From: Thalassotalea sediminis | GTDB lineage: Bacteria > Pseudomonadota > Gammaproteobacteria > Enterobacterales > Alteromonadaceae | Direction of reading: 5' to 3' | NCBI RefSeq assembly: GCF_030295915.1 | Contig: NZ_AP027361.1 | Span: 2,418,001 to 2,482,000, forward strand | DNA length: 64,000 bases | Part shown: positions 1 to 64,000 of the stretch, one piece after another | How positions within the stretch are numbered: position 1 is the first letter of the stretch | How the letters are laid out: every line of letters begins with the position of its first letter | Position numbers and translations under genes: made by a program | The notes under the pieces: generated by a model | Databases searched by the model: none | What the model was told of the DNA's origin: nothing | What the model saw: the letters and a program-made list of their open reading frames with translations, nothing else

Positions 1-78
1 CAATCACAAATGCCTGATGAAGAAAACTCGCCTAGTGGCACATTAAAGGTTGAAGAAATACTAAAATCGATGAATTAA
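1..78 (+). CDS. C-terminal end of an unidentified protein (truncated by window edge)
   Basis: An open frame runs from base 1 to a TAA stop at 76-78 and encodes the last 25 residues of a protein, ending in KVEEILKSMN. The start lies outside the window. The tail is polar with a probable short helix and shows no recognisable domain. It converges on the receiver-GGDEF gene that ends at 112, so it is not part of that operon. The frame could also be chance, since only 26 codons are visible. Confidence 0.45.
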   Translation, partial: QSQMPDEENSPSGTLKVEEILKSMN

Positions 79-92
79 TTTGCTTGTAAAAG

Positions 93-135
93 CAAGTAGC
101 CGATGACGTCATTACATGACATCGATGGCTACTTG
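93..135. terminator. Inverted repeat overlapping the 3' end of the receiver-GGDEF gene
   Basis: CAAGTAGCC (93-101) and GGCTACTTG (127-135) are perfect 9-bp arms, and the inner bases can extend the pairing. The right arm lies inside the last codons of the minus-strand gene ending at 112. A smaller hairpin, TTGCTT/AAGCAA (80-95), lies beside it. With two genes converging here a bidirectional terminator is plausible, but there is no long T run. Confidence 0.4.
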
Positions 136-1026
136 GTGACGACCATTATGTTTTGCTTGATAAAGTAAGCGGTCTGCCTCTTGTAAAACTGAGTCTACTG
201 TATGCGACTGCTCGCAATTTACGATCACAGCGCCAGCACTCATGGTTACCAAATTCCCTACGTCTGAAAATTCATGTTTAATTTCTTTATTGGCTAAAGC
301 TTCGAATACTTTTTGCAGTACAAGCTTAGCGCCTTGTTCATTGCAATCGGGGAGAATTATGGTGAACTCTTCCCCGCCATAACGAGCAACAAAGTCTCTC
401 GGTCTGTTTAATACTTCACGAAATGAAGCGGCTACTTTTTTGAGTGCAATATCACCCGCACCATGGCCATAATTATCATTATATTGCTTAAAATAGTCGA
501 CATCGAGCATTGCTACCGTTAATGGTTTATGTTCTCGTTTATGTGCTGCTAGTTCATGTTTAAGCGTTATATCTAATTTTCGTCGATTTGATAACCCCGT
601 TAACGCGTCAATATGGGCAATTCTATCTAACATTTTACGCTGCTGTATCAACTCTAAATGTGTCGCTATTCTAGCGGTTACAATATTAGCGTTAAACGGT
701 TTGTAAATATAATCACAGCCACCCAATGCAAAGCCTTTTTCTTCATCGCTGCAATTGGCAAGACCGGTAATAAAAATGACCGATACACCCTTCGTCACAG
801 GATCGTTTTTTATCACCTCAATGACTTCAAAGCCCGACCTATCAGGCATAACAACATCTAACAGCATAAGATCAGGTACATGTTTCTTTGCAAACTCAAT
901 CGCTTGTTCACCATTTTTGGCAAAAATAATTTTCGCCTGATCGTGTAGCAACTCTTTTAATATTTTTCTATTCGCTTTCTCATCATCTACGATCAAGATT
1001 TTTAATTCGAAATTTTCTATGTCCAT
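112..1026 (-). CDS. Response regulator with diguanylate cyclase (GGDEF) output
   Basis: This 304-residue cytoplasmic protein has an N-terminal receiver domain (about 8-125), with acidic pocket LIVDDE and phospho-acceptor D57 in LLDVVMP. A GGDEF domain (about 135-300) follows. The active-site motif is intact (GGEEF, 217-221), and an RxxD inhibitory site (R208, D211) lies five residues upstream, so c-di-GMP synthesis with product inhibition is expected. The gene starts 6 bp downstream of the hybrid kinase at 1033-7122 on the same strand. It is probably co-transcribed with that kinase and phosphorylated through its Hpt domain. Pairing with that kinase is inferred from position only. Confidence 0.93.
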   Translation of the reverse strand: MDIENFELKILIVDDEKANRKILKELLHDQAKIIFAKNGEQAIEFAKKHVPDLMLLDVVMPDRSGFEVIEVIKNDPVTKGVSVIFITGLANCSDEEKGFALGGCDYIYKPFNANIVTARIATHLELIQQRKMLDRIAHIDALTGLSNRRKLDITLKHELAAHKREHKPLTVAMLDVDYFKQYNDNYGHGAGDIALKKVAASFREVLNRPRDFVARYGGEEFTIILPDCNEQGAKLVLQKVFEALANKEIKHEFSDVGNLVTMSAGAVIVNCEQSHTVDSVLQEADRLLYQAKHNGRHQVAIDVM

Positions 1027-1032
1027 GGTGCG

Positions 1033-4000
1033 TTAATTCATCACGTTATTATTGATAAGATTACCGTCAGCTAATGCTTTTAAAATAGCATCTATTCTAC
1101 TTATCGCAGATTTATATTCGATATCTTCGATGTCATCAGCAATTTTCTGAGCCGCGTTTTCATGCTCTGTACCTGCTGTTAAATTAATTAACCGAGGCAA
1201 TAAGTCCTCCGCATTTGCACTTTCTTCAACAACTAAATCCCGAATAGATTGCAGTAAACTATGCAATTGTTTAGCAAAGTATTCAACATTAACAATGGCC
1301 GTTTGCGGTGCTTCAGCTGCGCTGTCTTCGAAAGGAAGTCCATCTAGTGCAATTAACACATTGTTTAGCTCTATAGAGGTTTCTGCAACAAGCAAGTCGG
1401 CATCTTCCGGCGCATTTTTTAATTGTGCTTCTAATTGTGTTGCTCGTTTTGCTAACGTTAAAGCACCAATATAGTTAGCATTTGATTTTAACGAATGCGC
1501 CACACGATAAGCGGTATCGTAATCTTTTTCTTTATAAGTATCACTTAATGTATCTACTGTTTGACGATAATTTTTTGCAAATTCTTGCACTAAATTTTGA
1601 TATAAATGTACCCTTCCCCCCATACTTTCTATAGCAGCATCGGCGTCTATACATGTTAGTTTCTCTATCGCCGCTAATAAATTGTCAGGCTGTTCATCTA
1701 TCTCACCTTCAACTTTTATAATATTTTCAGTATGCTGCGAATCGTTAGTCGTATTATCCGGGTTATTCGCATCATTTACCGAAAGCGTGTTTACTTGACT
1801 GTTATTCCCTAGCCATTTGGATAACAAGGTAAATAAAGCATTAGGATCAATTGGCTTAGTAAAGTAGTCATTCATTCCTACATTGAGACAACGATCTAAT
1901 TCTTCTTGCATTGCATGTGCGGTCATAGCAATAATCGGTAAATTAGTAAATTGATCATTGGCTCTAATTATTTTAGTAGCTGTTAAGCCGTCCATCACAG
2001 GCATTTGTAAATCCATGAACACAAGATCATAGCGTTCACTATCAAGCTTATCGATAGCCACTTGTCCATTCTCAGCGATATCAATCTGTACACCAGTTTC
2101 TTCCAAGAACCCTAAGACGACTTGCTGATTTAGCGCATTATCTTCTACGAGCAAAATTTTACTATGTGAAAGATCTAGCACACCTTTCTGAATGTGCTGT
2201 AATTCAAAAGTAGTTTCATCGAGTTTTAATGCATTCATCATCGCATTGAGTAACAAAGATGAATCTACAGGTTTTTCTAAAAAGCCATCTATGCCGGCTG
2301 CTTGCGACATAGACATTGCATCGTTTTTGTCAAATGCCGTTACCATGAGTACCGCAGGAATATCATGTTTTTCATTGAGCTTGTTAATGCGATGAGCAAG
2401 TTCGATTCCATCCATTTTAGGCATGCGCCAATCTGTAATAACAAGGTCAAACGGGTGTTGCATTAATATCGCATTATCAATTAATTCTAATGCTGTAATC
2501 GCATTATCTGTGGTGGTAATTTTACAGCCAAATTGCTTTAAAAGATCTTCTAATACACTTAAACACAGCGCATTATCATCAACAACGAGTACATTCTGCC
2601 CTTCAATCATTAGCGCTTGAGTAGCCACTATTTCACTTTGCTCTACCGGTTCATAACCTACGGTAAAGCCAAATGTGCTACCTTCACCTAACTGGCTTTC
2701 TACCCATATCTCACCGCCCATTAAGGTCGTTAATTGCTTACAAATTGATAAACCTAACCCTGTGCCACCAAAACGACGAGTAATAGAACTATCTGCCTGA
2801 TTAAATGACTTAAACAGGTTGTTCATCGTTTCCGCTTCTAAACCAATACCTGTGTCTGTTACCAAAAATTCAAGCTTATCGCTATGACCTTGCTTACATC
2901 TGACTTCGATCAGTACATGGCCTGAGTCGGTAAATTTAATCGCATTACTGGCAAGGTTAACGAGTATTTGTTGTAATCTAACTGGGTCAGATTTAATTTG
3001 CTTCGGTACGTCAGGCGCAACCTTAACGACTAACTCTAAGCCTTTACTGTGTGCTTTCAACGAACAGATATTCGCTGTTTTCTTAATGAGTGCTTCAATG
3101 TTCATGACCACAGATTCAATGGTCATTTTTCCCGCTTCTATTTTAGAGAAGTCCAAAATATCATTAATTAAACCGAGTAATGCTTGTGATGCATCTTGTA
3201 TTTTACCAATGAGATCTTTTTGATGATTATCTAGTCTCGTTTTAAATGCCAAATGACTTAGACCAATAATTGCGTTCATTGGTGTACGAATTTCATGACT
3301 CATCTTAGCTAAAAACTCGCTCTTAGCCTGCGTTGCTTTTTCAAGTTCTTCCGTTCTACTGGCAACTTGAAACTCTAAATGCCTATTAATATCTAGCAGA
3401 CTTAAATGATTTTCTACACGGGTTAATAGCTCGTGTTTAGACACTGGTTTTGTCAAATAATCATTGCCGCCAACTGCAAAGCTTTCTACTAAATCAATAA
3501 CTTGATTCTTAGCAGTCAAGAAAATAACGGGAAGCTCATTCAAAGAATACCATTCACGAATATGATTACATACCTCATAGCCAGACATTTTAGGCATCAT
3601 CACATCTAATAATATTAAATCAAACGGTCGTTCACCGCTTTCATTTGATGCGGCAGCATTTTCAATCATGGTAAGCGCTTGTTTACCACTTGCCGCCTCT
3701 GAAAGACGATAACCTTTTAAGTTTAAATGGTTAAGCAATACTTGACGGTTAATAGGGTCATCATCTACCACTAAAATATGATAGTTTTTATAGTCTAATT
3801 GTTTACCCTGCTCTAGCATCAACTCGTTCTCATCGACACTAATATACTCAATCTCATTATCTAAATGCTGCAATCGATTAAGCTTTTGTAAGTTTGCCGA
3901 TTTAGCAACATTGGTAATATCGGTAATTTGATCGTTATCGATGGGTAACGTTACAGAGAAACAGCTGCCTTTGCCAAGTTTTGAGTGCACATCAATACGG

Positions 4001-7000
4001 CCATCATGCAACTCAACCAACTGCTTTGTAACCGCCAACCCTAAACCTGTGCCACTTTGTACTCTGCTAGCATTCCCTTTTAATTGTTCAAATGAGTTAA
4101 AAATAACCTGTAACTTATCTGCAGCAATACCTATTCCTGTGTCTTGCACTGAAATTTTAACCTTGTTCCCTATCTGCTCTGCATCAATAGTGACTTCACC
4201 CTCTTCGGTAAACTTAATGGCATTACCTATCAAATTATATAAAATTTGTTCTAGACGGCTTTCATCTGCATTAACAATGGGTAATTCACTAGACACTCTG
4301 TTTTTCAAGGTAATATTTTTATCGCCAATTAATGGGGTAGACACAGTCATGACAACGTCTGTCAAACTATGTAACTCCACGCCAGAGAAATTTAATTTTA
4401 AGGTATGGTTTTTTAGCTTTGAAAAGTCGAGAATATCATTTACAAGATTCGATAAGCGCTTACCGCTAGCGACAACCATGGCAAGGTTTTTATTTGCAGA
4501 TTCTGGCAGTTGACCTGACGCACCATCAATTAATGATTCTGCTAGGCCAATTATACCATTTAGTGGTGTACGTAACTCATGAGAAGTATTGGCCAAAAAT
4601 TCATCTTTAAGTCTATCTGCGCGCTTTAACTGCACATTTATAGCATGCTCTTTTAAGCGTTGATAATTCTGGCGATATAAAATCAGCCCGATAGTGCCAA
4701 CAATTAAAATTAAATATAAGGTATAAGCCCACCATGTTCGCCAGATTGGCGGTAGTACTGTAATGTTAAGTGACTTTCCTGTCTCATTCCAATATCCATC
4801 ACCATTACTGGCTTTTACGTGTAACGTATAATCCCCTGAAGGCAAACTGGTATATGTTGCTCTTCTATTTTTTGCATCCGTGTAAATCCACTCTTCATCA
4901 TAACCTTCTAACTTATATGCATATTGATTATTCATTGGCTCAGCAAAATGCAATGCGGCAAACTCAAATGAAACAAGTTTTTCATCATAAGTTAATATAA
5001 GGCGATCTAGTTCATTTATATCACTAGGAATAGTTAAACTTGCACTATTCACTTTCTGTTTTTTTGTGACATTCGTTTTATCAGCTTGAATTTCAACATG
5101 CTTGTTATGCACTAGAAAGTCAGTTAACACTACATTAGGTAGTGATGTATCATCTTTAATGTCGCTCGGAAAAAAACGATTAAAACCATTCACGCCACCA
5201 AACAGTAACTCTCCTGATTCCGTTTTATAGTAACTTAAAGAGTTAAATTCACTTCCTTGTAAACCATCACTAACACCGTAATTTTTAAATGATGTTGTAC
5301 GCGGGTCAAAACGTGATAATCCGTCATTGGAGCTTAACCATAAATACCCCTGTTCATCAGATAAAACACCATAAATCAATTCGCTTGGCAGGCCATGTTT
5401 GGTTGAGTACTTGGTAAAAACTTCACGTTTAGGCTCAAATTTGTTTAAGCCGCTAAAAGTGCCAATCCATAGCACATCCTGAGACTCTACATAGATACTC
5501 GTTACCCAATTATTACTAATTGAATACTCATTCTCTGACTGACTACCGTAATGAGTGAAACTTTCCGTCTCTGGATCAAACTTATTTAATCCCCCACTTT
5601 GTGTACCAATCCAAATGTATCCAGCATCATCTTTTGTAAGCGCCCAAACACTGTTATCTGATATAGAGTTTTGATTTTCAGGTTGGTGAGTAAATCGTTT
5701 AAAAGTGCCTAACGCATAATTATATTTAAGTAACCCACCTCCCCATGTGCCAATCCAGATAAAGTCACCTTCACCTTTTAGTATCCTTAGCACTGTATTT
5801 TCACCTATAGTGCTATTAGCATTATCAGTGATGTTAATCCTTTCAAAGGTTTTATTTTGAAGATTAAATAGGTTTAATCCACCACCTATAGTGCCAACCC
5901 AAACCGAATCTTGATTATGTCTAACTAGTGCAGATATACCACTTGATGAAATTGAAAGTTGATTTTTTTCATCTGAGGTAAAATGACTATATGATTTTAA
6001 GTCACTGTTGTAGAGATTAAGACCAGACTCATAAGTACCAATCAATAAGTTCTTATCATCCAACTCCAAAAAGGATGTAATAGTATTCCCAGACAAGGTT
6101 GTTTTATGGGCGTTATTTTGTTCAATATGCTTAAATTGCTCATTTGAAGTGTCATATTTTTCGACACCCAATACATAAGTACCAATCCAAACACCATCAT
6201 GGTTATCAGAGGTAATATCGGTTATTTGATTATGGCCTAAACTGTTTGGATCTTTATCATTTGCAATGAAATTCTCTACGATTGATGTATCTCTATCAAT
6301 TTTAAATAGGCCTGAATTGTTCGTGCCGACCCAAACATTATGACCATTATGGTGTATTACAGTTATATTAACGTCTGATAATTGTGATGATAGTTGAGGC
6401 TTTATTTTTTCACCGGTCTTAGCATCTATGATAACTAGGCCATTTACAGTTCCAAGCCATAATTCTTCTTCAAGGGAAATGAATGCATTAGTGACATCAA
6501 AACCATTAAAAACCGTTTTAAAACGGGTACCTTCTAAATAACCTAAATCGCCATTATTAAGGCTAGCCCACAAGGTTTCTTTTGCTTTAAATAAAGTACT
6601 AATTTTCCCTGTAGATTCATGCGAAATATTTATTTCTGATATTGTTTGTGATTGCTTATTAAAAGTAAATCCACCTTTGTCCGTAGCAAATATAATGTCG
6701 TTATCAGAAACTTCGTTTATCTTGATAACTTTTGCTTCGGTTTTGCCTAAGTGTTCATTTACAACTTTAATGTCATTAAATGTATTTAGTTTTCTATTGA
6801 ACGTATTAACACCTGAGACAGTTGCTACCCAAAGTACTCCCTCTGTATCTTGATAAAGTGTAGTGATATTACTCGCTAAAATTGAATCTTTTACACTATC
6901 ATTTGCTTTGAATACTTCAAAATCATATCCATTAAAGCGGTTGAGACCATCATTCGTTCCAACCCACAAGTAGCCATCTTGGTCAACTAATAAACTGCTA

Positions 7001-7122
7001 ACAGTCGCCTGTGATAATCCTTTTTCTCGATAAAAGTGTTCAAACTTATTTGCAAATACACTTTCTATTAATAAATGACTAACTAAGAGAATGACGAAAC
7101 TCTTAAATATAATGGATTGCAT
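1033..7122 (-). CDS. Giant hybrid sensor kinase: beta-propeller sensor, two histidine kinase cores, three receivers, Hpt
   Basis: This is a membrane-bound two-component phosphorelay protein of 2029 residues. In order it has a signal peptide (about 1-24), a long periplasmic region of two-component-propeller repeats (WIGT, GLNRF; about 25-710), a Y_Y_Y domain (about 735-785) and a membrane helix (about 792-815). Then come a first kinase core with His848 (SHELRTP) and HATPase, receiver 1 (D1173), and a second kinase core with His1276 (SHEIRTP) and HATPase. Receiver 2 (D1564), receiver 3 (D1704) and an Hpt domain (His1876 in AHSLKSN) complete it. I chose the ATG at 7122 because it begins a good signal peptide; the frame extends to a TTG at 7185 without one. 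The architecture resembles the hybrid two-component systems that sense polymer breakdown products; the ligand is unknown. Downstream lies its likely output, the receiver-GGDEF gene. Confidence 0.9.
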   Translation of the reverse strand: MQSIIFKSFVILLVSHLLIESVFANKFEHFYREKGLSQATVSSLLVDQDGYLWVGTNDGLNRFNGYDFEVFKANDSVKDSILASNITTLYQDTEGVLWVATVSGVNTFNRKLNTFNDIKVVNEHLGKTEAKVIKINEVSDNDIIFATDKGGFTFNKQSQTISEINISHESTGKISTLFKAKETLWASLNNGDLGYLEGTRFKTVFNGFDVTNAFISLEEELWLGTVNGLVIIDAKTGEKIKPQLSSQLSDVNITVIHHNGHNVWVGTNNSGLFKIDRDTSIVENFIANDKDPNSLGHNQITDITSDNHDGVWIGTYVLGVEKYDTSNEQFKHIEQNNAHKTTLSGNTITSFLELDDKNLLIGTYESGLNLYNSDLKSYSHFTSDEKNQLSISSSGISALVRHNQDSVWVGTIGGGLNLFNLQNKTFERINITDNANSTIGENTVLRILKGEGDFIWIGTWGGGLLKYNYALGTFKRFTHQPENQNSISDNSVWALTKDDAGYIWIGTQSGGLNKFDPETESFTHYGSQSENEYSISNNWVTSIYVESQDVLWIGTFSGLNKFEPKREVFTKYSTKHGLPSELIYGVLSDEQGYLWLSSNDGLSRFDPRTTSFKNYGVSDGLQGSEFNSLSYYKTESGELLFGGVNGFNRFFPSDIKDDTSLPNVVLTDFLVHNKHVEIQADKTNVTKKQKVNSASLTIPSDINELDRLILTYDEKLVSFEFAALHFAEPMNNQYAYKLEGYDEEWIYTDAKNRRATYTSLPSGDYTLHVKASNGDGYWNETGKSLNITVLPPIWRTWWAYTLYLILIVGTIGLILYRQNYQRLKEHAINVQLKRADRLKDEFLANTSHELRTPLNGIIGLAESLIDGASGQLPESANKNLAMVVASGKRLSNLVNDILDFSKLKNHTLKLNFSGVELHSLTDVVMTVSTPLIGDKNITLKNRVSSELPIVNADESRLEQILYNLIGNAIKFTEEGEVTIDAEQIGNKVKISVQDTGIGIAADKLQVIFNSFEQLKGNASRVQSGTGLGLAVTKQLVELHDGRIDVHSKLGKGSCFSVTLPIDNDQITDITNVAKSANLQKLNRLQHLDNEIEYISVDENELMLEQGKQLDYKNYHILVVDDDPINRQVLLNHLNLKGYRLSEAASGKQALTMIENAAASNESGERPFDLILLDVMMPKMSGYEVCNHIREWYSLNELPVIFLTAKNQVIDLVESFAVGGNDYLTKPVSKHELLTRVENHLSLLDINRHLEFQVASRTEELEKATQAKSEFLAKMSHEIRTPMNAIIGLSHLAFKTRLDNHQKDLIGKIQDASQALLGLINDILDFSKIEAGKMTIESVVMNIEALIKKTANICSLKAHSKGLELVVKVAPDVPKQIKSDPVRLQQILVNLASNAIKFTDSGHVLIEVRCKQGHSDKLEFLVTDTGIGLEAETMNNLFKSFNQADSSITRRFGGTGLGLSICKQLTTLMGGEIWVESQLGEGSTFGFTVGYEPVEQSEIVATQALMIEGQNVLVVDDNALCLSVLEDLLKQFGCKITTTDNAITALELIDNAILMQHPFDLVITDWRMPKMDGIELAHRINKLNEKHDIPAVLMVTAFDKNDAMSMSQAAGIDGFLEKPVDSSLLLNAMMNALKLDETTFELQHIQKGVLDLSHSKILLVEDNALNQQVVLGFLEETGVQIDIAENGQVAIDKLDSERYDLVFMDLQMPVMDGLTATKIIRANDQFTNLPIIAMTAHAMQEELDRCLNVGMNDYFTKPIDPNALFTLLSKWLGNNSQVNTLSVNDANNPDNTTNDSQHTENIIKVEGEIDEQPDNLLAAIEKLTCIDADAAIESMGGRVHLYQNLVQEFAKNYRQTVDTLSDTYKEKDYDTAYRVAHSLKSNANYIGALTLAKRATQLEAQLKNAPEDADLLVAETSIELNNVLIALDGLPFEDSAAEAPQTAIVNVEYFAKQLHSLLQSIRDLVVEESANAEDLLPRLINLTAGTEHENAAQKIADDIEDIEYKSAISRIDAILKALADGNLINNNVMN

Positions 7123-7220
7123 GTTTTTATTGTTCGATGCCTGATGTTTGTATATAAGCTTAAAGTCATTACGTATATAGAACAAGTGCCAATTTTAATT
7201 AGATTTTCCCATATTTTATC

Positions 7221-7250
7221 TTGACTTAAATTTCCAAAAGACACTATTCT
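7221..7250 (+). promoter_or_regulatory. Candidate sigma-70 promoter for the peptide/oxidase operon
   Basis: TTGACT (7221-7226) and TATTCT (7245-7250), 18 bp apart, resemble -35 and -10 boxes and lie about 50 bp upstream of the peptide start at 7303. An imperfect palindrome, CAACATTAACGTTG (7258-7271), lies at the expected transcription start and could be an operator. The motif was found by eye. Confidence 0.4.
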
Positions 7251-7302
7251 AGCTTTGCAACATTAACGTTGTTTAATATTTTAGTTTAAAAGGAAAGATA
7301 AA

Positions 7303-7479
7303 ATGTCTACAAAAACAAATACAGAACATTTGCACGAAGAAGGCGTGATAAACAAGGACGAATTAACAGAAGAGCATATTAAAGCTATTGACAGCTTATC
7401 AAAAGATGAAGTTGAGCAACTAAAATCTATTAATAAGTCAGTTAAAAAGGTTAGCCCTGGCGTCGGTATAATGTTGTAA
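7303..7479 (+). CDS. 58-residue acidic peptide, possible precursor or partner of the adjacent iron oxidase
   Basis: This short gene has a good ribosome binding site (AAGGA at 7290-7294, 8 bases before ATG). The product has no signal peptide. Residues 1-42 are polar and acidic with predicted helix (LTEEHIKAID, LSKDEVEQLK). A basic segment (KSVKK) follows, then a short Gly/Pro-containing hydrophobic tail, SPGVGIML. It ends 10 bp before the heme-oxygenase-like enzyme gene, whose ribosome binding site overlaps the stop codon, so the two are translationally linked. A helical leader followed by a short distinctive tail is the usual plan of a ribosomally made, modified peptide precursor. A small accessory subunit is the alternative. 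I do not recognise the family. Confidence 0.7.
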   Translation: MSTKTNTEHLHEEGVINKDELTEEHIKAIDSLSKDEVEQLKSINKSVKKVSPGVGIML

Positions 7480-7489
7480 GGCGCTCGCA

Positions 7490-8170
7490 ATGACAACTCA
7501 TTTTGAACGATTAACCAAAAGCATGAGCTTAATGGCTTTAAATGCTAGGGCTGTAGGCAATCAGTACTATGAGTTGTCTTGTTATCCTGAGGTTGTTAAA
7601 GAGCATATTTGGGTTAATCAGATGGTGGCGAGAGCTACAGTACCGCTAATGCGCGAAGTAATCTCGTGCATGGAAGACTATCCTAAAGATGAACTACACA
7701 ATATTTTAACCAGTTACATGCGCAGACATATTGCTGAAGAAACAGATCACGATGAATGGTATGTCAACGATTTAGAATTATTAGGCTTAAGCAGAGAAGA
7801 GATCTTTTCACGCCCGCCTACGCCAAACGTGGCAGCATTAAGTGGTTCTCAGTACTACTGGATAAAACATCATCACCCTGTTGCATTCATGGGTTATTTA
7901 GGGTGTTTAGAGGTTTATCATCCCACTGTAGAGTATGTTGAAGGCCTAATTAAAAACTCAGGACTACCCGCTAAGGCGTTTAGTACTGTGATGGAACATG
8001 CAGTGATAGATGCTCAACATAAAGAAGACATTATCGAGACAATTAACAGCCTGCCTTTAACCGAAGTACAATACCAAGCGATTGAACTCAGTGCATTTCA
8101 AACCTTTAGATATGTAGCCAAGGTAATGGAAGATATATGCCGAGTGGCTCCTAAACAACAAACCGCCTAA
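7490..8170 (+). CDS. Heme-oxygenase-like iron oxidase (iron-containing redox enzyme family)
   Basis: This 226-residue, all-helical, soluble protein carries the residue pattern of heme-oxygenase-like di-iron oxidases and oxygenases (relatives of UndA, SznF and CADD). E56 lies in MREV, E84 and H87 are arranged as ExxH in EETDHDEW, E141 lies in LEVYH, and H170, D174 and H177 form HxxxDxxH. The spacing between these residues is close to that known for the family. Members use iron and O2 to cleave or oxidise amino acids, fatty acids or peptides, so the reaction cannot be named from sequence. The gene lies 10 bp after the 58-residue peptide gene, with AAGG across that stop codon as ribosome binding site. 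The peptide is therefore a candidate substrate or partner. No transporter or peptidase gene is next to the pair. Confidence 0.85.
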   Translation: MTTHFERLTKSMSLMALNARAVGNQYYELSCYPEVVKEHIWVNQMVARATVPLMREVISCMEDYPKDELHNILTSYMRRHIAEETDHDEWYVNDLELLGLSREEIFSRPPTPNVAALSGSQYYWIKHHHPVAFMGYLGCLEVYHPTVEYVEGLIKNSGLPAKAFSTVMEHAVIDAQHKEDIIETINSLPLTEVQYQAIELSAFQTFRYVAKVMEDICRVAPKQQTA

Positions 8171-8171
8171 T

Positions 8172-8225
8172 AATAAGGTAAATGAAGTTATCATCATTTA
8201 CCTTATTTACTTTCTGACAGAAAGT
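8172..8225. terminator. Bidirectional terminator (two consecutive hairpins)
   Basis: A perfect 14-bp stem (8172-8185 with 8194-8207, 8-base loop) is followed by a 7-bp stem, ACTTTCT/AGAAAGT (8209-8215 with 8219-8225). It lies between the converging oxidase and aminotransferase genes. Confidence 0.75.
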
Positions 8226-8236
8226 TCTGATTTTAA

Positions 8237-9361
8237 TTATTCAAAGGCCAAGGCCTCTTTCAACGCAGCTAAGCACAAAGCAACATTTTCTTTACGTGCA
8301 CCATAGCCCATTAAACCTATACGCCATGCTTTTCCTGCAAACTGCCCTAGCCCAGCGCCAATCTCGAGGTTGTACTCATTAAGTAAAAAGTGTCTAACTT
8401 TTGCATCATCAACCCCTTGTGGAATATACACCGTATTAAGCTGTGCTAATCGTTCATTTTCAGGTACAACAAAGTTTAAACCTAATTTAGCTAATCCCTT
8501 TGCTAATAAATCATGCATATTTTGATGACGTTGCCACGCATTTTCTAATCCTTCATTTTTTAACATGATCAAAGACTCATGCAGTGCATACAGTGAATTT
8601 ACAGGTGCTGTGTGGTGATAGGCACGTTTACCTTCGCCAGACCAATAAGACATAACAAGTGACTGATCGAGAAACCAACTTTGCACTGTCGTTGTTCTAC
8701 TTTTAATCACCTCAACGGCTTTAGGACTAAAACTAATTGGCGAAATACCCGGTACACAAGATAAGCATTTCTGGCTACCCGCATAAATGGCATCGATCCC
8801 CCATTCATCAACACGCAGTTCGCACCCACCCAGTGATGTTACAGCATCAACAATCGTTAAACAGTCATGTTTTTGTGCAATTTCACACAATGTTTTTGCG
8901 TCAGAACGCGCCCCCGTAGAGGTTTCCGCGTGAACAAAAGCAACAATTGACGCTTCTGGGTGTTTAGATAACGTTGCTTCAAGTGATGCGGTTGATACTG
9001 CTCTGCCCCATTCTCCTTCAATGAGTACAAGTTTTGCACCAATACGTTTAACATTTTCTGCCATCCTTGAACCAAAGACGCCATTTTGACAAACCACAAC
9101 GGTGTCATCCGGTGTTATCAAGTTAACAAAACAAGCTTCCATTCCCGCAGAACCTGGTGCTGATAAAGCCAGAGTCATTTCATTACGCGTTTGAAAAGCG
9201 TACTGTAACAAACACTTAACTTCATCCATCATTTCGATAAATAATGGATCTAAATGGCCAATAGTGGGTCGTGCTAAAGCAGAAAGCACTTGTTGGCTTA
9301 CATCTGAAGGCCCTGGTCCCATTAATGTGCGTTGAGGAGGTATAAAAGAAGAATAAGTCAT
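8237..9361 (-). CDS. Class V aminotransferase, alanine-glyoxylate / serine-glyoxylate type
   Basis: This 374-residue PLP enzyme of fold type I begins with the family motif MGPGPSDV. The PLP-binding lysine is K198, in GSQKCLS. The nucleotide-binding Asp/Val segment is TIVDAVTSLGG, and the C-terminus carries WRIGLMG as in alanine-glyoxylate aminotransferases. The expected role is transfer of an amino group from alanine or serine to glyoxylate, giving glycine. The exact donor cannot be read from sequence. ATG at 9361 is preferred to the GTG directly before it, because GGAA lies six bases upstream. The gene is monocistronic and divergent from yaeQ. Confidence 0.88.
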   Translation of the reverse strand: MTYSSFIPPQRTLMGPGPSDVSQQVLSALARPTIGHLDPLFIEMMDEVKCLLQYAFQTRNEMTLALSAPGSAGMEACFVNLITPDDTVVVCQNGVFGSRMAENVKRIGAKLVLIEGEWGRAVSTASLEATLSKHPEASIVAFVHAETSTGARSDAKTLCEIAQKHDCLTIVDAVTSLGGCELRVDEWGIDAIYAGSQKCLSCVPGISPISFSPKAVEVIKSRTTTVQSWFLDQSLVMSYWSGEGKRAYHHTAPVNSLYALHESLIMLKNEGLENAWQRHQNMHDLLAKGLAKLGLNFVVPENERLAQLNTVYIPQGVDDAKVRHFLLNEYNLEIGAGLGQFAGKAWRIGLMGYGARKENVALCLAALKEALAFE

Positions 9362-9516
9362 CACGGTTCCGATTGATTAACAATAGCAAAAATGTACCAT
9401 TGAAATGCGCTATTCGCTAAATTAATTCATCTTATCTCAGTTATTCATTGAATAAATAGCTTCGAAAATTCAAGACTTAGGCGTATCATAGAGCAAACAA
9501 AATTTCTATGTTCGCC

Positions 9517-10062
9517 ATGGCGCTTAAATCTACTATCTACAAAACAACGATTCATTTATCTGATATGGATCGTCATTATTACGACACATTAAACTTGACC
9601 ATAGCGCAGCATCCATCTGAAACAATGCTGCGCATGAGTGCAAGAATACTTGCGTACATATTAAATGCTGATCCCGCGCTTGTTTTTGGCAAAGGGGTCA
9701 GTGATGAAGACGAGCCTGCGCTTTGGGCTCAAACACTAACAGAAGAAGTTACCTTGTGGATTGAACTGGGCCAACCCGATGAGAAACGGATAAAACGCGC
9801 CAGTAACAAAGCCGAAGCAATGATAATTTATGGCTATCATTCGCCATTTGATGTTTGGTGGCAACAGCAAGAAAAAAAGCTTACGCTTTTAAAAAATGTA
9901 CAAATTGAACGGTTTGATTATCAAGCACTTGCCGAGTTTTCAACATTAATCGAACGTACAACAGAAATACAGGCGAGTATTCAGGACGGTCAGTTGTGGT
10001 TAACCATAGGTGAAAAAAGCCTGCTAATTGAACACCAAACGTTACAATCTATCCGTCAGTAA
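9517..10062 (+). CDS. yaeQ: YaeQ family protein
   Basis: This 181-residue cytoplasmic protein has the YaeQ signatures ALKSTIYK at the N-terminus, HPSETMLRM, DEPALWAQ and WIELGQPDEKRIKRAS. The fold of the family is related to PD-(D/E)XK nucleases. In Escherichia coli the protein was linked to RfaH-related transcription phenotypes, but its biochemical role is unclear. The start at 9517 matches the usual MALK beginning; an in-frame ATG at 9508 would add three residues. No strong ribosome binding site is visible for either. Confidence 0.9.
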   Translation: MALKSTIYKTTIHLSDMDRHYYDTLNLTIAQHPSETMLRMSARILAYILNADPALVFGKGVSDEDEPALWAQTLTEEVTLWIELGQPDEKRIKRASNKAEAMIIYGYHSPFDVWWQQQEKKLTLLKNVQIERFDYQALAEFSTLIERTTEIQASIQDGQLWLTIGEKSLLIEHQTLQSIRQ

Positions 10063-10131
10063 CTTTATTTCTCAGCTTGCAATACCGGTACTGATATTCA
10101 ATAGTAGTGCTTTTAACGATAGGGACTACAA

Positions 10132-11466
10132 ATGCTAACAATAACAAAAAATGCTTTAGCTCTCACGCTCTCTGTTGCGTTAGGCGCAACATTTAGCTCT
10201 TCAGTTTACGCAAATAATACATCTCTCGAAGCCATCACCAAAGATATAACGCACTTAGCCAGTGATGATCTTAAAGGGCGTGCTAGCTTCAGCCCAGAAA
10301 TCGACCAAGCGGCTGATTATATTGCGAAACGATTTAAGGAGATTGGTTTAGTGCCTATGAAAGGCGAACATTCATTTAAACAATCATTCGACATAACCAC
10401 TATACGCCCTGCATCTTTAGAAGTTACATTAAACGGAAAACTTATCGCTGCCGATCAACTCGGTATAGCAAGTACGATAAAAGCGATAAAGTGGAGTGAC
10501 CTTGATGACTTTACGCTACATTCAGTCAGCAAAAAAGATAATATGCGTGAAGTTATCCGCGGTATTAATCAACAAGGCGGTAAACATGTTGTATTAATCA
10601 ACCCTGCGCATAAAAAGCTATTCGCTGGTTACAGCGGTTATTTTGCTAGAGGTTTAAAGAAACTATCACTAGATCATCAAGGTGCTATCGTAATGATTCT
10701 AACTGAAGAGTCTACTATTGATACCATTAATGTCGCCGCGAAAACCACTATTGAAAAACAAACACTAACCAACGTTGTTGGTGTTTTACCAGGCAATAAA
10801 CTTAAAGATGACGTTGTTTTATATTCCGCACATTATGATCATCTTGGTATAACGCCAACTGAAAATGGCGAAGACAGTATATATAACGGTGCAGATGATG
10901 ATGCATCTGGTACTACAGCCATTATAAACCTTGCACAATACTTTGCTAATAAAGGAAGTAATGCGCGAACGGTAATTTTTTCCGCATTTACCGCTGAAGA
11001 AATTGGCGGTTTTGGTTCGCGTTATTTTTCGCAACAGTTAAACCCCGATGATGTTATTGCTATGATCAACATTGAAATGATTGGTAAGCCTTCAAAGTTT
11101 GGCCCAGGTAATGTTTGGATGACAGGAATGGAGCGTTCTTCATTAGGCGAAGAGCTAAACAAAGCACTCGCTAGCAAAGACTTTAAAATTTACAAAGATC
11201 CATATCCAAAACAAAACCTATTTTATCGTTCAGACAATGCAACTTTGGCGCGATTAGGCGTACCTGCACATAGCTTTAGTAGCACGCAACTAGATAAAGA
11301 TCAGCATTATCATAAGGTCACTGATGATCTGGCGAGTTTAGATCTAAATTCGATGCACAAAGTCATTGAAAATTTATCAATTGCTACTCAAGGGTTAATT
11401 GATGGAAAAATTACACCTACGCGTGTTGATATAAATAAAGTAAAAAGCCTCGGTAAAATTTACTAG
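10132..11466 (+). CDS. Secreted M28 family zinc peptidase
   Basis: This 444-residue protein has a signal peptide (about 1-27, cleaved after VYA). An M28 aminopeptidase domain covers the C-terminal half. The two-zinc site is visible as H in YSAHYDHLG, D in GADDDASGT, the Glu pair in AEEIGGFG, E in NIEMIG and the C-terminal H in QHYHKVTDD. The N-terminal 180 residues contain the GRASFSPE segment common in marine members. It probably removes N-terminal residues from peptides in the periplasm or outside the cell. The start follows AGGGA at normal distance. The stop codon TAG is the first three bases of the inserted element at 11464-11732, and the protein length is unaffected. Confidence 0.9.
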   Translation: MLTITKNALALTLSVALGATFSSSVYANNTSLEAITKDITHLASDDLKGRASFSPEIDQAADYIAKRFKEIGLVPMKGEHSFKQSFDITTIRPASLEVTLNGKLIAADQLGIASTIKAIKWSDLDDFTLHSVSKKDNMREVIRGINQQGGKHVVLINPAHKKLFAGYSGYFARGLKKLSLDHQGAIVMILTEESTIDTINVAAKTTIEKQTLTNVVGVLPGNKLKDDVVLYSAHYDHLGITPTENGEDSIYNGADDDASGTTAIINLAQYFANKGSNARTVIFSAFTAEEIGGFGSRYFSQQLNPDDVIAMINIEMIGKPSKFGPGNVWMTGMERSSLGEELNKALASKDFKIYKDPYPKQNLFYRSDNATLARLGVPAHSFSSTQLDKDQHYHKVTDDLASLDLNSMHKVIENLSIATQGLIDGKITPTRVDINKVKSLGKIY

Positions 11467-11732
11467 AGCATGTTGTTCTTTGCTGTTTAAATTTCGTTCA
11501 AATCAAACACCTTCTGTTCGCGGCACTTGGATTATTGCATAGTCATTCTATGGTTAGTTCAAGTAACAAAGAGCAGAAAGCGTTTAGTTGAACCCTTCGG
11601 GCTGCACCTGTTTGGCATTTCTACTGTGTTAACGCTTTACTGGAGTAGAATAACTACACGGCGAAAGCGCTGCCTTGTATAAATACAAAACAAATTGCGG
11701 CAAAAGTAAACATGAAAGATCAACACGCTCTA
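11464..11732. mobile_element. MITE-like element with terminal inverted repeats and TA target duplication
   Basis: GAGCATGTTGTTCTTT (11466-11481) and AAAGATCAACACGCTC (11715-11730) are inverted copies matching at 14 of 16 positions. Each is flanked outside by TA, the duplication made by IS630/Tc1-mariner transposases. The 265-bp interior has no protein-coding frame of use but has internal inverted segments (AAAGCGTT and AACGCTTT). It therefore looks like a non-autonomous element. The left TA plus G forms the TAG stop of the M28 peptidase gene. Precise removal would leave TAA at the same codon. No second copy was noticed in this window. Confidence 0.6.
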
Positions 11733-11755
11733 ATTTGCCTGATCTACACTCAACG

Positions 11756-11784
11756 AAATAAGCGGCCACTAAAGCCGCTTATTT
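11756..11784. terminator. Terminator between converging M28 peptidase and lipoprotein genes
   Basis: An 11-bp perfect stem, AAATAAGCGGC (11756-11766) with GCCGCTTATTT (11774-11784), has a 7-base loop. It can serve both directions. Confidence 0.75.
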
Positions 11785-11799
11785 TATTATGAGTAAACC

Positions 11800-12669
11800 T
11801 TAACTTTTCTTTTCACAAGTCATGGGCTTAGCATTATAACCCCAAGTAATACGAGCTTCGCCTTGGTGCTCCCAGAGAGATTCATTTCTTCCTTGATACC
11901 TTGCACCACTTGCACTTGGCTTTTGAAACATTAACGACATATTATTACCGCGCTCAGCAATAACTGTTGCAGGGTTTGTTTGGTAAAAAGTAAGGTTTAT
12001 TTCTTCTTCAACCTCGTTATTACAGCTATAAGTAACAGGACCTATAGACGGCACTAAGTCATATTTAGCTTGTAACGTCGCAATACGCATCATATATATT
12101 TGCTCAATACACTGCGTTTGATCTTGCGCTTTCCAACAGTCATCACGACCTTTACGCCAACCATGCTGTGTAGCTCTCAGTCTATTAATTTGCGCTTTTG
12201 TTAATGAATATTTTGCTTGTTGGTATATCGCTGAAAGTTGACTATCGAGAGATGCTAACACTTGATGGCTACAGACAAGATCTTCTGCACTGCCAAGTTG
12301 GGTATTCGCACAGTCAAAAGAAGGCGTCATTTTCGCTACGTGGTTATCGTTTATTACATCTACCTGACGTTTTTCTAGGGATTTTTTTTCTATAATATCC
12401 AGTATATAAGAACACCACTGCTGACTTGTATGCTCTGGTGTTGTTGGTTTATCTCGTATTCCTAATTTATACTCAATGACAGACTTCCACTCATCACTAG
12501 CGATATCTGGACCATGGCCTAAATCATCATCTGACTGCACTTTATCTGCAATAAGTTGATAGTTAGTAGCGGAACATTGTTGCCCAATATATACTCGCGC
12601 TTGTTCTTGTTTTGTTGAACAAGCCGACAATGCTAACAACAGTAGTACAGCGCAACCTTTTATATTCAT
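11800..12669 (-). CDS. Lipoprotein with LprI-like and MliC-like lysozyme inhibitor domains
   Basis: This 289-residue protein has a lipoprotein signal ending in LALSAC (Cys17). An N-terminal Cys-rich region of unknown type covers about 30-95. An LprI/DUF1311-like domain (about 116-200) contains SFDCANTQLGSAEDLVC, the QHGWRKGRDDC segment and a final Cys pair. The C-terminal MliC-like domain (about 211-287) has VTYSCNN and SASGARY, the loop that MliC proteins insert into the lysozyme active site. Both domain families inhibit c-type lysozymes, so a periplasmic or outer-membrane defence role is likely. I place the start at 12669 because it gives a normal lipoprotein signal; the frame extends 21 codons upstream. 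The fusion of both inhibitor types is unusual. Confidence 0.82.
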   Translation of the reverse strand: MNIKGCAVLLLLALSACSTKQEQARVYIGQQCSATNYQLIADKVQSDDDLGHGPDIASDEWKSVIEYKLGIRDKPTTPEHTSQQWCSYILDIIEKKSLEKRQVDVINDNHVAKMTPSFDCANTQLGSAEDLVCSHQVLASLDSQLSAIYQQAKYSLTKAQINRLRATQHGWRKGRDDCWKAQDQTQCIEQIYMMRIATLQAKYDLVPSIGPVTYSCNNEVEEEINLTFYQTNPATVIAERGNNMSLMFQKPSASGARYQGRNESLWEHQGEARITWGYNAKPMTCEKKS

Positions 12670-12766
12670 AAAGCATTCCATGGTTTTATTAGTGATTCCA
12701 ATCGTTAACGAGTTACCACTCATTATAGTCAAACTTACAACTCCCCGTTCTATTTACTGACATAAA

Positions 12767-12799
12767 AAATATCGCAAAACATCCTTGTTTGCGATATTT
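12767..12799 (-). terminator. Rho-independent terminator after the DUF3300 gene
   Basis: A 12-bp perfect stem, AAATATCGCAAA (12767-12778) with TTTGCGATATTT (12788-12799), is followed on the minus strand by six T. It separates the DUF3300 gene from the lipoprotein gene. Confidence 0.8.
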
Positions 12800-12843
12800 A
12801 CCTTAACTCAATGATCTTATTATATGCTTCGTCTGAGAATGTA

Positions 12844-14259
12844 TTAATCATGACGAGGCTTAATTTTTCGGTTGGAAGGAGCAACCGGCTTATGACCATT
12901 TGAGCCCTTTGCCACTCTTGTATAGGTTTTAATACTACGTGAGTGACCTCCCTTGGCTGGCTTCATCGCGCGAACTTTCACAGGTCTATCATATGGCTTA
13001 GATACACGCTTATTCAATTGCGGTCTAACCCCTTGTGTTTTCGTTGCCGATGAATATTTTTGTGGCTTATTAACCTGCCGATACTGTTTCAGTTTGTGTT
13101 CAACGTGTCGTTGTTTTTCTACTTTAGGTGTGCGTTTTACATGTTGCCTTTGACCGTTTTTTATTAGTATCCCTTTATCGTGATCACGTTGAATTTGACG
13201 ACCTGAGACACCTTTTGTAACGCGCTTTTGCTGTTTATTTCTTTTTTCAACCATAGGTTCGCCGTGAAGATTACGTAATTTTTTGCTCACAGCGTGATGC
13301 TTTTTATACGACTGACCATGACGGTCAATAGTGCGCTCTTTTCTTATACCCTGTTTGGTATCACTACTTATATAGTGACGCACAGGACGATGAGAAGCAT
13401 ATCGCTTTTTAACGTCATGCGAGCGATAAGCAACACCTTTTCGACGATTAGGGTTATGCTGCCAACGCTTAACGCGATGACTTGTCGTGACGCGTTTTCG
13501 GCTATGGTAGCTGCGATAGTATTTCGGTGTATGGTGCACAACGTAACGTTTGTGCCATTGAAAGCCAACAAAGAAAAAATCTAAAGCTAAGTGCACGCCT
13601 GAACGCCAATAAAATGGTCCATGATGATAACTATAGTATGCAGGTCTATGCCAATAAATAGGTGGACGATGTGACCAATGCCAATGACCATAAACCCTGC
13701 GAGTATCGTAATATGGTACATAAATAATTTCTGGTTGTTCCGGTTGAATAACAATCGTTTTTTGCTCGCGGATGATCTTAACATTGTCCATTTTAGCTAA
13801 GTTCCCTGCGTTATCAGCTTGCTGTCTCAGCCTTTGTATACTTGCTAATACTTGTGCTTCATCTTGTAAAAATGCATCGCCTAGTTCTCGCATCCAAGTA
13901 AGATCTGTACTAAGTTTTTCCAGTATTTGTGGAAATGCTAATAACGCCTTAACACTAGGATCCCAATCTTTATTTTCAGCTATTTCCTGTAAAGTATCGT
14001 TACTGGCATACTTGTTATCTTTAATAAATCTGTCAGCATCAATAACTTCAATAGGGTATGTTGCCGCAATTAATATATGGGTTAATAAGGTATCCGGATA
14101 AAGGGCAATAGGTGCTAACATTTGAGCAAGTTCAGCTTCCGACATCTCAGTATATTCAACCGTTGCCTGTGCTTGATTTTCCGCTGCTACGGTTAGCTGC
14201 GTGCTAGTTACGGCACTTGCTATGATGATTGTCGTTATCAGTTGTTGATGTAGTTTCAT
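12844..14259 (-). CDS. DUF3300 family exported protein with basic, His-rich tail
   Basis: This 471-residue protein has a signal peptide (about 1-25) and an N-terminal DUF3300 domain (about 38-185), recognised by ELAQMLAPIALYPD, LLTHILIAATYP and the WDPSVKALLAFP segment. From about 185 onward it is a low-complexity region rich in His, Tyr, Arg and Lys. It contains HWHWSHRPPIYWHRP and many RH/KR clusters, and could bind polyanions or metal. The function of DUF3300 is not known. Its promoter carries the same direct-repeat operator as the PepSY/regulator/kinase operon directly upstream. I therefore infer that it is an output gene of that system. Confidence 0.85.
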   Translation of the reverse strand: MKLHQQLITTIIIASAVTSTQLTVAAENQAQATVEYTEMSEAELAQMLAPIALYPDTLLTHILIAATYPIEVIDADRFIKDNKYASNDTLQEIAENKDWDPSVKALLAFPQILEKLSTDLTWMRELGDAFLQDEAQVLASIQRLRQQADNAGNLAKMDNVKIIREQKTIVIQPEQPEIIYVPYYDTRRVYGHWHWSHRPPIYWHRPAYYSYHHGPFYWRSGVHLALDFFFVGFQWHKRYVVHHTPKYYRSYHSRKRVTTSHRVKRWQHNPNRRKGVAYRSHDVKKRYASHRPVRHYISSDTKQGIRKERTIDRHGQSYKKHHAVSKKLRNLHGEPMVEKRNKQQKRVTKGVSGRQIQRDHDKGILIKNGQRQHVKRTPKVEKQRHVEHKLKQYRQVNKPQKYSSATKTQGVRPQLNKRVSKPYDRPVKVRAMKPAKGGHSRSIKTYTRVAKGSNGHKPVAPSNRKIKPRHD

Positions 14260-14297
14260 CTTTCCAGCCTTAACCTTGTTGTTTCTGGTTAAGTGTT

Positions 14298-14331
14298 AAT
14301 CTACAAAAAGTAAACTGAATGATGCCTGAAT
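14298..14331 (-). promoter_or_regulatory. Response-regulator operator and -10 box of the DUF3300 promoter
   Basis: Read on the minus strand, ATTCAGGCATCATTCAG (14331 to 14315) has two TTCAG half-sites 11 bp apart. It is followed after 11 bases by a -10-like TAGATT (14298-14303). The arrangement is the same as at 16777-16810 and 16851-16884. OmpR/PhoP-family regulators bind direct repeats with this 11-bp period. Confidence 0.65.
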
Positions 14332-14378
14332 ACCTAAAGAAAAAATAAAGAGAGAAGGAAGAAATATAAGTACTTAGC

Positions 14379-15737
14379 TTATGTTTTGTTATTAAAAGTA
14401 AGTGTAAAGCACGCCCCTCCGTAAGTTGAAGAGGTATTAATTGATAATGTACCTTTATAGCTATCAACTAAATCACGAACAATTGCTAATCCTATGCCAT
14501 GTCCTTGTTGATAGGTATCTGCACGTTTGCCACGTTTTAAGATCTTGGTTACATCGTCGGGGTCGATCCCCTGTCCATCATCTTCAACAATAAAAACTAA
14601 TTGATGCCCCATCGTTTGAATATCAATAGAAACAACAGATTTTGCAGCTTTACAGGCGTTATCAAGCAAGTTACCTAATATTTCAAGTAAGTCAGCTTCA
14701 TCGCCTTTAAACATCAATTTTTCATCACACTGACTATCAATAATCAACGCTTTATCTCGATATATTTTTTCTAAGCTATTAACCAACTTACGTAAGCTAG
14801 GTGCAATCTCAATTCCAAGATACCAGGCAGCATGACCGGCACTCTGTGCGCGTTTTAATTGATGCTCGATCATTAAATTCATCACGTCAATTTGTTCTTG
14901 AGCATTCTTATCATTAGTGGCTTTTACATATCCTTGGATGACTGCCAAAGGTGTTTTCAAGCTATGTGCAAGATCTGATAAGGCATTTCGGTACCTAGTA
15001 CGTTGCATTTTTTCAGTATCAAGCAAATTGTTAAGTTGATCTGTCACTTGTTGTAATTCAAGCGGGTAATGGTTAGAAAGTTGATTACTTTTACCTTGTT
15101 CAATCGCAGCAATTTCAGCGGTTAACCGTGATAGCGGTTGTAAACTCCAGCGCAACCAAACATATTGTAGTATCAACAATATGGTCATTAATATCAGTAA
15201 GCCTAACCAAAGTTGTTGTTTAAATTCAGCCATTAACACTAAAAAGCTCGATTGTTCTTTGATAATGTGGAGCGTTACTATGTGGTCATTATTTATGTCA
15301 GAAAAAAGCACTGAAAAGCTATAAATAAAGTGTTCCGTATTATCAATATTTATTGTTGAGAAGTTTGACTCACCGACTTTAGGAGAAGGCATATTTTTTG
15401 GTAATGTAATAGCGAGTAAAGATTGTGATTGCCAAAGTAATTGTGCATTTTTTAAGTCTGAAATTGCCGCATACATACCAGATTGCCCGATATTAAAGCG
15501 ATTTTCAGCCAGCACTTCTGGCATTTGTAGTTGACCTTGTTCAAATTCAGCTACGGCAAGCAAACTATAAGAATACGCAGTTAATTCATTACTCACCCCC
15601 GCTTCCATATGATTTTGGTAAGCCTTAATAATGGTAATACCAACAATGGGTAGTAAGACCAGCACCATAAAAACCGCACTTAATAATAAACGCGATTTCA
15701 GCGAATTAAACCAAGCATTAACGTTAGCCATCTGCAT
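14379..15737 (-). CDS. PhoQ-like sensor histidine kinase
   Basis: This 452-residue inner-membrane kinase has a TM1 (about 17-39), a periplasmic sensor (40-173), a TM2 (about 175-197) and a HAMP-like linker. The dimerisation/phospho-acceptor helix has H258 in AHSLKTPLAVIQGY, the wording typical of PhoQ. The ATPase domain has N-box NLLDNACKA, G1 DDGQGID and G2 GHGIGLAI. It is the third gene of the PepSY-regulator-kinase operon, 7 bp after the regulator. PhoQ-type kinases sense divalent cations, acidity or cationic peptides. The sensor here is not similar enough by eye to claim the same signal. DUF3300 follows after 119 bp and has its own promoter. Confidence 0.88.
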   Translation of the reverse strand: MQMANVNAWFNSLKSRLLLSAVFMVLVLLPIVGITIIKAYQNHMEAGVSNELTAYSYSLLAVAEFEQGQLQMPEVLAENRFNIGQSGMYAAISDLKNAQLLWQSQSLLAITLPKNMPSPKVGESNFSTINIDNTEHFIYSFSVLFSDINNDHIVTLHIIKEQSSFLVLMAEFKQQLWLGLLILMTILLILQYVWLRWSLQPLSRLTAEIAAIEQGKSNQLSNHYPLELQQVTDQLNNLLDTEKMQRTRYRNALSDLAHSLKTPLAVIQGYVKATNDKNAQEQIDVMNLMIEHQLKRAQSAGHAAWYLGIEIAPSLRKLVNSLEKIYRDKALIIDSQCDEKLMFKGDEADLLEILGNLLDNACKAAKSVVSIDIQTMGHQLVFIVEDDGQGIDPDDVTKILKRGKRADTYQQGHGIGLAIVRDLVDSYKGTLSINTSSTYGGACFTLTFNNKT

Positions 15738-15744
15738 ATCTCAA

Positions 15745-16422
15745 TTACGGTTCAAATGTCTTAAGTCGATAACCTTGGCCTCTTAACGTCTCAATAAATT
15801 GTAAACTACCATCAGGATCAAGTTTTTTACGTAAGCGACGAACAAAGACTTCAATGACATTAGAATCTAGATCAAAGTCCTGATCGTAAATATGCTCTGT
15901 TAACTGGGTTTTAGAAATAACATGCCCCATGTGAAGCATCATATATTCGAATACTTTATATTCGTAGCTACTCAAAGCAATCGTTTGTTGATGAACACTT
16001 ACAACCATACTCGCCGTATCAATTGAAAAAGGACCATTCGTAATAACCGGACTCGCCTGCCCTGCACTTCGACGAATTAGTGCGTTCAAGCGAGCAAGTA
16101 ATTCCTCCACTTGGAAAGGCTTAGTTAAATAGTCATCTGCGCCAGCATCAAGTCCTTCAACTTTATCTTGCCACCGGTCTCTTGCAGTCAAGACAATAAT
16201 GGGATATTTAATCTCTTGTGCACGTAATTGTTCAATCAATGATTTACCGTCTAGCTTAGGTAAGCCTAGATCTATGATCGCGGCATCGTATTGATATTCC
16301 GTAGCCTGAAAAAAGCCTATTTCACCATCATCAGCACAATCAACACTATAGTTAGCTTGCTCGAGTTGTTCTTTCAACTGAGACTGTAAATTAATATCAT
16401 CTTCAACAATTAATAACCGCAT
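15745..16422 (-). CDS. PhoP-like OmpR-family response regulator
   Basis: This 225-residue regulator has a receiver domain (1-118) with acidic pocket VEDD, phospho-acceptor D51 in IIDLGLP, T in LTARD and K in TKPF. A winged-helix DNA-binding domain (about 130-223) has recognition segment NVIEVFVRRLRKKLD and the RGQGYRL wing. It closely resembles PhoP/QseB-type regulators. It lies 3 bp after the PepSY gene and 7 bp before the kinase. I infer that it binds the three GTTCAG/ATTCAG direct-repeat operators around this cluster, including one in front of its own operon. Confidence 0.92.
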   Translation of the reverse strand: MRLLIVEDDINLQSQLKEQLEQANYSVDCADDGEIGFFQATEYQYDAAIIDLGLPKLDGKSLIEQLRAQEIKYPIIVLTARDRWQDKVEGLDAGADDYLTKPFQVEELLARLNALIRRSAGQASPVITNGPFSIDTASMVVSVHQQTIALSSYEYKVFEYMMLHMGHVISKTQLTEHIYDQDFDLDSNVIEVFVRRLRKKLDPDGSLQFIETLRGQGYRLKTFEP

Positions 16423-16425
16423 CGC

Positions 16426-16716
16426 TTAACTTCCTACTATTTTTCCGCTAACAGCATCTACTTTAACTGACACTACATGTCCATTGTTCTTTAAGAGTTT
16501 AACTTTGTAACCTGGGTTGCCTTTAACCTTAGTTCGTTGAACCTTCAATACTTTACCGCCATAGCGAGCTTTTACCATTTGAGCAGCTTGTTTTGCGTTT
16601 GCTACCCGGTATGTTTTGCCAGCTTCATATGAATGAGCATACAAAGGCTGTATGTGGTTCAGTGTGAACAACATTGTCATAAACAAAATGGAGCGAACTA
16701 CCGTGCAAAAATTCAT
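16426..16716 (-). CDS. Small exported PepSY domain protein
   Basis: This 96-residue protein has a signal peptide (about 1-27) and one PepSY domain (about 35-95: KQAAQMVKARYGGKVLKV, then GNPGYKVKLL and VDAVSGKIVG). PepSY proteins are often encoded with two-component systems and are thought to modulate a kinase or a protease in the periplasm. It is the first gene of the operon and is preceded by the direct-repeat operator at 16794-16810, so its level should follow regulator activity. That suggests a feedback role, which is inference. Confidence 0.88.
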   Translation of the reverse strand: MNFCTVVRSILFMTMLFTLNHIQPLYAHSYEAGKTYRVANAKQAAQMVKARYGGKVLKVQRTKVKGNPGYKVKLLKNNGHVVSVKVDAVSGKIVGS

Positions 16717-16776
16717 TTAAAATACCGTGTGAATGATAACAACCCTGTCAGTGTAAAAGTAATCGAGTTTGATAAC

Positions 16777-16810
16777 AATCTATCAAGCGAAAACTGAATA
16801 CTTACTGAAC
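16777..16810 (-). promoter_or_regulatory. Response-regulator operator and -10 box in front of the PepSY operon
   Basis: On the minus strand GTTCAGTAAGTATTCAG (16810 to 16794) contains TTCAG twice, 11 bp apart. It is followed after 11 bases by TAGATT (16777-16782), a -10-like box. The position suits autoregulation of the operon. Confidence 0.7.
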
Positions 16811-16850
16811 ACAAAAATAAAAAGAATATAAATAAAATCATCATTATAAC

Positions 16851-16884
16851 GTTCAGGAAACATTCAGAATAAACGCGTTTTAAT
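16851..16884 (+). promoter_or_regulatory. Response-regulator operator and -10 box of the choice-of-anchor H gene
   Basis: GTTCAGGAAACATTCAG (16851-16867) matches the divergent operator at 16794-16810 in 14 of 17 positions. It is followed after 11 bases by TTTAAT (16879-16884). The second half-site lies where a -35 box would be, as expected for activation by an OmpR-family regulator. Confidence 0.7.
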
Positions 16885-16915
16885 AATAGCGTATTAATTA
16901 TTTCGAGGATGGATC

Positions 16916-17701
16916 ATGACAACAACTATCACAACTATTGCCGTCATCAGTATACTCTTTGCATTACCCGTGAGCGCAACCTCATCAGCAGTAAAAAGTA
17001 AGAGTATTTCAGCAGCTAAAACAATGTGGGACCAATCATCGGCCTTGAGCCAATTAAAGAGCAAAGAAACGGCTGAAAATCAATTAACCGGCTTAACACG
17101 AGAACAAGTTAAAGCACAAAAAATTGCACAAGATCTAGTAACGATTAATAAGCCAAAAGCAGCCTCTAGAATTGACCATAGTTTTACGATATTCCAAGGT
17201 TATGCCCAACTCATTGAAGATTACGATGAAGATGGTTTTTTTCAAACTTTTAGTGTTACTTTTGACGCCGACGTTTATAGCTATGATTATATTAATGCTG
17301 CGAACGTTTATGCCGAACTTTACCTGAGTAAAAATGGTGGTGATTGGATCCATTATTACACCACCGAAGATTTTGTTATTTATGGTGAAGATCAAGATGA
17401 CGAATACGAAGTTTATACTACCTTAAATCAAGGCTATGTTCCTGAGTATTATGATGTATTAATTGACTTATATGAAGTTGGATACCCTGGCGTAGTTGCA
17501 ACGTATAGTTCAGATAATACTAATGAGCTTTATGCATTGCCTCTCGAAAGTACAGACTATGATCCGAACTACGTGGAAGTTGTGTACGAGAGTGAAAGCC
17601 ATGGTCACGGTGGCAGTATTTATACGTTATTAGCGCTATTAGCGAGTATTGCGTTTATACGCGTAAAAAACACAACTCATAAGTCAAAGTACCGTGAATA
17701 A
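16916..17701 (+). CDS. Choice-of-anchor H family surface protein with GlyGly-CTERM-like tail
   Basis: This 261-residue protein has a signal peptide (about 1-21) and a helical segment. A beta-rich, very acidic domain (about 85-215) follows, with many Asp, Glu and Tyr residues (EDYDEDGFFQTF). The C-terminal sorting signal is GHGGSIY, a hydrophobic stretch and a basic end. That tail resembles GlyGly-CTERM signals processed by rhombosortase. The start has a good ribosome binding site (GAGGA, six bases upstream). The gene is divergent from the PepSY operon and carries the same operator, so it is probably a regulated cell-surface protein. Its molecular role is unknown. Confidence 0.78.
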   Translation: MTTTITTIAVISILFALPVSATSSAVKSKSISAAKTMWDQSSALSQLKSKETAENQLTGLTREQVKAQKIAQDLVTINKPKAASRIDHSFTIFQGYAQLIEDYDEDGFFQTFSVTFDADVYSYDYINAANVYAELYLSKNGGDWIHYYTTEDFVIYGEDQDDEYEVYTTLNQGYVPEYYDVLIDLYEVGYPGVVATYSSDNTNELYALPLESTDYDPNYVEVVYESESHGHGGSIYTLLALLASIAFIRVKNTTHKSKYRE

Positions 17702-17726
17702 TCTTAAACGATTAACCGTGATATTG

Positions 17727-17763
17727 CTGGCTTAACGGCATTATGGTTACCCCGTTAAGCCAG
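17727..17763. terminator. Terminator between converging genes
   Basis: CTGGCTTAACGG (17727-17738) and CCGTTAAGCCAG (17752-17763) form a perfect 12-bp stem with a 13-base loop, extendable by flanking bases. It lies between the choice-of-anchor H gene and the RND pump gene. Confidence 0.7.
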
Positions 17764-17783
17764 TATCACTTCAATGAGAAACA

Positions 17784-20700
17784 TTAATCTTTTAGCGGTT
17801 TTTCTTTTGCCTGTTGCTCAAGCTTATGCTGCAAGAACTCTGGTGATTGGGTGTTTTTAGCCAAGGCATAGTAAGCAGCAGGAATAATAAACAAGGTTAA
17901 TAACGTTGCAACAATAACACCAGTAAACACTACAACCCCTATTACCATACGACTTTCAGCACCAGGACCTGAAGCTAATACTAGCGGTACGGCACTCATC
18001 ACGGTTGTTAATGATGTCATAATAATCGGCCTTAAACGTTGAGCGGCAGCCTGCACAATAGCTTCACTAAACTCAACGCCTTTATCGCGCAATTGATTGG
18101 TGAATTCGACAATCAAAATACCATTTTTGGCACTTAATCCGATTAACATGACAATGCCTATTTGGCTGTATATATTCAGTGTTAACCCTGTTGACCACAA
18201 ACCAAACAACGCACCAACTAACCCTAAAGGCACCGTTAACATAATAACAAAGGGATGCACGAAACTTTCAAATTGTGCTGCTAACACCAAGAATGTCACG
18301 GTCAACGCGAGTATAAAGACATAAGTCATCGCTGAAGCACCTTCATAAAACAACTGTGATTCACCTTTGTAATCAACGGCACCGTCTATGTCATTTTCTT
18401 CAGCTGCAACTTGATTTAAAAAGTTAAGTGCTTCTTCTAGCGTATAACCATCAGCTAAATTTGCGCTTAAGGTAATTGAGCGCATTCGGTTATAACGATT
18501 AAGTCGAGAAGCGGTTGCTTCTTCCGTTAACGTGATCAAACTGTCTAATGGTACTAACTCACCACTGCGTGATTTTAAGTAAATATTAGATATATCGGTA
18601 GGATTTGAAAAATCTTTCTTCGTGCCTTTCAATATCACATCGTACTCTTCACCACGATCAATAAATGTGGTTGCACGACGTTGTCCTAACATTGTTTCTA
18701 ATGTTCTACCAATATCAGAAACGGAAACACCTAGATCGGCTGCTTTATTTTTGTCGATATTGACTAAAAATTGTGGAAAAGTCTCTTTGTAATCATGGTC
18801 AATGCGCACAAGACCAGGGTTTGTTTCTGCACGTTTAATGATTCGATCACGCCAATCTGCAAGTTGCGCATAATCATTACCTTGCAATACAAACTCTATA
18901 GGTCGAGATGAGCCTCCCCCCCCAATGCCTCGACGCATAATTGCAAACGCGCGTACATCAGTAACCTCTCGCATTTTACCACTGATTTCATCCATAACGT
19001 CCCAAGTTGAACGCTTTCTTTCGTCCCAGTCAGCCATGCCAACAATGGCAACACCACCTCTACCGCCCCAACCTGGCACTCGAATAAGTACACGACTTAG
19101 CTCGCCAGATTGAGAATAAGGCAATAATCGTTCTTCAATTTTCGCCATATTTGCAGCATTATTTTCATAACTTGCCCCTTGTGGGCCATTCATCATTAAA
19201 AAGAAGGTGCCACGATCTTCTTTTGGTGTGAGCTCCGATGGTACTTGTTGTAACAATGAATAACTCGCAAACCCTGATAATAACAACGTAGCAACTAAGC
19301 TCCATTTACGTAGCATGTTGGAGCGAATTGATGCTTTATAAGCCTGTTCGATCTTCTGAAATCGTTTATCCATCCATTGACTAAATTTACTCTCTTTTTC
19401 AGATGGTTTTAATACTTTAGAACAAAGTGCTGGAGATAATGTAAGTGCAGTGATACTTGAGAAAAACACCGCGGCGCTAACCGCCATTGCAAATTCAGTA
19501 AATAATGCACCAATACGTCCATCCATAAATACCAGTGGTACGAACACTGAAATAAGTACTAATGTCGTTGCTATAATCGCAAATCCCACTTCACGCGCAC
19601 CTCGATAAGCCGCTAATAATGGTTGTTCACCTAACTCTATGCGACGATGAATATTTTCGAGCATAACAATGGCATCATCGACCACAAGCCCTATCGCCAA
19701 AACTAAAGCGAGTAGCGTTAGCAAATTAATCGAATAATCCATGGCGAGCAAGAACATAAAACTGCCCACTAATGCCACAGGCACAGTTACAGCAGGAATT
19801 AACGTAGCACGAATATTGCCTAGGAACAGGTAAATAACGAGTACAACTAAAGTCATGGAAATAGCAAGGGTACGATAAACTTCATCAATAGACTCCTTGA
19901 TGAAGATAGAAGAGTCATAACTGTCTTCTATGGTTGTGCCTTCTGGTAAGTTTCGCTTAATCTTTTCTAATTCAAGACGTGCATTTTCTACCACGGTTAA
20001 CGTATTGGCCTTTGCCTGTTTTACGATACCAAGGCCAATCATGTCTCGACCATTACCTCGAAACAAACTTTCATCGTCAGCCGCTTCTAGATGTACATCG
20101 GCTACTTCGCCTAATCGCACTAAATAGCCATCTTCACCACGTTTAATCACTAAATTTCTAAAATCAGTTTGATCTTTATAACTACGCGCTGTGCGCACAG
20201 TAAAATCACGGTCAACCGATTCTATTTCACCCGCAGGCAATTCAACATTTTCTGTTCTCAGTGTATTTTCAATATCTTGGCTGGTGATCCCCCTGGCGGC
20301 CATAGCTTTACGATTTAACCATACTTTCATGGCATATTTTCGTTCACCACCAACACGAACATTTGAAACACCATCAACAACAGCTAATCTATCGACAATA
20401 AAGCGCTGAGCGTAATCTGACAGTTGCAATGAATCCATTGTCGTACTATTTAACACAAACCAAGCGATCGGACTTTCGTCACTATTAGATTTAGATACTT
20501 CGGGTGGCCTAACTTGCTCAGGTAAACTATCGAGAGCTCTTGCGACACGCTCGCGAACATCATTTGATGCCGCATCAATATCTCTACTGATATTAAACTC
20601 AATGGTAATGTTTGAACGACCATTGCGGCTCGATGAATTAATGCTTTTAATGCCTTCAATACCCGAAATACGATTCTCTAGTACTTGGGTTATTTTGGTT

Positions 20701-20879
20701 TCAATAATCTCTGCGCTTGCGCCAGTATAACTTGTACTTACGCTGACAATAGGAGATTCGATATCTGGATATTCACGCAACGGCAACATGGTAAATGCAA
20801 CAATACCAAACGTAAGCAAAAGCAGGTTTATAACAATGGCAAAAACCGGACGTTTTACACTAGTATCTGTAATTTTCAC
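17784..20879 (-). CDS. RND efflux transporter, inner-membrane permease (HAE1 family)
   Basis: This 1031-residue, 12-helix permease has the two large periplasmic loops of AcrB/MexB-type proton-driven exporters. The proton-relay residues are visible as D401 and D402 in VVDDAIVMLENIHRR and K918 in LSAKNGILIVEF. The N-terminus (SVKRPVFAIVINLLL) and the PLREYPDIE segment are family hallmarks. It lies 8 bp after the adaptor gene on the same strand. No outer-membrane channel gene is present nearby, so a shared TolC-like protein is expected. No dedicated repressor gene adjoins. Substrates cannot be deduced. Confidence 0.95.
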   Translation of the reverse strand: MKITDTSVKRPVFAIVINLLLLTFGIVAFTMLPLREYPDIESPIVSVSTSYTGASAEIIETKITQVLENRISGIEGIKSINSSSRNGRSNITIEFNISRDIDAASNDVRERVARALDSLPEQVRPPEVSKSNSDESPIAWFVLNSTTMDSLQLSDYAQRFIVDRLAVVDGVSNVRVGGERKYAMKVWLNRKAMAARGITSQDIENTLRTENVELPAGEIESVDRDFTVRTARSYKDQTDFRNLVIKRGEDGYLVRLGEVADVHLEAADDESLFRGNGRDMIGLGIVKQAKANTLTVVENARLELEKIKRNLPEGTTIEDSYDSSIFIKESIDEVYRTLAISMTLVVLVIYLFLGNIRATLIPAVTVPVALVGSFMFLLAMDYSINLLTLLALVLAIGLVVDDAIVMLENIHRRIELGEQPLLAAYRGAREVGFAIIATTLVLISVFVPLVFMDGRIGALFTEFAMAVSAAVFFSSITALTLSPALCSKVLKPSEKESKFSQWMDKRFQKIEQAYKASIRSNMLRKWSLVATLLLSGFASYSLLQQVPSELTPKEDRGTFFLMMNGPQGASYENNAANMAKIEERLLPYSQSGELSRVLIRVPGWGGRGGVAIVGMADWDERKRSTWDVMDEISGKMREVTDVRAFAIMRRGIGGGGSSRPIEFVLQGNDYAQLADWRDRIIKRAETNPGLVRIDHDYKETFPQFLVNIDKNKAADLGVSVSDIGRTLETMLGQRRATTFIDRGEEYDVILKGTKKDFSNPTDISNIYLKSRSGELVPLDSLITLTEEATASRLNRYNRMRSITLSANLADGYTLEEALNFLNQVAAEENDIDGAVDYKGESQLFYEGASAMTYVFILALTVTFLVLAAQFESFVHPFVIMLTVPLGLVGALFGLWSTGLTLNIYSQIGIVMLIGLSAKNGILIVEFTNQLRDKGVEFSEAIVQAAAQRLRPIIMTSLTTVMSAVPLVLASGPGAESRMVIGVVVFTGVIVATLLTLFIIPAAYYALAKNTQSPEFLQHKLEQQAKEKPLKD

Positions 20880-20887
20880 GACTTAAA

Positions 20888-21955
20888 TTACCCCTTGATA
20901 CTAACTTTGCTGCCAGAACGTATTTTTATCAGTCCTTCGGTCACTATTTGTTGGCCATCACTTAGGCCTTTATCAATTGCAACCCAGCCGTCATGTCGAC
21001 CTACTACGTGCACTTGAACGCGATTTGCTACACCTTTTTCAATTGCAAAAACATAATGTTGATCTTTTAACGGAATAACCGCTTTTTCAGGTATCATAAT
21101 TGCTTGTTCAGAGCTCAATTGTAATGCGGTATCTAATAACATTCCTGGGCGTAAAAGCCCTTGTTTATTCTCAAAGCTAGCGGTAACTTCAATACTGCGA
21201 GTAACCGCATCTATACGAGAACTAATATGCGTTACCTCGCCCGAAAATATATGGTTTGGATAAGCATCATTCTTTGTAGTAACCGTCATACCAACTGTTA
21301 ACTGTGCAAGATATTTTTCAGGGACTTTAAAGTCTACTTTAATAATACTGATGTCATCTAGCGTGGTAATGTTTGTAGAAGTATTAACAAAGCTACCAAT
21401 CGAAATCTCGCGTTTTCCTAATAACCCAGAAAACGGTGCAGTTACCGTCATTTCAGCAAGTTTTGTTTTAGCACTTTCTAATTGTGCCTGTGTAGCATCT
21501 ACTTTTGAGAGCTGTTCCTCGAGCATAGATTTAGCCGTAGCTTGTGAACGTGCCAGCTCTTTCAATCGATTTAATTGTCGCTGCTCTTCACGTAAATTAA
21601 TCGATAACTCTTTCACAGCAAACTTTTCTTCCTGCGATTGCAGTTGCACTAACTTTTGACCTTTCTTTACTAATTGGCCATCTTCAAAAAATATATCGGT
21701 AATATAATCACTTTGTGCACTTTTTACGTAGATAGCTTGATTAGCACGGGCACTGCCAATCGCCTCAATTAATACGGCATTTTCTTGCAATGTTGCAATG
21801 TGTGCCTCGACCTGAGTAGCATGTCCTGCCATATCATTTTTTTCGCCTTGGCTAACAGGCAAATACAAATAAATACAAAGACCAGCTAATACGGTAATAA
21901 TAAAGGGAAATAAAGCTTTACCTGATTGCGTAGAATACATCTCGTTTACACTCAA
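20888..21955 (-). CDS. RND efflux periplasmic adaptor (membrane fusion protein)
   Basis: This 355-residue protein has an N-terminal membrane anchor (about 14-34). A lipoyl/barrel-sandwich half precedes a helical hairpin (about 95-165) with QLVQLQSQEEKF and TAPFSGLLGKREISIG. Beta-barrel and membrane-proximal domains complete it. It bridges the permease encoded immediately downstream to a TolC-type channel. It is the first gene of the two-gene operon and is divergent from a small membrane protein gene, with a 246-bp intergenic region between. Confidence 0.93.
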   Translation of the reverse strand: MSVNEMYSTQSGKALFPFIITVLAGLCIYLYLPVSQGEKNDMAGHATQVEAHIATLQENAVLIEAIGSARANQAIYVKSAQSDYITDIFFEDGQLVKKGQKLVQLQSQEEKFAVKELSINLREEQRQLNRLKELARSQATAKSMLEEQLSKVDATQAQLESAKTKLAEMTVTAPFSGLLGKREISIGSFVNTSTNITTLDDISIIKVDFKVPEKYLAQLTVGMTVTTKNDAYPNHIFSGEVTHISSRIDAVTRSIEVTASFENKQGLLRPGMLLDTALQLSSEQAIMIPEKAVIPLKDQHYVFAIEKGVANRVQVHVVGRHDGWVAIDKGLSDGQQIVTEGLIKIRSGSKVSIKG

Positions 21956-22201
21956 AATTTACTTGAATATAGTATACAAAAGAATCGCCATAAACGGCGG
22001 TCACATATCTCAGATACTTGTACATTTATCTTAAAAACACCTTTAAACACGGCAATTTATATAACAACTCTTCAACTAACTAGCCGATATGGTCGGCCTA
22101 TTAAGCTTAATTTGTATTTCGGTGTTACCTACAGCAATTTAAATTACCCGTTAAACGCGGTAAACTGAATGTAAAAGGTGTGTTCAATAAAGGGATTTTC
22201 A

Positions 22202-22744
22202 ATGCTTAAGCCTTACATAAAAAACATTATTAGCTTTTATCGTGCTCAACCAAAAGCACCAAACTTTTTACTCGTTTACGCACTTATTTGGTTAGCCTTG
22301 CATAATCAATTTTTTGTCACATTCATTTCGGCTTCAGGCGGCGTAAATAACAAACTGAATGCTGCTATTGCTAGCATTGAACATCAATATCTACTCTCGC
22401 TTTTATTAACTGTCCTATTCTTTGCTTTACGATTGTCATATTTGTATTTTGTAGGCAAAGCGAATGAAATTGCCGACGAAGGCGAACCTATAGAAGACAA
22501 GCTTGGTCGTGATCAGGTATTTACAGAGAACAAAGACGTAATGCGTTTACTTACGCTGCTCGATGAAACCAAAGCGAAGCTCGCGATCGCGAACAAAAAA
22601 GAAACTGAATTAATGGAAGATAAATTAGCCGCAATTCAAAAGTCACGAGTATTACAATCAGAGCTTGATGAAGTAAAAGCAGACCTAGCCATAATGACCC
22701 AACAGTACTTAACACTTAAAGAAAAGTTGACCAGAAGCGCATAA
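22202..22744 (+). CDS. Membrane protein with two helices and cytoplasmic coiled coil, unknown function
   Basis: This 180-residue protein has two hydrophobic helices (about 22-44 and 66-86). A charged region follows, and a long predicted coiled coil (about 110-178) contains LTLLDETKAKLAIANKKETELMED. ATG at 22202 follows AAGGGA at a proper distance; the frame extends eight codons to a GTG with no such site. I do not recognise a family. It is divergent from the efflux operon and converges on the cyanophycinase gene. Confidence 0.7.
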   Translation: MLKPYIKNIISFYRAQPKAPNFLLVYALIWLALHNQFFVTFISASGGVNNKLNAAIASIEHQYLLSLLLTVLFFALRLSYLYFVGKANEIADEGEPIEDKLGRDQVFTENKDVMRLLTLLDETKAKLAIANKKETELMEDKLAAIQKSRVLQSELDEVKADLAIMTQQYLTLKEKLTRSA

Positions 22745-22923
22745 ATAAAGCTTTATAAAAAGCTAACCATTATAAAAATATTCTTGAGCAATTACTCTTT
22801 AAGACTGCCACGCATTATCAGCCTCCTATCTAAATTCATCGCAAAATTTGTTAGTTAAGGGTCGGCTGCCCGTATTTTCCTATATTTTTAAGTAAATCAG
22901 ACAGCCGATAACGTTTAACCACG

Positions 22924-22946
22924 AATTGCTATACGTTCTAGCAATT
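22924..22946. terminator. Hairpin at the 3' end of the cyanophycinase-like gene
   Basis: AATTGCTA (22924-22931) pairs perfectly with TAGCAATT (22939-22946) around a 7-base loop. A second, wider pair, TCGGCTG (22862-22868) with CAGCCGA (22912-22918), lies next to it. Both sit between converging genes. Confidence 0.55.
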
Positions 22947-22950
22947 TAAG

Positions 22951-24702
22951 TTAATCATGCACTATTTCGACACTAACTTGAGCATTTTTGTAGCTACAAT
23001 AACTACGTTCAATCGTATTATTTTTAAATATACCGGTAACACTTTCCCACGCACGCGTTTTATTGATTAAGATACGTAACTCATTACCTTGCCAATGGCT
23101 TGTATAGATTTGCTCATGTTCGCTACTTAAACACAAGTTATTCATTGCTCGAAGGTACCTTTGCCCAGAAAAAATATCATCTTTTTCACTGAGCAAAGCA
23201 TTTGTATTATTTGATGGAACCTTCCAATTGGCAAATAAAATAGACAACTTATTTTTGCTTAATACAAGCGAATCTTCTCGTGTTGGATAATGTGTTATTA
23301 ACTTTGATGGTTTTGTTAAAGAGGGTTTCTCAACAATAAAAACACCGCCTTGACCAACAACTTTCATTTCAATATTTTCATTACTCTGCCAACTAACGGC
23401 AAGTGCTGTCGCTTCATCAACGCCAAAAGCAAAGCTAACGTCAGTTTGTTCAACTACCTTCAATAAACGACCTTGTCTACCACGTTCAGAAAAATGTGTG
23501 TCCATAATTCCCCATGGGAACAAACCTAAACCACCTTGCGTGTTATAGGTTAAGTCACCATTTAGCAAATCAACGGCACATTTATTTGCCTTTTGACAGC
23601 CAGCATTGGGCAATATGTCAGCTTTTGCTCCACGAACAAGCGCGACCTCACTTCTGCCGTTAGTGATCATTGGCGTCTGGTTTTGGTTAAATTTACCTCC
23701 CGACATAACCGCAGTGCCCGCACTAGTCCCGCCCACCAACAAGGTGTTTTTTTCCATCCGTTGTCTTATCAATGTTAACAGTTTGTTATCATAATTATCT
23801 TTGTTTTTGAATGCTTTAGCGGTTAGTGACTGATCGCCACCATTGATAAACAAACCGTCAGCTTTTTTTATTAAATTTAGAAAAAGTTCAGGCTGCTGAC
23901 AGAATGTCTGTTGCGAGAGGAAACGATCAGGATAGACGAATTTCCGCTTAATAGTTTTAAGCACGCGTGCTTGATATTTCTCTATCATGGCACATGCTTG
24001 CGCAGAGTGTCCTTGTTCCTGCCATAGGGTATTCAATGCCGCGTCAATAGGTAGCCAAGTAACTTCAGCACCTGTTGCTTTAAATACTTCTACATAAAAA
24101 TCAGCCGCTTCGTAAGGATCACGAGCCGATGCTGTTACCACTAATATGTGAGGAGGTTTATCTTGCGCGTTTTTTAATGCTGCTAACTGTGAAAAAGTAG
24201 TAAACACTTCACGTGAAAAAGGGTTTTTATTGTGTTTTAACCCTACTTTTTCCGTAACCCTGTAACCATTTTTATTTACCTGCATGATTTCAAGGGCATC
24301 AAGCATCAAGTAAAATTCTCTATCTGCTAGTTGGTTAACTAATGTTCGGCCCCCTTGTTGCAGCCATAATTTTCGTAATGTCGCTTTCGTTAATACCTCA
24401 CTATTCAATCGCGCCATTTTTAGTAGTAATCGCTTTAAAGCGGCTCTTTGTTCAACTAAATGATCCCTAGGCCAATGACGAAATAGTAGCGCAATATTAT
24501 CCTCATTCAACTGAAATAAGGATTGAGTTTTTACGTCATCAGCAAATAAGTCATCACGTTGACATTGCGTTTTAGACATGGAAGAACAGGTTTTTAGCCC
24601 ACCTCCAACTAAAAAAAGCTTAGTATATTCATCAAAGCTTTTGGCATAACTTGGTAACAAGATTAAACACATTAGCGTCAATATTAACGATTTTAGCAGC
24701 AT
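22951..24702 (-). CDS. Secreted cyanophycinase-like serine peptidase (S51 family), extended N-terminus
   Basis: This 583-residue protein has a signal peptide (about 1-20). The cyanophycinase core lies between about 175 and 450: the glutamine-amidotransferase-like ILVVTASARDP, FINGGDQ, the nucleophile S327 in GGTSAGTAVMSGG, and MDTHFSERGRQGRL. The last of these is highly characteristic of cyanophycinases. The enzyme cuts cyanophycin, a poly-aspartate chain with arginine side groups, into beta-Asp-Arg dipeptides. The core is flanked by about 150 extra N-terminal residues and a C-terminal beta-rich region, so it is clearly longer than intracellular CphB (about 270-300 residues). Export fits digestion of external polymer. 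The gene is divergent from a TonB-dependent receptor, transporter and isoaspartyl dipeptidase set. Confidence 0.85.
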   Translation of the reverse strand: MLLKSLILTLMCLILLPSYAKSFDEYTKLFLVGGGLKTCSSMSKTQCQRDDLFADDVKTQSLFQLNEDNIALLFRHWPRDHLVEQRAALKRLLLKMARLNSEVLTKATLRKLWLQQGGRTLVNQLADREFYLMLDALEIMQVNKNGYRVTEKVGLKHNKNPFSREVFTTFSQLAALKNAQDKPPHILVVTASARDPYEAADFYVEVFKATGAEVTWLPIDAALNTLWQEQGHSAQACAMIEKYQARVLKTIKRKFVYPDRFLSQQTFCQQPELFLNLIKKADGLFINGGDQSLTAKAFKNKDNYDNKLLTLIRQRMEKNTLLVGGTSAGTAVMSGGKFNQNQTPMITNGRSEVALVRGAKADILPNAGCQKANKCAVDLLNGDLTYNTQGGLGLFPWGIMDTHFSERGRQGRLLKVVEQTDVSFAFGVDEATALAVSWQSNENIEMKVVGQGGVFIVEKPSLTKPSKLITHYPTREDSLVLSKNKLSILFANWKVPSNNTNALLSEKDDIFSGQRYLRAMNNLCLSSEHEQIYTSHWQGNELRILINKTRAWESVTGIFKNNTIERSYCSYKNAQVSVEIVHD

Positions 24703-25090
24703 TTTTATTTTCTCCCGAAATATATATTACAATAATTTTTCATCAAGACACTATTGACAAGAAATTGTATCCAGAGTATTCCTAAAAAAGAGAACATAAA
24801 ATCTGCTTGCGCCAACAAGCAACCCATTAAACCTTTATCAGGATTGTCATTGACAACCCATAGTTTGAGATAAGACACTTTTACATGTACAAGAAAGCCT
24901 TCACGCTATCAACATATTCTTATCAAAACTACTACCTTTCGGAGTGGTTTGACGAATAAACCTTGCGGCTTAATTGCTTCGAGGGCTTTGTCATGCTTAG
25001 TCCATTATCTAAAAATAATTAAAATTTAGATCATCCATGCACGTCTAATAACATAAACATGTGCACTTGGATGCCATTAAGGTAGATAAC
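24703..25090. promoter_or_regulatory. Divergent control region of the cyanophycin locus
   Basis: This 388-bp non-coding stretch separates the cyanophycinase-like gene from the TonB-dependent receptor gene. It contains a 13-bp palindrome, TTGTCA-T-TGACAA (24844-24856), that could be an operator. A small hairpin, GCTTG/CAAGC (24805-24820), lies upstream, and AAGG before the receptor start (25079-25082) is the ribosome binding site. No regulator gene adjoins, so a distant regulator is likely. No coding frame of interest was seen. Confidence 0.4.
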
Positions 25091-28009
25091 ATGTCATTAT
25101 TTAAACGAAATTCAATCACACTTGCTCTAGCAAGTCTTTGTTTTACAAGTTCTATATTTGCTCAACAAACTGACGAGCAAACAATCGAGAGAGTTACCGT
25201 TACAGGTAGCCAAATTAAAGGGGTTGATCTTGAGGGCATGCAACCAATGGTTGTACTTTCAAGTGAGGAAATAAAAAACTCTGGTGCTTCAACGATTGCT
25301 GAATTGATGAGCCAAGTTACTCAAACACGTGGTGGCTTAGGTTCATTTACTACATCTGAAAGTGGTGCAACATCAACGTCAACACCAGCTGGTCAGGCTG
25401 CTGCTTCATTAAGAGGCCTTGGGCCAAGTTCAACGTTAACACTGATTAATGGCCGCCGAGTTGCAGCAAGTTCTTTCGCGTCTGGTACACAAAACTTCGT
25501 TGACATAAACAGTATTCCCCTAGCGGCAATTGAAAAAATTGAAGTACTTGCGTCTGGGGCGTCTGCTATTTATGGTGCTGACGCCGTCGCAGGCGTAATT
25601 AATTACATCCTAAAAAAAGATTATCAAGGGACAGAACTAAACCTCTCATACGGTAACAGTTTTGAAGATACCGACGAAGGCAAATATAACCTCAATTTTG
25701 TCTTAGGTACCGAGGCGCTTGGCGGTCAGTTAACCGTTTTTGCTGACTACTTTGATAGAAACAGCTTTAACGCACAAGATCGTAGTTTCACAAAAAAACC
25801 AACTTTAGTCAGTAATTATTCATATCTGCCAAAAGATACGCCAAATATTTATTATTTGTCATCCTACTCAGGCACAGAGGAAATAGGAGCTCCTAACTGT
25901 AAAACAGCATTTGTAACCACTGAGTACGACGAAGAAATTTGTGCTTATTATCACAATGAAGATGATGAACTAATTAGCGAACTAGAGAGCGCATCAACCG
26001 GTTTTATATTTAGTCGTGAATTTGGTGATACGGTATGGAATACCGACTTTTTCTACAGTCGAACAAAATCCATTGCAGTGTCTTCACCTGCCCCGATTAA
26101 TCGCATAGACGATACAGAAGGGCCATTCGTTCCTGTATCAACACTTGATATCTTTGATAACGAAACCAAAGATACATTGCTTTATGATATGTGGATTGAG
26201 GATTATCAAACACAGACTGGACGTTGGGTTGACGAAGGCTTTATGTTTGATGCTCGATTTTCGAATCCTCGAACTATAGCAGTAGAAACCAACGCCTTCC
26301 GTTTAGTTTCAGGCTTATCTGGAGTTTATCATGATTGGGACTGGGAAACGGCCATCACACTGTCAAAATCAGAATCTGAACAAGAAGCGATAGCTGGTAT
26401 TTATAATCGATACAAGTATCATGCTGCAATTAATGGCGAACTCTGTAGTGACGGTAAAATAGCAACCTATACTGACGCTACTTTAAGCTGTACAGATGGA
26501 AGCTTACTTAATAGTTACAACCCATTTTTAGCAGGCGATAGCGCCAACGATGCTTTACTTGCCAAAACTCAAGAAATACCAACGCGAAATGGTGAAAGCA
26601 CCGTTTACGCTTGGGATGCACGTATATCGGGGCAACTGTTTGAGTTTGGCGAGCAAGTTGTTAGCGCTGCATTTGGCGCTGAAGTCCGCAAAGAAGAAAT
26701 TACCGATACTCCCTCAGTAAATTCGCGTGCTCAGGCTGAAAATGATTACCTTGTAGATGTGTTTGGATTTGGTTCTAGTTTATCAGCAGCGAACCGCCAA
26801 CAGTTTGGTTTGTTTGCTGAACTTTATATACCTTTGACCGATCAATTAGAGTTTCAAGTTGCTGGTCGCTATGATGATTATGACGATTTTGGTGATACTT
26901 TTAACCCTAAAATAGGTTTTAGTTATCGACCAATTGATGAACTTATATTACGTGGTTCTTGGTCTACTTCATTTAGAGCGCCATCACTGACTCAGGCTGG
27001 CGTTAAGTTACGTACGACTACCGCAACCTATGATTGTGGAGCAAACCAAGCTGTTGCAAATTTATACTGTGAAGGATTTGGCGATGAACGCAGCCCTAAC
27101 GTATTAGAGTTAGGCAATAGATCCTTATTAGCAGAGGAATCTGAATCTGTTAGCGTAGGTTTTGCATATAGCCCAACTATCGATACGACCTTAACCGTTG
27201 ATTATTGGCAGTTTAAACACGAAGACTTAATTGATACCGATATGACAGCAACATTAAATGCTGCAATCTCAGACCATTCACTACGCCATTGTGGCATTGT
27301 ACCTGATGGTGAGACGGGTATTTCATATGAAGAAGACTTATGTTTAGTGACAGACAACAATGGATTAACAGTTGAAGACCCAGGTGCTAACCTCTCGGAA
27401 ATTCTTGACGCTTGGGTCATTTTTGACGTACCTCGGTATGCCGAATTACCGTTATATCGTGATCACGTAATTCAGTTACAAAACACAGGTAAGCAAACAG
27501 TTGCTGGTATTGATTTAGGTTTTGAGCACATAATAAACGTGAATATGGGGCGATTATCAATTGCGTTAGATGCGACGCATTACATGAAATTTGATCGCAA
27601 TAAACCAGGCTCAGATAAAATTGAAGAACTGATCGGTACATGGCGTTATCCTGAGAATATTGCTAATCTTCGTATCAACTGGTCACAAGATAACTTTTAT
27701 GCCAGCTTAACCGCACAATATACCGCCAGCTACGCTGATGATATTGAAGGGTTGCGTGGTCGAAATTTAGATGAGTTAGATGCCTTAAGTAAACTTGACA
27801 GCAACGGTCAACGAGACGTTAATGCTTGGACAACCGTTAGAGCAAACATTGGTTACGATTTCGACAATATGAACGTAAATCTCACTGTAAATAATTTATT
27901 CGATAAAGCGCCTCCTGTTGCTTATGGCTCAAGCCGAGGTTTTGATTCTATAAATCACAACGCCTTAGGTGCGAACTATAAATTATCATTTACTTACTTT
28001 TTTAACTAA
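25091..28009 (+). CDS. TonB-dependent outer-membrane receptor
   Basis: This 972-residue protein has a signal peptide (about 1-25), a probable TonB box region (ERVTVTGS), a plug domain (about 45-180) and a C-terminal 22-strand barrel. The plug contains LRGLGPSSTLTLINGRRVA and IPLAAIEKIEVLASGASAIYGADAVAGVINYI, and the protein ends in an aromatic residue pattern (LSFTYFFN). The plug resembles the receptor group used by marine Alteromonadales for peptides and other oligomers. I start it at ATG 25091, which has AAGG eight bases upstream; the frame extends to a GTG ten codons earlier. The context suggests import of cyanophycin fragments or beta-Asp-Arg across the outer membrane. The substrate is inferred, not read from the sequence. 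Confidence 0.92.
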   Translation: MSLFKRNSITLALASLCFTSSIFAQQTDEQTIERVTVTGSQIKGVDLEGMQPMVVLSSEEIKNSGASTIAELMSQVTQTRGGLGSFTTSESGATSTSTPAGQAAASLRGLGPSSTLTLINGRRVAASSFASGTQNFVDINSIPLAAIEKIEVLASGASAIYGADAVAGVINYILKKDYQGTELNLSYGNSFEDTDEGKYNLNFVLGTEALGGQLTVFADYFDRNSFNAQDRSFTKKPTLVSNYSYLPKDTPNIYYLSSYSGTEEIGAPNCKTAFVTTEYDEEICAYYHNEDDELISELESASTGFIFSREFGDTVWNTDFFYSRTKSIAVSSPAPINRIDDTEGPFVPVSTLDIFDNETKDTLLYDMWIEDYQTQTGRWVDEGFMFDARFSNPRTIAVETNAFRLVSGLSGVYHDWDWETAITLSKSESEQEAIAGIYNRYKYHAAINGELCSDGKIATYTDATLSCTDGSLLNSYNPFLAGDSANDALLAKTQEIPTRNGESTVYAWDARISGQLFEFGEQVVSAAFGAEVRKEEITDTPSVNSRAQAENDYLVDVFGFGSSLSAANRQQFGLFAELYIPLTDQLEFQVAGRYDDYDDFGDTFNPKIGFSYRPIDELILRGSWSTSFRAPSLTQAGVKLRTTTATYDCGANQAVANLYCEGFGDERSPNVLELGNRSLLAEESESVSVGFAYSPTIDTTLTVDYWQFKHEDLIDTDMTATLNAAISDHSLRHCGIVPDGETGISYEEDLCLVTDNNGLTVEDPGANLSEILDAWVIFDVPRYAELPLYRDHVIQLQNTGKQTVAGIDLGFEHIINVNMGRLSIALDATHYMKFDRNKPGSDKIEELIGTWRYPENIANLRINWSQDNFYASLTAQYTASYADDIEGLRGRNLDELDALSKLDSNGQRDVNAWTTVRANIGYDFDNMNVNLTVNNLFDKAPPVAYGSSRGFDSINHNALGANYKLSFTYFFN

Positions 28010-28023
28010 GCGATGCTGAAACC

Positions 28024-28066
28024 GGGTTAGGTTTAATTAACTTATGCTTAACCCTTTTTATTTTTT
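28024..28066 (+). terminator. Terminator after the TonB-dependent receptor gene
   Basis: GGGTTA (28024-28029) pairs with TAACCC (28049-28054), followed by a T-rich tail (28055-28066). The stem is short, so some read-through into the transporter gene is likely. Confidence 0.55.
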
Positions 28067-28097
28067 ATTGCTCGCATAAGTTTCTGCGGCAATAAAA
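28063..28097 (+). other. Strong hairpin upstream of the YfcC-type transporter gene
   Basis: TTTTATTGC (28063-28071) pairs with GCAATAAAA (28089-28097), and CGCA (28073-28076) pairs with TGCG (28085-28088), leaving an 8-base loop. It ends 25 bp before the transporter start and shares bases with the T tail of the preceding terminator. It may be a second terminator, an mRNA processing/stability element or part of a competing structure. Confidence 0.55.
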
Positions 28098-28122
28098 GCA
28101 ATCTAAATAAAGAGTGAAATGA

Positions 28123-29592
28123 ATGAACAAAGCTATAAAGAATGGCTCAGCTAAATCAATGCCAGATGCCTTCATTATCCTATTTATTGTCGTTTTATTA
28201 GCCGCAATCGCTACCCACATTATTCCTGCTGGTAAGTTTAATACTGAACTTAATCCAGAAACAGGTAAGAAGATACTAGTTACTGATAGCTATCAAGTAG
28301 TAGAAAGTTACCAAGGAGTGCCGCTATTTTCGGAAAGTGGCGAGGTTGGTTTTTTTAACTTTGCCTTTGAAGGAATGGTTTCAGGCGATAAATGGGGATC
28401 TGCCATAGGTGTAATGATGTTTATCATTTTAACTGGTGGCGCTTTTGGCATAGTAATGCAAACAGGCGCTGTTGATAACGGCATACTTGCTTTGATTAAT
28501 AAAACACAACGCTTAGAACGACTATTTATTCCAATACTTTTTACATTATTTTCACTTGGTGGCGCAATCTTTGGTATGGGAGAAGAAGCTATCGCTTTTT
28601 GCATTGTATTGCTACCGTTGATGTTAGCCATAGGATACGATTCAATTACTACTGTTCTGGTGACCTATGTAGCAACACAAATTGGCTTTGCTGCGTCTTG
28701 GATGAACCCTTTTAGCGTTGCGATAGCACAAGGAATTGCAGAGGTACCGTTGTTATCGGGTATGGAATTTCGAATTATCATGTGGTTTGTGCTCACGATT
28801 ATCGGCGTTATATTTACCATGAAGTACGCGGCAAAGATAAAGGCGAACCCTGAGCTTTCACCTAATTACAATGTTGATATAAAAATACAAAAAAATACAA
28901 AAAGCCAAGTTGCTCAAACATTCAGTAAGGCGGACTCGGTCATCTTATTGAGCTTTTTTATAGCAATAGCATGGGTCATTTGGGGAGTTATTGCCAAAGG
29001 CTATTATATTCCTGAAATTGCTAGTCAATTTTTTACCATGGGTATTATCATCGGTTTTATTGCCATTTTAAGTAAGCGGCTTAACGTAAACCAAGTAGCA
29101 AATGCATTCAAAAAAGGGGCGCAAGAGCTATTACCTGCTGCAATGATAGTAGGTATGGCGAAAGGGATCGTCATCATATTAGGTGGTGATCAAGCTGATG
29201 AAGCTTCGGTACTAAATACTATTTTATATACTGCATCAAATGTCATCGGTGAATTACCGACCGTACTTTCTGCGCTGTTAATGTTTATATTTCAGTCGAT
29301 CTTTAACTTTTTTATCGCATCAGGATCAGGTCAAGCGGCGTTAACTATGCCATTAATGGCTCCTCTTAGTGATTTAGTTGGAGTTAGCAGACAAATAGCA
29401 GTACTTGCATTCCAACTAGGTGATGGCCTTACAAACCTTATTATTCCAACATCAGCGTCGTTAATTGGTTGTTTAGGTGTTGCTCGCATAGATTGGGGTG
29501 TTTGGGCAAAATTTATCGCTAAGTTTATGTTAGTGATAATGTCTGCCGCTAGCTTATTTATTATTACAGCAGTAATGATTAACTTTGCTTAA
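28123..29592 (+). CDS. YfcC family (DcuC-like) membrane transporter
   Basis: This 489-residue inner-membrane protein has about 12 hydrophobic segments. Family features are MPDAFIILFIVVLLAAIATHIIPAG reduced to the start PDAFIILF and IIPAGKF, the re-entrant motif GMGEEAIAF, SWMNPFSVAIAQ and the C-terminal SGSGQAALTMPLMAPL with PTSASLIG. YfcC proteins transport amino acids or small peptides, often basic ones, but specificity is poorly known. The gene lies between the TonB-dependent receptor and the isoaspartyl-dipeptidase-like gene (24 bp before the latter). I therefore infer uptake of beta-Asp-Arg or arginine from the periplasm. Confidence 0.88.
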   Translation: MNKAIKNGSAKSMPDAFIILFIVVLLAAIATHIIPAGKFNTELNPETGKKILVTDSYQVVESYQGVPLFSESGEVGFFNFAFEGMVSGDKWGSAIGVMMFIILTGGAFGIVMQTGAVDNGILALINKTQRLERLFIPILFTLFSLGGAIFGMGEEAIAFCIVLLPLMLAIGYDSITTVLVTYVATQIGFAASWMNPFSVAIAQGIAEVPLLSGMEFRIIMWFVLTIIGVIFTMKYAAKIKANPELSPNYNVDIKIQKNTKSQVAQTFSKADSVILLSFFIAIAWVIWGVIAKGYYIPEIASQFFTMGIIIGFIAILSKRLNVNQVANAFKKGAQELLPAAMIVGMAKGIVIILGGDQADEASVLNTILYTASNVIGELPTVLSALLMFIFQSIFNFFIASGSGQAALTMPLMAPLSDLVGVSRQIAVLAFQLGDGLTNLIIPTSASLIGCLGVARIDWGVWAKFIAKFMLVIMSAASLFIITAVMINFA

Positions 29593-29615
29593 TCAAACTG
29601 TATAAAGGACGTTTT

Positions 29616-30746
29616 ATGAAATTATTTAGACAGGCTGACGTTTATGCACCTGAACCACTCGGCATCAACGATGTATTAGTAGCGGGTGGTAAAATTATCA
29701 AAATTGCCAAAGATTTATCTCCATTTTTGGATTTAGATATCGAAGTTATTGACGTTAACCAGTCGCTGTTAGTACCAGGTTTTGTAGACTCGCTTGTACA
29801 TATAACAGGAGGTGGTGGTGAAGGTGGTTTTGCAACAAGAACCCCCGAAATGAAGATAGAAGAAGCTATTGCTGGTGGTGTTACAACAATCATTGGCGTG
29901 CTTGGCACAGACTCAATTACTCGCAGTCTCGAAAACCTATTAGCTAAAACTTACGCCCTAGAAGAGCAAGGAATAAGTGTTTTTTGTTATACCGGTTCTT
30001 ACCATATCCCTGCAGTTACGATCACTGAGTCTGTCACTAAAGATATTATGCTCATCAATAAATTTATTGGTATTGGGGAAGTAGCTATTGCCGATCACAG
30101 AAGTTCTCAAATTACTGTACAAGAATTGGCTCGTTTAACATCAGAAGCACGCGTTGCTGGAATGCTAGCGAATAAGGCTGGTATTGTTAGTATTCACGTA
30201 GGTGATGAACCCAGCGGTTTGTCAATACTGCACCAAGTAACAGAACAAACGGATATTCCCATAACACAGTTTTACCCTACTCATATTAATCGTACCAGCA
30301 ACTTATTATCTCAAGGTATTAAGTTTGCACAAGCAGGTGGTTTTTTAGACTTTACCACCAGTACTAATGAACAAATATTAGCGTCTGGTGAGGTTAAAGC
30401 AGCACAAGCTCTAGCTATGTGTTTAGATAAAGGTATTAATGTGTCTCAATTAACGATGAGCTCTGATGGTAATGCGAGCCTGCCTGTATTTGATGAACAA
30501 GGAGCATTGATTGATCTTCAAGTAGGCGAAGTAAAGAGTCTTCACCTATCGTTTGTCGAAGCGGTTACTGAATTTGATGTACCGATAGACACAGCTTTGA
30601 CTACCATCACAAAATCACCAGCTAACATATTAAAACTGCAAAACAAAGGAAGAATACAACAAGGGTATGACGCTGATATAAACCTACTCAATAAGTCAAC
30701 GTTAGCGGTTAGCTCTGTGTATGCAAAAGGCATTAAAATGACTTAA
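29616..30746 (+). CDS. Isoaspartyl-dipeptidase-like amidohydrolase with altered metal site
   Basis: This 376-residue cytoplasmic amidohydrolase aligns over its length with IadA (GGGGEGGFATRTPE, GVLGTDSITR, TGSYHIPA, DHRSS, PTHINR, SSDGNASLP). Compared with Escherichia coli IadA from memory, the metal-ligand HxH motif is LVH here (L60, H62). The carbamylated lysine is replaced by E155 (IGEVAIADHR). The ligands H194, H223 and D284, and the substrate residues E69, Y129 and R226, are kept. This suggests a single metal held by E155, H194 and H223, as in NagA-type enzymes. The expected job is splitting beta-Asp-Arg into aspartate and arginine. The start follows AAAGGA. It is the last gene of the cyanophycin locus. 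Confidence 0.85.
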   Translation: MKLFRQADVYAPEPLGINDVLVAGGKIIKIAKDLSPFLDLDIEVIDVNQSLLVPGFVDSLVHITGGGGEGGFATRTPEMKIEEAIAGGVTTIIGVLGTDSITRSLENLLAKTYALEEQGISVFCYTGSYHIPAVTITESVTKDIMLINKFIGIGEVAIADHRSSQITVQELARLTSEARVAGMLANKAGIVSIHVGDEPSGLSILHQVTEQTDIPITQFYPTHINRTSNLLSQGIKFAQAGGFLDFTTSTNEQILASGEVKAAQALAMCLDKGINVSQLTMSSDGNASLPVFDEQGALIDLQVGEVKSLHLSFVEAVTEFDVPIDTALTTITKSPANILKLQNKGRIQQGYDADINLLNKSTLAVSSVYAKGIKMT

Positions 30747-30791
30747 TTAATCGGTAGTATTAAAACACTAACGCCAACATCATGCTTATAA

Positions 30792-30828
30792 AAAGCTTAA
30801 GTAATTATAAGAGACTTACTTAAGCTTT
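30792..30828 (+). terminator. Terminator after the isoaspartyl-dipeptidase-like gene
   Basis: AAAGCTTAAGTAA (30792-30804) and TTACTTAAGCTTT (30816-30828) form a perfect 13-bp stem with an 11-base loop. The tail is only weakly T-rich. Confidence 0.65.
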
Positions 30829-31007
30829 AACTTAACTTTTATGAGCCCTTCCAAAATTTAACTCAAAGTTAGAAGCGTAGATAACAGCTTTGACTCATCT
30901 AGATGACATTTATCATTATTTCAGTTAAGCAGAATTTAAATAGTAAAAACAGTTCACTAATAAATCTGCAATGTGGAACTGATTTTGCTCAACATAATGT
31001 ATGTTAT

Positions 31008-31205
31008 TTACCGTATTTGGCTTATTTCATAGTTACAATATAAACGGCCAGCATGTCCTGTTTTACTATTAGTCGACAATGGTAAAAACTGAAAACCTTT
31101 CAATTCGCCCTCATTAATGCAACGTGTAAACACTTTGCGCTCAAAAATTAAAGTCGATTCTATTTGTGGACTATCTAAGAATAGAAATTTTACTTCTTTA
31201 AGTTG
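31008..31205 (-). pseudogene. Remnant of a protein gene, possibly an Imm11-like C-terminal end
   Basis: A 65-codon open frame without a start codon runs from after a TAG (31206-31208) to TAA (31008-31010). It encodes EVKFLFLDSPQIES, then ERKVFTRCINEGELKGFQFL. The ending resembles the C-terminal part of Imm11-type immunity proteins, where a ligand-binding-like strand precedes a GFxF motif. This is a weak match by eye. The missing start and in-frame stop point to a decayed gene. The small gene just upstream (31239-31607) may be another piece of the same locus. Confidence 0.35.
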
Positions 31206-31238
31206 CTAAGTGCCTTTGAATACCTGCTCATTATACAA

Positions 31239-31607
31239 TTAATTTGACGCATCCCACACATCTTCTTCAATATGAAAGTGACCATTTTTTAGTAACACTA
31301 AGGTGCTAGAGTTTAGACAATTTCGCACTGAATATTCACTTATCAATGGGATTTTGTAGGCATTTTTTACGTGTAAAATATCAGAACTTTTTACATCATT
31401 TGATATAAGGTACAGACCCATATTTTTTGCAGTAAAACTTTGCTTACTTGCAAGGCTTAGCCCGGTATTCGCTATAGAAAAGCCGAGTTTATTAACGAGT
31501 AACATAACATGTTCAGCGTTTTGCTTACTGCCGTTGCTCGGTGCATAAATTAAAGTATTATCACCAATAGTTTTTGGAAACGGTAATCTATTTACATCAA
31601 CGACCAT
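31239..31607 (-). CDS. Hypothetical protein, unknown function
   Basis: This 122-residue soluble protein starts at ATG 31607 and has mixed alpha/beta composition. It has no signal peptide or membrane helix and no motif I recognise (IYAPSNGSKQNAEHVMLL, HFHIEEDVWDASN). It stands alone on the minus strand, next to a decayed reading frame, in a 1.1-kb stretch with little else. It may be real, or part of a degenerating locus. Confidence 0.45.
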   Translation of the reverse strand: MVVDVNRLPFPKTIGDNTLIYAPSNGSKQNAEHVMLLVNKLGFSIANTGLSLASKQSFTAKNMGLYLISNDVKSSDILHVKNAYKIPLISEYSVRNCLNSSTLVLLKNGHFHIEEDVWDASN

Positions 31608-31919
31608 GTCAGTATTAGTTAACGACTATTACAGTACGTTAATTTCGGATCGTTGAAGATGTTTTCCATATAAATGTACCGTCGTCGGAGCACTACAGCC
31701 AACGATAAGTTCCAAAAAGCTATATTTTATAAAAACAAGTAACTTCTTCATATTATTAATAATTATTTCGTGCTATCCGTGGCATTTTATACAACTATGC
31801 CTAACTCACGTATAATTTTTTTCAAAATATAACTACACTATAAAAAGCGATGTTTAATAGTATCATTCATTAGACAAAGCGCATTTAAAACAATAATCAA
31901 TAAAAATAAGAAGGTAAAT
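31608..31919. other. Non-coding stretch, nothing definite seen
   Basis: These 312 bp are very AT-rich. The right end carries the ribosome binding site AGAAGG for the gene at 31920 and presumably its promoter. No convincing gene, repeat or hairpin was seen. Confidence 0.5.
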
Positions 31920-32351
31920 ATGACGCAAGAAACAAAAGTACCAAAATGGTTTTATATCGTAGGTATCATCGCGCTTATTTGGAATATGCTAGGGCTGATG
32001 GCTTTTGTAGGCCATATTATGATGACACCAGAAATGATAGCTAAACTTCCAGAGGCTGAACAAGCTCTTTATCAGAATAATCAGCCATGGGCGACAATCG
32101 CCTTTGCCACAGCCGTTATCACTGGCACTCTTGGCTGTATTTTAATATTACTAAAAAAAGCGTTGGCAAAAAGTCTATTTATTCTGTCATTTGTCGCCGT
32201 TATTGTTCAAAACTTTCACGCTTTTTATATTATCGACTCACTGGCTGTTTACGGCAGTACGAGTGTGATCATGCCCTCTTTAGTTGCTATTGTAGGCCTA
32301 TTACTCATTTGGCTATCAACAAAGGCAACTCGTCGAGGATGGTTAAAGTAA
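31920..32351 (+). CDS. Small four-helix membrane protein, unknown function
   Basis: This 143-residue inner-membrane protein has four predicted helices (about 9-31, 55-75, 80-102 and 112-134). The loop between helices 1 and 2 is conserved-looking and amphipathic (MMTPEMIAKLPEAEQALY). Proteins of this plan occur in Alteromonadales and Shewanella, sometimes labelled sugar-transporter-like without evidence. I do not assign a function. The start has AGAAGG six bases upstream. It converges on the alpha/beta hydrolase gene. Confidence 0.75.
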   Translation: MTQETKVPKWFYIVGIIALIWNMLGLMAFVGHIMMTPEMIAKLPEAEQALYQNNQPWATIAFATAVITGTLGCILILLKKALAKSLFILSFVAVIVQNFHAFYIIDSLAVYGSTSVIMPSLVAIVGLLLIWLSTKATRRGWLK

Positions 32352-32364
32352 TTTTAGTGTCAGG

Positions 32365-33246
32365 TTAATGATCATTAAGCCATGCTAAAACTGCAGGAAA
32401 ATGATCATTAACGGCTTGTGCATCCGTTAATATGTTAATGTGATCATAATCTTTCAAATTTCCGGCACGTTTAGAGAGCAAGCTTACTTTAGCGTCAGGT
32501 TTAGTCTCTTCAACAAAAGCTTTTACGTCGTCAATATGGCCAAGTAAATCATCTTTTAAACCGGTTAAATGCCAGGTTGAAGGCCATACGGTTTGTTTCG
32601 CGGCTTGTCCATAGTCAAACTTATCTTCGGGATCATGCCATGGGTTAGGCTTAACCCAGTAGGTGCATTGATGTAAAAACCGACGTGTTTCATTATCTGC
32701 ACCAAATTTTAGCTTAACGGCATCAATGTAACCTTTACGTTTTGCTAAAAACGGCGCTATTCGATTGAACAATAGATCAACTTTCCAAAACTTATTAAAT
32801 GTTTTTCGAAATAGACTGCGTTTTGTGCCAAAACAAACAAGTTTACCAATATGCTTTTGCATTAAAGGAAAACGCGCAAAGCTACTACAAAAGATAACAC
32901 CTCCCCAAGAGTGACAAATAACGTGCATCGGTTGGCCTGTTTTCTCAGCAACAAATTTAACAAGGTTTGGAACGTCATCAATAATCATTTCATGTTGGCC
33001 GTGCGCCGTTGTTTCTTGTAACGTTGGTGTGCTTTGACCTTTACCTCTAAAATCAGGTACATAAACATCAAACCCTTGCTGAGCAAGATAACATGCTAGG
33101 CCTTTACCAGACTCGGTATAGAATATTTTGCCATTCTCTATTGTGCCATGAAGCATCAAAATGGGCGTTCCACCCTGTTTTTTGAATATATGGCGTACGT
33201 GAAGTTTGTGATTTTCACTGGTAACAAATAAAGATTCTTGCTTCAT
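32365..33246 (-). CDS. Alpha/beta hydrolase
   Basis: This 293-residue soluble protein has the alpha/beta hydrolase fold. The oxyanion segment is MLHGTIENG, followed by PDFRGKGQS. The nucleophile Ser is in CHSWGG (the G-x-S-x-G elbow with Cys at the first position), and the likely catalytic His is in DYDHINIL near the C-terminus. The family includes esterases and lipases. The substrate cannot be told. It lies 118 bp downstream of a PepSY-type membrane protein gene on the same strand. Confidence 0.85.
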   Translation of the reverse strand: MKQESLFVTSENHKLHVRHIFKKQGGTPILMLHGTIENGKIFYTESGKGLACYLAQQGFDVYVPDFRGKGQSTPTLQETTAHGQHEMIIDDVPNLVKFVAEKTGQPMHVICHSWGGVIFCSSFARFPLMQKHIGKLVCFGTKRSLFRKTFNKFWKVDLLFNRIAPFLAKRKGYIDAVKLKFGADNETRRFLHQCTYWVKPNPWHDPEDKFDYGQAAKQTVWPSTWHLTGLKDDLLGHIDDVKAFVEETKPDAKVSLLSKRAGNLKDYDHINILTDAQAVNDHFPAVLAWLNDH

Positions 33247-33364
33247 TATATATTCGCTTATTTATATGATGTTTAACGAACCGACAACATCGTATTTAAC
33301 ACATAAGCTACCTTACACAACAAGAGGTCAGACCTCAATACAAGTGTACTTATTTAGTAGACAC

Positions 33365-33961
33365 TTACTTACGAATTCGTGGTTTAAATGTCATCCACGT
33401 ACCAACACCTGCAAGTATCACGACAAGTATCAAGCCAATAACACCTAAATACTGGTCTATTGTTTTGTGCCCTGTCCAGCGTAAATAATGAATGTTATAC
33501 ATGGTATTGATAAAGTGCGTATCTTGCCCTTGCTGACGTAAACTCAATTGCTGCCAGTTTAAGGTAATGTTGACATCTGTCGTGGTAACCGCTTGATTAC
33601 CATCAATTGATAAAACATCACCGTATCGTGCTTTATTCGCCGTAATAGCATCTTGAATTAATGCGTTAACTTGTTGTTCATTCGGACTATCTATTACCGC
33701 CCAGTTTGGCATTAAATAATTCAACCACTTTTTTTTGGTTTTCAACATCACATGATGACCTAAAATGGTCTTAATTTGTCTCACTTCGCGCCAATCACCT
33801 TCAGGCAGGCTAATAGTTTGCTTAATTGGATAAGCCTTAATATACAATGGCTGATACGCCGTCTGATAACCTGGTTTGAAAAAAAAGTAAACGCCTGTAA
33901 TTGCCCACGCTATAAATGGCAATAACATAATTAACCCTAGCACTTGATGAAATTTACGCAC
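33365..33961 (-). CDS. PepSY-associated membrane protein
   Basis: This 198-residue protein has an N-terminal membrane helix (about 5-28, after RKFHQVLGL), a periplasmic part (30-160) and a C-terminal helix (about 167-190). The HxxxG start and YNIHYLRWTG before the second helix are typical of short PepSY-TM proteins found near iron or flavin reductase genes. It is about half the length of full four-helix PepSY-TM proteins. The start codon is GTG with GGGAG four to five bases upstream; the nearby ATG is out of frame. Confidence 0.75.
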   Translation of the reverse strand: MRKFHQVLGLIMLLPFIAWAITGVYFFFKPGYQTAYQPLYIKAYPIKQTISLPEGDWREVRQIKTILGHHVMLKTKKKWLNYLMPNWAVIDSPNEQQVNALIQDAITANKARYGDVLSIDGNQAVTTTDVNITLNWQQLSLRQQGQDTHFINTMYNIHYLRWTGHKTIDQYLGVIGLILVVILAGVGTWMTFKPRIRK

Positions 33962-34069
33962 ACATAACTCCCTTTAAAATAAGGAAATTATTTTAACCTT
34001 TTGACACTACGATAAGAAAGGAAAATATAGACTAATTGCTAGTTTATACAATGCGTTATGTAACGGATA

Positions 34070-34096
34070 AAAAAACCTGCATAAAGCAGGTTTTTT
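34070..34096 (-). terminator. Terminator of the branched-chain dehydrogenase operon
   Basis: AAAAAACCTGC (34070-34080) pairs with GCAGGTTTTTT (34086-34096) around a 5-base loop. The stem is perfect, and on the minus strand it ends in a T run 14 bp after the E2 stop codon. Confidence 0.85.
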
Positions 34097-34109
34097 CAAT
34101 GATTTTACA

Positions 34110-35666
34110 TTAGCTCATATGAACAAGCATATTGGTAGGATCTTCTAAGAAAGACTTCCACAGATTGCTAAAGCGAGCAATTGTGCCTCCATCAATTACA
34201 CGATGATCACCAGACCAACTGACTTGCATAATTGAACGTGCTTCTACCTCGCCTTGTTCATTAAAACGAGGTAAAGTTTGTAGCTTACCCAATGCAACAA
34301 TTGCTGATTCAGGCTTATTTATAATAGGTGTTGCTACCGTACCACCAATAGCACCAATATTTGAAATCGAAATTGTACCACCTTTTAAATCTTCAGCCGC
34401 TACGCGACCAGAACGCGCATCATTGGTTAGTCGAGTAATATCTTTAGCAAGATCAAGAATAGATTTAATTTGCACTTGCTTAATATTAGGGACTAATAAG
34501 CCAACTTTTGAATCTACAGCCATGCCAATATTATGATCATCAAAATACGTTAACTCTGTGCAATCTTCGTTTGGCTGTGAGTTTATAACGGGAAACTCTT
34601 TCAATGCTAAAGACATTGCTTTCATGAAAAAAGGCATCATAGTAAGCTTAATATCTTGTTTCGCATATACTTCTTTAAGCTCTTTACGCAGCTTTATCAA
34701 TTTAGTCATATCTATTTCTTCACAATACGTAAAGTGAGGTATTGTTGAAACAGATGCAACCATTGCCTTAGCCATTGCGGCTTTAACACCACGTATAGGT
34801 TCAACGCGAGTACCACCTGCGCTTTGTGTTGCCGTCACTGTTGTACTCGTTGTAGTTGATCTAGCCCCATCTTTATAAGCTATTACATCATCTTTATATA
34901 CACGGCCTTTTTTACCACTACCTGGTATTTCATGGATGTTAACGCCTAATTCTCGTGCCACACGGCGAACTGCTGGGCTCGCAACCGCTTTTTTATTGCT
35001 AACCTTGTTGGTATTCGGTTCAACATTTGGCGTTTGATTAGTCGATGGTACCGAAGCTACTGCTACTTTCTCAGCTACTGGCGCAGGCGTATTTACTGAG
35101 TCAGTTGATATACGTTCTAGGGAAAACAAAGGGGCATGTACTTTAGCAATTTCGCCTTTGGCATAATATAGCTTAACAACAGTGCCAGAGTGCATCGCGG
35201 GAATTTGTACAAGCGCTTTGTCTGTCATAACATCTGCAACAGGCTGATCTTCTTCAATTTGATCGCCTTCTGCAACTAACCACTCTACAACTTCACATTC
35301 AACAATACCTTCACCTATATCAGGTAAAATGAAGTCTTCTACAATTTTTCCACCCGTATCTACACTAGTCGTTTGTATCGCAGTTTCATTTTGCACTGTT
35401 TCAGTAGCTGGCTCTTCGGATACATCACCTTCAGGTGTCATTGCAAATAATGGTGAATGAACTTTTGCGATATCACCCTTGGCATAATATAGCTTATCAA
35501 CAATGCCTGAATGCATCGCTGGTATTTGCACGAGAGCTTTATCAGTCATGACATCAGCAACGGGTTGATCTTCTACTATTTGATCACCCTCTTTTACTAG
35601 CCATTCAACCAGTTCACATTCAACGATACCTTCTCCGATGTCCGGTAAAATAAAATCAATGCTCAT
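34110..35666 (-). CDS. bkdB: Branched-chain 2-oxoacid dehydrogenase E2 (dihydrolipoamide acyltransferase), two lipoyl domains
   Basis: This 518-residue E2 core of the branched-chain 2-oxoacid dehydrogenase complex transfers the acyl group from lipoate to CoA. Lipoyl domain 1 covers 4-74 (Lys43 in TDKALV) and lipoyl domain 2 covers 111-181 (Lys150). The peripheral-subunit-binding domain is at about 229-263, and the catalytic domain covers about 287-518 with H488 and D492 in DHRVIDGG. Branched-chain E2 proteins often have one lipoyl domain; here two nearly identical ones occur. It follows E1 beta by 10 bp. No E3 gene is in the operon, so a shared lipoamide dehydrogenase is expected. Confidence 0.95.
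   Translation of the reverse strand: MSIDFILPDIGEGIVECELVEWLVKEGDQIVEDQPVADVMTDKALVQIPAMHSGIVDKLYYAKGDIAKVHSPLFAMTPEGDVSEEPATETVQNETAIQTTSVDTGGKIVEDFILPDIGEGIVECEVVEWLVAEGDQIEEDQPVADVMTDKALVQIPAMHSGTVVKLYYAKGEIAKVHAPLFSLERISTDSVNTPAPVAEKVAVASVPSTNQTPNVEPNTNKVSNKKAVASPAVRRVARELGVNIHEIPGSGKKGRVYKDDVIAYKDGARSTTTSTTVTATQSAGGTRVEPIRGVKAAMAKAMVASVSTIPHFTYCEEIDMTKLIKLRKELKEVYAKQDIKLTMMPFFMKAMSLALKEFPVINSQPNEDCTELTYFDDHNIGMAVDSKVGLLVPNIKQVQIKSILDLAKDITRLTNDARSGRVAAEDLKGGTISISNIGAIGGTVATPIINKPESAIVALGKLQTLPRFNEQGEVEARSIMQVSWSGDHRVIDGGTIARFSNLWKSFLEDPTNMLVHMS
35124..35657 (-). repeat. Duplicated lipoyl-domain coding segment inside the E2 gene
   Basis: 35445-35657 and 35124-35336 encode the two lipoyl domains of E2, offset by 321 bp. 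They share most residues and long runs of bases, for example around the shared TDKALVQIPAMHSG. The likeness suggests a recent duplication or ongoing gene conversion. Confidence 0.85.
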
Positions 35667-35676
35667 GTTTTCAGTC

Positions 35677-36654
35677 CTAGTAATTTATGCTTCGCTTAAT
35701 CGCTTCATACACTTTTAAGTGATCAGCGGCATGTTCTTTTTCTAAAGAAAGTGGGTATGGTGTATCAATACCACAAACCCTTTCGATAGGAGATTCCAAA
35801 TGTAAGAAACACTCTTGCTGTATAGTTGCAGCAATTTCACTCGCAAAGCCAGCGGTTAACGGTGCTTCTTGTGAGATTAATAAACGTCCAGTTTTTAATA
35901 CCGAATTAGCAATGGTTTCTACATCCCATGGTAAAATAGTACGTAAATCAATGATTTCACATGAAATACCATCTTTCTTCGCCATTTCTGCCGCTTTTTC
36001 TATAATTTCCATTTGTGCGCCCCAAGCAAGTAAAGAAATATCACTGCCTTGCTGAGTAACTTCCGCCTTACCAATCGGTAATTGATAATCTTCTTCTGGC
36101 ACCTCACCAACAGAAGCGCGATATAGACGTTTAGGTTCAAAGAAAATAACAGGGTTATCATCTCTAATTGACGCGAGTAAAAGCCCTTTTGCCTGATAAG
36201 GATTACGCGGCACAACAATTTTTAAGCCTGGTGTATGGGCAAAATATGCTTCTGGGGATTGACTGTGATACAAACCGCCCGCAATACCGCCACCGTATGG
36301 AGTACGAATCGTTAAATTACCAACATTAAATTCATTACCACTACGATACCTAAATTTTGCCGATTCATTTACGATTTGATCGAAAGCGGGAAAAATATAA
36401 TCAGCAAATTGTATTTCAGCAATCGGTGTACTGCCTTGCGCCGCAAGGCCATTAGCAAAACCAATGATACCTTGTTCTACAAGCGGTGTGTTAAAGCAAC
36501 GAGCTTTACCATATTTTTCTTGTAAACCACTAGTTGCTCTAAATACACCACCAAAGTGGCCAACATCTTCGCCAAAGCAAAGTGCGCTATCATTCTCTGC
36601 CATGGCAATATCTAGGGCGTTATTAATTGCCTGCAATAAATTCATTTGTGCCAT
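35677..36654 (-). CDS. bkdA2: Branched-chain 2-oxoacid dehydrogenase E1 beta subunit
   Basis: This 325-residue subunit has transketolase-type pyrimidine-binding and C-terminal domains: [16 protein letters not shown], the [13 protein letters not shown] segment, [10 protein letters not shown] and [15 protein letters not shown]. With E1 alpha it carries out TPP-dependent decarboxylation of the oxoacids from valine, leucine and isoleucine. Its ATG overlaps the E1 alpha stop by one base (TAATG), which indicates translational coupling and an equal subunit ratio. Confidence 0.95.
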
Positions 36655-37838
36655 TATTTAATTCTCCCAGCAGTAAACGGATACGCTTCTGGATATTTCT
36701 TGATATGTGTTTTAAGAGACTCAAGTTGCTTTTGTAAGTGCTCTGGAACTTGGTCATAAACGTCAGTAACTAAGTCTTCAACAGGTGGCTTATCAATTTT
36801 TTCAGCCACTTTCACTGCTGCTAGTATATCTTCACGTAACTGCTCAAATAATGCGGTTTCTTGTTCTTCATTCCACCAATTTTTAGCTAACATCCACGAC
36901 TTCATACGTGAGATTGGATCATGAGCATGCCACTTTTCTTCTTCTTCTTTGGTTCGATAACCAGAAGGATCATCAGATGTAGAGTGGGCCCCTAGGCGAT
37001 AAGACATGGCTTCAATAATAACAGGTTTGTTTTCTTCTAAAGCGTACATTCTAGCAAGTTGAACTGCTTTTAAAACGGCTAATATATCATTGCCATCTAT
37101 ACGAATCGTTTTAATGCCATATCCAACACCACGCGACGCAATACCATTACCAACGTATTGTTCATCTGACGGTGTAGAAATGGCGTAACCATTATTGCGA
37201 CAGAAAAAGATAACCGGCGCATTGTGAACTGCGGCCATATTTAAACCAGCATGAAAGTCGCCCTCAGAAGCAGCTCCTTCACCAAAATAACAAAGTGTTA
37301 CTGCATCTTTTCCTTGAAGTTTTTGACCATAGGCATAACCAGCTGCTTGTGGAATTTGCGTGCCTAAAGGAGAAGAAATAGTCATGTAGTTCAACGCATT
37401 AGACCCGTAATGGATCGGCATCTGACGACCTTTACCTAGATCTTTTTCATTAGAAAACATCTGGTTCATAAAGTCTTCTAAACTGAAACCACGATAAATT
37501 AACGCACCTTGTTCACGGTATTGCGCCATTATCATATCTTGCGCTTCCAAGCCTGCAGCTCCGCCGACACTTGCGGCTTCTTCGCCTAATGCTGCCATAT
37601 AAAAACTAATACGACCTTGGCGTTGAGCACCAATCATGCGCTCATCTAGTGCGCGATGAAAAGCAAGTGCTTTATAAATTTTTACCGCGTGTTCTTCATT
37701 AATATCAGGAAGTTCAGCGCCGTCATATACAGTGCCATCTTGTTGTAATATTTTGAGGATGGGGATTTCAACTGAATGACCATCAATAAAAGCCGCGTTA
37801 TGTACAACAGGACCTTCTTTGTAAATGTCAGTATTCAT
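36654..37838 (-). CDS. bkdA1: Branched-chain 2-oxoacid dehydrogenase E1 alpha subunit
   Basis: This 394-residue subunit contains the TPP-binding segment running from [15 protein letters not shown] to [12 protein letters not shown]. It also has the branched-chain-type [15 protein letters not shown] and the [13 protein letters not shown] phosphorylation-loop region, which separate it from pyruvate dehydrogenase E1. It is the first gene of the three-gene bkd operon. The 289 bp upstream contain a near-palindrome at 37978-37993 that might bind a branched-chain catabolism regulator. Confidence 0.95.
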
Positions 37839-37977
37839 AGCCTTCTCTTATGTTTTGCCCTTGTTTAAGGGAATATCAAAAACCTATATGCAATCAAGTA
37901 TAGTGCGAGATCACACAAATGAGACTTTCGTTTGGGTACGTTATCATTAATGTTTTTTAACCTGCGCAAACTTTACC

Positions 37978-37993
37978 TTTACGTTAACTGTAA
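37978..37993. promoter_or_regulatory. Possible regulator site upstream of the bkd operon
   Basis: TTTACGTTAACTGTAA is a near-palindrome centred on GTTAAC, with one extra base in the right arm. It resembles sites described for LiuR, a MerR-type regulator of branched-chain amino acid catabolism in gammaproteobacteria. It lies 140 bp upstream of the E1 alpha start. The match is approximate and was made by eye. Confidence 0.25.
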
Positions 37994-38127
37994 TGCAAGT
38001 TTCCTAAAACAGGCGTTTTAAAACTTATTTGTAAGTGAACATTATTGTTTACAGCTCAAAAAATATCCAGCAAACACTCTTTTAATAACAATACGTTAGC
38101 AGAGTTACCGTAATCAAAATTTCTCGA

Positions 38128-39207
38128 TTAATTTTCGTTTAATGTTGCAGGAATAACCGTGAGTATTGCCCGCTGCCCAATAGCAACATTAGCATTTGGA
38201 AAAATAATCGCCTCACCTTTATGTTGCGTTTTAATTTCTCTATCGCCATCAACGGCAATAACATGACCTTTAGGAAAGTCAGTAAAATTAACCGTATCGT
38301 CAGAAAAGGTAAGTTGAAAATCTTGATGTTCGCGATTAATTACCTGTGCAACGGTAAAAATATGAAAATCATCTTCATTGTAGGGCTTAAGCGCTAGGTC
38401 TTCTCCAGATACTAATTTAGTCAGCGTATCTGCAACTTGACTAAATTGTGTCATGTCATTTTCACCAAAAGGCTTTACCTTGCCTAATTCAATTGTAAAC
38501 GCGTCAGCGCCAAACTGTTTTGAAGAAAAGTAACTAAAGGTTGTTGTTGGTGAATTCGACAATAAGATCGTGTTTACACCGCAAGCCAATAAAAATTGTA
38601 ATTGCTCTGGTTTTCGAGGAGAACCATGTAAAAAAGGATAGACAGCAAACTTGTCGTACTTTGCACCACGTATAGCCGTATGAAGATCATAGTGCATGCG
38701 TTCTCGGTTAGCACTAAGTTTATCGCCTTGCTGATAGAAGCTTCTAATCGTATTTTCTAATAATAGTGCTCGCTTGCGTTCTTTATTTATTAACCCTGGA
38801 CCATTGCCTTGATCAATAGAATGTCCGCCGGAAAATAGTCTATTCATATTTTCCTCGACAAAGCGCTCAGCAATATTCATCGACGCAATATTACCAAAAA
38901 TAAACAGTACACGTTGTTTAACAACTAACTGACCAAGTATAATTTTTTGAATTATATCGCGACAAATTTCGATCGGTGCTGTTTCATTGCCGTGCACACC
39001 ACTAGACAATACGATGTCTTGCGTAGTATCGATATGTTTTGGTGTTATTGAAATAATACCTGTTTCTAAAACAGACACTGTACACTGTGTGGATGTGGAT
39101 TGATGCGTAACATCAAAGGAGAATGTTTCTGGCAATGACCAAGGATGCTCGCGAGATAATGCTAAAAAATCACCCGAAGATTGTAACTGCTGTTGTAATC
39201 TACCCAA
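38128..39207 (-). CDS. astE: Succinylglutamate desuccinylase
   Basis: This zinc enzyme of about 359 residues carries out the last step of the arginine succinyltransferase pathway (N-succinylglutamate to glutamate and succinate). The zinc site is visible as GVHGNETAP and DLHTAIRG, and the catalytic Glu lies in FTIELGKVKPFGEND. The start is uncertain. No ATG exists near the N-terminus, and a TTG at 39207 gives a length close to the family (about 320-350) with a few extra residues. No clear ribosome binding site is visible. The other ast genes are not nearby, so it is a lone pathway gene here. It would help degrade the arginine released by the cyanophycin locus. Confidence 0.88.
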   Translation of the reverse strand: MGRLQQQLQSSGDFLALSREHPWSLPETFSFDVTHQSTSTQCTVSVLETGIISITPKHIDTTQDIVLSSGVHGNETAPIEICRDIIQKIILGQLVVKQRVLFIFGNIASMNIAERFVEENMNRLFSGGHSIDQGNGPGLINKERKRALLLENTIRSFYQQGDKLSANRERMHYDLHTAIRGAKYDKFAVYPFLHGSPRKPEQLQFLLACGVNTILLSNSPTTTFSYFSSKQFGADAFTIELGKVKPFGENDMTQFSQVADTLTKLVSGEDLALKPYNEDDFHIFTVAQVINREHQDFQLTFSDDTVNFTDFPKGHVIAVDGDREIKTQHKGEAIIFPNANVAIGQRAILTVIPATLNEN

Positions 39208-39387
39208 ACCAATTTCTTTATAAAATAAATGATAAGCACTATTGTAAAATATTTATCACATTTTTTAACTATAAAATTTGCTCAGCAGACCATTCAGCGA
39301 TTTATCGATAGAAAACTTTACAGCAGGTTTTCATTATTTAGCTCGATTAACCTTGCTCATTTTGTCTGTTAAAGAATAAAACAGCGT

Positions 39388-40125
39388 TTACGTATGTCCG
39401 TGAATAGCATTTTTACCTCGATGCTTTGCCACTAACAGAGCGTCTTCTGCATCATGTAAAATATCTTCAGCAATATGATTTTTTTCGTAAATAGCATAAC
39501 CAATGCTGCAGGTTACATCTACCGTAGAGGTCATGGTTTTATCGTCTATGGCTTGCTGTAATCTTTCTGCGACTTGATACGGTGTTGTTTCAGGCAATAG
39601 TGGCGCAATAACAATAAAGTTATCATCTAACCAGCGGCACAACACAGCTTTTTGTGGTAAGGCCGTGTATAGCTTTCTCGTTACTTGTTTTAGCACTTCA
39701 TCGCCTACAATTTGACCATATAAATCATTAACCTTTTTAAAGTCATCTAAATCAATTTGATAAACGGCAAATGCTTGATTATGTTTATTCGCTAACTCAC
39801 ACCATGAAATCAAGCTAAGTTGGCCTGAACGCCTGTTTGGCAATCCAGTTAGTGGATCAATCAATGAAATTTGTTCAAGGGTATGCGCCATAATGCCAAG
39901 TTCTTTAATTCGACGATAACTAAAGACCAACCAACTTATGACCAATGTGAAAGTTACAGGTATAAATTCATCAATTTCATATTTTTCATTCTGTTGCACA
40001 AATAAATACAACCATTCGAAAAAATCGACTTGCATAAAAAGTATCAAAAATGCGAAATTTACAACCGCAATAATAATGAGGTCTTTAATCACGGTTGGCC
40101 GATGAAAATACTGACGATGAGGCAT
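39388..40125 (-). CDS. Membrane GGDEF protein with degenerate active site
   Basis: This 245-residue protein has two N-terminal membrane helices (about 14-32 and 54-71). A GGDEF domain (about 85-243) is recognised by DPLTGLPNRRSG, QIDLDDFKKVND and the C-terminal CSIGYAIYEKN. The signature loop reads LDDNF (166-170) instead of GGDEF, so the two glycines and the catalytic acidic residue pattern are lost. The protein is very unlikely to make c-di-GMP and may act as a GTP or c-di-GMP sensor. It is a single gene between astE and pgm. Confidence 0.85.
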   Translation of the reverse strand: MPHRQYFHRPTVIKDLIIIAVVNFAFLILFMQVDFFEWLYLFVQQNEKYEIDEFIPVTFTLVISWLVFSYRRIKELGIMAHTLEQISLIDPLTGLPNRRSGQLSLISWCELANKHNQAFAVYQIDLDDFKKVNDLYGQIVGDEVLKQVTRKLYTALPQKAVLCRWLDDNFIVIAPLLPETTPYQVAERLQQAIDDKTMTSTVDVTCSIGYAIYEKNHIAEDILHDAEDALLVAKHRGKNAIHGHT

Positions 40126-40223
40126 ACTATCTCTTTGAAAAATATTATTATTTTTAAATTATTTAACGTCTAAATATCATCCTTGATAATTCAAACCGGC
40201 TAATTGTACTTTATTTGAACAAT

Positions 40224-41870
40224 TTATGCTTTATTTTTTGTAAATAATTTATTAACAATATGTTGAGCTTCATGAATAATTAAGTCGAGATGTGCTTCAC
40301 TAATGAAACTTTCTGCATATATTTTATAGATATCTTCTGTGCCTGAAGGTCTAGCGGCAAACCAACCGTTTTCAGCAGTAATTTTTATGCCACCGATAGC
40401 GGCGCCGTTTGCCGGTGCGTGAGTCATTTTTTCTTTAATGGGTTCATCAGCAAGCGTTTTTTCTTCAATTTCATTGATATCAATAGCTGAAAAGACCTGC
40501 TTTTGTTCGTAACTGGCAACTGCCTCGTTGCGTTTATAACAAGGCTCACCTAACGATTGCGCAAGTTCATTATAATACTGTTGAGGATCTTTACCCGTTA
40601 CCGCTAAAATTTCTGCTGCCAATAGCGCCATAACAAACCCATCTTTGTCTGTCGTCCAACAGCTGCCATCTAGTGCTAAGAATGTGGCGCCAGCGCTTTC
40701 TTCACCGCCAAAGGCATACTCACCAGAATGTAACCCCTCAACAAACCATTTAAAGCCAACAGGCACTTCTGCTAACGGCTTATTAAGTGACGCAGCCACG
40801 CGATCGATCATTGAACTAGAAACAAGTGTTTTTCCTATTTTACAGTCTTCTGGCCAACTTCGATGAGTCATTAAATAATGAATGGCGACTGCCAAAAAAT
40901 GATTGGGATTCATTAGGCCGCCTGTTTTGGTCACAATACCGTGACGATCAAAATCAGCATCATTCCCAACGGCAATATCAAAGCTATCTTTAAGCTCTAT
41001 CAAGCTTGCCATTGCGTATGGAGAAGAACAATCCATACGAATTTTGCCATCCTTATCGAGTGTCATAAATGAGAAACTTGGATCTACGTTTTCATTCACA
41101 ACACTTAACGCCAAATGATAATGCTCGGCTATCGCTGGCCAGTAGTGAATACCTGAGCCCCCCATAGGATCTGCACCTATAGTTACACCCGCTTCACTAA
41201 TTGCTTTTAGATTAATGACTTTGCTTAATTCCGCGACATAAAAACCGATAAAATCTTGTTTTCGTAGTAGAGGTGAAGTCAACGCATGTTGATAACTAGA
41301 TTGTTTAGCGTCAAGTAAACCTCTTTGAATAATATCATTCGCACGCCTTTCGATTAGTGCTGTAATTTCACCTTCGGCTGGCCCACCATGAGGAGGGTTA
41401 TATTTTATGCCGCCGTCAGCCGGTGGGTTATGTGAAGGTGTAATGATAATGCCATCGGCATTAGCAGCATTGCTATTATTATAATCAACGATTAATCGAG
41501 AGATAACAGGGGTTGGCGTAAAACCAAGATCTTCCTGAACAATAACGGGGACGTTATTAGCAATTAGCACACTTAAAGCCGTTGCAAATGCAGGTTCAGA
41601 TAAAGCGTGCGTATCTTTACCTAAAAACAAAGGCCCATCGATCCCCTCTTGATGGCGGTATTCAGCAATCGCTTGGCATATAGCGATGATGTGGTGTTCA
41701 TTAAAACTAAGGTTACTAGCGTTCCCACGATGTCCGGAGGTGCCGAATTTAACACGTTGCGCAATCTCTTTTACATCCGGTTGAAAAAGATAATAGTGAC
41801 TCACAACCAGTGGAATATTTTCTAAATCACTTGGCGATGCTTTCTGTCCCGCGTGTTTATGAACCGACAT
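40224..41870 (-). CDS. pgm: Phosphoglucomutase (alpha-D-glucose phosphate-specific)
   Basis: This 548-residue enzyme interconverts glucose 1-phosphate and glucose 6-phosphate. The family landmarks are KFGTSGHRG near the N-terminus, the phosphoserine loop TPSHNPPADGG, the metal-binding GNDADFDRHG, GGEESAGATF and the C-terminal phosphate-binding ARPSGTEDIYKIY. The length matches Escherichia coli Pgm (546). It starts 16 bp after seqA, as in enterobacteria, where seqA and pgm form an operon. Confidence 0.96.
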   Translation of the reverse strand: MSVHKHAGQKASPSDLENIPLVVSHYYLFQPDVKEIAQRVKFGTSGHRGNASNLSFNEHHIIAICQAIAEYRHQEGIDGPLFLGKDTHALSEPAFATALSVLIANNVPVIVQEDLGFTPTPVISRLIVDYNNSNAANADGIIITPSHNPPADGGIKYNPPHGGPAEGEITALIERRANDIIQRGLLDAKQSSYQHALTSPLLRKQDFIGFYVAELSKVINLKAISEAGVTIGADPMGGSGIHYWPAIAEHYHLALSVVNENVDPSFSFMTLDKDGKIRMDCSSPYAMASLIELKDSFDIAVGNDADFDRHGIVTKTGGLMNPNHFLAVAIHYLMTHRSWPEDCKIGKTLVSSSMIDRVAASLNKPLAEVPVGFKWFVEGLHSGEYAFGGEESAGATFLALDGSCWTTDKDGFVMALLAAEILAVTGKDPQQYYNELAQSLGEPCYKRNEAVASYEQKQVFSAIDINEIEEKTLADEPIKEKMTHAPANGAAIGGIKITAENGWFAARPSGTEDIYKIYAESFISEAHLDLIIHEAQHIVNKLFTKNKA

Positions 41871-41886
41871 TAAAACCCCTTAATAA

Positions 41887-42435
41887 CTAAAGTAAATCTC
41901 GAATTTTCTCTATTTGATTCTCTTCGTAACCTAATGCTTTTGCGACTTCTGTAATCATCATTTTCTTACGCGTCGTGTTTGAATTAGTAATCACCCAAAA
42001 TCGACTATCTGGTATTTGACGCGGTTTAGTACTGCTACCAGATTCACTTAACGCTTTTTCGCTATCAGCAAAATACAAGCGATCGCGACCTCTTATATTT
42101 AGCACAATTGAAAACGCCTCACCATGCATACGATGCAATGCTGATAATAACAACAAAAATCGACCAACTACACCCCGTTGCATAGCTAGCTCTTCCTTAT
42201 TTATAACATCGAATACGTTTTTGTTTTTATTTATTTTAACCTGTGAAGGTGCAGGCTCTTTTTTATCAACCGTAAAGGTTTTTGTTACTTTATCTTCGCT
42301 TATCTTTATATCTTGCGATTGGTTACCTGGCAAGGATAACAAGCGGCGCAAAATGGAAGATGCACTTTCGCCGATATACTGTGTGTTTGACGCCAAATAT
42401 TGATACAACTCTTCATCTATTTCGATATGTTTCAT
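41887..42435 (-). CDS. seqA: Replication initiation negative modulator SeqA
   Basis: This 182-residue protein binds hemimethylated GATC sites, delays re-initiation at oriC and organises new DNA. The N-terminal oligomerisation region is [15 protein letters not shown] with [12 protein letters not shown] variable linker (about 45-75) follows, then the DNA-binding domain with RGRDRLYF and SNTTRKKMM, which contact the methylated GATC. Its presence implies Dam methylation in this organism. It is divergent from ybfF and operonic with pgm. Confidence 0.96.
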
Positions 42436-42561
42436 CTAATAACCTTACCACTATAATTGCGAGCAAGATTATACTGAGCTTCACAACAAGTCTCTAGAGG
42501 GAATTTAGCTTATTGATGAAATTCAGTATAATAACGCCATTATTCACAAAATTTATATTCC

Positions 42562-43332
42562 ATGACCATACTTCATTATCAACAACAAGGCAGTGGTAGC
42601 GACCTTATACTCATACATGGACTACTAGGCAGTCTTGAAAACTTAAACATGGTTGCCAAACCTCTTAGCCTTCAATATAAAGTAACGAATGTCGACGTTA
42701 GAAATCATGGCGCCTCTCCCCACATTGATGATATGAATTATGAATCTTTAGCTAAAGATATTATTGATACAATGGATGCACTCGACATAACGCAGGCAAG
42801 TATTCTCGGTCACTCCATGGGAGGAAAAATAGCAATGCAAGTTGCATTGCAATACCCTCATCGTATCAACAAGCTAATAATTGCAGACATTGCTCCTGTT
42901 GCCTATCCGCCACATCATGAAAAAATATTCGCAGGGTTAAATGCTATCGAACTTGATAACATAGCTAATAGAAAAGAAGCAGACGCAACGCTATCAGCTT
43001 ACGTACCAGAACCTGGAATAAGACAGTTTCTTCTTCGAAACCTGACGAAACAAAGAGACCATTTTATATTCAAATGTAACCTTGCCTTTCTAACACACCG
43101 TTATGCTCAGATAATGGCAGCGTATCAAGGGAACGAACAGTTTTCAGGTCAAACATTGTTTATTAAAGGTGGTGAATCTCAGTACATTACGAGTGATCAC
43201 CGCGAAACAATAAATAGGTTATTTCCTAATGCAAAGGCCAAAATTATTCAAGGTGCAGGCCATTGGTTACATGCGGAGAAAACAACCGCATTCAACAAAA
43301 TAGTAGGCGATTTTTTAGAAAAAAACGATTAA
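42562..43332 (+). CDS. ybfF: YbfF-type esterase (alpha/beta hydrolase)
   Basis: This 256-residue alpha/beta hydrolase has HGLLGSLENL, the nucleophile elbow GHSMGGK, an Asp/Glu region IKGGESQYI and the catalytic His in GAGHWLHAEK. YbfF proteins hydrolyse acyl esters, including acyl-CoA-like substrates in vitro. The divergent position next to seqA-pgm is the same as in Escherichia coli, which supports the assignment. Confidence 0.93.
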   Translation: MTILHYQQQGSGSDLILIHGLLGSLENLNMVAKPLSLQYKVTNVDVRNHGASPHIDDMNYESLAKDIIDTMDALDITQASILGHSMGGKIAMQVALQYPHRINKLIIADIAPVAYPPHHEKIFAGLNAIELDNIANRKEADATLSAYVPEPGIRQFLLRNLTKQRDHFIFKCNLAFLTHRYAQIMAAYQGNEQFSGQTLFIKGGESQYITSDHRETINRLFPNAKAKIIQGAGHWLHAEKTTAFNKIVGDFLEKND

Positions 43333-43442
43333 CGACATTTATTTTTACTTTTTATTGCATATGCAATATTATTCATGTTAAAAATAATACGTAAAGTGCT
43401 CTCAATGTGCTATAGTCGCGCCTGAATTTTTTAAGGTGAATT

Positions 43443-43664
43443 ATGCTTGCTGAACACTTTGCTTTAATTGAAACAATAGGGTTAAACCTATTTTTTGTTT
43501 TTATATTTATTTTCATAGGGTTATCTATTCATGACGTTATGAAAAAGAATAATGTACCTAAAATGGGACAATACGTTGTGTATTTCGTGTTGTTTTTAGG
43601 CTGTGCTGGCTTCATTGCTAAAGGCGTGATCCAATTCATTTGGGAAAGTCAGGGCCTAGGTTAA
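43443..43664 (+). CDS. DUF2788 small membrane protein
   Basis: This 73-residue protein has two membrane helices (about 9-30 and 42-64) separated by HDVMKKNNVPKMGQYVV, the conserved loop of DUF2788. The family is common in Vibrio, Shewanella and Alteromonadales between ybfF and ybfE. No function is known. The gene ends 2 bp before ybfE, so the two are probably co-transcribed. Confidence 0.88.
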   Translation: MLAEHFALIETIGLNLFFVFIFIFIGLSIHDVMKKNNVPKMGQYVVYFVLFLGCAGFIAKGVIQFIWESQGLG

Positions 43665-43666
43665 TC

Positions 43667-43948
43667 ATGGCAAAACACGAAGCAGATTTGACGACAATCG
43701 ACTTATTTGGTGACGATAAGCGACCTGGACGCCCAAAAACCAATCCGCATTCGCGGAGTGTTCAGATTCGTATTAATAAACGAAATCAAGTTAAGCGAGA
43801 CCGTAATAACGGCCTAAAACGCGTTGAGTTTAAAATTCATCAAAATCTGATAGAAAAATTAGATCAATTAGCAAAGAATGCTGACTGTAACAGAAGTGAG
43901 CTTATCGAATCACTTATCGTAAAAGCGTTAGCAAACGAAGAAAATTAA
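43667..43948 (+). CDS. ybfE: YbfE family protein (LexA-regulated in E. coli), ribbon-helix-helix-like
   Basis: This 93-residue basic protein has the family start AKHEADLTTIDLFGDDKRPGR, trimmed here to LTTIDLFGDDKRPGRPK. A C-terminal ribbon-helix-helix-like segment (RVEFKIHQNLIEKLDQLA, then NRSELIESLIVKAL) suggests DNA binding. Its homologue in Escherichia coli belongs to the SOS regulon. I saw no clear LexA box upstream here. The start at 43667 is the family start; the frame extends nine codons into the preceding gene. fldA follows after 19 bp. Confidence 0.9.
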   Translation: MAKHEADLTTIDLFGDDKRPGRPKTNPHSRSVQIRINKRNQVKRDRNNGLKRVEFKIHQNLIEKLDQLAKNADCNRSELIESLIVKALANEEN

Positions 43949-43967
43949 AGTTAAAAGGTTATTATTC

Positions 43968-44495
43968 ATGGCAATTGTAGGTTTATTTTTTGGTAGTGAC
44001 ACAGGTAACACTGAAGCTGTAGGCAAAATGATCCAAAAGAAATTGGGCAAAAAGATGGTTGAGGTAAAAGATATTGCCAAAAGTACCAAAGAAGATATTG
44101 CTGCTTTTGATCTGATTATTTTAGGTATTCCCACTTGGTATTACGGTGAAAACCAATGTGATTGGGATGATTTCTTACCTGAACTTGAAGAAATTGATTT
44201 TACCGACAAGCTTGTTGCTATTTATGGCTTAGGCGATCAAGAAGATTACGCAGAATACTTCTGTGATGCGATGGAACCATTAAGAGATATTTGCGAATCT
44301 AAAGGTGCAATAATCGTTGCTAATTGGCCGAATGAAGGATATGAATTTGAAGCTTCAAAAGCCCTTATCGACGAAAACACATTTATCGGTTTATGTGTTG
44401 ATGAAGATCGTCAACCTGAACTAACAGAAGAGCGTGTCGATAAATGGGTAAATCTAGTATACGAAGAAATGTGTTTAGCTGAACTTGCTGACTAA
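43968..44495 (+). CDS. fldA: Flavodoxin
   Basis: This 175-residue FMN electron carrier has the phosphate-binding loop GSDTGNTEAV near the N-terminus. The two FMN-stacking loops are at PTWYYGENQCDWDDF and GLGDQEDYAEYFCDAM. The acidic composition and length match long-chain flavodoxins such as Escherichia coli FldA. These serve pyruvate formate-lyase activation, isoprenoid synthesis and other reductions. It is encoded between ybfE and fur, the same order as in Escherichia coli. Confidence 0.97.
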   Translation: MAIVGLFFGSDTGNTEAVGKMIQKKLGKKMVEVKDIAKSTKEDIAAFDLIILGIPTWYYGENQCDWDDFLPELEEIDFTDKLVAIYGLGDQEDYAEYFCDAMEPLRDICESKGAIIVANWPNEGYEFEASKALIDENTFIGLCVDEDRQPELTEERVDKWVNLVYEEMCLAELAD

Positions 44496-44516
44496 CACAG
44501 ATCTAAATCAATTATA

Positions 44517-44542
44517 AAGCCTGCTTTTCAGCAGGTTTTTTT
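44517..44542 (+). terminator. Terminator after fldA
   Basis: AAGCCTGC and GCAGG pair around the loop TTTTCA (44517-44535), followed by seven T (44536-44542). This ends the ybfE-fldA transcript 20 bp after the stop. Confidence 0.85.
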
Positions 44543-44559
44543 ATACCTAAAAACTATAT

Positions 44560-44579
44560 ACCCTTAAATATTTTAGGGT
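44560..44579. promoter_or_regulatory. 20-bp near-palindrome between fldA and fur
   Basis: ACCCTTAAATATTTTAGGGT is symmetric at all but one pair of positions (arms ACCCT/AGGGT, centre AAATATTT). It lies after the fldA terminator, about 120 bp upstream of the fur start, so it may be an operator for fur. It does not match the usual Fur box well. The binding protein is unknown. Confidence 0.4.
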
Positions 44580-44701
44580 TTTATCAACAAAAACAAATAA
44601 ATAAGCAATACAGTATTAGTAAATTAACGTAAATAGCGCTTTAATATCACTGCGATTAACACTATAATTTTACCCTTTAGGACCAATTGAGACGTTACTT
44701 C

Positions 44702-45145
44702 ATGCCAGATCAAAACGAAGAACTAAAAAGAGCCGGATTAAAGATTACGTTACCCCGCGTTAAGATCTTAGCCATTTTGCAAGATCCAAATAATCAACAT
44801 ATTAGCGCAGAAGACGTATACAAAATTTTGCTTGATCAAAATGAAGAAATTGGTCTCGCGACTGTTTATCGTGTACTAAACCAATTTGACGATGCGGGTA
44901 TCGTAACTCGCCACCATTTTGAAGGTGGTAAATCAGTATTCGAACTAAGTCATAAAAAGCATCATGACCATTTAGTCTGCTTAAAATGTGGCAAAGTTGT
45001 AGAATTTGAAGATGACGTGATTGAACAACGTCAGGAAGATATCGCAAACGCGCATAACATTCGCCTAACAAACCATAGCCTGTATTTATATGGTGAGTGC
45101 GAAGATAAAGATGCGTGTGAAAAATATAGAAAAACCCACCAATAA
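44702..45145 (+). CDS. fur: Ferric uptake regulator Fur
   Basis: This 147-residue iron-responsive repressor has a winged-helix DNA-binding domain (about 10-80) with LKITLPRVKIL and ATVYRVLNQFDDAGIV. The metal-binding dimerisation domain has HHFEGGKSVFEL, the HxHH cluster KKHHDHLVC, CxxC in CLKCG and the second Cys pair near the end. ATG 44702 gives the normal Fur start, MPDQNEELK; an in-frame TTG five codons earlier is unlikely. No strong ribosome binding site is visible. It has its own promoter region after the fldA terminator. Confidence 0.97.
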   Translation: MPDQNEELKRAGLKITLPRVKILAILQDPNNQHISAEDVYKILLDQNEEIGLATVYRVLNQFDDAGIVTRHHFEGGKSVFELSHKKHHDHLVCLKCGKVVEFEDDVIEQRQEDIANAHNIRLTNHSLYLYGECEDKDACEKYRKTHQ

Positions 45146-45155
45146 TTATAATCAG

Positions 45156-45181
45156 AAAGCGGCAGTAAAAGGCCGCTTTTT
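45156..45181 (+). terminator. Terminator after fur
   Basis: AAAGCGGC (45156-45163) pairs with GCCGCTTT (45172-45179) around an 8-base loop and runs into a T tract ending at 45181, just after the fur stop. Confidence 0.88.
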
Positions 45182-45340
45182 CGCTTTTACCCCGCATCAA
45201 AAGTATTACTCCCCTCTTCCCCTTATAACTTCGCTCTTTTAAGATATTTGTGCTATAAGTAAAATGAGTTCAATAAGTTAGCAAAAATAAAATGCGATAA
45301 AGCGACACTTTCTGTACCGTTCAACATAAAGGGAGTCTCA

Positions 45341-46681
45341 GTGAGCAAAGAAGCTGGCAATAATGAACACTATGTCAATCATTTATCTGACGTAAATGAG
45401 ACTAATGATGTAGTTGCCACTGAAGATATTTATAATTCAACTGGGGCGTTGCTTTTACCTAAAGGCACAGCTATTGAATACCGAGTACACGACTTTTTAG
45501 TGGGACACAAAATGCAGCAGCAGCTTGACGCATTGATTTCCGTGGAGGGTTGTTTAACTGATAAAAGTTTAGAAAACGAGTTTGTTGATTATATTCAAAA
45601 ATATCCAGATCTCGCGAAAATCCATGAAAGTAGTAAATTTGCGAGCACCTTAAATCAGCTGTGTATCGAAAAACAAATACCTCGAATTCTATTACAAAAA
45701 CTCACTATCTTAAAAATTCAATTACCGGGTATTTTTGATCAAACTTTGTTTAGTACCTGGTTAGCCTGTTTATTGGCTAAGCAAATGAAGTTAACCCCGC
45801 AACAAGTAACGAATACTTTTTATGCCGGCCTGATACATGATTTAGGACTTTTACATGTAGAGCCGACATTAGTGAATAAAAAAAGTCATTATACCAGCGA
45901 AGAATGGCACTCTATTAAACAACACATGTTAATCAGCACCGCAATTGCAAAACTAATTCATCCTTTTGATGATGAAGTATATAGAGCGATTAAAGAACAT
46001 CACGAGCGCTGTGATGGTACTGGCTACCCCAATGAATTACATGACGATAAACTGTGTAATGTTGGTCAGTTAATTGGCTTAGCAGATATGATTTGTCATA
46101 TTCGCACAAGACAATACAACTTAACGGGTAAATCAATGGCAAATATATTGCCTTATCTTCAGATTAACTTAAATTCATTTAAGTTTGAATCTTATCAAGC
46201 GATGTACGCTATTTTACAGCGCGCAGAGTTAGACATTGGAGAATTGCTTGATCGGCAAACGTTTTTATCTGTCCCCAAAAGAATTATTTTACAACGGGTT
46301 AGAATGATGCAGTTACATTTTGCATTTTCTGATTTTGTGAAAATGTTACCGCCAGATACACATGGTAAACATCGCAATGCATTACTTGATTCATATAAAA
46401 AAATTAGCAATATCATTACCCGAGGCGGCTTCACTAGCCCCGAAACCCTTGACTGGTTAGAAAATATAAAAGATGCAGACTACAACGAAGTTCACCAAGA
46501 GTTACAGGAACTCGATGATATGCAATATGAATTGCTTTGGTTATTTAAAAAAGCGTTTCGTATTATTCCTAGCTGTATCAATGAAGAAGTACCAGACAAA
46601 CATGACATTACTTCGCAATTGAAAGAGAAAATGACAATCTTAGATCAAAACCTGCTACAAGCATGGACAGACTACCAGTAA
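45341..46681 (+). CDS. HD-GYP domain protein (probable c-di-GMP phosphodiesterase)
   Basis: This 446-residue cytoplasmic protein has an N-terminal segment (ATEDIYNSTGALLLPKGT) typical of proteins that precede HD-GYP domains. The HD-GYP domain (about 150-260) has HDLGLLHVEP, the metal His residues in KQHMLISTAIA and HHERCDGTGYP. The GYP triad is intact, so c-di-GMP hydrolysis is likely. The C-terminal 180 residues are helical and unassigned. The start codon is GTG with GGGAG seven bases upstream. It is a single gene and would oppose the GGDEF protein at 112-1026. Confidence 0.88.
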   Translation: MSKEAGNNEHYVNHLSDVNETNDVVATEDIYNSTGALLLPKGTAIEYRVHDFLVGHKMQQQLDALISVEGCLTDKSLENEFVDYIQKYPDLAKIHESSKFASTLNQLCIEKQIPRILLQKLTILKIQLPGIFDQTLFSTWLACLLAKQMKLTPQQVTNTFYAGLIHDLGLLHVEPTLVNKKSHYTSEEWHSIKQHMLISTAIAKLIHPFDDEVYRAIKEHHERCDGTGYPNELHDDKLCNVGQLIGLADMICHIRTRQYNLTGKSMANILPYLQINLNSFKFESYQAMYAILQRAELDIGELLDRQTFLSVPKRIILQRVRMMQLHFAFSDFVKMLPPDTHGKHRNALLDSYKKISNIITRGGFTSPETLDWLENIKDADYNEVHQELQELDDMQYELLWLFKKAFRIIPSCINEEVPDKHDITSQLKEKMTILDQNLLQAWTDYQ

Positions 46682-46730
46682 TCCTTAACTGCTTCGTTGA
46701 CCTAAAATAAGCTTTGTAAATAATGAATAG

Positions 46731-47189
46731 CTAAGGCCGCCAGCGCATTTGGTACTCTAATGCATTCTCACCAATCACTTTAAATCCACAACGTTGGTAT
46801 AATGCTAAAGCTGGGTTTTTAAAAAGTACATTTAAAGTGATAGATACATTTAACGCCTGCGCTTTACTTTGTAATAAGGTGAGTAGTTTTGTACCAAGTC
46901 CTTTACCCTGCATTCGACACGCTATTTGTAATTGGCGGATATGCCAGTTAGTTTTAGTTTGTGCCAGCTTTATTAAACCTATCGGTTGTCCCTCAAGACA
47001 AATAAGATAAGAATCGCTGAAGTACTCTGTTATCCGCTCAATATGTTGTTCGTCAGTGTAAACAAGTCCAGCTGTTAATAAGTGAGGAGTCATTGTCTCT
47101 TTTCTGAGCGCAACTAAGTAACTGATATCGTTATCTGATGCTTTACGAAACGTAAAAGTTAAGGACGACTTATCTTCATTCTTATTCAC
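46731..47189 (-). CDS. GNAT family N-acetyltransferase
   Basis: This 152-residue GNAT fold protein has the acetyl-CoA binding motif QLQIACRMQGKGLGTKL (the Q/R-x-x-G-x-G/A element as MQGKGLG) and the C-terminal ALALYQRCGFKVIGEN. The acyl acceptor is not predictable. The start codon is GTG, overlapping the end of the EamA gene by eight bases, so translation is coupled. AAGG lies a few bases upstream. It shares the attenuator-controlled transcript of the EamA gene. Confidence 0.88.
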   Translation of the reverse strand: MNKNEDKSSLTFTFRKASDNDISYLVALRKETMTPHLLTAGLVYTDEQHIERITEYFSDSYLICLEGQPIGLIKLAQTKTNWHIRQLQIACRMQGKGLGTKLLTLLQSKAQALNVSITLNVLFKNPALALYQRCGFKVIGENALEYQMRWRP

Positions 47190-48096
47190 TTACCTTTCTC
47201 TTCTTATTAACACTTTTAGCAACAACCGCTTCCACTTTACTACTCCATTGAAAACATGAAAGCCCTAGAATAACCAAGACGGCACCAGCAACTAAATTCG
47301 CTGTTAATACTTCATCATTAAGCAAGTGCCCTAACATCAATGCCAATACAGGCGTGATCATCGTTACCAATGCAACCGTGCTCGCAGACAGCTTTTGTAA
47401 CACATAAAAATATGCGATAAAACCAATCAACGAGCCAAAAATACCGAGATAAACAATCGCAGCAATTGAGCGAAACTGCCATTGTTCTATAGGCAATGAA
47501 CCGTCGAAAACTAACCATAAGATCAAAAAAAGTGGCAAGCTAAATGTTAAGGCACCAACTGTTGTTGAAATAGGGTTAATCGCCAACGGTACTGACTTTA
47601 TAAGTACACCGCTTATACTAAAGAAAAACACACCAGCCAATATCAACATGATACCGATATAGGCATCATCTTTTAAAGCCATATTATCAAGACAAACAAT
47701 AAAAAGACCAGCTAGTGCAGCGATTAATGCTACTTTTTTCGTTAACGAAAACTTTGGTTCGGCTAACATTTTTTGCGCCAATAACCCGGACAAGATCGGC
47801 GCTAAGCCAAAGATTAAAGACATTAATCCCGAAGAAATATAAGTCGCAGCAGTATAAGAAAAAGACATACCACCAAAAATACCTATCGCTGAAAAGCCAT
47901 ACAGTTTAAACGCTTGTTTATGCCAAGGAATGTGTATACGGCAAATCAAAATAACAGTAACACCAATCAGCCATGCGATTACCATTCGCATTAATACAGC
48001 CATCGTTGGATGGACAGATTCACTGCTCCATACAATACCAAGTGGCGTAGTAGACCAAATTATCACAACGGCAAGGTACGCTAAAGGTACGCGCAT
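47182..48096 (-). CDS. EamA/DMT family transporter, probable exporter
   Basis: This 304-residue membrane protein has ten helices made of two EamA repeats (about 5-140 and 150-285). Repeat features include WSTTPLGIVWSS at the start and PVLALMLGHLLNDEVL in the second half. RhtA/YdcZ-like members export amino acids or related metabolites. Its mRNA leader contains a short ORF followed by competing hairpins and a terminator (48156-48296), which suggests control by amino-acid supply. The ribosome binding site is AAGGAG. The GNAT gene overlaps its 3' end, so a modify-and-export pair is possible. Confidence 0.9.
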   Translation of the reverse strand: MRVPLAYLAVVIIWSTTPLGIVWSSESVHPTMAVLMRMVIAWLIGVTVILICRIHIPWHKQAFKLYGFSAIGIFGGMSFSYTAATYISSGLMSLIFGLAPILSGLLAQKMLAEPKFSLTKKVALIAALAGLFIVCLDNMALKDDAYIGIMLILAGVFFFSISGVLIKSVPLAINPISTTVGALTFSLPLFLILWLVFDGSLPIEQWQFRSIAAIVYLGIFGSLIGFIAYFYVLQKLSASTVALVTMITPVLALMLGHLLNDEVLTANLVAGAVLVILGLSCFQWSSKVEAVVAKSVNKKRKVSE

Positions 48097-48155
48097 TGCT
48101 TCACTCCTTTTGATGTAAAACGTTTAAAAGTAGTTTCAGTTGCGATTTGAATAAA

Positions 48156-48185
48156 AAAAACCGCAGTATAGAAACTGCGGTTTTT
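48156..48185 (-). terminator. Rho-independent terminator upstream of the EamA gene
   Basis: A perfect 12-bp stem (48156-48167 with 48174-48185, loop of six) is followed on the minus strand by eight T in total. It lies 60 bp before the EamA start and 203 bp after the phnA stop. Confidence 0.9.
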
Positions 48186-48200
48186 AGCTAAAGCCTTAGC

Positions 48201-48296
48201 TTAACTTTCCGCAGCAAACAGACTCCAACGCATTGTCTTTACGACGACGCGGCGCTTAAGCTGAGTACAGAGATTTGCTGATTGAAAAGTTAACAT
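48201..48296 (-). CDS. Putative 31-residue leader peptide of the EamA attenuator
   Basis: ATG at 48296 opens a frame of 31 codons ending in TAA at 48201-48203. The peptide begins MLTFQSANLC and has Arg-Arg-Val-Val-Val at codons 15-19, then a Trp at 24 and a Phe at 27. It ends 15 bases before the terminator stem. The codons CGC CGC GTC GTC are rich in G and C, unlike neighbouring genes. A ribosome held at codons 15-19 would cover the first hairpin arm and leave the antiterminator arm free. The ribosome binding site is weak. Confidence 0.5.
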   Translation of the reverse strand: MLTFQSANLCTQLKRRVVVKTMRWSLFAAES

Positions 48297-48388
48297 TAAG
48301 TTCTTTACTTATTTTGTAAAATTCTAATTTTCTTAATAGTGACGCTCTATAAATAATAAGTCAACATCCAATTACGTCACTTTTTGAG

Positions 48389-48958
48389 CTACGCCTTTTT
48401 TAAATACGCAGCTACCAACACAATTTTAGTACCGTTTACTTTCCCTTCAATATGTTCAGGGTTATCTGTTAACGATATTCCCCTTACCATAGTACCTTGC
48501 TTAGCAGTAAAGTTTGCCCCTTTTACCTTTAGATCTTTGATCAGCGTGACGTTGTCTCCCGCACTCAATTCTGTACCATTGCAATCGCGAGTAGGCCCAT
48601 TAGTTTGCTCTGCAGCAATGCCCTGTTCAGCCCACGTACGAACTTCATCTTCCAAGTACATCATATCAAGTGCATCTTGAGCAAAAGACTCAGATGAAAG
48701 TTTATGTAACATGCGATAAGACAAAACTTGAATCGCAGGCTCTTGACTCCACATGCTATCGTTTAAACATCGCCAATGATTAATATCTATCGCTTGCTCA
48801 CCTGACATTTGCGATATACACGTATGACAAAGATAGGCACTTTGCTGCACACTGCCATCACTTTCAGGGGGAATCGAGTATACAGTTAACTGATCGGATG
48901 CTCCGCATAATTCACATTGAGAGTTACTGCGTGCTTGTAATGCTTGTTCAACTGGCAT
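48389..48958 (-). CDS. phnA: PhnA family zinc-ribbon protein
   Basis: This 189-residue protein has an N-terminal zinc ribbon (Cys pairs in CELCGA and CHTC) and a C-terminal PhnA beta domain. The C-terminal domain is recognised by VRTWAEQGIAAEQT, RDCNGTELSAGDNVTLIKDL and VKGANFTAKQGTMVRGI. Despite the old name, the family is not shown to act in phosphonate use in most bacteria. The start has AAGGA seven bases upstream. It is a single gene. Confidence 0.9.
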   Translation of the reverse strand: MPVEQALQARSNSQCELCGASDQLTVYSIPPESDGSVQQSAYLCHTCISQMSGEQAIDINHWRCLNDSMWSQEPAIQVLSYRMLHKLSSESFAQDALDMMYLEDEVRTWAEQGIAAEQTNGPTRDCNGTELSAGDNVTLIKDLKVKGANFTAKQGTMVRGISLTDNPEHIEGKVNGTKIVLVAAYLKKA

Positions 48959-49424
48959 AATGACATCCTTAAAAAAATTTGCGCTATTATGCCCTTTATA
49001 CCCATATTAAAAAAGGGGAATTAAAGCGAAATGTCTAAATAAATCGTTAAAAAGTAAATAATCCACCTGCATAGCAGGTGATTTTGACACGGCTCCCTAT
49101 TAGGGCGTTTATGTCTTTCAGCGTTTACTGAGATTCATCGTAAAATACTTTCATCTATTGTTTATCTCTCTCGTTATATTGTCGGTGTCAGACATCCTTG
49201 ACTAACAAGCATTACCGTCTTTAAAAGTAGTTGCCGTTATCGCTTCAAAGGGAGTCCGTTTACATCATGCCTATCGATAAATAACAAAAAGCGCTATTAC
49301 GGAAATTTAGCATTAAAAAGACACTTGAAAAAAACTTAACTAATACTGATAAGCTAAGCTTTACAGGCAAAACCCGACTGAACGATCACCATACCCATAG
49401 GATGTAGTTTAAAACAGACAACAA
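48959..49424. other. Non-coding stretch with hairpins
   Basis: This 466-bp gap holds no convincing gene. A perfect hairpin, CACCTGC-ATA-GCAGGTG (49064-49080), and a short palindrome, CCCTATTAGGG, about 20 bp further on are visible. The segment 49081-49260 has mixed composition and could be a decayed repeat. It presumably contains the phnA promoter. Confidence 0.4.
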
Positions 49425-49447
49425 AAAAGGCCGCTACGCGACCTTTT
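49425..49447 (-). terminator. Terminator after the symporter gene
   Basis: AAAAGG-C-CGC (49425-49434) pairs with GCG-A-CCTTTT (49438-49447) with one mismatch, and a T run follows on the minus strand. It lies 22 bp after the symporter stop. Confidence 0.75.
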
Positions 49448-49468
49448 ATGGTAAAAAATAAATAATCC

Positions 49469-50641
49469 TTATTGTTTATTTTCTACTGGAGTCAAGCCTT
49501 CTTCACCGGCAAACTTATCCACCCAAAGAGCAATAGCACCGTCACCAGTAACATTACAGGCTGTACCAAAACTATCTTGTGCCATGTATAATGCTATCAT
49601 CAAAGCAAGTGCTGCGTCTGAAAAGCCTAGCATACTTGCTAACAGCCCTAACGCAGACATTACAGCCCCACCTGGAGCACCTGGCGCTGCAATCATAGTA
49701 ACACCAAGCATAAAAATAAAACCAAGCATGCCAGTTAATCCAGGTAACGCTAAATCAGGTGTCATTATCATGACTGCAGTAGCACATGTTACGATGGTAA
49801 TTGTAGAACCACTTAAATGAATAGAAGCACACAATGGTACGGTAAAATTAGCCACGCCATCGCTTACGTCATTCTGTTTATTAGCACGTAAAGAAACCGG
49901 AATTGTAGCTGCACTAGACATGGTACCTAATGCTGTAAAATAAGCGGGCATCATATTTTTCAATAGCTTAGCTGGCGATTTGCCTGTTGCAGCGCCTGTG
50001 GCAACATATAATATTGATATCCAAACCCAGTGCATTATTACCGCTAACACTAAAACGATACCAAATGTTTTTAATGTCGAAAATACCGAACCATCTACCG
50101 TCATTTCGGCAAACACACCAGCAATATAAAAAGGCAATGCTGGAATTATCACTTTGGATAATAACTGTTCGATAACATCTTTTGCTTCATTTAGTGTCGT
50201 TCGCAATGAAGTCGCATTCGTTGCGCTAATGCCGATACCAAAAATAAAGGCAACAGCAAGAGCACTCATCACATCAAACAACGGGTTTACTTGAATATCA
50301 ATAAAGCCTTTTACTTCGCCACCGTGTGACGCTTCAGAAACCGTACTTGCTGTAAGTTCAGGTAAAACATTACTTGCAACAATAAATGCTAAGATACCAG
50401 CAACAATCGTAGAGCCGTATGCTAAGCCAACAGTTTTCCCCAATAGAGAACCCGAACCTTTAGGCAAAGAGGCGATACCGCTTGCAATGTAAAATAAGAT
50501 AATTAATGGGATAGTAAACTTAATTAACTGACCAATTAAATTTTGTGCAGTAAAGACAAGCTGTACGATAAATTCGGGGGCATATAAGCCCACTAAGATA
50601 CCAGCAACAATGCCAGCAATAAGCTTTAAAACAAGATTCAT
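49469..50641 (-). CDS. Dicarboxylate/amino acid:cation symporter (DAACS/SLC1 family)
   Basis: This 390-residue inner-membrane protein has eight helices and two re-entrant loops. Family marks are IPLIILFYIASGIASLP (first loop region), GTMSSAATIPVSLR (serine-rich HP1), FTVPLCASIHLSGSTI in TM7 and MIALYMAQDSFGTACNVTGDGA (HP2-TM8). It imports C4-dicarboxylates, glutamate, aspartate or small neutral amino acids with sodium or protons; specificity is not clear. The start has GGAG five bases upstream. It follows tilS by 50 bp. Confidence 0.92.
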   Translation of the reverse strand: MNLVLKLIAGIVAGILVGLYAPEFIVQLVFTAQNLIGQLIKFTIPLIILFYIASGIASLPKGSGSLLGKTVGLAYGSTIVAGILAFIVASNVLPELTASTVSEASHGGEVKGFIDIQVNPLFDVMSALAVAFIFGIGISATNATSLRTTLNEAKDVIEQLLSKVIIPALPFYIAGVFAEMTVDGSVFSTLKTFGIVLVLAVIMHWVWISILYVATGAATGKSPAKLLKNMMPAYFTALGTMSSAATIPVSLRANKQNDVSDGVANFTVPLCASIHLSGSTITIVTCATAVMIMTPDLALPGLTGMLGFIFMLGVTMIAAPGAPGGAVMSALGLLASMLGFSDAALALMIALYMAQDSFGTACNVTGDGAIALWVDKFAGEEGLTPVENKQ

Positions 50642-50691
50642 AGGAACTCCGATTTTTATAGTATTTTTATTGTGAGGGACAACGCTTTATT

Positions 50692-52071
50692 CTAACCCGA
50701 CTCTCTTTGTGCAAGCCAGTCAACTTTGATATTTAATTGCCCTTTGTCTCTCAAAAAAGGTTGGCAAATAAAATGCTTAGTCGCGACAGCAAACTCGTTA
50801 TCAACATAAATGAAAGGAATACGTTTACGCAACCATGGAGCTACCTGCAATTCCTGCCATATTTTTTTTAGTGCTCTATGTTTATGACGATAATCTGGCA
50901 ATACCTTTTCCGCGGGTGGCGTAAAATTTATTATTATTTGTTCAGCTTGTGAAGATACTGAGAATATTTGCTCACAAGTTGACGGTTCATTTATTAATGT
51001 AAGTTGCAATTGACCTAAGTTATCTGGTAGTTCAATACATATAGGAGCATGCCTTAACGCTGTAACAGCAAAGCGATAATGCCAATCAGTCACATCATCA
51101 AGCCTATCTGTTAGATGCAAAACCCCTTGATAATGACGCAACCACTTATTACCTACTTTGACTTGCAACTTACTTTCACTATCAGCACTTAACCCCGATA
51201 ATAACTGAAAAAGCTGCTGCTCTGTTGGCATATTAACTTGGTGCTGTTGCAAAAAATACCGAATAACGTGCTTACGCCGAACAATAGATAATGATAACAA
51301 CGCTGATACACGTAAACATGGCGAATCGTCTGTACTTTCAGTTGTACAAAGGTGTAAATCTTGAGCAGCAATTTCATCAATTAAACTCTGCGCTTCCTGA
51401 CAATGTGCCGCAGTACGAGCAATATTTTTTGCAATACCTGGCCATCGTTGTGTGAATACAGGTGAAATTTGATGTCTAATAAAATTTCGATCGTAAACAT
51501 GATCTCGATTTGATTCATCTTCAATCCATTCAAGATCATGTGCTAGCGCATATTGTTCGATCTCTTGACGAGAGATCATCAACAAAGGACGCACTAACCG
51601 TTTTTTACCTGTCCCGAACGATGAATCTGCCTTCATTGCAGCTAACCCTTGTATACCCGATCCTCTTTTTAACGCAAGTAAGAAGGTTTCCATCTGATCA
51701 TTGATATGATGCCCCGTTACGATTACTGCATTTTCAGGTGTTATTTGGTCTAGCACATGATATCGAGCATCTCTTGCAAGTGCCTCAACACTTTGTCGCG
51801 GCTGCTTAACTAAATGTACCGATTGTGTCTGATATTGAATATTAAATTTATGACACTGCTCTTGTGTAAAGGTTTGCCAATGATCTGCATATTGACTCAA
51901 GCCATGATTTACATGACATGCAAATACATTAACATGGGGAGAAACTGACATTAACCGAGAAAAAAGGTGTAATAATACTTGAGAATCGACACCACCACTA
52001 TAAGCAAGACAGATTGGCCTTTCCATAAAAGGTAACAGTTGCTGTTGGAAATGTGCGAAGAGATTGTTCAT
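50692..52071 (-). CDS. tilS: tRNA(Ile)-lysidine synthetase
   Basis: This 459-residue enzyme adds lysine to cytidine 34 of tRNA-Ile(CAU), which changes its codon from AUG to AUA. The PP-loop motif is YSGGVDSQVLLHLF near residue 25. The N-terminal domain also has HVNHGLS and GHHINDQMETFLL. TilS substrate-binding and C-terminal domains follow up to about 450, as in Escherichia coli TilS (432). A terminator separates it from accA, so it likely has its own promoter. Confidence 0.95.
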   Translation of the reverse strand: MNNLFAHFQQQLLPFMERPICLAYSGGVDSQVLLHLFSRLMSVSPHVNVFACHVNHGLSQYADHWQTFTQEQCHKFNIQYQTQSVHLVKQPRQSVEALARDARYHVLDQITPENAVIVTGHHINDQMETFLLALKRGSGIQGLAAMKADSSFGTGKKRLVRPLLMISRQEIEQYALAHDLEWIEDESNRDHVYDRNFIRHQISPVFTQRWPGIAKNIARTAAHCQEAQSLIDEIAAQDLHLCTTESTDDSPCLRVSALLSLSIVRRKHVIRYFLQQHQVNMPTEQQLFQLLSGLSADSESKLQVKVGNKWLRHYQGVLHLTDRLDDVTDWHYRFAVTALRHAPICIELPDNLGQLQLTLINEPSTCEQIFSVSSQAEQIIINFTPPAEKVLPDYRHKHRALKKIWQELQVAPWLRKRIPFIYVDNEFAVATKHFICQPFLRDKGQLNIKVDWLAQRESG

Positions 52072-52073
52072 TG

Positions 52074-52103
52074 AAAAAAGGCCTGATAATAATTCATCAG
52101 GCC
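52074..52103 (-). terminator. Terminator after accA
   Basis: GGCCTGAT (52080-52087) pairs with ATCAGGCC (52096-52103). On the minus strand the stem is followed by six T (52074-52079). It ends the dnaE-accA transcript before tilS. Confidence 0.88.
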
Positions 52104-52111
52104 CCTATTGA

Positions 52112-53068
52112 TTAACAGTAGCCGTAAGACATCAGACGTTGATAACGTTGTTCAATCAACTCTTCTGCTGATAGACCTTCAAGTTCCGATAAACCAGATT
52201 TGAGCGACTGTTTGAGAACAGCAGCCATTTCATCCATATCGCGATGCGCTCCACCCATAGGTTCGTCAATAACATTATCAATTAAACCAAGCTCTTTAAT
52301 ACGTCTAGCAGTGATACCCATCGCTTCAGCTGCTGTAGACGCTTTTTCTGCGGTTTTCCACAAAATTGATGCGCAACCTTCCGGAGAAATTACAGAATAA
52401 GTAGAATATTCCAGCATATTAACACGATCACCAACACCAATCGCTAACGCACCACCAGAACCACCTTCTCCAATTACTGTACAAATAACAGGGACATTTA
52501 AACGCGCCATTACTTGTAAGTTTTTAGCGATCGCTTCACTTTGCCCACGCTCTTCAGCTCCAATACCCGGATAAGCGCCTGGTGTGTCAATAAAGGTAAT
52601 AATTGGCATCTTAAAGCGCTCTGCCATTTCCATTAAACGCAGCGCTTTACGGTAACCTTCAGGTCTTGGCATACCGAAATTACGTTTTACTTTCTCATTC
52701 GTCGAGCGACCTTTTTGGTGACCAATGACCATCACGGGTTTGCCGTCTAGTCGTGCTGTACCACCAACAATAGCTTTATCGTCAGCATATGCTCTATCAC
52801 CCGCTAACTCATCAAAATCGGTAAAAATACGTGATAAATAATCATAGGTATAAGGACGTTGAGGGTGACGCGCAACGCGCGCTGTTTGCCATGGATCTAA
52901 GTTGGCAAAAATCTTCCTCGTTTGTTCTTTGTTTTTTTCTTTTAATTGATTAATTTGCTCTTCAAGATCTAAATCTAGCTCTTGACCTTTGCTTACCAAT
53001 CGTAATTCTTCAATTTTGGCTTCAAGTTCAGCTATCGGCTGCTCAAAGTCTAAAAAGTTTAATGACAT
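52112..53068 (-). CDS. accA: Acetyl-CoA carboxylase, carboxyltransferase subunit alpha
   Basis: This 318-residue subunit commits acetyl-CoA to fatty acid synthesis together with AccD. The start [19 protein letters not shown], trimmed here to [14 protein letters not shown], is characteristic, and the length is typical. The carboxyltransferase core has [35 protein letters not shown] and [14 protein letters not shown]. The position after dnaE is conserved across gammaproteobacteria. Confidence 0.97.
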
Positions 53069-53121
53069 ATGTTTTTATTACCTATGCGTTAACAAATGTT
53101 ACCGTGTTTTATACACGCTAA

Positions 53122-56100
53122 TTATTTAAACTGTAATGCGAGACTCTCTTCACCGACTAATTCTCTTAGCTGATGCAATAATGCATCATCTGGTGTTACT
53201 CGCCATTGTACGCCCAATTCTAGCATACCTTTTGCTTCATCTCTTTGATAAAACACACGAATTGGACATGTACCGTCTTTATACTCAGACAATACCTGAC
53301 TAAATTGTTCAATAAAATTACCGGCAATCTCCGTACGATCAATACTTATATCAATAGATGACAAGTAATTTTCACGCGCGTCAGCAATGGTCATTATATC
53401 GCGGGCAGTCATTGTAATACCACCAGAGTAATCATCAAAGCTGACCTGTCCACTGCAGACCAAAATTGCATCAGGTACTAACAACTCAGCAAAGGTATCA
53501 TAATCGTCAGGAAAAAGCCTCACATCCATGCGTGCACTCTTATCATCTAACGTAACTAATGCCCAACGTCGACCACGTTTATTTACCATGACTCTGACAC
53601 CTAACACTAAACCAACAGCGGTTGCCGTTTTGTCTCTGCCTGTTGGCTGCATAGCAATGAGTCTTCCAGAAGAATAACGCTTAATTTCTTTCAGGTAACG
53701 ATTAATTGGATGCCCAGTAAGGTATAAACCTAATGTTTCCTTTTCGCCATCAAGCCAAACTTCCTCTGGCCACATAGATACATCTTTAAAGGCTTGGCGT
53801 GTATCATCAGGCTCTTCATTAATGAGTCCGAATAAGTCCTCTTGCCCTAGCGCCTGTGCTTTTGCGTGTTGTTCTGCAGCCTTAATGGCTTCAGGCAATG
53901 TTTCAAAAAGCGCAGCTCTATGTGGCCCTTTATCCGTTTTAGGGCCTAAGTTGTCCATTGCACCAGATTTAATCAGTCGTTCTAAAACACGTTTATTTGT
54001 TTTCTTTAAATCAACCCGGGCACAAAAATCAAATAAATCGACAAAAGGTCCACCAGCAGAGCGTGCGGCAATTATCGCCTCTATAGGCCCTTCACCAACA
54101 CCTTTGACTGCACCAATGCCATAAACTATCTCATTATCGTCATTTACAGTGAACTTGTACTGTCCTGAATTTACATCTGGCGGTAATAAGGTAAGCCCCA
54201 TATTACTGCATTCATCAACAAGTGTAACAATCTTATCTGTATTATCCATATCGGCAGACATTACTGCCGCCATAAATGGTTCTGGAAAATGAGCCTTCAT
54301 CCACAGCGTTTGATACGAAACCAAGGCATAAGCAGCTGAATGAGATTTGTTAAAACCATAACCAGCAAATTTTTCTACCAAGTCAAAGATCTTCATGGCA
54401 AGCTCGCCATCAACACCTTGGCTTATTGCACCTTCTTCAAAAATTGCACGTTGCTTCGCCATTTCTTCTGGCTTCTTCTTACCCATGGCACGACGAAGCA
54501 TATCGGCGCCACCAAGTGTATAGCCAGCCAACACTTGGGCGATCTGCATAACTTGCTCTTGATAAAGAATGATGCCGTATGTCGGTTCTAGAATTGGTTT
54601 TAGCGACTCATGTTGCCATTTAACATCAGGATAAGAGACTTCTTCACGACCATGTTTACGCTCGATAAAGTTATCAACCATGCCAGAATCAAGCGGCCCA
54701 GGTCTAAACAAAGCAACTAGTGCAATGATATCTTCAAAGCAATCTGGTTTTAATTTTTCAATTAACGCTTTCATCCCTGAAGATTCTAATTGGAATACAG
54801 CAGTTGTCTTAGCAGCAAGTAACACTTTAAATGATGCGCGATCATCTAGCGGAATAGCAGCAATATCAATAAGCTCTTTATCTTGTTTGGCAAGCTTTGC
54901 GTTTGCCATTTCAATAGCCCATTGTAAAATGGTCAGTGTTCTTAGTCCTAAGAAATCAAACTTAACAAGACCTGCATCTTCTACATCGTTCTTATCAAAT
55001 TGGGTAACCGGGTTTTTTCCTTCATCATCACAGTATAATGGTGCAAAGTCTGTAATTGTTGTCGGTGAAATCACGACACCACCAGCATGTTTCCCAGCAT
55101 TTCGTGTCGTACCTTCTAATATGCGACACATATCAATAAGGTCTTTAACGTCACTATCTTGTGCGTATACTTCTGGAAGTTTTGGCTCAGCTTCAAACGC
55201 CTTTGCCAAGGTCATGCCCGGATCGCCCGGTACTAACTTAGAAATACGATCGACAAAACCGTAAGGATGACCAAGTACACGGCCTACATCTCGAATTACG
55301 GCTTTCGCCGCCATGGTGCCGAAGGTTATAATTTGTGATACTGCATCACGTCCGTATAATTCAGCTGTATGATCTATAACCTCATCGCGACGATCCATGC
55401 AAAAATCAACATCAAAATCAGGCATTGATACCCGCTCTGGGTTTAAGAATCGTTCGAATAGCAAATCAAATTCTAATGGATCAAGATCCGTAATCTTTAA
55501 CGCATAAGCAACGAGAGAGCCTGCACCTGAACCTCGACCAGGTCCAACAGGAATGTCGTTATCTTTACTCCATTGAATAAATTCCATCACGATCAAGAAG
55601 TAACCTGGAAACCCCATATTATTAATAACGTCTAATTCAATTTTCAAACGTTCATCATATGGTTTTCTTTTCTCTGCAAAATCAGGGGCATCTTTATCAA
55701 ATAAAAATTCAAGTCGCTCTTGAAGCCCCTCTTCTGATACTTTGATAAGAAAATCTTCGATCTTCATACCTTCTGTTGGAAAATCAGGGAGGAAATACTC
55801 TCCTAAACGAACAGTAACATTACATCGTTTTGCAATTTCAACAGAATTTTCCAATGCTTCGGGAATGTCAGAAAACAGCTCACACATTTCTTCTTCGCTG
55901 CGCAAATACTGCTGTGGACTATAATTTCTAGGCCGCCTTTTGTCATCTAGGGTAAAACCATCATGAATTGCTACACGTATTTCGTGCGCATCAAATAAAT
56001 CTTCAGTTAAAAAGACGACTTCATTAGTGGCTACAACCGGTAAATTGTGCTGCTCTGCAAGTTCAACGGCAAGATGTAGATACGTTTCTTCGTCGTCTCG

Positions 56101-56652
56101 CCCAGTCCTTATAAGTTCAAGGTAATAATTGTTTGGGAAATATTGTTGGTAAAAGGCTATGAGGGAATTGACCATGTCTTGGTTACCTTTTAACAAGGCT
56201 TTACCTACATCACCGTCTTTTGCACCAGACAATAAAACCAACCCTTCTGAATAATCTGCTAACCATGCGCGATCAAGTACCGCCTTACCTTTGATGTGTC
56301 CACGTAAATAGGCTTTAGAAATTAACTCAGTCAAATTTTTGTAGCCAACATTATTCGTCGATATCACAACTAATCGCGATAATTCGTCACCGAGTTCTTC
56401 GCATTTTACCCAAAAGTCGCAGCCAATAATGGGTTTGATACCTGCACCATGACATGCATGATAGTACTTCACCAGTCCACATAAATTTGTTTGATCAGTC
56501 AATGCAATTGCGGGCATATTCATTTCTTCCGCCTTCGCAATGATAGGCTTAACTTTATTCAAACCATCTGACATTGAAAAGTCGCTATGCACACGCAAAT
56601 GAATGAACTTAGGTGGAGAAAATGTGGATTGCAATTCTTGAGCTTCTGACAT
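53122..56652 (-). CDS. dnaE: DNA polymerase III alpha subunit
   Basis: This 1176-residue replicative polymerase has a PHP domain (about 15-280; [14 protein letters not shown]), a catalytic palm with [14 protein letters not shown] carrying the catalytic Asp residues, and fingers. The segment [21 protein letters not shown] follows, with a helix-hairpin-helix region and an OB-fold domain (about 1000-1080; [20 protein letters not shown]). The C-terminal tau-binding part ends at 1176. The length is close to Escherichia coli DnaE (1160). It lies 20 bp after rnhB. Confidence 0.98.
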
Positions 56653-56672
56653 AAGTGGTTTTTATTATTATC

Positions 56673-57293
56673 TTATTTATTGAGTAACGCAGCTACAGGT
56701 TTGAAGCTTTTACGATAACAGTCTAGTACACCGAGTTCGACAATTTTTTCGAGGTGCACTTTAGTTGGGTAACCTTTATGTTTCGCAAATCCATAATCAG
56801 GGTACTGAGCATCTAATTCGATCATTTCTTGATCACGAGCGACTTTGGCGATAATAGAGGCCGCACTTATTTCCGCAACTCGTAAATCACCTTTAACAAC
56901 AGATTGCGTAGAAATTTTTCCTGCTTCACCCAAAAATGTAGGACAACGATTGCCATCAACAAGCACATAATCTGGCTCTACTGATAGCCCTTGTACTGCA
57001 CGCTGCATTGCAAGCATAGTCGCATGCAAAATATTTAACGTGTCAATTTCTTCAGGTGTCGCTCTACCGATATACCACGCAGTTGCTTTTTCTTTAATTT
57101 CATCAGATAGACGATTGCGCTTTTTTTCAGATAGTTTCTTTGAATCAGTTAAACCTTCGATGGGGTTTTCTGGATCAAGTATCACTGCAGCCGTAACAAC
57201 GTCACCAACAAGCGGGCCTCGGCCAACTTCGTCTACACCCGCGATTCGATAAGCAACGGGATAAGTAAATGGCGGTAATTCAATTTTACTCAT
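56673..57293 (-). CDS. rnhB: Ribonuclease HII
   Basis: This 206-residue type 2 RNase H cuts RNA in RNA-DNA hybrids and starts removal of single ribonucleotides. The DEDD active site is visible at [15 protein letters not shown] (Asp and Glu), VDGNRCP (Asp) and the later AKVARDQEM (Asp), with the tyrosine-containing segment GYPTKVHLE near the end. The start is ATG, one base after the lpxB-rnhB junction. Confidence 0.96.
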
Positions 57294-57294
57294 A

Positions 57295-58470
57295 TTATTT
57301 TTCGCTTTCGCGTAAGTCTACAACAGCTTGGGCAGCCTGCTTACTCGCGTCGCATCGCAAACTTTGATGAATGTCAGTATAGGCCTGTGTTAGATCTTCT
57401 TGTGATTCATACAACCGTTCTTTTAAAAGCGGTAATAAGTTAGCTACCGACACTTGGCTTTGTAATAGCTCAGGCAGTAATGATTTATTGGCCAATAAAT
57501 TAGGTAACGAAAACCATTTTAAATTAACAAAGCCTTTGAACATATGATAAGTAAAGGCATTAAACTTGTAACATATTACCATAGGACGCTTTATTAACGC
57601 AGCTTCTAATGTCACTGTACCAGAGGCTGTTAATAAACAATCGCTAGCGGCCATCACTGTCTGTGTATCACCGACAATAACCTTTATTGGTAGTAAGGGC
57701 GCTACTTTTTTACAAATATCAGAAAACTGCTTTGCTCGCTTTTCGCTGATCATAGGAGCAACAAAAATAAGCTTTGCATCTTGCTGATGCAACAACTTGG
57801 CAGTTTCTAAAAATATTGGTGTTAAACGGGCTAGCTCTCCACCACGACTTCCAGGCATTATCGCGAGTATTTTTGCATCGGGTAAAGCAAGTTCATCTCG
57901 TGCCTGCTGTTTATCAGATAACAACGGGATATCATCTGCAAGAGGGTGACCAACAAAAGTGCATGGCACGTTGTATTTATCGTAAAATGCTTTTTCAAAA
58001 GGCAACAGGCTTAAAACCATGTCTGTTGCTTCAGCAATTTTAAAAATACGTTTATGCCGCCAAGCCCAAACACTTGGACTAACGTAATGCACAGTTTTAA
58101 TACCTGCTTGCTTTAACGGTAATTCTAATCGCAAATTAAAATCAGGCGCATCAATACCAATAAAAACATCTGGTCTATGCTTGGTAAAATAATGCACTAA
58201 TTCATCACGAACTTTAAATAAACGTTTTAAACGGCCAAGTACCTCAAAGATGCCCATGACCGAAAGTTCTTCCATGTCAAACAAGCTTTCGAAACCAAGA
58301 CCTTGCATTTTTGGCCCACCGATACCAACAAACTTAGCGTCGGGATAATGTCGCTTAAGTGCAGTCATTAACCCTGCACCTAACGTATCACCTGAATGTT
58401 CACCAACAACAATACCAAATACAGGAGTCGGATTAGTATCAACGTCCACCTTACTTTGAGCTAATACCAT
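57295..58470 (-). CDS. lpxB: Lipid-A-disaccharide synthase
   Basis: This 391-residue GT19 glycosyltransferase joins UDP-2,3-diacylglucosamine and lipid X to form the lipid A disaccharide. Motifs include [15 protein letters not shown] near the N-terminus, [41 protein letters not shown] and [14 protein letters not shown]. It starts 2 bp after lpxA and ends one base before rnhB, as in other gammaproteobacteria. Confidence 0.97.
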
Positions 58471-58472
58471 GA

Positions 58473-59243
58473 CTAACGAATAATGCCGCGCTTTGAGGCT
58501 TTAATAAAATCTGTAAATAGTGTTACTTCTGCTTGCGTAGGAATTTCTTCAGCTATGACACTTAGCGCTTCATCGACTGTTAATCCTGCGCGATAAACTT
58601 TACGATAGGCCTTTTTTATTGCCTTTATTGCTTCAGGAGAAAAACCTCTGCGCTTTAATCCTTCGCTATTTAGCCCATAAGGCTTAGCAGCATTACCAGA
58701 CGCCATAATATAAGGGGGAACATCTTTCAAAATTAAAGATGTTGCAGCAATAAAACTATGGGCACCAATATGACAAAACTGATGTACGCCTGATTGGCCG
58801 CCAAGTATTGCATAATCCCCCACATGCACGTGGCCTGCAATAGAAGCATTGTTTGCTAATATGCAGTTATTTCCTACTACACAATCATGGGCTACATGGG
58901 TATACGCCATAAATAAGTTGTTACTACCAATCTCTGTGATACCTTTATCTTGAATAGTGCCTCGATGTACCGTACAAGATTCCCGAAAAACGTTATTATC
59001 ACCGACAATAAGTTTTGTTGGTTCACCATCATATTTTAAATCTTGGCAATCCTCGCCAATCGAGGCAAATTGAAACACACGGTTTCCCTTACCTAGCTCT
59101 GTCGGACCATTTATAACAACATTCGGCCCAATGTGACAGTCATCGCCGATAACCACGTTTTTACTAACATAAGTCCATGGGCCTATGGTCACATTACGAC
59201 CAATGACTGCGCCTTCTTCAATTATGGCTTGCGGGTGGATCAA
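58473..59243 (-). CDS. lpxA: UDP-N-acetylglucosamine acyltransferase
   Basis: This 256-residue left-handed beta-helix enzyme carries out the first step of lipid A synthesis. The hexapeptide repeats run from about 1 to 185, with the catalytic His in YTHVAHDCVVG. The start codon is TTG. AGGAG lies six bases upstream, and translation from this TTG gives MIHPQAII, which matches the family start, so the unusual start is well supported. It lies 12 bp after fabZ. Confidence 0.97.
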   Translation of the reverse strand: MIHPQAIIEEGAVIGRNVTIGPWTYVSKNVVIGDDCHIGPNVVINGPTELGKGNRVFQFASIGEDCQDLKYDGEPTKLIVGDNNVFRESCTVHRGTIQDKGITEIGSNNLFMAYTHVAHDCVVGNNCILANNASIAGHVHVGDYAILGGQSGVHQFCHIGAHSFIAATSLILKDVPPYIMASGNAAKPYGLNSEGLKRRGFSPEAIKAIKKAYRKVYRAGLTVDEALSVIAEEIPTQAEVTLFTDFIKASKRGIIR

Positions 59244-59255
59244 GATTAACTCCTA

Positions 59256-59708
59256 TTACATTTTACGGCGTGCACACATCAAATCAGCAGAACATACAAC
59301 TTTCCCATCTACACGGGCTTCGCCATAAAACTTCCACATACCTCGACGTTCTTTAACAAACTCAACATGAAGGTGCATCGTATCACCTGGGGTTACCGGG
59401 TGTTTAAACTTAGCGTTGTCAATTGAGGCAAAAAGATACATTTCATCTTCTTCTCTCGCTTCAGTACTTTTAAAGCCAAGTAAGCCTGTTGCTTGGGCTA
59501 AGGCTTCAAGGATCATTACGCCAGGAAATATTGCTAAATCAGGAAAATGCCCCGTAAAAACAGGCTCATTTATCGTAACATTTTTAATCGCATGTAACGT
59601 TTTTCCAGGTTCAAAATCTAATACGCGATCAACTAATAACATTGGATAACGATGCGGAATCAACTGACGAATTTCTTCCACATCAATGGTGTTTTTTTGA
59701 GAGTCCAA
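59256..59708 (-). CDS. fabZ: 3-hydroxyacyl-ACP dehydratase FabZ
   Basis: This 150-residue hot-dog-fold dehydratase acts in fatty acid elongation and supplies acyl chains in competition with LpxA. Motifs include [15 protein letters not shown] with the catalytic His, and [20 protein letters not shown] with the catalytic Glu. The start codon is TTG, preceded by AAGGA at 7-8 bases. No ATG lies between it and the conserved IPHRYP motif, so the start is credible. Confidence 0.97.
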
Positions 59709-59750
59709 TTTTATTTCCTTTTCTACTTATTTTTTAGGCAGTGAATCTAC

Positions 59751-60785
59751 CTACTTTGCGTTAGTACTTAATGCGTTTAATTGCTGTTCAATTCCTTTTA
59801 TTTTAGCATTAGTAGCATCAAGCTTTCTAATTCTGGCATTCGTTTTATGCCATTCTTTATTTGGTTGACAAGGAGATCCCGAAGAGTAAACCCCTCCTTT
59901 ATCAATATTTTTAGTCACCATAGTCATCCCTGTAAACACACAGCCATCTGCAATTTCTATATGACCATTTATACCGACTAACCCTGCAATTGTGCAGTAT
60001 TTACCGATAGTTGTACTGCCGGCAATTACGCTACAAGCAGCCATGGCAGTGCCTTGGCCTATTGTGACATTATGTGCAATTTGAATTTGATTATCTAATA
60101 TGACGCCGTCATGTATTACCGTGTCACCTAGCGCACCTCGATCAATCGTTGTACTCGCACCAATTTCTACATCATCGCCGATAACTACGGAGCCAATTTG
60201 TGGAATTTTAATCCACTTACCTTGTTCATTCGCATAACCAAAACCATCAGAACCAATAACAGTATTTGCTTGAACTAAACAATTTTTGCCAATTATCACG
60301 TGGTGATAGACGGATACGTTGGCCCATAGCGTTGTATTTTCGCCTATTTTGCTATTTTTACCGATAAAACAGCCTGCACCAATGCAAACGTTATCTTCTA
60401 ACATAGCACCAGTTTCGATAACGGCGTTCGCACCGATCGATACGTTTTGCCCAATTATAGCGCCTTCTTCAACCACAGCTCTGTCATGAATACCTGTCGC
60501 TGGTGCCGGTGTAGTGTCTAGTAATTGTGCGACTAAAGCATAACCATAGTATGGGTTGTTCATCACTAATGCATTAGTCGGGCAATCTTTAGCACAATCA
60601 GCAGACAATATCACTGCAGACGCTTTAGTTCCTTCAAGTTGCTGTTGATACTTCTTATTTGATAGAAAGGCGATATCCCCTGTCTGTGCATCAGACAATG
60701 TTGCAAGTTTGGTAATTAGACAACTTGCATCACCTTGAACGGTAGCACCAATTTTTTGTGCAATCTCTTTAAGTGTATAACTCAT
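59751..60785 (-). CDS. lpxD: UDP-3-O-(3-hydroxyacyl)glucosamine N-acyltransferase
   Basis: This 344-residue enzyme performs the third step of lipid A synthesis. An N-terminal uridine-binding domain (about 1-100; YTLKEIAQKIGA) is followed by a left-handed beta-helix of hexapeptide repeats (about 100-310), with the catalytic His in IQIAHNVTIG. A C-terminal helix follows. ATG 60785 is the family start; two in-frame TTG codons upstream lack a ribosome binding site. A 292-bp gap with a terminator separates it from skp. Confidence 0.97.
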   Translation of the reverse strand: MSYTLKEIAQKIGATVQGDASCLITKLATLSDAQTGDIAFLSNKKYQQQLEGTKASAVILSADCAKDCPTNALVMNNPYYGYALVAQLLDTTPAPATGIHDRAVVEEGAIIGQNVSIGANAVIETGAMLEDNVCIGAGCFIGKNSKIGENTTLWANVSVYHHVIIGKNCLVQANTVIGSDGFGYANEQGKWIKIPQIGSVVIGDDVEIGASTTIDRGALGDTVIHDGVILDNQIQIAHNVTIGQGTAMAACSVIAGSTTIGKYCTIAGLVGINGHIEIADGCVFTGMTMVTKNIDKGGVYSSGSPCQPNKEWHKTNARIRKLDATNAKIKGIEQQLNALSTNAK

Positions 60786-61020
60786 AAACAACAATCTTTC
60801 TTATTTTCAAGAGCCTAGGCAATATGTTCAATTGTAGGCTATTTCACGACAATTGTGGATAACTAAAATGACTATATAGGGTATTTTTCTTTGATGGCGG
60901 GCGGATTTACCACAATAACTAGCGATTACTTGGTATTCTTACAGGGTAGTCCTGCAATTAACTTAATATTGGCTTCCTTTTCATTTATTAACACATAAAA
61001 AGATTCGCGTATTAAAATAA

Positions 61021-61049
61021 AAAAAGCCCTGTTACAAACAGAGCTTTTT
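61021..61049 (-). terminator. Terminator between skp and lpxD
   Basis: AAAAAGC-C-CTGTT (61021-61033) pairs with AACAG-A-GCTTTTT (61037-61049) with one mismatch. On the minus strand a long T run follows. It ends the bamA-skp transcript, so lpxD and the genes after it probably have their own promoter in 60786-61020. Confidence 0.85.
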
Positions 61050-61077
61050 ATCGAATTACGTTCAATACAGATTGAAC

Positions 61078-61599
61078 TTAATTTTCTAATTTGCTGACTT
61101 GCTCAATGACTTTTTGCGAGATATCAGCATCAGGTGTAACGAATACTAACGCTTCTCTTCGGATCACTAAATCAAATTTTTCTTTTGCAGCAATTGATTC
61201 AACTGTTTGGCCAATTAACGCTAGAATCTTATTAGACTCTTGGTTTTGCATAGCACCAGCAGCTTGCTGTAATTTTTGGCCTTTTTCTTGATATGCACGG
61301 TACGTGTCAGCAATTTGTTTGTCTAAGTCAGTTTTTTGTTTGTCTGACATTAACTCTGAATCACGTTCTTTTTTATTTTGATAATATTCAAAATCTTTCT
61401 TAAGTTGTTCAAGTTCTGCTCGTGAATCTTTAAATTCGGCTTCTAGCTTTTGTCTCAATGCATCTGTTTGAGGAATTTGTTGCATAACTTGTTGAAAATT
61501 TACCACAGCAATCTTTTGATCTGCGGCACTTGCAGCGCCTGATAATAATGCACTTGAAGCAAGAGTTGCTACTGCAACCGATTTAAATAACTTTTTCAA
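61078..61599 (-). CDS. skp: Periplasmic chaperone Skp/OmpH
   Basis: This 173-residue protein has a signal peptide (about 1-25, cleaved after ASA). The mature part begins with KIAVVNFQQVMQQIP, followed by long coiled-coil tentacles (about 55-125; LEQLKKDFEYYQNKK, then YQEKGQKLQQAAG). A final beta-strand segment, FDLVIRREAL, completes it. It holds unfolded outer-membrane proteins on their way to the BAM complex. It lies 61 bp after bamA. Confidence 0.95.
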   Translation of the reverse strand: MKKLFKSVAVATLASSALLSGAASAADQKIAVVNFQQVMQQIPQTDALRQKLEAEFKDSRAELEQLKKDFEYYQNKKERDSELMSDKQKTDLDKQIADTYRAYQEKGQKLQQAAGAMQNQESNKILALIGQTVESIAAKEKFDLVIRREALVFVTPDADISQKVIEQVSKLEN

Positions 61600-61660
61600 T
61601 GTATTCTCCTAGCTCGTAAATTTGCTGCTATTTATTTTTATATAAGGTTTAAATTTTCGT

Positions 61661-64000
61661 TTAAAAGGTTTGCCCAATATTAAAGTTAAAGAATTTAGTA
61701 TCATCACCTTCTTCTTCTTTAATTGTTTTAGCAAAACTAAATATCATCGGCCCCATTGGTGATAACCATTGTATTGATAAACCACCAGATGCTCTAAAGC
61801 GCCCTACGTCAGAATAATCATCTACTTTTACCAGTTCTCGTGGTGCTAAGTCTAGATAATCTTTCATATCAAACTCTGTATTCCACACATTACCAGCATC
61901 AATAAAGAAACTTGTTCTGACACTATTTGAGAACCCTTCATCTAAGAACGGAGTTGGAACAATCAGTTCAATACCCGCTAAAGCGATGGCGTTACCACCA
62001 ACTGAACGGCGTGAAACATCAATAACATCATGATCTGGCCCTAAACAACATCCGCCACCGCCAACAGGATCAGGCGTACCAGGTATTGATGTAGGATATC
62101 TAAAGATAGCTCGTGGACCAACAATATTGGTCTCAAAACCACGCAAGGTATCTGAACCACCACCCGCTCTAAAGTTTTCCCAGAAAGGTAGCATCTGATC
62201 ACTACCATTTATCTTATCGTAACCATTACCATAACCTAGATTCAAGCTTGTTTTAAAGCTCCATCCTCTAGCAATAGGGAAATACCACTTCGTATCCAAG
62301 TTAATTTTGAAATAATTTGTATCAGAGTTTGGTGTTGTCATCTTATAAGATAACGTTTGTTGAGAACCCGCTGTAGGGAACGTACCACGGTTTAACGTCG
62401 AACGTGATATAGCAGCTGTAATGTCAAAGTTATCAAACTCTAAACCAGCATCTGGATCACTTGGATCTGAATATAATTCATAAAAGCGTTGAATTTGTTC
62501 GTAAGTTTGTAAACGTGTAATGCCGTTATGTTTGTACCCTAAACCAAAGTTTAATCGCACATACTCATTAATTGGGAAACCAAAGTTAACACCAACACCA
62601 TACGTTTTATTATTGTATTCAACTAAGTTAGCGCTACCCGCATCAAACTCGTTATAAAATACAGTTCCACCGAGTGAAATAGCATCTGTAGTAAAGTAAG
62701 GGTCAGTGTAAGAAATACTTACAGCACGAGAATAGCTTACCGTGTTAATGTTAAACGCTAAGCGATTACCAGTGCCTAGGAAGTTATTTTGCTGAATACC
62801 AGCATTTAAACTTAATTTGGTTGCTGAACCATAACCAATACCCGCCGTAAAAGAACCAGAAGGTTGTTCTTTAACACTAAACTCTATATCAACTAAATCG
62901 TCTTCTTCTGGCAGTTGAACCGTTTCAAATTCCACTTCTTCCATGTATGGAAGACGCATTAACCACGCTTTTGAATTCTCGACTAACGCATTTGACAACC
63001 AAGCGCCTTCCATTTGTCGCATTTCACGACGAAGTACGCGATCAGCTGTAACATGATTACCTTTAAAATTGATCCTGTTTACATAAATACGTTTACCAGG
63101 GTCGACAGAGATGGTTAATTTTACCGTTTTATCTTCTTCATTAATTTCAGGAATTGTCGTTACTTTAGGATATGCATAACCAAAGCGACCTAAAAACTTA
63201 CTAATGGTTTCTTCGGTATAGGTAACTTCAGCACCATTATAAAGCTTATCTGCTCGCAATGGATTGATGGCTCTGATTGTCTTTTCAAATCCAGCCATAT
63301 CACCAACAAAATCAACTTCACTTACAGTAAATTGTTCACCTTCATTAACATTAAGCGTAATATAAATTGCTTGTTTATCAGGTGTCATTGACACTTGTGT
63401 CGAATCGACTCGATATTGCAAGTAACCACGATCTAAGTAGTAACTTTCAATCGTTTCCATATCCCCTTGAAGTTTTTGCTTTTGATAACGATCTTGCGCC
63501 ATGAAATCCCACCAAGGAGAATCGTAGGTCAATTCGATTTTTTCAAGCAATTCTTGATCAGAGAACACTTCATTACCAACAACATTTATACGTTGTATAG
63601 CAGCGGCATCACCTTCTTTGAAAACAAATTTCAAATTTACGCGATTTCGAGGCAAGTGGGTAATTTCAGCTTTAACATCAGCGTTGTATTTACCAACACC
63701 GTGATAAAAATCTTCTAAACCAGCCTCTAAATTTGTAATTACCGTGCGATCCAGTGTTTCGCCAACACGAATATCTTGTCCTTCAAGACTTTCAATTAGC
63801 TGCTCTTCTTTAAGATCACTATTACCTTCAAAGGTAATTTCACTAATCGTTTCACGTTCTCTTACTTTGAAGATGACACGGGAACCATCTCGATAAACCG
63901 AGATATCGTTAAAGTGACCTGATTTGTATAAAGACTTTATCGATTGAGAGATACGAAACTCATTTAGCGTATCACCAACGTTAAAAGGTATGTGGGTTAA
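61661..64000 (-). CDS. bamA: Outer-membrane assembly factor BamA (5' end outside window)
   Basis: The open frame continues without a stop to the window edge, so 779 residues are visible and only the signal peptide and the first part of POTRA 1 are missing. POTRA domains cover about the first 400 residues (FNDISVYRDGSRVIFKV, then INVVGNEVFSDQELL). The 16-strand barrel follows, with GSGSFTAGIGYGS-like SFTAGIGYGSATKLSL, the RGFETNIVGPR loop containing the conserved RGF motif, and a C-terminal FNFNIGQTF signal. It inserts outer-membrane beta-barrels. A Cys pair in the extracellular loop GGGCCLGPDHD is unusual. Confidence 0.97.
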   Translation of the reverse strand, partial: LTHIPFNVGDTLNEFRISQSIKSLYKSGHFNDISVYRDGSRVIFKVRERETISEITFEGNSDLKEEQLIESLEGQDIRVGETLDRTVITNLEAGLEDFYHGVGKYNADVKAEITHLPRNRVNLKFVFKEGDAAAIQRINVVGNEVFSDQELLEKIELTYDSPWWDFMAQDRYQKQKLQGDMETIESYYLDRGYLQYRVDSTQVSMTPDKQAIYITLNVNEGEQFTVSEVDFVGDMAGFEKTIRAINPLRADKLYNGAEVTYTEETISKFLGRFGYAYPKVTTIPEINEEDKTVKLTISVDPGKRIYVNRINFKGNHVTADRVLRREMRQMEGAWLSNALVENSKAWLMRLPYMEEVEFETVQLPEEDDLVDIEFSVKEQPSGSFTAGIGYGSATKLSLNAGIQQNNFLGTGNRLAFNINTVSYSRAVSISYTDPYFTTDAISLGGTVFYNEFDAGSANLVEYNNKTYGVGVNFGFPINEYVRLNFGLGYKHNGITRLQTYEQIQRFYELYSDPSDPDAGLEFDNFDITAAISRSTLNRGTFPTAGSQQTLSYKMTTPNSDTNYFKINLDTKWYFPIARGWSFKTSLNLGYGNGYDKINGSDQMLPFWENFRAGGGSDTLRGFETNIVGPRAIFRYPTSIPGTPDPVGGGGCCLGPDHDVIDVSRRSVGGNAIALAGIELIVPTPFLDEGFSNSVRTSFFIDAGNVWNTEFDMKDYLDLAPRELVKVDDYSDVGRFRASGGLSIQWLSPMGPMIFSFAKTIKEEEGDDTKFFNFNIGQTF

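What the first reader, a model, noticed from the sequence alone, without database searches (positions are those of the whole stretch)
14298..16884. Three promoters sharing one direct-repeat operator define a local regulon of the PepSY/PhoP-like/PhoQ-like system
Seen: GTTCAGGAAACATTCAG, GTTCAGTAAGTATTCAG and ATTCAGGCATCATTCAG each have two TTCAG half-sites exactly 11 bp apart. Each is followed after exactly 11 bases by a -10-like hexamer (TTTAAT, TAGATT and TAGATT). They lie in front of the choice-of-anchor H gene, the PepSY-regulator-kinase operon and the DUF3300 gene. Known: OmpR/PhoP-family regulators bind hexamer repeats with an 11-bp period near the -35 position. Inference: the regulator at 15745-16422 activates its own operon and two envelope genes of unknown function, tying DUF3300 and the anchor-H protein to one stress response.
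Basis: partly seen in the sequence, partly recalled or inferred. Interest (0 to 1): 0.72.

Follow-up and report, generated by a model that had tools for sequence, protein, structure and literature searches.

The report
Two-component regulator with shared DNA switches
A bacterial membrane sensor system, and two neighbouring envelope genes of unknown role, carry the same small DNA switch in front of them, and that switch is kept in most of the related bacteria examined even where the genes have moved apart, so the regulator very probably controls all of them together.

Summary
In detail: three TTCAG-N6-TTCAG sites stand exactly 11 nt before -10-like hexamers, in front of a choice-of-anchor H gene, a PepSY-regulator-kinase operon and a DUF3300 gene. 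Only six such repeats exist in the 3.9-Mb genome. In five genomes of the genus, this one included, all 20 box positions and both -10 hexamers of the divergent promoter are invariant, against 36% of other columns. Across 59 family genomes the promoter pattern occurs 132 times, its reversed control 13 times. A site with at most one mismatch precedes the operon in 50 of 51 genomes with the regulator, anchor-H in 39 of 42 and DUF3300 in 38 of 40, including 20 of 23 and 19 of 21 genes on another contig or over 20 kb from the regulator. The regulator groups with enterobacterial PhoP. Gene order matches the DbfQRS module of Vibrio cholerae; operator layout matches Salmonella PhoP and Pseudomonas BqsR, with another core sequence. 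Binding, signal and the functions of DUF3300 and anchor-H remain untested. New variant of a known kind.

The parts
14315..14330 (-). operator of the DUF3300 gene, TTCAG-N6-TTCAG
14298..14303 (-). -10-like hexamer TAGATT, 11 nt from the operator
12844..14259 (-). DUF3300 gene (471 aa)
   Evidence: Pfam PF11737, 299.8 bits against a cut-off of 25
14379..15737 (-). sensor histidine kinase (DbfS/PhoQ-like, 452 aa)
   Evidence: HisKA and HATPase_c; best NCBIfam hit PhoQ, 211.9 bits, below its cut-off of 497
15745..16422 (-). OmpR-family response regulator (DbfR/PhoP-like, 225 aa)
   Evidence: Response_reg and Trans_reg_C; best NCBIfam hit PhoP, 217 bits, below its cut-off of 336; tree
16426..16716 (-). 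small PepSY protein (DbfQ-like, 96 aa), probably exported (signal peptide judged by eye)
   Evidence: PF03413, 36.7 bits against a cut-off of 24
16794..16809 (-). operator of the PepSY-regulator-kinase operon, TTCAG-N6-TTCAG
16777..16782 (-). -10-like hexamer TAGATT, 11 nt from the operator
16852..16867 (+). operator of the anchor-H gene, TTCAG-N6-TTCAG
16879..16884 (+). -10-like hexamer TTTAAT, 11 nt from the operator
16916..17701 (+). choice-of-anchor H family protein (261 aa)
   Evidence: NF038116, 135 bits against a cut-off of 53
11800..12732 (-). candidate extension: MliC/LprI lysozyme-inhibitor-like gene, same strand, 111 nt downstream of DUF3300, perhaps co-transcribed
   Evidence: PF09864 and PF07007; similar gene next to DUF3300 in L040, L041 and L042, not found in L043

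Best explanation
This is an autoregulated PepSY-response regulator-histidine kinase module of the DbfQRS type with a compact envelope regulon. Inferred mechanism: the exported PepSY protein sits on the periplasmic domain of the kinase and keeps it in phosphatase mode; envelope damage relieves this, the kinase phosphorylates the OmpR-family regulator, and a regulator dimer binds the direct repeat (G/A)TTCAG-N5-(G/A)TTCAG. The repeat overlaps where a -35 element would lie and ends 11 nt before the -10, so the regulator works as a class II activator, as PhoP is held to do at its architecture I promoters. It switches on its own operon, DUF3300 and the anchor-H protein. Shown here: the sites, their geometry, their conservation, and co-occurrence with the regulator. 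Inferred: binding, direction of regulation, signal, and the PepSY role (by analogy with V. cholerae DbfQ).
For: Three sites with identical geometry. All 20 box positions and both -10s invariant in five genomes of the genus against 36% elsewhere in that intergenic region. 132 pattern hits against 13 for the reversed control in 59 family genomes. Genes behind 140 sites: DUF3300 20, anchor-H 17, PepSY 17 plus regulator 4, glycine-zipper cluster 12. At most one mismatch in front of the operon in 50 of 51 genomes, anchor-H 39 of 42, DUF3300 38 of 40; reversed-motif control 0-1 per group. Unlinked genes 20 of 23 and 19 of 21. TANNNT at 11 nt in 60 of 127 sites, at most 13 at any other spacing from 4 to 21. 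E. coli yacH (a DUF3300 gene) and the DUF3300 gene of regulator-less G029 have no site better than 3 mismatches. The looser layout TTCAN-N6-TTCAN-N11-TANNNT stands without mismatch in front of a PepSY-regulator operon in the 13 genomes of family f21, probably Vibrionaceae, that gave a regulator hit. In V. cholerae phosphorylated DbfR raises output of the dbfQRS promoter and outer-membrane damage activates it (PMC12714742, sections and passages). Salmonella PhoP architecture I: one direct box 12 nt (once 11) before the -10, predicted class II, shown for mgtA (PMC3335776, passages).
Against: No binding or expression data. In relatives with a regulator under 66% identical, most DUF3300 and anchor-H sites have one mismatch (DUF3300: exact 3, one mismatch 14, of 19; anchor-H: exact 6, one mismatch 13, of 22), and in anchor-H promoters of that group the -10 at 11 nt is not conserved. 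G022 has no good operon site; three anchor-H genes (G009, G023, G060) and two DUF3300 genes (G027, G034) have only sites with 2-3 mismatches. Among 14 more distant loci L183-L196, 7 show no site upstream on the regulator strand (L184-L188, L190, L191) and L189 only a one-mismatch site 1.2 kb upstream. L076 and L077, which group with PhoP, have no TTCAG repeat better than 3 and 2 mismatches. Genomes are related, so counts are not independent; the Fisher values ignore this. Another OmpR-family regulator with like specificity is not strictly excluded.
Confidence: 0.87

Rival explanations
1. The repeats bind a different OmpR-family regulator of the cell (PhoB-, CpxR- or QseB-like), and the neighbouring two-component system is just one of its targets.
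For: OmpR-family proteins share repeat operators of 11-bp period (recalled; PhoP and BqsR examples); E. coli DUF3300 (YacH) was found among CpxR-regulated genes (PMC9600279, passages).
Against: The site tracks this operon across families (50 of 51; 13 f21 genomes; 6 of 14 more distant loci within 500 nt), the pattern of autoregulation. Anchor-H is absent from all 8 sampled genomes without the regulator. E. coli yacH, in a genome that has CpxR (recalled), has no such site.
Confidence: 0.07
2. The sites are real but the regulator represses from them.
For: The boxes flank the -35 position, where repressors also bind (general knowledge).
Against: The fixed 11-nt distance to the -10 is the layout of PhoP class II activation; BqsR is an activator, and in one promoter a pentamer overlaps the -35 (PMC4682146, passages); dbfQRS is positively autoregulated in V. 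cholerae.
Confidence: 0.05
3. Chance similarity, or repeats conserved for a reason unrelated to transcription.
For: TTCAG-N6-TTCAG alone is no more frequent genome-wide than its reversed control (6 against 6).
Against: Clustering here; with the -10, 5 against 0 in this genome and 132 against 13 in the family; invariance in the genus; conservation at unlinked genes.
Confidence: 0.01

Closest known systems
DbfQ-DbfR-DbfS of Vibrio cholerae (VC1637-VC1639)
   Same: Small PepSY protein, regulator and kinase in one operon; positive autoregulation reported there, an autoregulatory site predicted here; genomes that are probably Vibrionaceae carry TTCAN-N6-TTCAN-N11-TANNNT in front of such an operon.
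   Different: Regulators of the f21 genomes are only 47-50% identical to this one; reported V. cholerae targets differ (biofilm, VCA0732); no operator is described in the parts of PMC12714742 and PMC5636140 that I saw; DUF3300 is not mentioned in the main text of PMC12714742.
PhoP/PhoQ of Enterobacteriaceae
   Same: Neighbouring clade in the tree (joint 20-row group 100/99, PhoP side 100/99; the window's own side is weak, 89/69); direct repeat ending 11-12 nt before the -10; autoregulation; a protein with the glycine zipper 2TM domain (PF05433) in the core regulon, SlyB there and a different small protein in relatives here.
   Different: Half-site TTCAG instead of (T/G)GTTTA; scores below the PhoP and PhoQ equivalog cut-offs; PepSY partner; the kinase matches PhoQ only from residue 170 on, not the sensor domain.
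BqsPQRS/CarPQRS of Pseudomonas
   Same: PepSY genes in front of regulator and kinase; operator of two pentamers separated by 6 bp, TTAAG(N)6TTAAG (PMC4682146, passages). Two Pseudomonas loci with two PepSY genes (PF03413 over cut-off) before a regulator were found here; L209 has TTCAG-N6-TTAAG upstream, L212 was not scanned.
   Different: Central base of the pentamer differs (A there, C here); two PepSY genes there, one here; the ExxE iron-binding motif of the kinase (PMC12666569, passages) is absent from the sensor region here; those regulators fall outside the PhoP-plus-window group (midpoint root).

Membership tests
OmpR/PhoB-family response regulators | receiver domain plus winged-helix Trans_reg_C with conserved phospho-acceptor | tested here: met
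   PF00072 and PF00486 above cut-off; D51 and K101 invariant in 30 aligned sequences
DbfQRS-like module | small PepSY gene directly upstream of regulator and kinase, in one operon | tested here: met
   gene order and spacing, PF03413; co-transcription itself not tested
DbfQRS-like module | PepSY protein binds the kinase sensor domain and favours phosphatase activity | not testable with these tools
   needs pull-down or two-protein modelling
DbfQRS-like module | regulator activates its own operon | tested here: inconclusive
   operator in front of the operon in 50 of 51 genomes; no expression data
PhoP/PhoQ (NCBIfam equivalogs NF008078, NF008077) | score above curated cut-off | tested here: not met
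   217 against 336 and 211.9 against 497 bits
PhoP/PhoQ | PhoP box with (T/G)GTTTA half-sites | tested here: not met
   half-sites are (G/A)TTCAG
PhoP/PhoQ | box in direct orientation 11-12 nt before the -10 (architecture I) | tested here: met
   11 nt in all three; 60 of 127 sites with TANNNT at that spacing
BqsRS/CarRS | operator TTAAG(N)6TTAAG | tested here: not met
   same spacing, different core; mixed TTCAG-N6-TTAAG in 9 of 19 DUF3300 promoters of the more distant relatives
BqsRS/CarRS | ExxE Fe2+ site in the kinase sensor domain | tested here: not met
   no ExxE in kinase residues 1-190
choice-of-anchor H family | Sden1266 domain NF038116 | tested here: met
   135 against 53 bits
GlyGly-CTERM/rhombosortase substrates | C-terminal GlyGly-CTERM signal plus a rhombosortase in the genome | tested here: inconclusive
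   tail reads GHGGS, hydrophobic stretch, basic end but has no NCBIfam hit at E 1; the genome has a rhombosortase match, 158.6 against 84 bits

The most novel reading that the evidence does not exclude
TTCAN-N6-TTCAN-N11-TANNNT is the ancestral operator and promoter layout of the whole DbfR-type family, including the V. cholerae DbfR regulon for which I saw no operator described, and the PhoP box and BqsR box are descendants of it. DUF3300, choice-of-anchor H and glycine-zipper proteins form a conserved envelope-protection set under this regulator.
Probability: 0.45. Interest if true: 0.72.

Novelty: new variant of a known kind. Interest (0 to 1): 0.6.

Why it matters
It gives a precise, testable operator for a widespread class of PepSY-linked two-component systems, one of which was recently shown to respond to outer-membrane damage, and puts two families of unknown function (DUF3300 and choice-of-anchor H) in its predicted direct regulon. 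It also offers a comparison for how the PhoP box and its core targets arose.

Tried and rejected
The bare repeat without a -10 is not enriched genome-wide (6 against 6); enrichment appears with the -10 element or at specific genes. A structure model of anchor-H from three sequences was poor overall (mean pLDDT 48), with strands at about 63-81 in residues about 90-200; Foldseek gave only weak matches, the best to beta-galactosidase-type glycosidases (best E 2.3e-4, TM 0.33), so no function is claimed. UzcRS of Caulobacter was considered as a published precedent of the motif: the one paper opened shows its motif as a figure only and has no hit for TTCAG. Two literature searches with TTCAG as a term listed nothing that describes this operator: 20 of 501 papers listed; one of them, PMC12714742, opened; 7 of 7 listed, none opened. 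A search for DUF3300 found 3 papers (one opened in passages). This covers only the held open-access library. The PepSY match of L079 is just below the Pfam cut-off (22.5 against 24), that of L192 also (20), and the small protein before the L195 regulator has none, so the label PepSY that I gave L195 in the tree is not borne out.
Full report
The observation. Chance gives 0.09 repeats in the window; three are seen. The genome, one contig of 3,896,845 bases, holds six such repeats, and three of them are these. The bare repeat is not enriched genome-wide (six for the reversed control too); the promoter form (with TWNNNT) is, 5 against 0. Of the three other repeats, two lie inside genes (reading frames that look like RibD and UDP-glucose dehydrogenase, my naming; the second also has a TWNNNT) and one has a -10 and lies in front of an OmpA/glycine-zipper lipoprotein gene, 168 nt from the -10 to its start.

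The genes. The operon encodes a 96-aa PepSY protein, an OmpR-family regulator and a histidine kinase. PhoP and PhoQ are the best NCBIfam hits but stay below their curated cut-offs (217 against 336; 211.9 against 497). The flanking genes are DUF3300 (PF11737) and choice-of-anchor H (NF038116). The anchor-H protein ends in GHGGS, a hydrophobic stretch and basic residues, and the genome has a rhombosortase match over cut-off, but no NCBIfam model hits the tail.

Conservation in the genus. In four other genus members (L040-L043) all three promoters keep the repeats without a mismatch. In the alignment of the divergent anchor-H/PepSY intergenic region of these and the window, 20 of 20 box positions and all 12 positions of the two -10s are invariant, against 36% of 184 other columns, gap columns included.

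Conservation in the family. In 59 genomes (the window's included) the promoter pattern occurs 132 times and its reversed control 13 times. Grouping the genes behind 140 distinct sites in the loci then held (some from outside those 59 genomes) gave DUF3300 (20), anchor-H (17), PepSY (17) or regulator (4) of this operon, and a cluster of small proteins (12); the rest are pairs, single genes or sites inside genes. Three of the 12 small proteins were given to Pfam and all three have the glycine zipper 2TM domain PF05433. By position, 11 of the 12 stand between the site and the regulator, so the gene may be the first of the operon there; one (L148) is on another contig.

Test on orthologues. Of the 59 genomes, 51 have the regulator at E 1e-60 or better. 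Looking only upstream of the orthologues (up to 1300 nt for the operon and anchor-H, 1000 nt for DUF3300), with at most one mismatch in the ten box positions: operon 50 of 51, anchor-H 39 of 42, DUF3300 38 of 40; exact sites 36, 21 and 22. Eight control words were run in the same stretches, split into regulators of at least 66% identity and below. The reversed motif GACTT gives 0 or 1 per group, TTACG and TTGAC 0 to 2, AGTTC 1 to 6; words that are shifts of the motif score higher (GTTCA 5-21, TCAGT 5-19, CAGTT 2-14), and the reverse complement CTGAA scores 19 of 24 and 19 of 20 at the operon and anchor-H of the closer group, where the two promoters are divergent, and 0-2 elsewhere. The result holds for genes on another contig or over 20 kb from the regulator: DUF3300 19 of 21, anchor-H 20 of 23. 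Misses: G022 (operon); G009, G023 and G060 (anchor-H); G027 and G034 (DUF3300). One anchor-H match below the family cut-off (G024) was not counted, and genomes with two matches were counted once. Genomes without the regulator: none of 8 has anchor-H, one of 8 has DUF3300 (G029) and its best site has 3 mismatches. Fisher p is 1e-5 and 6e-4, without correction for relatedness. E. coli yacH, a DUF3300 gene, also has nothing better than 3 mismatches in the 354 nt upstream.

Promoter layout. Among the 127 sites of that test, TANNNT starts at 11 nt in 60, and at any other spacing from 4 to 21 nt in at most 13. This is the layout of Salmonella PhoP architecture I promoters (box in direct orientation 12 nt, in one case 11 nt, before the -10, overlapping the -35, predicted class II; PMC3335776, passages). 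BqsR of P. aeruginosa, an activator, binds TTAAG(N)6TTAAG (PMC4682146, passages). The operator here is of the same build with another core. In the more distant part of the family, 9 of 19 DUF3300 promoters read TTCAG-N6-TTAAG and 13 of 22 anchor-H promoters show three near half-sites in phase.

Reach. Colwellia (L178) keeps sites at all three genes, one of them with a mismatch; Shewanella (L177) has TTCAG-N6-TTCAC before anchor-H and TTCAG-N6-TTCAT before the operon. Among 14 further loci with regulators 48-55% identical (L183-L196), five have an exact site within 500 nt upstream on the regulator strand (L183, L192, L194, L195, L196), L193 has one with one mismatch, L189 has one mismatch at 1.2 kb, and seven have none. 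In the 13 genomes of family f21 with a regulator hit (12 fetched, plus L079), the operon is preceded by TTCAN-N6-TTCAN-N11-TANNNT without a mismatch; the control word scored 2 or more mismatches. A homologue of the L079 PepSY protein lies directly upstream of the regulator in all 12 others. Of seven other loci (five of f6, two of f25), all have TTCAN-N6-TTCAN with one mismatch in the -10; a second f6 paralogue (L362) has no site. These are samples: two f25 and six f6 loci of those.

Phylogeny. In a tree of 32 regulators (drawn with a midpoint root), the window and 14 relatives form, with the enterobacterial PhoP clade (5 rows, of which L076 and L077 lack the TTCAG repeat), a group of support 100/99; the window's side itself is only 89/69. 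Regulators of two Pseudomonas operons with two PepSY genes (L209, L212) and the alphaproteobacterial ones lie outside. So the regulator is close kin of PhoP by descent, while its operon is of the DbfQRS/BqsPQRS type. Enterobacterial PhoP keeps two targets in all ten species studied, phoPQ and slyB (PMC2650801, section 14); SlyB carries the glycine zipper domain PF05433, as does the small protein found here in relatives, though that protein is no SlyB.

Mechanism. In V. cholerae DbfQ binds the DbfS sensor domain and shifts it to phosphatase activity; LPS defects, polymyxin B and thymol activate; phosphorylated DbfR raises expression from the dbfQRS promoter (PMC12714742, abstract, sections 9, 10, 13 and passages). 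VC1638/39 responds to polymyxin B and controls VCA0732, directly or not (PMC5636140, passages). E. coli YacH is listed among CpxR-regulated genes, and its deletion strain survived protamine better than wild type (PMC9600279, passages). By analogy I propose envelope damage as signal. Iron sensing as by BqsS is unlikely: its ExxE motif (PMC12666569, passages) is absent from the sensor region, and iron did not alter the V. cholerae reporter.

Verdict. A real, conserved operator with a small envelope regulon, regulator most likely the one next door (0.87). Known kind of system, new operator variant and new predicted targets.

Noticed in passing
window 11800-12732: A lysozyme-inhibitor-like gene (MliC and LprI domains) follows DUF3300 on the same strand after 111 nt and is kept beside DUF3300 in three of four other genus members; it may share the DUF3300 transcript.
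   Followed up: partly
L003 1501-1533; genome 3436946-3436978: A fourth promoter-type site in this genome lies in front of an OmpA/glycine-zipper lipoprotein gene; a relative (L120) has a site in front of a homologous gene.
   Followed up: partly
L366 1501-1533; L150 2022: A looser site (TTCAG-N6-TTCAT) lies inside the end of a gene just before what looks like a SIMPL/YggE-type gene; in genome G026 an exact site stands in front of a gene that looks alike (my reading of the sequences, no family search).
   Followed up: no
L068, L072, L118, L140, L159 and others: In a number of relatives a small glycine-zipper protein gene stands between the operator and the regulator genes (11 of 12 cluster members by position).
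   Followed up: partly
upstream of anchor-H in G013, G020, G027, G085 and others: Three half-sites in 11-bp phase (such as TTAAG-N6-TTCAG-N6-TTCAT) instead of two; 13 of 22 in the more distant group.
   Followed up: partly
window 17784-21955: An RND efflux-type transporter gene and its probable membrane fusion partner (my reading) converge on the anchor-H gene; no exact TTCAG-N6-TTCAG site lies in front of them.
   Followed up: no
L121 2074, L122 2058: Two related genomes share an exact pattern match inside a coding region just before a BamA-like reading frame (my naming); perhaps coding constraint.
   Followed up: no
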